Shown here: piece by piece, positions 1-33,168 of the stretch | Layout: every line of letters begins with the position of its first letter | Position numbering within the stretch: position 1 is the first letter of the stretch | Assembly (NCBI GenBank): GCA_022708055.1 | Contig: JAKIZK010000018.1 | Location: 1-33,168 of the forward strand | Reading direction: 5' to 3' | Origin: Bacteroidota bacterium | GTDB lineage: Bacteria > Bacteroidota > Bacteroidia > Chitinophagales > Chitinophagaceae | Length of the DNA stretch: 33,168 nucleotides | Made by a program: the position numbers and the translations under genes | The notes under the pieces: generated by a model | What the model was told of the DNA's origin: nothing | What the model saw: only the letters and a program-made list of their open reading frames with translations | The model's database searches: none

Positions 1-2
1 TC

Positions 3-221
3 ATCGCTCCATTGATTGCTTTGTTTTTGGATATGCTGAGCAACCCTGCCTGGTACGAGGCTAAATTGCACATTAGCTTAGGGCTGCACAATATTTCAAA
101 ATCCATTTTTAACGGCTATATAATCGGCAATGAATTGATTTTGATTAATGGTATTTTGACTTTTGCAGGCTTATGGATTATTTCTAAGCCCGGCGAAAAC
201 AAAGTACTTGTACAGGCTTAA
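3..221 (+). CDS. C-terminal fragment of an integral membrane protein (possibly a sodium:solute symporter)
   Basis: An open frame enters from the left edge and ends at TAA 219-221; the true start lies outside the window. The visible 72 residues hold a hydrophobic start (IAPLIALFLDML), a polar amphipathic stretch (NPAWYEAKLHISLGLHNIS) and a final hydrophobic helix (LILINGILTFAGLWII) followed by a short charged tail. This fits the last one or two membrane segments of a transporter. The resemblance to the end of Bacteroidota sodium:solute symporters is only an impression; no catalytic or binding motif is visible. It lies on the same strand as the O-methyltransferase but is separated from it by a hairpin and a promoter, so it is probably a different transcription unit. 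Confidence 0.5.
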   Translation: MAPLIALFLDMLSNPAWYEAKLHISLGLHNISKSIFNGYIIGNELILINGILTFAGLWIISKPGENKVLVQA

Positions 222-237
222 TCGTAATAAAAATTGT

Positions 238-284
238 TGCACTTGATTTAGAGTTCATAAGCTCTGCAACAAGTGCATTGGTTT
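238..284 (+). terminator. Imperfect hairpin after the membrane-protein gene, probable terminator
   Basis: Outer stem TGCACTTG (238-245) pairs with CAAGTGCA (270-277). An ATTT/GCAA internal loop separates it from an inner stem AGAGTT (250-255) / AGCTCT (260-265, one G-T pair) with a CATA loop. It is followed by TTGGTTTT, an imperfect U-run. It sits directly upstream of the next gene's -7 box, so an operator role is an alternative. Confidence 0.5.
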
Positions 285-292
285 TATCTTTG
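285..292 (+). promoter_or_regulatory. Bacteroidota -7 box (TATCTTTG) for the O-methyltransferase gene
   Basis: TATCTTTG matches the TAnnTTTG consensus of the Bacteroidota housekeeping sigma factor. No clean TTG -33 element lies 17-23 nt upstream; CTG at 264-266 is the nearest. The box ends 4 nt before ATG 297, so the transcript would start at or near the start codon. Confidence 0.6.
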
Positions 293-296
293 CACA

Positions 297-935
297 ATGG
301 AACTTATAAATAAGCTGGTGCAGCAATATGCCGAATTGCATACTTCTTCTGAAGATCCTTTGTTGCGAGAAGTTTCAATATTTACCAATACGCAGCACGC
401 AGATCCACAAATGCTAAGCGGACATTTGCAGGGAAAAGTATTGGAAATGATCAGTTACATGTTGCGGCCACGTCGTATTTTGGAAATAGGAACCTTTACC
501 GGATATAGTGCTTTATGTCTGGCAAAAGGATTAACAACAGATGGTCTATTGCACACCATTGATATAAGAGAAGCAGATGTACAACTGGCAAAATCTTATT
601 TTGAAAAATCGGAAAACAGCCACAAAATCATTTCGCATTGCGGCAATGCCATTTCTGTTATTGAAACCTTAGATGAAGAATGGGATTTGGTATTTATTGA
701 TGCTGATAAACCTGCATATATAGATTATTTTAACCTTGTTTTTCCCCGTCTAAGGAAAAACGGTATTATTTTAGCAGATAATGTTTTTTTTCATGGGCAG
801 GTGTTGGACAATCCGGTAAGCGGAAAGAGTGCGAAAGGAATAGACGCATTTAATAAATTTGTAAACGATAGGAATGACATTGAAAAAGTCATGCTCACCA
901 TCAGAGATGGCTTGTATTTAATAAGGAAACTGTAA
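297..935 (+). CDS. Class I SAM-dependent O-methyltransferase (CaffeoylCoA OMT-like)
   Basis: A 212-residue protein of the O-methyltransferase family 3 / COG4122 type, which moves a methyl group from S-adenosylmethionine to a hydroxyl, usually of a catechol-like substrate, using a divalent metal. Visible signatures are SAM motif I EIGTFTGYS (residues 63-71), the acidic FIDADK segment (133-138) and a following DN (about 161) that supplies metal ligands in this family. There is no signal peptide, so it is cytosolic. A longer frame opens at 273, but ATG 297 is preferred: the family N-terminus begins there and the -7 box sits just upstream. It is followed after 10 nt by the glucosaminidase gene and probably cotranscribed with it. 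The physiological substrate cannot be read from the sequence. Confidence 0.9.
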   Translation: MELINKLVQQYAELHTSSEDPLLREVSIFTNTQHADPQMLSGHLQGKVLEMISYMLRPRRILEIGTFTGYSALCLAKGLTTDGLLHTIDIREADVQLAKSYFEKSENSHKIISHCGNAISVIETLDEEWDLVFIDADKPAYIDYFNLVFPRLRKNGIILADNVFFHGQVLDNPVSGKSAKGIDAFNKFVNDRNDIEKVMLTIRDGLYLIRKL

Positions 936-945
936 CAACTTTCTT

Positions 946-1995
946 ATGCTAAGATTAAAAACAGGCATATTACTGATTACTATTTTTTCGTCGGTGAGCT
1001 TATTTGCACAGCAAAAAGAATCGATAAAAAATTATATTGCTCAGTATAAAGAAATTGCCATAGAAGAAATGAAAAGAACCGGTGTGCCAGCAGCTATTAC
1101 ATTGGCGCAAGGCATTCATGAGTCGGGTGTAGGGCAAAGCAAGCTGGCAATGATTGCTAATAATCATTTTGGAATTAAATGTAAGTCAAGCTGGACAGGA
1201 GCAACCATTACACATACGGATGATGCCCACAATGAGTGTTTTAGAAAATATACTTCAGCAACCGAGTCCTATAAAGACCATTCCGATTTTTTAAAAAATG
1301 GTCAGCGTTATGCTTCTCTGTTTTCATTGGAGCCTACTGATTATGTTGGCTGGGCAAATGGTTTGAAACAGGCAGGTTATGCAACAAATCCAAAATATGC
1401 ACCTGTATTAATAAAGTTGATTGAAGATTATAATTTACAGGAATACACATTGCTTGTTTTGGGCAATGGACATTTGAATACTACTGCGGAAATAATGCCA
1501 ATATCAGATTCAAACTTGATAGATAGAGAAAAAATTGACACAGACAAGAGCACTTTGGTACAATTACATTCACCTGTTTACCCTGCCGGCACATTCAAGA
1601 TAAATGAAACAAAAGCGGTGATGATGAAAAAGGGAGAGAGCTATCTGGCTTTGGCAGAACAATATAATATTGACTTATATAAGTTGTTTGAAATAAATGA
1701 TATGAACCCTGCAGAGGTGAGCAGCAGGGATCAGCTTTTATACTTGCAGCGAAAAAGAACAAAAGGGAAAAATAAATTTCATACGGTACAGGTTGGAGAA
1801 TCAATGCATGACATAGCGCAGGCTGAAGCCATAAGATTAAATAGTTTGATGGAGCTCAACTGGCTGGAGACGGGCATGCAGCCTGCACCCGGCGAAACAC
1901 TTTCTTTGCAGGAAAAATCAATTTCAATTCCCAAATTGGTTTTGAAAACAAATTATACTTTAGAGCCACACATTATTTCAAAAACCACACATTAA
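946..1995 (+). CDS. Secreted glucosaminidase with LysM repeats (peptidoglycan hydrolase)
   Basis: A 349-residue exported protein. Residues 1-22 form a signal peptide ending LFAQ. Residues about 28-155 are a FlgJ/Auto-type glucosaminidase domain with the catalytic glutamate in GIHESG (E59) and the conserved NNHFGIKC segment; this family cleaves the N-acetylglucosamine-beta-1,4-MurNAc bond of peptidoglycan. Two LysM-like peptidoglycan-binding modules follow, about 225-270 (KKGESYLALAEQYNI) and 280-320 (HTVQVGESMHDIAQ). The architecture is common in Bacteroidota. It is flanked at 10 and 12 nt by the O-methyltransferase and hpt genes, suggesting one transcript although the functions are not obviously linked. 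A role in wall remodelling or daughter-cell separation is inferred. Confidence 0.9.
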   Translation: MLRLKTGILLITIFSSVSLFAQQKESIKNYIAQYKEIAIEEMKRTGVPAAITLAQGIHESGVGQSKLAMIANNHFGIKCKSSWTGATITHTDDAHNECFRKYTSATESYKDHSDFLKNGQRYASLFSLEPTDYVGWANGLKQAGYATNPKYAPVLIKLIEDYNLQEYTLLVLGNGHLNTTAEIMPISDSNLIDREKIDTDKSTLVQLHSPVYPAGTFKINETKAVMMKKGESYLALAEQYNIDLYKLFEINDMNPAEVSSRDQLLYLQRKRTKGKNKFHTVQVGESMHDIAQAEAIRLNSLMELNWLETGMQPAPGETLSLQEKSISIPKLVLKTNYTLEPHIISKTTH

Positions 1996-2007
1996 AAATT
2001 TTTTAAA

Positions 2008-2541
2008 ATGCCATTAGTAAAAATTCACGATAAATCATTTGAAACATATCTGTCGGAAGAGACCATCAGCAACCGAATAGATGAACTGGCCGCCGGTATC
2101 AATAAAGATTATGCAGGCAATCGCCCCCTTTTTATTTCTATACTTAATGGCTCGTTTATGTTTGCCGCCGACCTGTTTAAAAGACTTACGATAGAGGCCG
2201 AACTCTGTTTTATTAAATTAGTCTCTTACAAAGGCATGAAATCAACCGGCAAGGTTGTTACTTCCATTGGGCTTGAAGAAGATATTTTTGGGAAGGACAT
2301 TATCATAGTTGAAGACATCGTAGATACGGGTAAAACACTACACGACTTTTTACCACAACTGCTTCACCAGCAACCCAAATCATTAAAAATAGCTTCACTT
2401 CTGCATAAATCAGAGGCGACTATTTATCCCCTTACAATTGATTATGTAGGCTTTGATATACCCAACAAATTTGTTGTAGGTTATGGGCTTGATTATGACG
2501 GGCTTGGCCGCAATCTTAAAGAAATTTACCAGTTAGTCTAA
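2008..2541 (+). CDS. hpt: Hypoxanthine phosphoribosyltransferase
   Basis: A 177-residue cytosolic purine-salvage enzyme that makes IMP (and usually GMP) from hypoxanthine or guanine and PRPP. The type I PRTase PRPP-binding loop VEDIVDTGKT is at residues 101-110, and the pyrophosphate loop region ILNGSF is at 45-50. Late VGYGLDYDGLGRN matches the C-terminal region of HPRTs. Length is normal for the family. ATG 2008 directly follows an A/T-rich stretch 12 nt after the glucosaminidase stop, so it is likely read on the same mRNA. guaA, which feeds the same guanine nucleotide pool, lies 24 kb away and is not part of this unit. Confidence 0.95.
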   Translation: MPLVKIHDKSFETYLSEETISNRIDELAAGINKDYAGNRPLFISILNGSFMFAADLFKRLTIEAELCFIKLVSYKGMKSTGKVVTSIGLEEDIFGKDIIIVEDIVDTGKTLHDFLPQLLHQQPKSLKIASLLHKSEATIYPLTIDYVGFDIPNKFVVGYGLDYDGLGRNLKEIYQLV

Positions 2542-2596
2542 AATCAGCCAACACTCTCAATTTTTTTTTGTACTTTATCGGGTTATTAGCACCCGT

Positions 2597-4384
2597 TTGA
2601 AGACCTTATTCTTCATATTAGTATTTATTAGCTTTCAGATAATTGTATCTGCCCAGAAATTTTATTTTCGGGGTGAGGTACAGGATGAGGCAGGCAATCC
2701 ATTACCCAATGTTACAATTCAGCCTCAAAAAACGGGCTATCTTTTTAAAACGGGAGCCTCAGGAACTTTTGGCATTGTTTTAGAAAACAGCACAGATACT
2801 TTGTCTTTTTCTTTAGAAGGATTTTGTAAAACTAACATGCTTGCCAGTGCAGATAACTATATCCGCATCAAGCTTAAGAAAATGTCATCGTCTGCCGTAA
2901 GAAGAGATAAACTACTTTCTCTTACAAAAGACTTGAGAAGAGAAGATCAAAAGGAATGGTACACCGGAAACGAAACCTATGCAAGTTTATTAGAAAATCA
3001 TTTTGTAAACGCAAAACGATTTCCTAATACAGGCATGTCGCTCAATGTGGACCGGGCATCTTATAGCAACATTCGAAGGTTTATATCTTTAAAATCATTT
3101 GTGCCGCCCGATGCTGTACGTATTGAAGAGATGTTGAACTATTTTAACCTGAACTATAAGGAACCGGAGAAAGGACAGTTGTTCAGTGCACGCACTAAAA
3201 TAAGTTCATGCCCGTGGAATCCTGAAAGTCAGTTATTTTTTGTGAACCTATCTTCTGCAAAACTGGATTTAGATTCATTGCCACCAAGCCATTTGGTTTT
3301 TTTGATTGATGTGTCTGGATCAATGGATATGCCCAACCGATTGCCGTTATTGAAATCTTCTTTTCGGCTTTTAGTAAATAATTTGCGTGATAAAGATTCG
3401 GTGGCCATTGTGGTGTATGGCGGGCTCACCGGCGTTATGCTCAATACAACCAGTGGTGCAGAAAAAGAAAAAATATTTAAAGCGATTGATGAACTGGAAC
3501 CCGGCGGTGCTACACCCGGCGAATCGGGCATCAAACTGGCTTATAGCGTGGCACGCAATCATTTTATAAAAGGAGGCAACAACAGAGTAATATTGGCGAC
3601 CGATGGAGATTTTAATGTGGGGTTAAAAACAGAGAATGAATTGGATTCATTAATTACCGCACAAAAGGAAAGCGGCATCTATCTTACCTGTCTGGGTGTG
3701 GGTATGGGAAATTATAAAGACTCAAAAATTCAAACACTGGCTCAAAACGGAAACGGAAACTTCTCTTATCTTGATAGTTATAATGAAGCCGAGAAAGTTT
3801 TATTGAAGGAATTTACACAAACATTGTATTCGGTGGCTGATGGTGTGTATATGAATGTAGAATTTAATCCGGAATATGTAAAGGAGTACCGATTGATTGG
3901 GTTTGATAATAAAGTAGGCGCACTGCGAGATACATTATCGATGGTAGAAGGTGGAGAAATTGGGTCGGGACATTCAATGGTGGCCATGTTTGAAATTATA
4001 CCTACAGAAAAAAATATAGCTGACATAAAAAGTGGATCAGCTGATGTTGCCGTTGCTAATATTAAGATGAACTATAACCTGCCCAGGCAATCCAAAGAAT
4101 ATGTTTTTACTTATCGCTGCCCGCTCAATTTTTCTTCATTTGAGCAATTGGATAAATCATATTGGTTTTCAACGGCAGTTTCCATGTTTGGAGCTTTATT
4201 GCGTGAGTCTAAATTTATCAGGAATACCAGTTTTGATGATATTATCAAAATAGGGACTACCGCCATTAATCCAAATGATTTGTCACAAAAAGAATTTCTA
4301 AATCTGGTGGATCAGGCAAAAAAACTCTATTCAAAAACGAAAAAGAAAAAAGAAAAAGAGAAAAAAGACAGAAAAAGCAATTAA
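2597..4384 (+). CDS. Exported von Willebrand factor A domain protein (YfbK-like)
   Basis: A 595-residue protein with a signal peptide (residues 1-20, ending VSAQ). Residues about 22-95 form a carboxypeptidase-regulatory-like beta-sandwich; about 138-225 match the region preceding VWA in YfbK-type proteins ([17 protein letters not shown]); the VWA domain begins near 232 with an intact MIDAS DVSGS (238-242) and continues through GGATPGESG; the last ~170 residues are the DUF3520-type domain. The C-terminus is very basic ([17 protein letters not shown]). The start is TTG at 2597; no ATG fits the signal peptide better. VWA domains bind protein partners through a metal ion, but the partner is not evident. 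The stop codon overlaps that of convergent dnaJ. Confidence 0.88.
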
Positions 4385-5544
4385 GAAAACATCTCTTTTA
4401 TTTTATCAAAGAAACTTTTATCACTTTTATCCGGCTGCGGTTTAAAGTTGGGTGAGGTTCCCAGTTTTTCCAGCATGGCTTTTTCTTCGCTACTTACATG
4501 CTGTGGTGTCCAGATGTTGACATGTATCAACTGATCACCTTTTTGATATGAGTTTACTGCAGGAAATCCCTTTCCTTTCAATCTTAATATTTTCCCGCTT
4601 TGAGTGCCCGCCGGTATTTTTATTTTTGCCTTACCATCAATGGTGGGCACTTCTACCTGTGTGCCAAATACTGCATCACTAAATGTAATGTGAAGATCAT
4701 AAGCTACATTCAGCCCGTCGCGGTGCAATTCTTTATGCGCTTCCTCTTCTATTAATACAATCAAATCTCCGGGAGAGCCGCCTCTTTCGCCTGCATTTCC
4801 TCTGCCACTTACATTCATTTGCATTCCTTCTTGTACACCTGCGGGAATGTCAATACTCACAGTTTCTTCACCATATACACGACCTTCTCCTTTACAACTT
4901 CCGCATTTTGCCGTTACGGTACTGCCTTCGCCATTACAAGTAGGGCAAGTTGTTACTGTTTGCATTTGCCCTAGAAAAGTATTGGTTACTTTTCTTACCT
5001 GCCCACTGCCGCCACATGTGCCACAGGTTTGTACACTACCTTTATCCTTAGCGCCGCTGCCGCCACAAGTGTTGCAGCTTACATATTTTTTTACTTTAAT
5101 ATTTTTTGTAACCCCTTTCGCTATTTCTTCGTAAGTGAGTTTCAGTTTTACACGCAGGTTGCTGCCTCTTGTACCGCGACTGCGCTGCCCACTTCGGCCC
5201 CGTTGCCCACCACCAAAAATATTTCCAAAAAAATCTTCTCCAAATACATCTCCAAACTGGCTGAATATATCTTCCATATTCATACCGCCACCGCCACCAA
5301 AACCACCCCGACCATTGTTGCCAACACCTGCATGGCCATATCGGTCATACTGTGCTCTTTTATCTGCATCACTCAATATTTCATAAGCTTCAGCAGCTTC
5401 TTTAAATTTTTCTTCGGCAGCTTTATCACCCGGATTTCTATCTGGGTGGTATTGCATAGCCACTTTTCGGTAGGCTTTTTTTATTTCATCTGCCGATGCG
5501 CTTTTGCTTACACCCAATATTTCGTAAAAATCTCTTTTTGACAT
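4381..5544 (-). CDS. dnaJ: Chaperone protein DnaJ (Hsp40)
   Basis: A 387-residue co-chaperone that delivers unfolded proteins to DnaK and stimulates its ATPase. The J domain occupies residues about 4-69 with the HPD motif at 33-35, followed by a Gly/Phe-rich linker (75-128) and the zinc-binding region with four CxxCxGxG repeats (C157/C160, C174/C177, C200/C203, C214/C217), then the two C-terminal substrate-binding beta domains. All diagnostic residues are present. It is the second gene of a grpE-dnaJ operon with a 29-nt gap. Its TAA shares the TTAA tetranucleotide 4381-4384 with the stop of the convergent VWA gene. Confidence 0.98.
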
Positions 5545-5573
5545 ATAAATCTGCAGTTATCAGTTTGAAATTA

Positions 5574-6131
5574 TTATTTACCTACCACCACTTTTGCATG
5601 ACGAATAATTTTATCATTCAGATAATAGCCTTTGATAATCTCATCAACAACCTTTCCTTTTAATTCATCTGATGCAGCAGGTATTTCAGTTATGGCTTCA
5701 TGCAAATCGGGATTAAAATCTGTTTGAACTGATTCCATCACTTTCAACCCACGAGCTTGTAAAGTATTTCTTAGTTTATTAAATACTAAAAAAACACCTT
5801 CTTTCAAGCCATCTGTATTTTCAGATGTTTCAAATTGTTTTTGTGCTCTGTCACAATCATCCAATACATCGAGTAAGTCGGTGATAATGTCACGTCCTGC
5901 CGTTTGTATCAATTCAATTTTTTCCTTTGCATTTCTGCGCTTAAAATTATCGAACTCGGCAGCCAGTCGCAGGTATTTATCTTTCGATTCTTCCAGTTCT
6001 GCATTTATTTTTTCAAGGGCAGATGCTTCAGCTACCGGATCATTCAAGTGAGTAGTACCACTTATGTTTTCATCGGTATTGATGTCCATATTCTGATTTT
6101 CTGCTTTGTTGTTATTAGCGTTTTCGTTCAT
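5574..6131 (-). CDS. grpE: Nucleotide exchange factor GrpE
   Basis: A 185-residue homodimeric nucleotide exchange factor that releases ADP from DnaK. An acidic, Asn-rich disordered N-terminus (about 1-35) precedes a long coiled-coil helix (about 38-100, with KYLRLAAEFDNFKRRN) and a C-terminal beta domain ending GYYLNDKIIRHAKVVVGK, which is typical of GrpE. A longer frame starts at TTG 6140 (MLDM), but ATG 6131 is chosen because ATG is preferred and the extra residues are not conserved. It lies 29 nt upstream of dnaJ, and a strong promoter precedes it. No HrcA/CIRCE palindrome was found, so heat control is not explained by the visible sequence. Confidence 0.97.
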   Translation of the reverse strand: MNENANNNKAENQNMDINTDENISGTTHLNDPVAEASALEKINAELEESKDKYLRLAAEFDNFKRRNAKEKIELIQTAGRDIITDLLDVLDDCDRAQKQFETSENTDGLKEGVFLVFNKLRNTLQARGLKVMESVQTDFNPDLHEAITEIPAASDELKGKVVDEIIKGYYLNDKIIRHAKVVVGK

Positions 6132-6193
6132 GTCTAACAATATTCAATTTGTAATTGCTTAGTTTTTTAGGCATTCCCCGGTGCAGGGGCTGG

Positions 6194-6223
6194 CAAAGGT
6201 AGGATTGTCAATAATACTGCCAA
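6194..6223 (-). promoter_or_regulatory. Promoter of grpE-dnaJ (TTG-N19-TACCTTTG)
   Basis: On the minus strand TTG (6223-6221) is followed after 19 nt by TACCTTTG (6201-6194), a full match to the Bacteroidota -33/-7 pattern. The start of transcription is expected near 6187, giving a leader of about 55 nt before grpE. Confidence 0.75.
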
Positions 6224-6298
6224 TTGAAGAAATGGGACATTTTGGCTTTAGATTTCATGCACAACTGACAAGAGTAACTGTAAATCAGGTCATTATTG

Positions 6299-6306
6299 TA
6301 CCTTGC
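6299..6306 (+). promoter_or_regulatory. Probable -7 box for the rRNA methyltransferase gene
   Basis: TACCTTGC is a near match to TAnnTTTG and ends 4 nt before ATG 6311. No convincing TTG -33 element is seen. It supports the ATG 6311 start over TTG 6296. Confidence 0.45.
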
Positions 6307-6310
6307 CCCC

Positions 6311-7483
6311 ATGAATAAGGTCTATTTAAAAAGAAAAATTTCACCTCGTGTAGCCAATGGGCATCCCTGGATTTTTGGAAATGAAATAGAAAAAACGCAT
6401 GGCGACTGCAAGGCGGCTGATATAGTGGAAGTGTATAGCCACGATAATAAATTTATGGGCAGCGGTTATTATAATCCTCAGTCGCAAATAATGGTTCGTT
6501 TGCTCAGCCGGAAAAAAAGTGATGTAATCAATGACCGGTTCTTTTTCGATAAAATCAATTATTGCTGGGAGTATAGAAAGCGGTTGGGATATACTGAAAA
6601 CTGTCGCCTTGTTTTTGGCGAAGCCGATTCATTGCCACAGCTGATCATTGATAAATTCAACGATTATTTTGTGATACAAACCCTGGCCTTGGGTATTGAT
6701 GTGTGGAAACCAGCCATCGTAAATGCCATTCAAAAAATATTTTCGCCCAAAGGAATTTATGAAAGAAATGATGTGCCCGTAAGAGAACTGGAAGGATTGC
6801 CACAACAGAAAGGTTTTTTATCGGTGCCATTTGATACCAAAATAATCATAAATGAAAATGGTTTAAAATTTCATGTAGATGTAGAGAACGGACAAAAGAC
6901 CGGATATTTTCTTGATCAACAAGATAACCGGCGTGCCATACAGCATATTGTAAAAGGGGCTGATGTTTTAGGGGCTTTTACTTACACCGGCACATTTGAA
7001 ATACATGCTGCTCATTATGGTGCAAAGTCTGTACTGGGATTAGATATTTCTGAACAGGCTGTGAAGCAGGCAAATGAAAATGCAAAATTGAATGGGATGG
7101 AAGGAATTTGTCGTTTTGAAACTGCAAATGCATTTGATGTTCTAAAACAATGGGGAAAGGAAGGCAAAAGTTATGATGTTGTAATGCTTGACCCACCAGC
7201 ATTTACTAAGAGCAGGGCAACCATTCAAAAAGCCATCACCGGTTATAAAGAAATAAATCTGCGAGGTATGAAATTGGTAAAGCCCGGCGGTTTTCTGGTT
7301 ACTTCATCATGCACCAATCTGGTACAGGCTGACTTGTTTTTACAAATAATTGAAATGGCGGCAAGGGATGCAAGAAGAAAATTGAGACAAGTTGTTTTTC
7401 AAACACAATCGGCTGATCATCCCATTATCATGGCTATGGAAAACACACACTATTTAAAGTTTTTGATAGTGCAGGTAGAATGA
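6311..7483 (+). CDS. rlmI: RlmI-type 23S rRNA (cytosine-5) methyltransferase
   Basis: A 390-residue class I SAM-dependent RNA methyltransferase. The N-terminus (about 1-75, VYLKRKISPRVANGHPWIF) is the PUA RNA-binding domain; a middle domain follows; the Rossmann domain starts near 200 with KTGYFLDQQDNR, then a SAM motif GAFTYTGTF (221-229), the LDPPAF motif (about 293-298) and TSSCT with the candidate catalytic Cys334. This is the domain order of RlmI (YccW), which makes m5C1962 in E. coli 23S rRNA; the exact target base here is inferred. A frame extending to TTG 6296 exists, but ATG 6311 matches the family start. It converges on the T9SS mini-protein gene with a 10-nt gap, and no clear terminator lies between them. 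Confidence 0.88.
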   Translation: MNKVYLKRKISPRVANGHPWIFGNEIEKTHGDCKAADIVEVYSHDNKFMGSGYYNPQSQIMVRLLSRKKSDVINDRFFFDKINYCWEYRKRLGYTENCRLVFGEADSLPQLIIDKFNDYFVIQTLALGIDVWKPAIVNAIQKIFSPKGIYERNDVPVRELEGLPQQKGFLSVPFDTKIIINENGLKFHVDVENGQKTGYFLDQQDNRRAIQHIVKGADVLGAFTYTGTFEIHAAHYGAKSVLGLDISEQAVKQANENAKLNGMEGICRFETANAFDVLKQWGKEGKSYDVVMLDPPAFTKSRATIQKAITGYKEINLRGMKLVKPGGFLVTSSCTNLVQADLFLQIIEMAARDARRKLRQVVFQTQSADHPIIMAMENTHYLKFLIVQVE

Positions 7484-7493
7484 TTAATAAAAT

Positions 7494-7838
7494 CTATTTG
7501 GAAACTTGAAACTTGCCGGATTTTACAACCTTTCCGGTAGCATCTACTAAATGATACATATAAATTCCGCGATTGAAGTCGGATAAATCAATTGATTGCT
7601 TTAAAGTAAGGCCGGGACTTTCATACATTTTCTTTCCTAAAAAACTATAGATCTGAATGGTAAGTCCTTTTTCAAAACCTTTTTGTAAATCAAAAGTGAT
7701 ATACGAAGTAGCCGGGTTGGGATAAATTTTTACAATAGGATCTTCGTTGCCTGTATTTGTAACAGGTCTTGTTGATTGAGCAAGCGACTGCGTGGCAATC
7801 AATAGTATAACAGATAATATGGTAAGAAATTTTCGCAA
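7494..7838 (-). CDS. Mini-protein made of a signal peptide plus T9SS type A sorting domain
   Basis: A 114-residue protein. Residues 1-21 are a signal peptide (ending SLAQ); a short linker (22-34) is followed by a complete type IX secretion C-terminal domain: KIYPNPATSYITF (about 37-49), a core with IQIYSFLGKKMYE, the DLSDFNRGIYMYHL turn and the end VVKSGKFQVSK. Normally this domain is the C-terminal export and surface-anchoring signal of a large cargo; here no cargo domain is present. The start is TTG at 7838, since no ATG lies in the signal-peptide region; a TAGATTTG -7 box lies only 5 nt upstream. It could be a real small surface protein or the surviving end of a larger gene, but the intact signal peptide and promoter argue for a functional gene. 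Confidence 0.82.
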   Translation of the reverse strand: MRKFLTILSVILLIATQSLAQSTRPVTNTGNEDPIVKIYPNPATSYITFDLQKGFEKGLTIQIYSFLGKKMYESPGLTLKQSIDLSDFNRGIYMYHLVDATGKVVKSGKFQVSK

Positions 7839-7843
7839 CGAAA

Positions 7844-7877
7844 CAAATCTATATTTATTATTCTAAAAGTAGGCCAA
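7844..7877 (-). promoter_or_regulatory. Promoter of the T9SS mini-protein (TTG-N23-TAGATTTG)
   Basis: Minus-strand TTG (7877-7875) and TAGATTTG (7851-7844) with a 23-nt spacer, the long end of the usual range. The box ends 5 nt before the TTG start codon. Confidence 0.55.
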
Positions 7878-8012
7878 ATTTTTGAATTAACAATCGTAAA
7901 ACTACTATTATGTATAAATTGCACATATTCAATTAATTAGAGTATGGCGATTTCAAGAATTTAGAACATTTTTAGTGAAAATTCAAAATTGAGTTTGTTT
8001 AAAAAGAAATCC

Positions 8013-8423
8013 TTAAAGCTTATCTAATCTCATGGTTTTTGTATCAGTGCCAATAGTTTGCGATGCTTCCACATAAATCCAGCTGTTGCGGTCAATATGC
8101 CAGCTTCCGTTAATAAGGTTAAGTGGATAACTGGCTCCTGTGAAGTTGGCCCAGGTAGTCATAGAGCTGGAATTGCCATCCCATGTGCCTTTTTTCTCAA
8201 GAATGTTATTCTTTATAGCATCAACTGTTTTGTCGCTGTAATATTTGAATTTATAGCCGGAAAAATCTGTTGTAATATCCACGCCATTCATGGTAAACTT
8301 TGTAAGCGTCCACTCACCATCGGTCATCGCCTTTACGACCAGGTCTTCTTTTACATTGTCAACTGTTTTTTTGCAGGAGGCAAAAACAATTAGAGATAAA
8401 ATAATAATAATTCCTTTTTTCAT
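8013..8423 (-). CDS. Small lipoprotein, lipocalin-like, unknown function
   Basis: A 136-residue protein with an SPII signal peptide: MKKG, a hydrophobic core and the lipobox VFASC with lipidated Cys17. The mature part has alternating polar/hydrophobic strands (GEWTLTKFTMNGVDIT, YKFKYYSDKTVDAI, KGTWDGNSSSMTTW, MRLDKL), the pattern of Bacteroidota lipocalin-like lipoproteins whose first strand reads 'W.l..f...G.d.T'. No ligand residue can be assigned. Start ATG 8423 is preferred to GTG 8432 because it gives the canonical MKK beginning. A promoter lies just upstream on the minus strand. It is the only gene of its unit; the next gene downstream, the T9SS mini-protein, has its own promoter. Confidence 0.75.
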   Translation of the reverse strand: MKKGIIIILSLIVFASCKKTVDNVKEDLVVKAMTDGEWTLTKFTMNGVDITTDFSGYKFKYYSDKTVDAIKNNILEKKGTWDGNSSSMTTWANFTGASYPLNLINGSWHIDRNSWIYVEASQTIGTDTKTMRLDKL

Positions 8424-8431
8424 AACCAGCA

Positions 8432-8461
8432 CAAAATAGATTTAAATAATGGCTTTTGCAA
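8432..8461 (-). promoter_or_regulatory. Promoter of the small lipoprotein gene (TTG-N20-TATTTTG)
   Basis: Minus-strand TTG (8461-8459), a 20-nt spacer, then TATTTTG (8438-8432), close to TAnnTTTG. It ends 8 nt before ATG 8423. Confidence 0.5.
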
Positions 8462-8558
8462 GAGCAATTTTTCCAAAGCTTAACAATGAAATTGGCTACT
8501 TTAAGCTAATGATAAACAATGAAAAAGCATTATATTCATTCAGAAATATGAATTACAA

Positions 8559-9068
8559 ATGAATAAGCCTTTATATCAGTTTTTTACAAAAGATCATCGT
8601 CGTATTGAACAGCTTTTGGATCAGGCCTGTGAAAACCCAGATGTGATTGATTTGGAATATTATCATCAGTTTCGCACGGGCATACTGAAGCATATTAAAA
8701 TGGAAGAAAAAATACTTTTCCCTGCGGCTCAAAGAGCTAATGGAAATATTCCCATTCCACTAGCTGCTAAGCTGAGATTAGACCATGGTGCGATTACTTC
8801 ATTAATGGTGCTGCCCCCTACGCTTGATGTAATAAAAGTAGTGCGTATTATTCTGGATGAGCATGATTTACTGGAAGAGGAGCCGGGAGGTATGTATGAT
8901 AAATGTGAGCAATTGACGGAGTTTGAAACGGATCATATTATCAAACAATTGGAGGCCACTTCTGAAGTGCCCGTGCACCCACCCAATGAAGCAGTTTATG
9001 CAATGCAAGCAGCGAAAAATGCATTAAGAAGAGCCGGTTATGATTATGAAGAAATGATCAATAGTTGA
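8559..9068 (+). CDS. Hemerythrin-like HHE domain protein
   Basis: A 169-residue cytosolic protein with a four-helix hemerythrin/HHE fold. Candidate ligands of a diiron (or heme/metal) centre are H13 (DHRRIE), H36, H45 and E49 (HIKMEEKILFPAA), H76 (LDHGAIT) and H102 with nearby acidic residues (DEHDLLEEE). Proteins of this type bind O2 or react with NO or peroxide, and some (RIC/YtfE) help to repair Fe-S clusters; which role applies is not known. It lacks the N-terminal ScdA domain of RIC proteins. It stands about 1.3 kb upstream of the Crp/Fnr-respiratory cluster, a suggestive but unproven association with O2 or NO biology. It converges on the beta-propeller lipoprotein with an 8-nt gap. Confidence 0.85.
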   Translation: MNKPLYQFFTKDHRRIEQLLDQACENPDVIDLEYYHQFRTGILKHIKMEEKILFPAAQRANGNIPIPLAAKLRLDHGAITSLMVLPPTLDVIKVVRIILDEHDLLEEEPGGMYDKCEQLTEFETDHIIKQLEATSEVPVHPPNEAVYAMQAAKNALRRAGYDYEEMINS

Positions 9069-9076
9069 CAATATAT

Positions 9077-10093
9077 TTATCTGCTAATAGGTTGTGGAGT
9101 TGAGTACAATGCATTATTTGCTCCACCCAATAAGTGCATTTTTTTATCACCACCATTCACTGCATCACAACTGGCGATGGAAAAGGTAGTACCCAGCCCC
9201 AGTGTATGAAAATAGACTCTTTTGTCATCGGGGGTAAAATAGGGTACAGCATTTGAAAGATTGTCGTCCATTAATATTTTTTTATCAGTACCATCGGGGC
9301 GAATGCGTACAATATCACTGTTAAAAGGGGTCATAAAAAACGGACAGGTTGTAAATGAAAGATAAGTACCGCTATTACTCCAGCAGGGATCAAAACAATA
9401 TAGATTATCGTTGGTAACTCTGGTTTCATTATTCAGCTCATGATTGGTTGCATTGTAATCAGCTACAAATATTTCAAAATCATCGTTCCAGCCATTTAGT
9501 TTATCATTGGGTAGCGATACATAAACTATTTTGTTTCCATCGGGCGACCAGGCCGGGTCTGCATACACTTTATTTTGAGTGGAAATAATAAAAGGATTGT
9601 TTCCATTTATATCAGTAACAATAAGCCTCCACTCATAATTATTAAAACCTCTTGCAGGATCTGTACAATAAGCTGCCATTAATATCTTATTGCCGTCGGG
9701 GCTAAATTTTGCAACACCTTGTTTTTGCCAGCCAAATTTTCCTTTGGGAATTATGAGCCGTGGATTGCTGCCATCAATATTAAACACCATCAGTTCGGCA
9801 TTGTCATAGTCACTGGTTGCATTGTCGGTTTGCAATGGCCCCTTTTTGATTGATCTATAGCAAAGAAATTTTGAATTGTCATATGACGCCCTTGGCCACC
9901 AATAATTATAAGATAAATCATTGGTCAGGTTTTTTTCCGATTGTCCGTCGTAGCTAAATATTTGTACTACAGCCTGTGTGGCATCACTCTTATCATACAA
10001 TATTTTAATATTGCTAACCGGCGGCTCTACCGGACCCGGATTGCATGAGTAGATAAATGACAATATCAGAAAAATGGGTATATACTTCTTCAT
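9077..10093 (-). CDS. TolB-like beta-propeller (PD40) lipoprotein
   Basis: A 338-residue predicted lipoprotein: MKKYIPIF, a hydrophobic core and a Cys at 17 (FIYSC) followed by a Pro-rich linker. The rest consists of WD40-like PD40 blades with recurring signatures: FSPDGNKIL, WSPDGNKIV, WSNSGTYLSF and FTPDDKRVYF, each preceded by a strand containing 'n.dG.np'. The fold is that of the TolB C-terminal propeller, a protein-interaction platform in the periplasm or at the outer membrane. No Tol-Pal genes are nearby, so it should not be called TolB. It converges on the hemerythrin gene; upstream lies 272 nt of non-coding DNA shared with the divergent Crp/Fnr gene. Confidence 0.82.
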   Translation of the reverse strand: MKKYIPIFLILSFIYSCNPGPVEPPVSNIKILYDKSDATQAVVQIFSYDGQSEKNLTNDLSYNYWWPRASYDNSKFLCYRSIKKGPLQTDNATSDYDNAELMVFNIDGSNPRLIIPKGKFGWQKQGVAKFSPDGNKILMAAYCTDPARGFNNYEWRLIVTDINGNNPFIISTQNKVYADPAWSPDGNKIVYVSLPNDKLNGWNDDFEIFVADYNATNHELNNETRVTNDNLYCFDPCWSNSGTYLSFTTCPFFMTPFNSDIVRIRPDGTDKKILMDDNLSNAVPYFTPDDKRVYFHTLGLGTTFSIASCDAVNGGDKKMHLLGGANNALYSTPQPISR

Positions 10094-10365
10094 TTCAGTT
10101 GATTTTAATGGATAGTAGAAAGCAAATACGATGCAGTTTTAAAATAGAGTTTGTTAAATAATTTAAAAGCCTTTCAGTTGGATAATATTAAAATTCAAAG
10201 GGGATCATCAAAATCTGGCAAGCTAGAGAATCATTAAGGTGTTAACTTGACAAATCAGTAATTGTTTTCCAAACATTAATCACCTGCAAACCTAATTTTA
10301 ATCATAATATAGAAACTACTTGTGGCTAAACTTAGTATAACAATTCAAAAAAAATAAACCTTCAA

Positions 10366-11094
10366 GTGACCTCAGTTTCTTTACAAAAATCTGAATGTTT
10401 TACTTGTAAAGTAAGAAGTTGCTCCATATTGGATACTTGTGGCAATGAAACACTGGCAGCTGTAAGCAATTATAAACTTTCAAAGAGTATTCGTAAAGGG
10501 GAGAAATTGTTTTCCGAGGGTGACCCGATTCGTGGTGTGTGTTTTATTAAAAAAGGGTATGTAAAAATTGAACTCAATGGCAAACAGGGCAGACCCTTGA
10601 TATTAAAAATTGCCGGAAGAGGCGCAATTTTGGGATATAGAATTAACTCAAAACATACATATTATTCTTTTTCTGCCACCGCTGCATCCGATGTGCAGTA
10701 TTGTTATATTCCCAATGAATCATTTAATGTTATTCTTCAAAAATGCCCTGATTTAAAACTGCAGATCATTAATCAGTTACTTGATGATTTGGAGATAGCC
10801 GAGAAGAAAGCTATTTATCTCGCACATAAAACGGTAAGAGAAAAAATTGCAGAGGCTTTATTATTATTAGCAGAAGCCTATCAGTATGAAATAAAAAGAC
10901 AAAGTTTCAAAATCAATCTTTGCCGCCAAGATATTGCCGACCTGGCCGGTACTACCAAAGAGCAGGTTTCAAAAACGCTAAAGGAGTTTGAAAAAGAAAA
11001 ACTGATTAAATGTTCTGCAAAAAAATTCAGTTATATAAATATTCAATTATTAAAAGAAGTAGTTGGAAACACCTATGCTCCACACTCCATATAA
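10366..11094 (+). CDS. Crp/Fnr-family transcription regulator with N-terminal cysteine cluster
   Basis: A 242-residue regulator. The start is GTG at 10366, retained because it includes a cysteine cluster C11-x2-C14-x4-C19-x5-C25. A cyclic-nucleotide-binding-type jelly roll follows (about 35-150; EGDPIRGVCFIKKGYVKIEL), then a dimerization helix and a C-terminal winged helix with HTH residues CRQDIADLAGTTKEQVSKTL (about 186-205). FNR-type proteins use such N-terminal Cys residues plus one internal Cys for an O2/NO-sensitive [4Fe-4S] cluster; the spacing differs slightly from E. coli FNR, so a cluster is inferred. It is the first gene of the respiratory cluster, 133 nt upstream of the subunit IIa-like gene, and is the obvious candidate to control it. 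Confidence 0.9.
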   Translation: MTSVSLQKSECFTCKVRSCSILDTCGNETLAAVSNYKLSKSIRKGEKLFSEGDPIRGVCFIKKGYVKIELNGKQGRPLILKIAGRGAILGYRINSKHTYYSFSATAASDVQYCYIPNESFNVILQKCPDLKLQIINQLLDDLEIAEKKAIYLAHKTVREKIAEALLLLAEAYQYEIKRQSFKINLCRQDIADLAGTTKEQVSKTLKEFEKEKLIKCSAKKFSYINIQLLKEVVGNTYAPHSI

Positions 11095-11115
11095 TAAAGG
11101 GATTGTTCTTTAAAA

Positions 11116-11133
11116 AAATACGAAACCGTATTT
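11116..11133. repeat. 18-bp perfect dyad AAATACG-AAAC-CGTATTT upstream of the oxidase genes
   Basis: Arms of 7 bp with a 4-bp spacer, lying 22 nt after the Crp/Fnr stop and about 95 nt before the 61-aa gene. A second, shorter dyad TTCG-CTAA-CGAA follows at about 11151-11162. It could be an operator or a weak terminator of the regulator gene; there is no U-run on the plus strand. It is not a TTGAT-N4-ATCAA FNR box. Confidence 0.45.
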
Positions 11134-11227
11134 ATCTCAATATTTATCGCTTCGCTAACGAATTCCAGAGTTTTATCGCAAGTAGCTTTATGTCAGAAAC
11201 TTATTGTTGCAGTAAAACTTTTTTATT

Positions 11228-11413
11228 ATGGAAAACGATCAGCAACCTGAAATCAAGAAAGTCCCCTTTTACAGAATGATTATGGATGACTTTATGCTGT
11301 TACTCTTTTTGGGAGTTACCATCTATGCCATTTTTTACCTGCTGTGGGGTGTTATGGAACTTTCCAATTTGCCCTCGATACCCGAGGAAATAAAAAATAA
11401 CCTGATAAAATAA
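11228..11413 (+). CDS. Small one-helix membrane protein, candidate oxidase subunit IIa
   Basis: A 61-residue protein: polar N-terminus (MENDQQPEIKKVPFYRMIMD), one membrane helix (about 21-43, DFMLLLFLGVTIYAIFYLLW) and a short polar tail. It is 24 nt upstream of the CuA subunit gene. In ba3-type (B-family) oxidases of Thermus a tiny one-helix subunit IIa is encoded just before subunits II and I; size, topology and position all match that arrangement. Sequence similarity alone is too weak to prove it. ATG 11228 is the only plausible start. Confidence 0.72.
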   Translation: MENDQQPEIKKVPFYRMIMDDFMLLLFLGVTIYAIFYLLWGVMELSNLPSIPEEIKNNLIK

Positions 11414-11437
11414 ATTCTATTTTTTAAAAAGCCAGTT

Positions 11438-12361
11438 ATGAGTTTATTAAGTCCTGTTGAAGGTTGGTACTACAAGAAAGTATCCAAAGACGAAAAAATG
11501 TGGATGGTAATTGCGCTCATTCTTTGTCTCTCCTTATTTGTATGGATGATTATGTGGCATGTGTATGGAAAACAAAATCCATCGAGCATCACATATCGTA
11601 CCAGCACAGCTGAGTTTGGAAAACTAAGTGAAGCGTATATCAAAAAGAATATGATAGGCGCTGACAATGGGGTACCAGTAGTACGGCCCGATGCAAATAG
11701 TGATGTATTCCTGCTTGCTGAAATGTGGCGCTGGAGTCCTGTACTCGTTTTGCAGAAAGATCAATCCTACAAGTTTCATATCTCATCTAGAGATTTGGTA
11801 CATGGATTTTCCATTCAGCCTGTCAATATGAATTTTCAGGTTTACCCTACCTATGATTATGTTCTTGAATTTAAACCTACCGAGTCAGGCGAATTTAAAA
11901 TCATCTGCAATGAGTTTTGCGGCATTGGCCACCATGCCATGATTGGGAAAATAGTAGTTATAGAAAAAGATGAAGATTTAAAATTGTATGGGTATGAAAA
12001 TTTTAAGAAAGCAGCATCCACCGACACGGCAGCAAATAAAGACGTACCCTTAACTGATGCAGAAATGGCATTGATGGGTGAACAAATATATACACTTAAA
12101 GGATGTGGTGCTTGTCATAAAACCGATGGTAGCAGCCAGATAGCGCCTAGCTGGAAAGGACTTTTTGGCAAAGAAGAACATGTAATTGAGAATGGCAAGC
12201 AAATAAGTGTGAAAGTGGATGAATCATATATCAAAGAGTCCATCAAAGATCCAACCAAAAAGAAAACAGTAGGTTTTGAAAATACACCCATGCCGGTATT
12301 CCCCCTTACTGATGATGAAATAGCGCAAGTCATTGCCTATATCAAAACATTAAAAAACTAA
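11438..12361 (+). CDS. Heme-copper oxidoreductase subunit II with CuA site and fused cytochrome c
   Basis: A 307-residue membrane-anchored periplasmic electron-entry subunit. One transmembrane helix (about 21-43) as in B-family subunits II. The cupredoxin domain carries a full CuA ligand set: H122 (DLVHGF), C157, E159, C161, H165 and M168 in the motif CNEFCGIGHHAM. A C-terminal cytochrome c domain (about 205-305) has CGACH (C223, C226, H227) and the distal Met285 in NTPMP. Electrons from a periplasmic donor would pass heme c to CuA to subunit I. The gene is 18 nt upstream of the subunit I gene, and so translationally close. All metal sites are intact here, in contrast with the unusual residues of subunit I. 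Confidence 0.95.
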   Translation: MSLLSPVEGWYYKKVSKDEKMWMVIALILCLSLFVWMIMWHVYGKQNPSSITYRTSTAEFGKLSEAYIKKNMIGADNGVPVVRPDANSDVFLLAEMWRWSPVLVLQKDQSYKFHISSRDLVHGFSIQPVNMNFQVYPTYDYVLEFKPTESGEFKIICNEFCGIGHHAMIGKIVVIEKDEDLKLYGYENFKKAASTDTAANKDVPLTDAEMALMGEQIYTLKGCGACHKTDGSSQIAPSWKGLFGKEEHVIENGKQISVKVDESYIKESIKDPTKKKTVGFENTPMPVFPLTDDEIAQVIAYIKTLKN

Positions 12362-12379
12362 CCCGTAAAACTTGAAATT

Positions 12380-14047
12380 ATGTTTCGTACTTGCGATATT
12401 ACAGGATTTAAAGTTGACCTAAGGTCAGAAAAATTGATAAGGGCAAATGCTGTTTTTGCAGTCATTTCTTTATTACTTGCGGTAGTGGCAGCCATACTGC
12501 TTGTTTTTACAAGATACCAGCCGGTACATCTATTAGGGGCTGAGTGGTATTACCGCTTAGTTACTTTTCATGGTTTAAATGCACTTATATTCTGGATAAT
12601 CTTTTTTGAAGTAGCAGGGTTATACTTCGGCTCTACTGTTATTTTGAATACAAGATTTTGCGCACCCAAGCTCGGGTGGTTTGGCTTTGCATTGATGGTG
12701 GCCGGTCTTGTATTGTCCAATGTTATTATTCTGATGGGCAAGGCCGACGTTATGTTAACCTCTTACACACCGTTAAAGGCTCACCCATTGTATTATCTGG
12801 GCATCATATTATTTGCTGTGGGCGCATTGATTGCCGTTATTTTATTTTTTGGAAATTTGATGATAGCCAGGCGTGAAAAAACTTATGGCGAATCGTTGCC
12901 GCTGGTTGCTTATGGATTAATGACGGCAGCCATCATTGCAGTTATTACACTGGCTACCGGTGCTATCATTTATATCCCTACCTTCTTGTGGTCGCTGGGT
13001 CTTATTGAAAACGTAGATCCGGCTATGTATAAACTCATTTGGTGGGGGCTGGGTCACTCTTCTCAGCAAATCAATGTAGCGGCTATGGTTTCTATCTGGT
13101 ACATGGTTTCATTCCTGACCGTAGGCGGCACTTCTATTAATGAAAAAGTTTCCCGATCAGCATTTGTATTATATATTCTCTTTATTTGCCTGGCATCTGC
13201 ACACCATTTACTTACCGACCCCGGTGTTAGTAGCGCCTGGAAGGTTTGGAATACCAGCTATGCCATGTATCTTGCTGTATTAGCTTCCATGATTCATGCT
13301 TTTGCTGTTCCTTCTTCATTTGAGTCAGCACAAAGGCGATGGGGTTATAATAAAGGATTGTTTCAATGGCTTTCAAAAGCGCCGTGGGGCAATCCCGCTT
13401 TTGCCGCAATTATTTTGGCAGTTATAGGCTTTGGTTTTATTGGTGGAACCACCGGTGTCATCTTTGGTATGGAGCAAACCAATATTATTGTTCACAATAC
13501 GATTGCAATTCCCGGTCACTTCAAGGGTACGGTAGTTATAGGTACTACACTTACATTTATGGGAATCACTTATTATCTGATACCACTTATTTTCAGAAGA
13601 AAAATTGTAGGATTTAAGTGGGCTAAAATACAGCCCTGGATGTTTTTCATTGGCATTGCTTTGTTGTCTATTTCAATGATTGTATTAGGGCAAATGGGCG
13701 TGCCTCGCCGGCATTGGGATTCTACATTTTCGGGCGGACCTTTTACACATAATTTTAATCCGGCTGTAGATTTCTTCTGGGCTTTAATGATGCTGGGTGG
13801 TGTACTTGCATTTCTGGCAACGGTAATCTGGATATTAATTGTGGTTGTCTCCGTATTCTTTGGGCCAAAAGTGAATGGGCCGGCAGATATGCAACTTACC
13901 ATATCGCCTCTTGCACCTGCAGCAAAATCGCATAAAGGATTTGAAGCACCCGGTACGCTGGTGCTTACAATCATATTTTTACTGGTATTTATGGCACTCT
14001 TTTTCCTCAACTGGAAATGGCTGGCCGCTACCTGGAATGTAAACTAA
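12380..14047 (+). CDS. Heme-copper oxidoreductase subunit I with atypical active site
   Basis: A 555-residue, roughly 13-helix core subunit, closest in layout to B-family (ba3-type) enzymes. Conserved: low-spin heme ligand H64 (TFHGLNALIFW), CuB ligands H226 and H275-H276 (ASAHHLLTDPG), and high-spin heme ligand H380 (IPGHF). Unusual: helix VI reads GHSSQQIN, so the Tyr that is normally cross-linked to H226 (from H-P-x-V-Y) is absent and Gln residues stand there; and K382 replaces the second His of the usual H-F-H, normally the other low-spin heme ligand. The DNA is clean at both sites, with no frameshift. Loss of the Tyr is a feature of NO-reducing members of the superfamily, so an NO reductase or other non-standard activity is inferred. 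No subunit III is nearby. A hairpin follows the gene. Confidence 0.9.
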   Translation: MFRTCDITGFKVDLRSEKLIRANAVFAVISLLLAVVAAILLVFTRYQPVHLLGAEWYYRLVTFHGLNALIFWIIFFEVAGLYFGSTVILNTRFCAPKLGWFGFALMVAGLVLSNVIILMGKADVMLTSYTPLKAHPLYYLGIILFAVGALIAVILFFGNLMIARREKTYGESLPLVAYGLMTAAIIAVITLATGAIIYIPTFLWSLGLIENVDPAMYKLIWWGLGHSSQQINVAAMVSIWYMVSFLTVGGTSINEKVSRSAFVLYILFICLASAHHLLTDPGVSSAWKVWNTSYAMYLAVLASMIHAFAVPSSFESAQRRWGYNKGLFQWLSKAPWGNPAFAAIILAVIGFGFIGGTTGVIFGMEQTNIIVHNTIAIPGHFKGTVVIGTTLTFMGITYYLIPLIFRRKIVGFKWAKIQPWMFFIGIALLSISMIVLGQMGVPRRHWDSTFSGGPFTHNFNPAVDFFWALMMLGGVLAFLATVIWILIVVVSVFFGPKVNGPADMQLTISPLAPAAKSHKGFEAPGTLVLTIIFLLVFMALFFLNWKWLAATWNVN

Positions 14048-14083
14048 GACCCATTGCTTATACACTGTCCATAATTTCTAAAC

Positions 14084-14118
14084 GTACCGGGGTTAAATAA
14101 AGCCCCGGTACTTTTAAT
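14084..14118 (+). terminator. Strong hairpin between the subunit I and Sco genes
   Basis: GTACCGGGG (14084-14092) pairs perfectly with CCCCGGTAC (14103-14111) around a 10-nt loop, followed by TTTTAATC. The short U-run and the position 9 nt before the Sco start suggest partial termination or 3'-end protection inside the cluster. Confidence 0.75.
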
Positions 14119-14126
14119 CAGATGTA

Positions 14127-14864
14127 ATGAATTTTCGCAGATTTTGGATATTACCTTTTTGCATATTGCTTTGTGGATTCAATTTTCCGAATGAAAAAAA
14201 ATTTCTCTCACAAAAAATAGAAAACATTTCTGTATTTGATTCCAAAGGAAATGTCTTTGAATTATTTAGTTTAATTGGCAATAAGCCGTTGATCATTTCA
14301 CCTGTTTATACGAAATGTCCTTCAGTTTGCGGTATCATCAGTAATGGAGTACAGGTTGTTGTCAATAAACTTGGAAGCTTGGGCGATGATTTTAATATCG
14401 TTAGTTTTTCATTTGACAGTACAGATAAGGTTGAAGATCTGGCCTTTTACGAAAACCGCTGGAAAATGGACGGAATTCATTGGAAAACCATTTCTGCAAA
14501 TGCAGCACAGATAAAAAAACTGATGCATTCTATAGATTACCAGTATGAATACGATTCTGTAACAAAGGAATTTAATCATCCTTCCATCCTTATTGTGCTT
14601 ACTCCATCCGGAAAAATTTCAAGATACATTTATGGTATCAACCCATCAAAACGTGACTTGAAACTTGCAATCATTGAAGCGATGGCAGAAAAATCAAGAC
14701 CCGGTTTAATTAAAGGCTTTTACTTGCGTTGTTTTGGATATGACCCCATAACTAAAACTTACAAATTGGACTGGCGTTTTATTATTTCTACTTCTGCCGG
14801 ATTATTAATGATTGGATTGATAAGCTGGATTTTTATTAAATCATTTATAGTTTCAAAAGATTAG
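14127..14864 (+). CDS. SCO1/SenC-family copper chaperone
   Basis: A 245-residue exported thioredoxin-fold protein. A hydrophobic N-terminal segment (about 6-20) is followed by the Sco domain with the copper-binding CPSVC (C64, C68) and the distant histidine H151 (NHPSILIVL), the full Cu ligand set; a C-terminal membrane helix (about 217-238) anchors it. Sco proteins help to assemble the CuA centre of subunit II, which the neighbouring gene encodes with all ligands. It starts 12 nt after the terminator-like hairpin and ends 2 nt before the cytochrome b fusion gene, so those two are translationally coupled. Confidence 0.92.
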   Translation: MNFRRFWILPFCILLCGFNFPNEKKFLSQKIENISVFDSKGNVFELFSLIGNKPLIISPVYTKCPSVCGIISNGVQVVVNKLGSLGDDFNIVSFSFDSTDKVEDLAFYENRWKMDGIHWKTISANAAQIKKLMHSIDYQYEYDSVTKEFNHPSILIVLTPSGKISRYIYGINPSKRDLKLAIIEAMAEKSRPGLIKGFYLRCFGYDPITKTYKLDWRFIISTSAGLLMIGLISWIFIKSFIVSKD

Positions 14865-14866
14865 TA

Positions 14867-16813
14867 ATGAATATCAAATCCGATACCCGTGAAATTGCAA
14901 AAGAAAAGACATTTGGACATCAGCTGTTTCAGAAGTTTGCATCTTTTTTTGGAAAAGTATATGCTACTGAATATAATCCACTTTATTATCTTGGCAGTAT
15001 TGCTGTTTTACTTTTTGTGGTGGCTTGTATTTCGGGAATTTATATTTTTATTTTTTATAATGTAAATCCACGTCATGCTTGGGAATCGGTAGAAGCTATT
15101 TCTGCCAATGTATTTAATGGATGGATGCGCAGCATTCATCGTTATGCTTCTGATTTGCTGGTCATCTTTATATTAATGCACTTATTGCATACTTTGTTTA
15201 CTTCCAAATTTAAAAGACTGATTTCATGGATCAGTGGTATTATTTCTTTTCTGATTGTAATACTTATTGGCGTTACCGGTTATATGTTGGTATGGGATCA
15301 AAAAGCAAAACTCACAGGCTATCTTACTGCAAAATTATTTTCAGCATTACCCATTTTTGACCCTTCCATAGCCGGTGCTTTTTTATTGAATGATCTTACT
15401 ACTGTAGGCGGATTTTTTAAAGTTGCATTATTTGGCCATATTGTTTTTTCTTTGATTACCGTAATTGTTATTTGGGTACATGTACTTCGTATTTCAAAAC
15501 CCAAAATTTTTCCTCCCAAAAAATTAATTTACTATGTACTCATTGCGCTGGGTATTATTTCAATTGCTTTTCCCGTTGTAAGCGACCCGCCTGCTCAGTC
15601 ATCCAATCTTCCATTAAACACCACATTTGATTGGTATTATTATTTCGGCTATTATCTCATGAAGTTATTTTCAGTAAATCAAAACTGGATGATACTGATT
15701 GGCTCGGGTATTCTTTTATGTATCATACCCTATATTTTAAAAAGGAAAAACAATTCACCCGTTACAATAGATCTTGATAAGTGTGATGCCTGTAATCTTT
15801 GTTCCTACGATTGTCCCTATGAAGCCATTGATATGCTGGAAAAAAATGGCGAACGCAAAGCTATTTTGTCGCCGGATAAATGTGTAGGCTGTGGTATTTG
15901 TATTGGCTCCTGTGGTGAGCATGCCATCACACATCCATTGTTCCCTCAATTGAATTTTGGGGTTAATCAAAAATCAGACGTAACCATATTCAGTTGCAGC
16001 TATTTTCCCAAATTTGAAATACCCGGAAATTTAAAATCAACTCATTATCAGGTGCCTTGTACCGGAAGCATCATGCCGAAAGATGTACAAAGGATCCTGG
16101 AACAAAATAGTAATAAAGTGGCCATACTTGGTTGCGAAGATTGCTATTACCGCTTGGGAAAAACCTGGACAGTCAATCGGTTTTTGAGAAGGAGAGCACC
16201 GTCGTTTTCAAGAAAATTTGATGCAGCCAGGGTCAGGCATTTTACTTTAACACAGTATAGTAAAGAAAAATTAATTGATTTTGCATCTGCTCCGCTGAAT
16301 GAAGATATAAAGAAGCATGAGTTTTCAATTGTTGATCATAAAAAAACAAAGCCGGTGTTTGCTGTTTTAATTCTGGCGGCTTTTTTTACTTTGATGATTC
16401 CATTGAGCCGCACGGTAGTGCATTTCTTTAACGCCAATGAAAAGACGTTGATTGTAAATTTCAAATACATATCATCGCCAGAGGAGTATGAGACATCATC
16501 ATCTACCGCAAAACACATGCAATCTAAAAACCCGGTTGTAAAAAAGCGTAGCTCAGTTTTTTTAAAAGTGTATGCCTCAAATGATCGTTCTCTTATTTAT
16601 GAAAAAGAGTTTAAACCACGTGGACTCAGGCAGGATATCGCCATGTTTATTTTTACACAGTTAACTATTGTGCCAGATCAGGTTGATGTGGAGTTGCAGG
16701 AAACCGCCTTTCCCGATAAGCATTTTAAACTAAGTAATATATCGCTTAAAAAGGGTGATGGAACATTTGTTGTTTTTAAAGATGGAAATCTGTCATTGGC
16801 GGGAGCCAACTAA
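14867..16813 (+). CDS. Cytochrome b / double [4Fe-4S] ferredoxin / MvhD-like fusion protein
   Basis: A 648-residue membrane protein with an unusual domain order. Residues 38-240: cytochrome b6-like part with five helices and two H-x13-H pairs for hemes b (H91/H105 and H191/H205), plus GVTGYMLVWDQ. A periplasmic segment FDWYYYF (254-260) recalls the PEWY region; helix F is at about 275-291. Residues 302-350: two [4Fe-4S] motifs (C306, C309, C312, C316; C339, C342, C345, C349). Residues 370-445: MvhD/FlpD-like domain with C377, C398 and C423-x2-C426. A last helix (about 496-520) leads to a 125-residue periplasmic tail. Charge distribution places the Fe-S domains in the cytoplasm. It probably links quinone and/or a cytoplasmic donor to the adjacent heme-copper enzyme; direction of flow is unknown. 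Confidence 0.88.
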   Translation: MNIKSDTREIAKEKTFGHQLFQKFASFFGKVYATEYNPLYYLGSIAVLLFVVACISGIYIFIFYNVNPRHAWESVEAISANVFNGWMRSIHRYASDLLVIFILMHLLHTLFTSKFKRLISWISGIISFLIVILIGVTGYMLVWDQKAKLTGYLTAKLFSALPIFDPSIAGAFLLNDLTTVGGFFKVALFGHIVFSLITVIVIWVHVLRISKPKIFPPKKLIYYVLIALGIISIAFPVVSDPPAQSSNLPLNTTFDWYYYFGYYLMKLFSVNQNWMILIGSGILLCIIPYILKRKNNSPVTIDLDKCDACNLCSYDCPYEAIDMLEKNGERKAILSPDKCVGCGICIGSCGEHAITHPLFPQLNFGVNQKSDVTIFSCSYFPKFEIPGNLKSTHYQVPCTGSIMPKDVQRILEQNSNKVAILGCEDCYYRLGKTWTVNRFLRRRAPSFSRKFDAARVRHFTLTQYSKEKLIDFASAPLNEDIKKHEFSIVDHKKTKPVFAVLILAAFFTLMIPLSRTVVHFFNANEKTLIVNFKYISSPEEYETSSSTAKHMQSKNPVVKKRSSVFLKVYASNDRSLIYEKEFKPRGLRQDIAMFIFTQLTIVPDQVDVELQETAFPDKHFKLSNISLKKGDGTFVVFKDGNLSLAGAN

Positions 16814-16884
16814 TTTTTCCCATTGCACCCATGTTATCTTTTCATTGTTTATAAGCAAGGTTAGGAAATAGTATATGGGTGTGA

Positions 16885-16915
16885 TTGAGCGCAACATATT
16901 TTTTATGTACCTTTC
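16885..16915 (+). promoter_or_regulatory. Promoter of the AhpD-like gene (TTG-N20-TACCTTTC)
   Basis: TTG at 16885-16887, a 20-nt spacer and TACCTTTC at 16908-16915, one mismatch from TAnnTTTG. ATG 16939 lies 23 nt downstream. It indicates that this gene is not simply the tail of the respiratory operon. Confidence 0.6.
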
Positions 16916-16938
16916 AGGTTTATAAAATTTTTGATAAA

Positions 16939-17370
16939 ATGAGAATTAATATTTCTAAGGTAGCCCCGCAAGCTTATGATGCCATGCTGGAATTAGAAAA
17001 ATATTTAGCCACATCAGGATTAGATAAAAAGCTTTTTGAACTGATTAAAACCAGAGCATCGCAGATTAATGGATGTGCTTATTGTATTAATATGCATGTA
17101 AGAGATGCGCAACAAATAGGAGAAACATCACAAAGATTATTTTTGCTAGATGCTTGGCGGGAGACTGATCTTTTTACAGAAAAAGAAAGAGCTGCACTGG
17201 CGCTTACTGAAGCGATAACTTTAATTACAAATGGCCATGTGCCAGATGATGTTTATCATGCTGCTGCATCAAAAATGACAGATCCAGAGCTTGCGGCTGT
17301 TATCATGTCTATCGTTACCATCAATGCCTGGAACCGAATTGCAATAACTTCCCGCACACCTTTGGATTAA
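16939..17370 (+). CDS. AhpD / carboxymuconolactone decarboxylase-like protein
   Basis: A 143-residue all-helical cytosolic protein of the AhpD-like subgroup. The redox motif is in NGCAYCINMH (CxxC with a following His), as in AhpD-type alkylhydroperoxidases, which reduce peroxides or recharge AhpC. The rest (LTEAITLITNGHVPDDVY) matches the usual CMD fold. A longer frame opens at 16885, but ATG 16939 begins the conserved region and follows the promoter correctly. The gene lies 125 nt after the cytochrome b fusion with its own promoter; a link to oxidative or nitrosative stress near the respiratory cluster is possible but only suggested by position. Confidence 0.88.
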   Translation: MRINISKVAPQAYDAMLELEKYLATSGLDKKLFELIKTRASQINGCAYCINMHVRDAQQIGETSQRLFLLDAWRETDLFTEKERAALALTEAITLITNGHVPDDVYHAAASKMTDPELAAVIMSIVTINAWNRIAITSRTPLD

Positions 17371-17678
17371 CAAAATTGAGTTCTGAAGATTTGCTATTTA
17401 TTGATATTATGTAAGTAATTTTCATTAGGCGTGAATAAGAAATGAGTTATGTCATAAAATTTAGGCCCAAAGCAGTATTTTGTGCGTTAATAATCAATCA
17501 TTTATAAATTATTGAATGTTTTTGCAAAATTTATTAAAATCTCAAAAAAAAAGGTGTTATTTTGTTCCGTCTTTGGTGTTCTTTACAGTGTCACAAGTCC
17601 TGAACGTTTGAAAAACCGTTGAATGTTCATTGGTTACTGTTTACTGTTAGCACTTTTTATTTTTTAAAACATCTCAAA
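17371..17678. other. 308-nt gene-free region upstream of the RRM gene
   Basis: Very A/T-rich first two thirds, no convincing ORF. The last 110 nt would be the promoter and leader of the RRM gene; GTTATTTTGTTCC (about 17557) is a weak -7 candidate without a clear -33 element. GAACGTTTGAAAAACCGTTG and GAATGTTC (about 17602-17629) form imperfect inverted repeats. A long structured leader would fit cold-responsive RNA-binding protein genes, but this is inference. Confidence 0.4.
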
Positions 17679-18065
17679 ATGAACATTTACGCAGGAAACC
17701 TTAGTTGGAACTTGAAAGATCAAGATCTCCAAAATCTATTTGCAGAACATGGTGAAGTTTCATCAGCAAAAATTGTAACCGACAAATTCACTGGCCGTAG
17801 TAAAGGCTTTGGATTTGTTGAAATGCCTAATGACGATCAGGCTCAAGCTGCAATTGCTGCTTTGAACGGAACCGAGCATGACGGTCGCAACATTGTAGTA
17901 AACGAAAGTCGTCCTAAACAAGAAGGCGGCGGCGGCGGTGGCTTCAAGAAAAGAAGCTTCGGCGGCGGTGGCGGTGGCTACAAAGGTGGTGGCGGCGGCT
18001 ACAAAAAAGGCGGCGGTGGATACCGTGACCGTGGAAACGGTGGCGGATTTAATAGCGATTATTAA
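17679..18065 (+). CDS. Glycine-rich RRM RNA-binding protein
   Basis: A 128-residue protein with one RRM (residues 1-78): RNP2 IYAGNL at 3-8 and RNP1 KGFGFVEM near 43-50 with the aromatic residues that stack on RNA bases. The last ~45 residues are almost only Gly, Lys, Arg, Tyr and Phe (repeats of GGGGGYK and GGGYRDRG), an RGG-like low-complexity tail that can add RNA affinity or condensate formation. Bacterial members are often cold-induced and take over roles of Csp proteins, but no function is proven here. ATG 17679 is chosen over TTG 17619 because RRM strand 1 begins immediately. A strong terminator follows. Confidence 0.92.
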   Translation: MNIYAGNLSWNLKDQDLQNLFAEHGEVSSAKIVTDKFTGRSKGFGFVEMPNDDQAQAAIAALNGTEHDGRNIVVNESRPKQEGGGGGGFKKRSFGGGGGGYKGGGGGYKKGGGGYRDRGNGGGFNSDY

Positions 18066-18089
18066 TTAACACCTTTATAAAGAAGCTTT

Positions 18090-18123
18090 AAAAGTCTGGT
18101 TCGTTTGAGCCGGACTTTTTTTT
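18090..18123 (+). terminator. Rho-independent terminator of the RRM gene
   Basis: GTCTGGTTC and GAGCCGGAC pair (two G-T pairs) around a GTTT loop, extended by AAAA/TTTT, and run into eight Ts. A textbook intrinsic terminator 25 nt after the RRM stop. Confidence 0.9.
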
Positions 18124-18125
18124 GC

Positions 18126-18160
18126 AAAAAAAATGCGGAACAAACTGCCCCGCATTTATT
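18126..18160 (-). terminator. Rho-independent terminator of the alpha-2-macroglobulin gene
   Basis: On the minus strand AAATGCGG (18157-18150) pairs with CCGCATTT (18138-18131) around an 11-nt loop, followed by a T-run (18133-18126). It lies back to back with the plus-strand terminator of the RRM gene. Confidence 0.85.
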
Positions 18161-18174
18161 GTGTCTATTATTTT

Positions 18175-21100
18175 CTATGGAATTATCTTCACAATACCAG
18201 CCCCGTGGTATGAATGATATTCGCCATTATACATGGCATCTGCATTTACCGGTCCCATTTTATAATTGCCGGGAGATATCGCCCTTACTGCATAATAAAA
18301 AGTTTGTTTCTGATTAAAGGCATCTGTAAAGAAGTGTATTCGATCGTCACGTATATCCAATGCAACAGGAGTTGCTGCATCTTTTATCCAATCCATTCCC
18401 GGAATTTCTTTTGTTCTTGGATTTTCAATTTCAAATCCAGCAGGAAGTAAATCTGTAATTACAATATTGTCAACAGGCGTATTAAAAGTTTTTTCTAGCG
18501 TGATACCCACTACTATTAAATCATTCTGTTTAAAAGTATGATTGGTAATCAACTTGCCATTGCGGTCATAAAATTGCTTTCTTACTTTTAAATAGCTGTC
18601 TTCTTCTTTATAGCTGCCAGTACTACTTACACCGGCTGCCTGCCAGAAATAATACAGTTTACCATTTCCTTTCGTTACAATCTCCACCTGATTATTTCCA
18701 AGCGCTTTCATGTCGCCGGTCCATTGCCCGCCATCCACTTTTGCAATCAGTTTCCCATTTACTTTTATTTCTGCGGTAGCGGTTGACTGGTTAGCGGCTT
18801 TTGCATGTTTACCTAAGGCAAGTAAGGCAAAGGCTCTTTCTTGTGTACTTAGCCATTGTCTGGACTTTAGTTTATCGGCTACATGTTTTACCATAGTGCC
18901 TATTTGTGCATTGGCAGGATCTGTATCTATCAATGCATTTAATGCGATAGCTTCATCTCTTACATCAGAGTAATAACTACCACCCGTTTGCGCTACTGAT
19001 TCTTCTCCGGTAAAGGCGGCAGGTAAAATTGAAGCAAAATTTCTTTTATCGCCTGCAGTTGCATAAGTTGCTGCCAGCAAGTATCGGCTATCCAGCGCCA
19101 GTACATTCTGGTTTGCTTTATAATAATTCATAGCCGGTACATTGGGTCTTCCTGCTTTTGCCAATACATATAAACTATAAACTACCTCTTTGGGCGCTAT
19201 CTTTTTTTGTTGAGTTCGATTATAGAAATAGGTAATGGTTTCTTTGTTTCGTAGTTTGTTATTAATATAATTAAGCATGGTTTCAAGCATGCTGTTATCT
19301 ACATCAAACCCTGCTCTTCTTGCTTCCAGCAAAAAATGTGCTGCATAAATGGTGCTCCACCAGTCTTCTTTATCCATCCCATCCCACAAGGTAACAGCGC
19401 CATTATACAATTGTCTCATCTTGATGATGCGAATGGCTTCTATAATATTGCTATTGGCGTTTAGCTTGTTTTGCGATTTGTTTAGTGATAATAAATCGGC
19501 AAGGTCACCATAGTACAACTGTGGAAAAGCAGCGGATACGGTTTGCTCAGTACATCCATAAGGATATTGCACTAAGTACTGTAATTGCGATGAAAGCTCA
19601 AGTACCGGAGAACGGCTTACTGTCAAACTATAACTGATGGTGCCTGGCATATATTCGTTTAAGCCGATATTTATTTTTTGTGAGCTTCCTCCTGCAATGG
19701 ATCCTGCTCCGGTTGATTTTTGTAGTGTTGATGGTGGTCTTACTGATATTTCGGTTACGTCAGTAAACTTTTCGCCCAATCCTGATACAGAAACGGAAAC
19801 CTTTGAAGTGTTTACTGAAGGATCAGCCACAATTTTAAACTGCGCTTTGCTTTCGCTATTGCCGGAAAGACTTACCGATTGACTATTGCTACCTACAACT
19901 TTCAGCGGTGCATCTACTTGGATAGTGGCCGAAACGGTTGCAGATTTTGCAGTAGTATTAGTAAGCGTTACCGGTACACTCACCGTATCGCCCGGACTTA
20001 AAAACCTGGGAAGCGCTGTGCTGATCACAATTGGGTCTGCAACGGTCATTGTGTTATCTGCAGCACCAAAACTTTGACCTTTGTAAGAAACGGCCATCAA
20101 TCTCAGCTCGCCACTAAATTGTGGAACATCAAATTCAAAAACGACTTCTCCATTTCCATTTGCTTTTTTAATTCCACCCCAATAGCTCATTACTTTCACT
20201 CTTTTTGATGGCATTGGGTTGTTTCTTTTCGATGCCTCTGCAAAACCATCACCACCAGTACTGCTCATCTTGGCCCTAACTTCATCAAACAATAATGGAT
20301 AAAGATCAAATGCACTTACCTGTAATGCTTTTTTCTGATAGAAGTATTGATAAGGATCGGGTGTTTTAAAGTCACTTACCTGCAGTACACCATTATCTAC
20401 AGCAGATAATGTAACATAGCTGCCCGGTGTAGCTTTTACTGTTACTTTTTGATGTGTTTTGGAACGAACATTTTTTTGTGCAACAATACTCGTTTCTATC
20501 TTTCTGTTTTTTTCTTCAACGGGCACATTTTTAAAACCATGCGCTACGGTTAATGGAATATCTGAGAGTTCGTGAGGTTTGATGAGTGTAGCTGTTATAT
20601 AAACATTGGGAACATGCTCACTATTCAGTTTCAGATTTAGGGATGCCTCCCGTTTGCTCACATCTACGTATTGATAAGAGATTACACGATCTGTTTCCAT
20701 AGTAACCAGCATTTTGCCGCTAAATGGCGTTGTGAAATGTGCAACTACTTGCTCTCCGGTCTTATATGTTTTTTTATCAATTTCAATATTGATATTCCCT
20801 TCTTTATTTACTTCAAAGGAAGTATTGGTGCTGCCCCAGCTTCCATAGCTGTAAAATGACTTACTTACATAGCTATTGGCACCCGAATTATAAATTCTTA
20901 CTTCATAGTCGCCTGGTGTTTTTGGAATATATACAAATGAACCGGTGCCATTCACAGCTACTTCTTGTGCTGTCATCATTTTATCTTCTTGTTGCGATTC
21001 ATAACGAAAATAACTGCCACTCTTGGCTAGTACAGTTCTGTATTCGTGTTTTATTACCTGAATATTTGCTGTTGCACTAATACCTCTGCCATCTTTATTG

Positions 21101-23598
21101 GCTGCTGCCAGTTGAAATTTTACGGGTTGATTGAGCGGATAATAATAACTCCAATCCTGCTTGATGCCAAAAAAAGTGGATTGTGTATAAATTGGAGTAT
21201 TAGTAAGCCGACTAACCGGACGCCCTGTTTCATCAAATACGGTTGTATAAAACGAAGCCTGCAAGGCGCCCATATTGGAATATATAACGGGCACTTCATA
21301 TTCTAATTGTGCATTTCCATCAACATCGGTAGTGCCCTCTTTTATAGTCTTGTCAAAAAATGTAGTTTGATTGGTAAGTCCAAAATCATAACCTTCAAAC
21401 TGCTTTGATGAAAAATATTTCTGGCTTATCTGTATTTCAGTTTCGTATTTTCTATTGGCAGCCGGAGGTCCAAAAAAGTTAACGGCATGAATGTCCAGTT
21501 TCGACTTGTCGCCGGCCTTCAAAAATTCTTTATCCAGCTTTGTGGTTACTTTTATTCTGTCAGGCACAAATTCCTCGACCATAAAATTTTGTGAGGCAAG
21601 CAAAACATCATTACTACTATAAACTTCCAGTGTGTAGCTGCCCGTTATTGCATTCATTGATAAATCAACATTGCCTTCCACGGCGCCTTCCTCATTCAGG
21701 CTCTTACGAAATGATTTTAGCTCCTTACCATTGGGCATTAAAAACTTAAATTTAAGTGGTACATCACCCGGGTTTTTCCAATTGCCATCTCTTACAATAA
21801 CGGAAAAATTTATTTTTTCTCCGGGGCGATATACATCTCTTTCTGCATATACAAAAGCATCAAAGCCTGAAGGATTATTACGTTTGCCACCTACATCAAA
21901 TCTGGAAGTGTTCACTCTTGTATTGTTAAAAGGCAAGTAATTAAAATCATCTGCTGTTTTTGCAATAACCATTGCTGGTTTAAAACCAGAGAAATCTTTT
22001 TTGGTATATGCAATTTCTGCCACACCATCATTATTGGTGGCACCGGATCCTATCAGTTGATTATTGGAGCTATAAACAGAAACATTAACACCCGAAACCG
22101 GTGCAGCCGTTTTAAGAGAATTTGTAAAAACAAATATTTTATCATTGCCTTCTTTTGTTATCAATCCCAGATCAGAAAGTGAAATAAATCGGCTGTCTCT
22201 TACCCAATAGTCATCAGCGGAGCGAATCATTACATGGTACACTCCTTTAAAGTCTGAAAGCCGGTCTTCAAACTGAGAAAAATTCAATAAACGTCCTCCG
22301 CCACTTTTGGGGAGCGAACGGGTATCTATTTCTTTTTCAAAAATCACATCACCCAATATGCCATCGTTGTTTCCATAACTTTCGTTGTAGCCATCATAAT
22401 ATTCATCACCCTCGTAGCTCGCATACTGCGGGCCACTTTGGGTTTCCTGTGGCTCATATCCATATCGTTGCGCCATCAGTAAGTTGTTTTCATAAATTTT
22501 TGAAACAATGAGTTTTATTTTTGGCACATTCGTTATTGCTATTTCAATATTTTTTCCTCCTTTTTTTGAAAGATAAACAGCTTTGCTGTTTGTAAAATTG
22601 ATACCGGCTTCCATTTCGCCAAAACCGATACCTCCGGTATATTCCTCTTTCATGGTGCCGCCCAACTTTCCTCTGGGTCCTTTTGCTATTGTAAGTGCAT
22701 AACTCTTTTCTGTGTCAAACTTATCGCTGCGAATATTAAAACCATATTCAGTAGGTTCTACTGTAAAGGCAACAGCCGGATCAAATTTGATATAAGAAGC
22801 AATACTTTCTCCATTCAGTTGCTGGCTGGTTGACACTTTTACCACACCATCAGTTCCGTTGTGTTCAGCTTCTGTATTTTGTATGCTTAAAACATAGGGA
22901 GAAGGAATCGTAAGCGAACTGGTTATTTTTTCAGCAGTGGTTGTATTCCCTTTTTCAGGCTTCAATCCTTTATCCAGGCTGATTTTAAGTTCTACATCTT
23001 TATCCTCAGCCTTTATGCCGTTCAGTCGTATGGTTATTTTATTGTCGGGCGAAATAGTTACCATATTAAAATCCGCTTCCCTGCCATCTGCTTTTATTGA
23101 AAGATTTTTCTTCACCATATCGGGGCTGATCAAATAATTAAACGTAAGATCAAGTTGCGGAGTGGCAGTGGTAGTGCTTTCGCCCACCCACAGGGCCTGT
23201 GCATTATTTAACTCCAGCAGAGGTGTATGAAAACTGATTTTATCGCCACCGCTAACCGAGTTATATTTACTATACTTCAACACGGTTCCTTTGATTTTTG
23301 CAGTGTAAGCAGTTGCAGGATTTAAAGGAGTAGCAGGCGAAAAAACTAATTCATCAGGCCCGCTCCAGCGAAAGCGACCCGGTATGGCCGGTTCAAAGCT
23401 GATATAATCAGTAGAGTCCCACGCATTCAACATAGAATCTTTTGCCAAAGAATGATTGAATCGGAAAACAAGGTTCCCCAAAATGGGCACTTCTCCTTTT
23501 GCATTGGTAAAAGACAAAGAGATTGCATTTTTTTTACAAGAAGATAAAAAAACTGCTCCTGAGGCCAGCAGCAGCATTGCAAAAATTTTGATACGCAT
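18175..23598 (-). CDS. Bacterial alpha-2-macroglobulin lipoprotein with thioester motif
   Basis: An 1807-residue lipoprotein: signal peptide with lipobox LSSC (Cys21), then a long array of macroglobulin-type beta-sandwich domains. The MG2-like segment with ERDVYRPGEKINF lies near residue 590; the A2M core with FDVPQFSGELRLMAVSYKG near 1165; and the thioester-containing helical domain at about 1340-1620 has the motif GCTEQ with Cys1349 and Gln1352. Bacterial A2Ms trap proteases that breach the envelope by covalent thioester capture, and are typically paired with PBP1C, which would repair the wall. Here pbpC is adjacent but divergent. Length exceeds E. coli YfhM (about 1650). The terminator is well defined; the promoter is less clear. 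Confidence 0.93.
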   Translation of the reverse strand: MRIKIFAMLLLASGAVFLSSCKKNAISLSFTNAKGEVPILGNLVFRFNHSLAKDSMLNAWDSTDYISFEPAIPGRFRWSGPDELVFSPATPLNPATAYTAKIKGTVLKYSKYNSVSGGDKISFHTPLLELNNAQALWVGESTTTATPQLDLTFNYLISPDMVKKNLSIKADGREADFNMVTISPDNKITIRLNGIKAEDKDVELKISLDKGLKPEKGNTTTAEKITSSLTIPSPYVLSIQNTEAEHNGTDGVVKVSTSQQLNGESIASYIKFDPAVAFTVEPTEYGFNIRSDKFDTEKSYALTIAKGPRGKLGGTMKEEYTGGIGFGEMEAGINFTNSKAVYLSKKGGKNIEIAITNVPKIKLIVSKIYENNLLMAQRYGYEPQETQSGPQYASYEGDEYYDGYNESYGNNDGILGDVIFEKEIDTRSLPKSGGGRLLNFSQFEDRLSDFKGVYHVMIRSADDYWVRDSRFISLSDLGLITKEGNDKIFVFTNSLKTAAPVSGVNVSVYSSNNQLIGSGATNNDGVAEIAYTKKDFSGFKPAMVIAKTADDFNYLPFNNTRVNTSRFDVGGKRNNPSGFDAFVYAERDVYRPGEKINFSVIVRDGNWKNPGDVPLKFKFLMPNGKELKSFRKSLNEEGAVEGNVDLSMNAITGSYTLEVYSSNDVLLASQNFMVEEFVPDRIKVTTKLDKEFLKAGDKSKLDIHAVNFFGPPAANRKYETEIQISQKYFSSKQFEGYDFGLTNQTTFFDKTIKEGTTDVDGNAQLEYEVPVIYSNMGALQASFYTTVFDETGRPVSRLTNTPIYTQSTFFGIKQDWSYYYPLNQPVKFQLAAANKDGRGISATANIQVIKHEYRTVLAKSGSYFRYESQQEDKMMTAQEVAVNGTGSFVYIPKTPGDYEVRIYNSGANSYVSKSFYSYGSWGSTNTSFEVNKEGNINIEIDKKTYKTGEQVVAHFTTPFSGKMLVTMETDRVISYQYVDVSKREASLNLKLNSEHVPNVYITATLIKPHELSDIPLTVAHGFKNVPVEEKNRKIETSIVAQKNVRSKTHQKVTVKATPGSYVTLSAVDNGVLQVSDFKTPDPYQYFYQKKALQVSAFDLYPLLFDEVRAKMSSTGGDGFAEASKRNNPMPSKRVKVMSYWGGIKKANGNGEVVFEFDVPQFSGELRLMAVSYKGQSFGAADNTMTVADPIVISTALPRFLSPGDTVSVPVTLTNTTAKSATVSATIQVDAPLKVVGSNSQSVSLSGNSESKAQFKIVADPSVNTSKVSVSVSGLGEKFTDVTEISVRPPSTLQKSTGAGSIAGGSSQKINIGLNEYMPGTISYSLTVSRSPVLELSSQLQYLVQYPYGCTEQTVSAAFPQLYYGDLADLLSLNKSQNKLNANSNIIEAIRIIKMRQLYNGAVTLWDGMDKEDWWSTIYAAHFLLEARRAGFDVDNSMLETMLNYINNKLRNKETITYFYNRTQQKKIAPKEVVYSLYVLAKAGRPNVPAMNYYKANQNVLALDSRYLLAATYATAGDKRNFASILPAAFTGEESVAQTGGSYYSDVRDEAIALNALIDTDPANAQIGTMVKHVADKLKSRQWLSTQERAFALLALGKHAKAANQSTATAEIKVNGKLIAKVDGGQWTGDMKALGNNQVEIVTKGNGKLYYFWQAAGVSSTGSYKEEDSYLKVRKQFYDRNGKLITNHTFKQNDLIVVGITLEKTFNTPVDNIVITDLLPAGFEIENPRTKEIPGMDWIKDAATPVALDIRDDRIHFFTDAFNQKQTFYYAVRAISPGNYKMGPVNADAMYNGEYHSYHGAGIVKIIP

Positions 23599-23755
23599 AT
23601 TTTGTGTGGTTGTGCCCGACCCTACAGAACTGATGTCCGGGATTTAAGATAAGGTCAGACGGGTTTAATTAGAAAGGTAATTTAAAAAATCAGGTTTGAA
23701 ATTAATTTCCATTTATTGTTTTGCACATTTCTAAAACAATCATTTTATTGAAATG

Positions 23756-23824
23756 CTAAGGAGGCGTTTCCGGATCGGGGCTTTCCGGTTTTATTCCTTC
23801 AAGAGAATTTTGGCCAGGTTCCAT
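23756..23824 (-). CDS. Possible 22-residue proline-rich small protein
   Basis: ATG at 23824 opens 22 codons ending at TAG, encoding a Pro/Glu-rich peptide that starts MEPGQNSLEG and ends PDPETPP. A good promoter lies 25 nt upstream on the same strand and the A2M gene lies 157 nt downstream. It has no signal peptide or known motif. It may be a leader peptide for A2M, an independent small gene or chance; only conservation in relatives could tell. Confidence 0.3.
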   Translation of the reverse strand: MEPGQNSLEGIKPESPDPETPP

Positions 23825-23848
23825 GATGTGGGCGGGTAAATTGCAAAC

Positions 23849-23880
23849 GAAAGATACTATGATTCAAAAGGGAGTTGCAA
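23849..23880 (-). promoter_or_regulatory. Minus-strand promoter (TTG-N21-TATCTTTC) toward the A2M gene
   Basis: TTG (23880-23878) and TATCTTTC (23856-23849) with 21-nt spacing on the minus strand. It would drive the 22-codon ORF and probably the A2M gene, giving a leader of about 240 nt before A2M. Confidence 0.5.
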
Positions 23881-23965
23881 ATTTGTTCCGATAAATATTT
23901 GTTAAGTACGCTTGATGTGTATGCTTACTATGTGGTTCTTTTCATCTGAATGATTTACTACTGCA

Positions 23966-23973
23966 TAACTTTA
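23966..23973 (+). promoter_or_regulatory. -7 box for pbpC (TAACTTTA)
   Basis: TAACTTTA, one mismatch from TAnnTTTG, ends 4 nt before ATG 23978. No clear TTG -33; TTC at 23941-23943 is at 22-nt spacing. Confidence 0.45.
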
Positions 23974-23977
23974 CAAG

Positions 23978-26305
23978 ATGAATCAAATCGTTTTTAGTAA
24001 AATTAAAAAATGGGGTTTTAATTCTTTCAAATGGACAGGCATAAGCCTTCTGGGCCTTGTTATTTTATTTTTTATTTTGAACTGGATTTTCCCGCTTCGG
24101 TCAAATATTGAGTATGCTACGGTGGTAACCGATAGTAAAGGTGAGGTAATAAATGCCTTTCTTACCAGCGATCAGCAGTGGCGTATGAAAACAGAGCTTA
24201 GCGAAATTTCTCCGCTGCTTCAAAAAACAATCATTGCAAAAGAGGATAAATATTTTTATACTCATCCCGGTGTTAATCCATTTGCTGTGGTAAGAGCTTT
24301 TTTCAGAAATATTGCAGGCCACCATACTTCGGGAGCCAGCACGATTACGATGCAGGTAGCTAAAATGTTGGAACCCGGCAAGCGCAACCTGTTTACAAAA
24401 ATCCGGCAGGTATTTCGTGCATTTCAATTGGAGCTTAAATACAGCAAAAAAGAAATATTACAACTTTATCTGAATTTGGTTCCGTATGGCGGAAATATAC
24501 AAGGCGTAAAAGCGGCCTCGTTGCTTTATTTTAATAAAAACCCTGACCATCTTTCGCTGGCAGAAATAACAGCATTAAGTATTATACCCAATAATCCCGG
24601 CGCATTAGTAATAGGTAGAAAAAACGATCTGATTGTGCAACAAAGAAACAAATGGTTGCATCGGTTTGCCGCTGCCCGTGTTTTTTCCAAAAAAGAAATA
24701 GAAGATGCATTGGCCGAACCATTAACTGCCAGGCGAGGCGTAGTTCCGCATTATTTACCACATCTGTCTTACAAGCTAAAAAAGCAGGGTGGCGATATTA
24801 TAAAAACCAATATCAACTTAAACACGCAATTAAAAACAGAAAAACTGGTTGAAGATTATGTGCGCACCCAACGGCTAAAAAATATTAAAAATGCCGCAGT
24901 TATTATTATTGACAATCGATCACATAAAGTGATCACCTATGTGGGCTCTTCAAATTTTAAGGATACAACTGACGGAGGTCAGGTAAACGGTGCTCAGGCG
25001 ACTCGTCAGCCTGGTAGTACTTTGAAACCCCTTTTGTACGGAATGTGTTTTGATGAAGGGTTACTAACACCCAAAACAGTAATTACCGATGTGCCGGTAA
25101 ACTATGAAGGTTATGCTCCCGAAAACTATGACGAAAAATTTAACGGATACGTTACTATTGAAACGGCTCTGGAACATTCTTTGAATATTCCGGCGGTTAA
25201 GTGTTTGCGCTTGTTGGGTTATGAGCGGCTTATAAACAAACTTTCCGCCATCAGCTTTCGGCAGATTCAAAAGGATAGAAGAAAGCTGGGTCTATCAATG
25301 ATCCTAGGTGGCTGTGGTACCAGCCTTGAAGAACTTACTGCATTATTTACTTCATTTGCAAATGAAGGAATGTATTTTTCTCCTTCTTTTTTGCAATCAG
25401 ATACTGTTTTGACAAGTGTAAAAGTGCTAAGCCCTGCTGCTGCATTTATGATTAATGAAATTCTTTCAAAAGTAAATCGTCCTGATTTTCCGCTTAGCTG
25501 GGCGGCAACAGAAAAGATGCCAAAAATAGCATGGAAAACAGGAACCAGTTATGGTAGGCGCGATGCCTGGAGTATTGGATATAATGAAAATTATACGGTG
25601 GGAGTGTGGTGTGGCAATTTTTCAGGTGTAGGTATTGCAGATTTAAGCGGAGCCAATACCGCAACACCATTATTATTCAAAATTTTTAATACGATTGATT
25701 ATGATAGTGACGAGCGGTGGTTTCAGCAACCGGCGGATGGCGATATAAGGCAGGTGTGCAGTGAAACAGGGCTGGTACCTTCAGTACATTGTACAAATTT
25801 GACTTCAGACTATTTCATTCCATTAATATCTTCAACGCAGCCTTGTCACAACTGGGATGAATTGATGATCAGCCCCGATGAAAAAATTTCTTATTGCAAA
25901 TCCTGTGCACCGGCTACCGGGTATAAAAAGAAATGGTATAAAATAGTAGAGCCCGAAATGCAGTCTTGGTTTCAAGAACACCAGATTGCTTACCAGAAAA
26001 TTCCTCCGCATAATCCCGATTGTGAATTGATTTTTAAGGGAGCTGCTCCGGCAATCATATTTCCGGTAAATGGGATGGAGTATATCATAAATAAAAAAGA
26101 CCCCGAGCCACTGCAGCTTATTTGCAAAACTGCCAATGATGTATCCAAGGTATTTTGGTACATCAATAATAAATTTTACAAGAGCAGCAATGCCGGTGAA
26201 AAACAATTTTTTGTTCCGGAGGAAGGGCCGGTCAAAATTTCTTGTACCGATGATAAAGGGCGAAACAAAAACATTAAAATTATTGTGAAATATGTGAGTT
26301 TATAG
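23978..26305 (+). CDS. pbpC: Penicillin-binding protein 1C (transglycosylase/transpeptidase)
   Basis: A 775-residue class A PBP. One N-terminal membrane helix (about 19-38) anchors it to the inner membrane. The GT51 transglycosylase domain has catalytic E89 in [12 protein letters not shown] and the downstream [14 protein letters not shown]. The transpeptidase has the active-site S347 in GSTLK (S347-K350), SLN at 401-403 and KTG at 520-522; all three penicillin-binding motifs are intact. A Cys-containing linker (about 588-650) leads to the C-terminal BiPBP_C domain (about 685-775), which identifies the PBP1C subtype. PBP1C is the usual partner of bacterial alpha-2-macroglobulin, encoded divergently here. 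Confidence 0.95.
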
Positions 26306-26339
26306 CCATTGTATTCTCAGGCAATTTTTACTACACTGA

Positions 26340-26396
26340 AGCCCTTTCTTTATCTTCGCACCACTTTTTTATAGGACTTATTTTTTATAAAGGGCT
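26340..26396. repeat. 8-bp inverted repeat AGCCCTTT / AAAGGGCT around the guaA promoter
   Basis: Left arm 26340-26347, right arm 26389-26396, with a 41-nt spacer that contains the -7 box and expected transcription start. The left arm would be outside the mRNA, so a protein-binding or looping role is more plausible than an RNA stem. Chance cannot be excluded. Confidence 0.3.
26351..26358 (+). promoter_or_regulatory. -7 box for guaA (TATCTTCG)
   Basis: TATCTTCG is one mismatch from TAnnTTTG, 57 nt before ATG 26416. No clear -33 TTG. A small hairpin (TGAAAA 26396-26401 with TTTTCA 26408-26413) lies against the start codon. Confidence 0.5.
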
Positions 26397-26415
26397 GAAA
26401 AACTCAGTTTTCATC

Positions 26416-27951
26416 ATGACGGAGAAAATTCTTATTCTTGACTTTGGCTCTCAATATACACAGCTAATTGCCCGTGCGGTGCGTGAAGCAAATGTATATT
26501 GCGAAATCATACCATTTCATCAGTCTTTTAGCATAGATGCCGGATTGAAAGGCATTATTCTGTCGGGTTCCCCTTGCTCGGTAAATGATGAGCATGCGCC
26601 TGATGTGGACATTTTATCATTAATTAATCAGGTTCCGGTATTGGGTATTTGCTATGGTGCACAGCTTACTGCAAAAAAGTTTGGCGGCCGGGTGGCTAAA
26701 AGCAATAAGAGAGAATACGGAAGGGCGATACTTCAAAAGCAAACAGAAGATATCATATTTAAAGACCTCTCTGCTACATCGCAGGTATGGATGAGTCATG
26801 GCGACTCCATTCTAAATCTTCCGAATGAATTTCAGCTATTGGCTACAACGGAAAGTATTCCTGTTGCAGCTTTTAAAAAAATTGACAAAAATGCTAAGCC
26901 ATTATATGGGGTTCAGTTTCACCCGGAAGTTTATCACTCAACTGAAGGAAAAAAATTGCTGACCAATTTCTTGGTACAGGTATGTGGTTGCAAACAAGAC
27001 TGGACACCGGCACATTTTATTACCGATACAGTGGCAGCACTAAAAAAGCAAATTGGCAACAGAAAAGTGATCATGGCATTGAGTGGAGGTGTTGACTCTA
27101 CCGTAGCAGCCACTTTGATACATCGTGCTATTGGAAATAATTTGTATGGCATATTTGTTGACAATGGGGTATTGCGGAAAAATGAATTTCAAAATGTTTT
27201 GGATACTTATGCTCAACTGGGGTTGAATGTAAAAGGCATTGATGCAAAAAATAAATTTTATACAAAATTGGCCGGTGTTACCGAACCGGAAGCAAAAAGA
27301 AAAATTATTGGTAGTTTATTTATAGATGTTTTTCAGGAAGAGTCAAAGTTGATACAAGGTGTGGAATTATTGGGGCAAGGCACCATTTATCCCGATGTAA
27401 TAGAAAGTGTTTCAGTTCATGGCCCGTCTGTAACGATTAAATCTCATCATAATGTAGGGGGCCTGCCCGGTCATTTGCATCTGGAACTGGTAGAGCCCTT
27501 GCGTTCTTTGTTTAAAGATGAAGTGAGAAAAGTAGGTAGGGAAATGGATATTCCTGCGGAAATGATTGATCGGCATCCGTTTCCTGGTCCGGGTCTTGCT
27601 ATTCGTATTTTAGGAGAAATAACCGAAGAAAAAGTAAGATTATTACAAGAGGCCGATAATATTTATATTCAGGGATTGAAACAGACTGGATTGTATGCAA
27701 CGGTATGGCAGGCTGGAACTATCTTATTGCCAGTAAAAAGCGTAGGAGTAATGGGCGATGAAAGAACTTATGAGTTTACGGTAGCTTTAAGAGCGGTAAC
27801 GAGTGTAGATGGTATGACGGCAGATTGGGCACATTTACCTTATGATTTTCTGGCAAACATTTCAAATGAAATCATCAACCAGGTGCGAGGCATTAATAGA
27901 GTGGTGTATGATATAAGCAGCAAGCCGCCGGCAACTATTGAATGGGAATAA
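26416..27951 (+). CDS. guaA: GMP synthase (glutamine-hydrolysing)
   Basis: A 511-residue enzyme that converts XMP, ATP and glutamine to GMP. The N-terminal class I glutamine amidotransferase has the nucleophile C79 (GICYGAQL) and H169/E171 (FHPEVYHS). The ATP pyrophosphatase domain has the P-loop SGGVDS at 223-228, and the C-terminal dimerization domain ends [18 protein letters not shown], the family's normal terminus. Full length with all catalytic residues. Cytosolic, purine biosynthesis. It has its own promoter after pbpC; the periplasmic-binding-fold gene follows after 16 nt and is probably cotranscribed. Confidence 0.97.
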
Positions 27952-27967
27952 AAATGTGATACCTACT

Positions 27968-29152
27968 ATGAGATTAATGAAATACTATTTATCCGCTTTC
28001 ATCCTGATTGTAACATTGTTTCAAACAACAAAACTGTGTGCACAGGAACGGACTCGTCACCGCATTGCAGTTTTTGCTCCTTTGTATATCGATTCAGCTT
28101 TTACAAGCGATGGGGAATATAGATTTTCAAAGTATTCTTTTCCAAAATACATCAATCCCGGTCTTGAATTTTTTGAAGGGGTTCAAATGGCTTTTGATTC
28201 TTTGAACAAAGAAAACGTCCGGTTTGAAGTTGATATTTATGACACCCGATCTGCTTCAGAAACTTTGGAGCAGCAACTTTCACGTTGTGAAGCTGATAGC
28301 GTATCATTAATACTTGCTTATAGTAGTGTACCTGAGCTTAGAGCATTTGCAGATGCCGGAATTCGAAGTAATATTCCGGTCGTGAATGTCAACCTCCCAA
28401 ACGATGGAGGCGTTACAGGCAATCCATTTTTTGTTATGATCAACTCTACCTTGCGTACACAATGTGAAGCCACTTATAAATTCGTACAAAAAAATTATGC
28501 TTTGAATGAAATTGTGGTTTTTAGAAAGAAAAGCCAGTGGGGCGATAAAATCAAAAGCTATTTTGAAGATTATGAAAAAAACAGCGGCAATGCTTCATTA
28601 AAACTAAAGTATGTTGATTTGAATGATAGTTTTTCGGTTGCCAACCTTACTCCACATCTGGATACTGTAAAACAATTTTTATGCGTAAGTGGCAGCCTAG
28701 ATGAAAATTTTGGCAAACGACTTGCAAATCAGTTGGCTGTTTTGAAAAAGAAATATAAAGTGTCGCTGTTAGGAATGCCTACCTGGGATAATATTAAAGA
28801 TTTTGGTAAAACTGAATACAACGGACTTGATATTATATATGGAACTCCATTTTATAATCCAAAAACTGATAAAGTAAGTTTGAGTATAATTAACTATTTC
28901 AATCAGGTAATGTATGCTCGTCCGAGTGATATGGTTTTCAGAGGTTATGAAGTTGCCTGGATGTTTGCAAAATTATTAAATCAATACGGAAGCAATATTG
29001 CTTCCAATCTCAGCTCAAAGCAATATAAATTAATTACCGAATACGATATTCAGCCTACACTGAACCGGGAAACAATGACACTGGATTATTTTGAAAACAA
29101 GAAATTATACTTCCTTAAATGGCAAAATGGCATTTTAAAGTTGGTAAATTAA
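27968..29152 (+). CDS. Periplasmic-binding-protein fold (type 1) exported protein, ligand unknown
   Basis: A 394-residue exported protein. A signal peptide (MRLMKYYLSAFILIVTLF, cleaved after LCAQ) precedes a type 1 periplasmic-binding/leucine-binding-like domain: RIAVFAPLYIDSAF as strand 1, FFEGVQMAFDSL as the first helix, SLILAYSSVPELRAFAD and NIPVVNVNLPNDGG as later strands, and GLDIIYGTPFYNP near the C-terminus. No transporter genes flank it, so it may be a sensor or wall-associated protein (as for LpoA-like folds) rather than an ABC receptor. ATG 27968 is chosen over TTG 27938 because it gives a proper signal peptide and avoids overlap with guaA. Some Bacteroidota relatives carry LysM domains in front of this fold; none is seen here. 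Confidence 0.8.
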   Translation: MRLMKYYLSAFILIVTLFQTTKLCAQERTRHRIAVFAPLYIDSAFTSDGEYRFSKYSFPKYINPGLEFFEGVQMAFDSLNKENVRFEVDIYDTRSASETLEQQLSRCEADSVSLILAYSSVPELRAFADAGIRSNIPVVNVNLPNDGGVTGNPFFVMINSTLRTQCEATYKFVQKNYALNEIVVFRKKSQWGDKIKSYFEDYEKNSGNASLKLKYVDLNDSFSVANLTPHLDTVKQFLCVSGSLDENFGKRLANQLAVLKKKYKVSLLGMPTWDNIKDFGKTEYNGLDIIYGTPFYNPKTDKVSLSIINYFNQVMYARPSDMVFRGYEVAWMFAKLLNQYGSNIASNLSSKQYKLITEYDIQPTLNRETMTLDYFENKKLYFLKWQNGILKLVN

Positions 29153-29178
29153 TATAGGATATGCTTTTACTATATTAA
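29149..29178. terminator. AT-rich dyad between convergent genes (weak bidirectional terminator)
   Basis: TTAATATAG (29149-29157) and CTATATTAA (29170-29178) form a perfect 9-bp stem with a 12-nt loop. The stop codons of both convergent genes lie inside the arms. Low GC makes it a weak hairpin. Confidence 0.45.
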
Positions 29179-29438
29179 TGCGAATCATGAATGGAGTCGT
29201 CTGAAAATCCTACACCATACGCCGGCAGTTTTTCAGCAAGCGATAGCAGGTAAAACAGGTCGGTATTATCAAATGTATTGATAGCTTCCTTCTGCAATGG
29301 CTTATTTTCAAAATTACTATTGCAGATTAAATGTTCATTAAGGTAAGCTGTAAATAATTTTTGCTTTAAAGATTTATTACTTTTTGCGGCATTATAATTT
29401 TCTCTAATACCCTGAATGCTGTTTGAATATTTGTCCAT
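29175..29438 (-). CDS. Hypothetical 87-residue protein
   Basis: A small soluble protein with no signal peptide and no motif that I recognise. Composition is balanced and polar (Asn, Lys, Ser, Leu rich), with predicted helices around SLKQKLFTAYLNEHL and NTDLFYLLSLAEKLP, and a His/Ser/Asp tail. The ATG start and the stop inside the convergent-gene dyad are consistent with a real gene, but codon statistics alone cannot separate it from chance. It lies between the periplasmic-binding protein and the DEXH helicase, in a spot where a ligase or exonuclease gene might be expected; it resembles neither. Confidence 0.5.
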   Translation of the reverse strand: MDKYSNSIQGIRENYNAAKSNKSLKQKLFTAYLNEHLICNSNFENKPLQKEAINTFDNTDLFYLLSLAEKLPAYGVGFSDDSIHDSH

Positions 29439-29596
29439 ACTGGTTTTTTAGAAATGAAAAATTGTGATAACCAGTTTTCGTAGTCAAATGGATTTAAAAA
29501 AATGGAATTTCAGGATTATTGGAAACAGCGATTTTACAGTGGATATGGATCTTTAGAAGTTCAGAGAAGAAGGATGCGCTAAATTAATACGTAGTA

Positions 29597-29625
29597 TTGA
29601 ATATTGCAAGCCTTTCGTAGATTTA
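29597..29625 (+). promoter_or_regulatory. Promoter of the DEXH helicase gene (TTG-N18-TAGATTTA)
   Basis: TTG 29597-29599, an 18-nt spacer and TAGATTTA 29618-29625, one mismatch from consensus. ATG 29650 is 24 nt downstream. Confidence 0.5.
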
Positions 29626-29649
29626 CGATTCATTTTTTTGGGAATTAAT

Positions 29650-32139
29650 ATGAGCGTAGCTGAAATGATGAATAGTAAAGGGCTAAAAGAAGTTTTGAAT
29701 TGGCTACAATCTACTGATCGCACAGCCTTTGATTTTCAAATTGAAACCTGGCAATACATTAGAAAAGGAGAAAGTGGTTTGGTAAACGCACCTACCGGAT
29801 GTGGTAAAACATTTTCTGTTTTTCTGGGTGCGATCATCAGATTTATTGATAAACATCCCGAAAACTTTAAAAGCGCAAAGAATTCTGGCCTTCAGGTTTT
29901 GTGGATCACCCCACTTAGAGCTTTGGCAAATGATATTGCCCGTGCAATGGAAGCAGTTATTGAAGGTGTGGGTTTGCAATGGAAAATTGGAATAAGAAAT
30001 GGAGATACCAGCATTGCTGAAAGGAAGAACCAAAAGTTTCAAATGCCGGAAGTACTTATCATCACCCCGGAGAGTCTTCATCTTTTGCTGGCGCAAAAAG
30101 GCAACACTCATTTTTTTTCTGAGCTAAGTGTTTTGGTTGTTGATGAATGGCATGAATTACTGGGCAGCAAAAGAGGCGTTCAGGTTGAACTTGCCATTTC
30201 CAGAATTTTTGGAAGCAGAAAGGAAATTGATAATGATACATGCAATATTTGTATTTGGGGATTATCTGCTACCATTGGTAATCTTAACGAAGCTAAAACA
30301 GTTTTGCTCAGTCCAACGGGATTCATTGGTAAAATTGTAAAAACCAATATGGAAAAGCAAACTGAAATTGTTTCTGTTTTTCCTGATGAAATTGAAAAAC
30401 TTCCCTGGTCGGGTCATTTGGGGTTAAAACTGATTTCAAAAATTATTCCCATTATACAAAGAAGTAAGACGACCCTGATTTTTATTAACACGAGAGGCAT
30501 GGCCGAGGTATGGTATCAGGCTTTGTTGAACAATTGTCCTGATCTGGCAGGCGTAATTGCGCTGCACCATGGCTCTATTGACAGGGAACTTAGAAATTGG
30601 ATTGAAGAAAATTTGAGTTCCGGCAATCTTAAAGTAGTTGTTTGCACCGCATCACTCGATCTGGGTGTTGATTTTCGTCCGGTAGAAACCGTAATTCAGG
30701 TAGGTTCTCCAAAAGGTGTTGCCCGCTTCTTGCAAAGGGCAGGCCGTAGTGGACATCAGCCCGATGCGGTAAGCCGTATTTATTTTTTACCCACACATTC
30801 ACTGGAATTGCTGGAAGCTGCCGCTTTAAAAGCTGCGGTAGTTGCGCATGTTATGGAAAGCCGTGAACCACGGTTGATGTGCTTTGATGTATTGATACAA
30901 TATCTAAATACATTGGCTGTTGGTGACGGGTTTCATCCTGATTTAATTTTTAATGAGGTGAAAGCTACTTTCTGCTTTAGCGAATTAACTCGTCAGGAGT
31001 TTGATGAAGTTGTTTATTTTATTTCACAGGGCGGAAAAGCCTTTCGGGAGTATGATGAATTTAAAAAAGTGGAAAAGGAAGGGGAGCTTTATAAAATCAA
31101 CAATAGAAATATCGCAATGAGACATCGGTTACATATTGGCACCATTGTAAGTGATTCCATGCTTAAGGTAAAGTTTGTTACCGGTGGATATGTGGGTGTA
31201 ATAGAAGAGTATTTTATTTCCCGTCTGGAGCCGGGCGATGTGTTTTCGTTAGCTGGCTTTCATCTGGAGTATGTAATGATAAAGGAGATGACAGTTTTGG
31301 TTAGAAAAAGTTCTATAAAAAAAGCAAAAGTGCCAAGCTGGAATGGAGGCAGAATGCCATTGAGTGCAAATCTGGGAAAAAAATTGCGACAACAAATGAA
31401 TTTTGTTTCCGAAACGAAGTCTAACTATATTGATGAATTAAAAATTTTACAGCCTCTATTTGTAATGCAGCAAGAGTTATCTCATGTTCCAAAGGAAAAT
31501 GAGTTACTTATAGAGCATATTGAAACGAAAGACGGGTTTCATCTTTTTGTCTATCCATTTGAGGGGCGGCTGGTGCATGAGGCTATGGCGGCTATACTTG
31601 CTTATCGCATTAGTCGTATTTGTCCTATCACATTTTCTTTTGCAATGAATGATTATGGCTTTGAATTATTAAGCGACCAACCAATTCCGGTAGATGATAC
31701 AAATATTTATCAATTATTTTCAATCCATAATCTACTATCGGATATTCAAAGTAGTATCAACAGTTCGGAAATGGCCCGAAGAAAATTCAGGGATATTTCA
31801 GTTATTGGTGGTCTGGTATTTCAAGGAATGCCCGGCGAAAAAAAGAAAGCCAGACATTTGCAGGCTTCGGCTTCCCTGCTTTTTAATGTGTTGAGTGAGT
31901 ATGATTCCAGTCATTTGTTGCTTAAACAGGCTTATAACGAAGTATTGGAACAGCAAATGGAAGAGCAACGTTTAAGAGAAATGTTGGAAAGAGTGCAGCA
32001 ATCAAAAATTATTATTAGTCATCCTAAACAACTTACTCCCTTTTGCTTTCCCATAAAAGTGGATAGTATGCGAGAAGATTTGTCATCTGAAAAACTGGAA
32101 GACAGAGTAAGAAAAATGCAAATTGAACTGGGAGCTTAG
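29650..32139 (+). CDS. Ligase-associated DNA damage response DEXH-box helicase (Lhr-like)
   Basis: An 829-residue superfamily 2 helicase. Motif I APTGCGKT (47-54), the DEWH box (about residue 164), SATIG motif III (about 206), the second RecA domain with LIFINTRGMAEVW and CTASLDLGVDF, and motif VI QRAGRSGH (about 361) are all present, followed by the winged-helix and Lhr-type C-terminal regions. This subgroup is known from bacterial gene sets with an ATP-dependent DNA ligase, a beta-lactamase-fold exonuclease and PdeM. Only PdeM is next to it here. ATG 29650 is preferred over TTG 29638. A DNA repair role rests on the family's gene context. Confidence 0.92.
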   Translation: MSVAEMMNSKGLKEVLNWLQSTDRTAFDFQIETWQYIRKGESGLVNAPTGCGKTFSVFLGAIIRFIDKHPENFKSAKNSGLQVLWITPLRALANDIARAMEAVIEGVGLQWKIGIRNGDTSIAERKNQKFQMPEVLIITPESLHLLLAQKGNTHFFSELSVLVVDEWHELLGSKRGVQVELAISRIFGSRKEIDNDTCNICIWGLSATIGNLNEAKTVLLSPTGFIGKIVKTNMEKQTEIVSVFPDEIEKLPWSGHLGLKLISKIIPIIQRSKTTLIFINTRGMAEVWYQALLNNCPDLAGVIALHHGSIDRELRNWIEENLSSGNLKVVVCTASLDLGVDFRPVETVIQVGSPKGVARFLQRAGRSGHQPDAVSRIYFLPTHSLELLEAAALKAAVVAHVMESREPRLMCFDVLIQYLNTLAVGDGFHPDLIFNEVKATFCFSELTRQEFDEVVYFISQGGKAFREYDEFKKVEKEGELYKINNRNIAMRHRLHIGTIVSDSMLKVKFVTGGYVGVIEEYFISRLEPGDVFSLAGFHLEYVMIKEMTVLVRKSSIKKAKVPSWNGGRMPLSANLGKKLRQQMNFVSETKSNYIDELKILQPLFVMQQELSHVPKENELLIEHIETKDGFHLFVYPFEGRLVHEAMAAILAYRISRICPITFSFAMNDYGFELLSDQPIPVDDTNIYQLFSIHNLLSDIQSSINSSEMARRKFRDISVIGGLVFQGMPGEKKKARHLQASASLLFNVLSEYDSSHLLLKQAYNEVLEQQMEEQRLREMLERVQQSKIIISHPKQLTPFCFPIKVDSMREDLSSEKLEDRVRKMQIELGA

Positions 32140-32153
32140 CTGCATTATATTTG
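32123..32153 (+). promoter_or_regulatory. Promoter inside and after the helicase end driving pdeM (TTG-N20-TATATTTG)
   Basis: TTG 32123-32125, a 20-nt spacer and TATATTTG 32146-32153, a full consensus match. The box ends 6 nt before ATG 32160, so pdeM can be transcribed independently of the helicase. Confidence 0.7.
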
Positions 32154-32159
32154 CCTTGC

Positions 32160-32828
32160 ATGTTTAATCCAATACCACATATTATTAACGGGAATACTTT
32201 TTGGATTTCGCCGGAAAGATGCATTTATTGGGAAGAACAAAATGCATTAATACTGGCTGATATACACCTTGGTAAGGCGGGTCATTTTCGTAATGCAGGA
32301 GTTGCCGTTCCTCAACGGTCAGGTGTGGCCGATTTACAAAGGTTGATAGCGCAATTATTTTTTTTTAAAGCAAACAGAGTAATCATTGTTGGCGACTTTA
32401 CGCACAGTGTTTACAACAAGGAACTTTCTTTATTTAGAAAATGGAGAAGCGATTTTCCATTATTTCAATTTGATTTGGTTAAAGGCAATCATGACATATT
32501 AAAAGATATTTGGTATAGAGAAACTCAGATTACGGTTCATAATAAGGAATTAAGAATAGAAAATTTCTGTTTTAGGCATGAGTATGCAGCCGACGTTCCA
32601 TTGCAAGATATTGCTGCTGATGTTTTTGTTTTTTCGGGACATGTGCATCCCGCTGTACGTATAAGTGGAAGGGGCAAACAAGCGCTACACTTACCTTGCT
32701 TTTATTTTAGCGGTCAACATTGCATATTACCGGCCTTTAGCAAGTTTACCGGCAGTTATATAGTGGTACCCAAAAAAGGCGATATTGTCTATGCAATGAC
32801 CGGAACAGAAATAATCAAGAAGCCTTAG
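32160..32828 (+). CDS. pdeM: Ligase-associated DNA damage response endonuclease PdeM
   Basis: A 222-residue calcineurin-like metallophosphoesterase. Metal-binding motifs appear in order: D34-x-H36 (LADIHLGKAGHF), GDFTHS (78-83), GNHD (109-112), a later H in FRHEY and the GHVH motif in FSGHVHPAVRI. Family members linked to the DEXH helicase and ligase set are annotated as PdeM; the nuclease activity is taken from that knowledge. It follows the helicase after 20 nt but has its own strong promoter. ATG 32160 is preferred to TTG 32151, which lies within the -7 box. The stop overlaps the stop of the convergent DUF5916 gene by 2 nt. Confidence 0.9.
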   Translation: MFNPIPHIINGNTFWISPERCIYWEEQNALILADIHLGKAGHFRNAGVAVPQRSGVADLQRLIAQLFFFKANRVIIVGDFTHSVYNKELSLFRKWRSDFPLFQFDLVKGNHDILKDIWYRETQITVHNKELRIENFCFRHEYAADVPLQDIAADVFVFSGHVHPAVRISGRGKQALHLPCFYFSGQHCILPAFSKFTGSYIVVPKKGDIVYAMTGTEIIKKP

Positions 32829-33168
32829 CGTTTTTTTCTTAACTGATTATAATCTAAGAAATAGATAAACCTAACGGTAAATTCATTGCCATGGCGCAGA
32901 TTAAATACCTGTCCTAAATTTTTGAAATAAGAATTTTTACCTGAGATAGTCGCCATTTCTTGGTCACCCAACCAGTTTTTATAGCCCAGAATTAGGCGGC
33001 TTCCCAATCGGAAATCCCATGTAAGAAATCCATCTACATTAAAAAAGTTTACGTTTTCATCAAGCCCTGGTATAAATGGACGAGATAATAATTTGCCTTT
33101 TAAATCAACATTATATAGACTTAGGTAATTTACTTTATTCCAATAGTGCCTTGCCCTTAGTGTTAAAT
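32825..33168 (-). CDS. C-terminal part of a DUF5916 outer-membrane-type protein (partial)
   Basis: A frame open from the right edge to the stop at 32827-32825 gives 113 residues. It has the pattern of DUF5916 C-termini: LTLRARHYWNKVNY, FNVDGFLTWDFRLGSRLILGYKNW and the end FTVRFIYFLDYNQLRKKR. Alternating strands indicate an outer-membrane beta-barrel. Complete family members usually have an N-terminal family-9 carbohydrate-binding-like domain, which would lie outside the window. No start codon is visible, so an internal GTG-type start near 33007 would be artificial. Confidence 0.82.
   Translation of the reverse strand, partial: LTLRARHYWNKVNYLSLYNVDLKGKLLSRPFIPGLDENVNFFNVDGFLTWDFRLGSRLILGYKNWLGDQEMATISGKNSYFKNLGQVFNLRHGNEFTVRFIYFLDYNQLRKKR

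Follow-up and report, generated by a model that had tools for sequence, protein, structure and literature searches.

A mainly Bacteroidota clade of putative eNOR-type NO reductases with lysine in place of a low-spin heme histidine

The window, by which we mean the whole stretch of 33,168 nucleotides that was analysed, carries on its forward strand an operon for a heme-copper enzyme with the following genes and features.

10366–11094, + strand: CRP/FNR-family regulator, upstream (cNMP_binding and HTH_Crp_2 domains)
11438–12361, + strand: subunit II of 307 aa, a CuA cupredoxin with a fused cytochrome c (COX2 and Cytochrom_C domains)
12380–14047, + strand: eNOR-type subunit I of the heme-copper enzyme (555 aa; PF00115, 219 bits)
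12569–12571, + strand: H64 in helix II, remaining His ligand predicted for the low-spin heme (aligned to the helix II His of ba3 oxidase; present in 26/26 Lys-clade and 68/68 other Gln-type sequences)
13055–13069, + strand: helix VI segment H226-S-S-Q229-Q230, Gln in place of the cross-link Tyr
13202–13207, + strand: CuB ligands H275-H276 in helix VII (present in 26/26 Lys-clade and 68/68 other Gln-type sequences)
13517–13519, + strand: H380, axial ligand of the high-spin heme (ba3 alignment and sequence counts)
13523–13525, + strand: K382 (AAG), replacing the low-spin heme His of helix X (ungapped PGHFK against PGHFH)
14127–14864, + strand: SCO/SenC-type copper chaperone (PF02630, 34 bits)
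14867–16813, + strand: bc-type diheme cytochrome b with two [4Fe-4S] ferredoxin motifs and an FlpD-like domain (648 aa)

Subunit I is encoded by a single open frame. The sequence of subunit II includes CNEFCGIGHHAM, with a complete CuA motif, and a CxxCH motif at position 223. The cytochrome b/ferredoxin protein has four invariant histidines (H91, H105, H191 and H205) and eight ferredoxin cysteines, and its first half has the bc1/b6f fold. It is probably the electron partner on the quinol side and would in that role oxidize quinol. The fusion of a bc-type cytochrome b with [4Fe-4S] and FlpD-like parts suggests that this protein may be a new type of electron module belonging to eNOR operons. 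The CRP/FNR-family regulator scored 86 bits with the FnrL model, under the cut-off of 300. Elsewhere in the window, a hemerythrin-domain protein is encoded ca. 2.9 kb upstream of subunit II (8559–9068), with relatives near only two of the compared loci (L064 and L065), and a 1807-aa open reading frame lies on the opposite strand (18175–23598, − strand).

The sequence around H226 (13055–13057) is GLGHSSQQIN, with Q229-Q230 at 13064–13069. Alignment with the subunit I of Thermus ba3 oxidase, ungapped through helix VI, places Q230 opposite the Tyr of GHPIVY. The first-pass annotation had reported, at 13036–13090 and in a clean reading frame, the H-S-S-Q-Q segment at H226 and the missing cross-link Tyr, and both observations were confirmed. 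Glutamine occupies the Tyr position in 99 of 107 aligned sequences from independent genomes with identities down to 42%, and is therefore neither a chance substitution nor a reading fault. The other eight are six Tyr-type sequences (ca. 30–32% identity), included deliberately as contrast, and two degenerate paralogs that were set apart before the counts given below. A frame or sequencing fault was also rejected because the same residues recur in many independent genomes and the lysine discussed below is written with two synonymous codons. The scan for relatives was biased, since QQ is part of one of its two peptide patterns; a search of an unbiased sample of 395 genomes of the phylum Bacteroidota, free of the QQ pattern, gave the same split between Gln and Tyr. 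It returned 16 matches at 42–100% identity, the window's own counted, and, separate from these, Tyr-type matches at ca. 30% identity.

A tyrosine supplied by another helix was among the results that the first-pass annotation considered fatal to its reading. In cbb3 oxidases the tyrosine comes from helix VII, at a position that we take to be six residues before the HH pair. At this position the window has Ile269, and the residue is Ile in 26/26 Lys-clade sequences and Ile or Leu in 68/68 other Gln-type sequences, which rules out a helix VII-supplied Tyr. Thus, the helix VI Tyr that marks the O2 reductases of the A and B families (Tyr-I) is replaced by Q230, and the helix VII Tyr of the C family (Tyr-II) by Ile269 if the offset is as we assume.

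According to Table A4 of PMC8756737, eNOR is recognised by Gln in place of the cross-link Tyr, so that the helix VI finding is not new by itself; the Tyr to Gln exchange taken alone is of an already known kind. The same source gives Asn for sNOR and bNOR (CuANOR), Asp for gNOR and Glu for cNOR and qNOR, and none of these residues was found at this position of the window protein. eNOR is named as a B-family-related NO reductase in passages of PMC8756737, PMC11388526 and PMC12569097. The window enzyme resembles eNOR in its Q230, in the cupredoxin subunit II encoded directly upstream, in its distant kinship with the B family and in its broad spread over phyla. It differs from eNOR by the Lys that replaces the low-spin heme His of helix X and, in the window and the crown of its clade, by the cytochrome c fused to subunit II. 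Like sNOR, bNOR (CuANOR) and gNOR it would be a Tyr-less heme-copper-type NO reductase, and it shares with them a cupredoxin subunit II and SCO genes that are often nearby, but Gln stands where sNOR and CuANOR have Asn and gNOR has Asp (Table A4 of PMC8756737).

An AlphaFold2 model of subunit I (pLDDT 88.1) matched ba3 oxidases best among PDB structures, with a TM score of 0.79. The B-family ba3 oxidase of Thermus thermophilus was the best solved match (30% identity over the region) and agrees in fold and ligand layout; it has the helix VI Tyr and a bis-His low-spin heme, whereas the window enzyme has Gln and a predicted His/Lys heme. In a quick tree of 100 sequences, made without bootstrap and subject to a long-branch warning, the 94 Gln-type sequences, which include no nameable biochemically characterised eNOR, stood apart from the six Tyr-type sequences with SH-aLRT support of 100. 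Residues Y241, S303 and H306, which we presume to lie on the single predicted proton channel of eNOR, were invariant in 94/94 of them. Of 571 relatives confirmed in the scan of genome contigs, the best 80 were kept, so more distant members with Lys may exist. Five near-duplicates (97% identity or more) were dropped from 105 sequences, and locus L096 was left out of alignment A2 due to stop codons in the stretch, its stop-free piece being kept as an aligned row.

The more unusual substitution is in helix X and had been overlooked. Heme-copper enzymes bind their low-spin heme through two histidines, one of which, in ba3 and bovine oxidase, is the second His of the helix X motif. The alignment pairs PGHFKGTV of the window with PGHFHLQV of Thermus ba3; the segment G379-H380-F381-K382 (13514–13525) is GHFH in relatives. 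The first-pass annotation was right that H275, H276 and H380 are kept, but its list of ligands was incomplete: of the six conserved histidines of the superfamily five are present (H64, H226, H275, H276 and H380) and the sixth is K382. Position 382 is Lys in 26/26 non-redundant sequences that form one clade, and His in 68/68 other eNOR-like and 6/6 Tyr-type sequences. The Lys clade received SH-aLRT support of 100 in the same quick tree. Its members are 68% to 93% identical to the window protein and belong to Bacteroidota, except for the unplaced bin HR21. Twenty-one members encode this residue by AAA and five by AAG, and the use of two synonymous codons argues that selection on the residue rather than recent copying has kept Lys382. 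In a literature search that covered sources other than the main eNOR paper, we found no report of Lys as low-spin heme ligand of a heme-copper enzyme. Since the features relevant for function are those of eNOR and one of the six histidines is missing, we regard the Lys382 form as a new variant of eNOR and not as a textbook member.

The surroundings of the gene were compared between the two types. The fusion of cytochrome c to subunit II was found in 22 of 27 Lys-clade subunit II reading frames, which make up the crown, and is missing in five basal ones. Lys382 is therefore not tied to the fusion and arose without it. The cytochrome b/ferredoxin gene occurs in 3 of 97 relatives, precisely the three with a window-type subunit I. 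It adjoins 28/28 Lys-clade loci and also 50/67 His-type loci, some with short flanks, and for this reason is no speciality of the Lys clade. A relative of the CRP/FNR-family regulator is encoded upstream in 20/28 Lys-clade loci. A UbiA/heme O synthase-like gene was seen beside the eNOR genes at L086 (9681–10568), with similar genes in 20 other loci, a hint that the enzyme may contain heme o or heme a.

To judge whether the low-spin heme is kept, we looked at the residues that would surround it. H64 and the arginines R443 and R444, presumably the holders of the heme propionates, are invariant in 26/26 Lys-clade sequences and also in the other group. The CuA motif was present in 92/92 subunit II reading frames (some genes were fetched twice), including all 27 of the Lys clade, and CuA would serve little purpose if no heme took up its electrons. 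From the retention of H64, the two arginines and CuA we infer that the low-spin heme has been retained, with His64 and Lys382 as its ligands, rather than lost. Positions specific to the Lys clade were concentrated in helices I, II and IX–XII (13/193, compared with 3/206 for the remaining helices; P 0.009, and 0.016 with position 382 omitted). We take these helices to be the heme side of the fold; because of this assumption, and since the active-site helices VI–VIII are constrained anyway, the clustering is suggestive only. Natural low-spin hemes with His/Lys ligation do occur, and an intense near-infrared MCD band close to 1500 nm is characteristic of them. In the thiosulfate dehydrogenase TsdA, as described in passages of PMC6879331, the His/Lys pair lowers the potential relative to His/Met and the Lys is labile. 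Heme 2 of TsdA has the ligation predicted for the window enzyme, but TsdA is a soluble diheme c-type cytochrome with a fold unrelated to subunit I (PMC6879331).

The eNOR mark, the ba3-like fold and the genomic setting together favour an NO reductase related to the B family, as the first-pass annotation had proposed, with NO as the putative substrate; the other option that it had named, an enzyme with a different substrate, is less likely. NosZ was found in 5/5 Lys-clade genomes first searched, in four of them over the cut-off and in G455 as two adjoining pieces that were each below it. All five also encode an NO-forming nitrite reductase, NirK in three and NirS in two, the NirS of G455 running off a contig end. 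NosZ was likewise found in 10/10 genomes searched that have a His-type eNOR, and so does not set the Lys form apart. NirK scored over the cut-off in 12 of 97 relatives, comprising 3/3 with a window-type enzyme and 9/94 others; the chance of this co-occurrence, calculated by hand and ignoring kinship, is 220/147440 or ca. 0.0015. Two basal Lys-clade loci (L083 and L086) have a complete cytochrome cd1 nirS directly downstream of the operon, in the same orientation and separated from it by 107 and 145 bases, respectively, and other eNOR loci have nirS- or nirK-like genes within the fetched flanks.

COX1-family genes were listed in 15 Lys-clade genomes. Four of these (G455, G486, G487 and G488) showed no other NOR-type subunit I, although G455 also contains an unclassified 189-base fragment at a contig end. 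The remaining 11 encode further heme-copper enzymes, several of them NOR-like or unclassified, and the Lys form is therefore not always the sole NOR candidate. Asn stands at the Tyr position in further enzymes of G000, G038, G095 and G489. The genome of the window itself has a second Tyr-less heme-copper subunit I (L004, C112:17912–19195) with Asn at this position in the motif GHTLVN.

The reading that we prefer, and to which we give somewhat better than even chances, is an eNOR-type NO reductase in which His64 and Lys382, and not a pair of histidines, hold the low-spin heme. Electrons would enter through the cytochrome c and the CuA centre of subunit II and be handed on by the His/Lys heme b to the high-spin heme (His380) and to CuB (His226, His275 and His276). 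Here two NO molecules would be joined to N2O, with Gln230 occupying the place of the Tyr of O2 reductases. Ligation by Lys382 would give the heme an unusual potential and a more labile ligand. That the whole group represents an evolved clade of heme-copper NO reductases with a His/Lys electron-entry heme, breaking the six-histidine rule, seems to us slightly on the probable side.

It is unlikely, though worth considering, that Lys382 is not a ligand of the iron. In that case His64 would leave the second heme, still present, five-coordinate, and NO could bind at the free site, or the Lys could have a role in proton transfer or hydrogen bonding. A charged or hydrogen-bonding Lys would be conserved as well, and heme Lys ligands are labile in the few known cases described in PMC6879331. 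However, a heme left open along the route of the electrons would easily trap NO, and an abandoned ligand position might drift to small or polar residues, whereas Lys is strict (26/26). Loss of the low-spin heme, with electrons taking another route, perhaps aided by the cytochrome c domain of subunit II or by the cytochrome b partner, appears highly improbable. One of the two canonical ligands is indeed gone and the crown of the clade gained a cytochrome c domain, but H64, R443, R444 and CuA are kept and the basal 5/27 lack the fusion. Moreover, in known structures CuA is too distant from the active-site heme for fast direct electron transfer.

We consider it very unlikely that the protein functions as a standard eNOR or O2 reductase in which Lys382 is a neutral quirk of the lineage. 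The remaining active site is eNOR-like and several Lys-clade genomes have other NOR-like heme-copper enzymes, both of which agree with such a view. Against it, the change from His to Lys takes two base changes and was then fixed across sequences down to 68% identity, and O2 reduction is not expected of an enzyme with no Tyr in helix VI or VII.

If the proposed His/Lys ligation is correct, its fixation throughout the clade would amount to a natural experiment that shows how the supply of electrons to NO depends on an axial heme ligand. The variant would also be relevant for nitrogen accounting. Filters that require six histidines would discard the Lys-clade enzyme, and at least one published classifier, as described in passages of PMC3084760, removed every sequence in which one or more of the six conserved histidines of CuB and the two hemes were missing. 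According to passages of PMC12569097, a 2025 survey found nir and nosZ without nor in 9% of those Bacteroidota that carry denitrification genes, and it excluded sequences without conserved ligand domains. We conjecture that this ligand-domain filter removed the Lys clade, in which case some Bacteroidota recorded as nir plus nosZ without nor may carry the Lys-form enzyme.

Some eNOR loci have a degenerate heme-copper-like paralog that keeps the helix II His and an HYH motif in helix X and lacks the HH pair of CuB. It was found at L052 (6357–7811), L053 (6218–7639), L054 (11986–13449), L061 (10710–12128), L062 (11191–12603), L088 (9707–11218), L097 (5734–7221), L116 (4382–5788) and L117 (9715–11193), and fused to SCO at L083 (4630–6639) and L084 (9670–11694). 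This paralog is perhaps an accessory heme subunit. Another type, encoded at L006, L162 and L196, is a NorB-like protein of ca. 450 aa with an HH pair, a THGTHITVAHAMG-like motif and no helix VI His; in G038 the NorB-like gene lies ca. 6 kb from nosZ.
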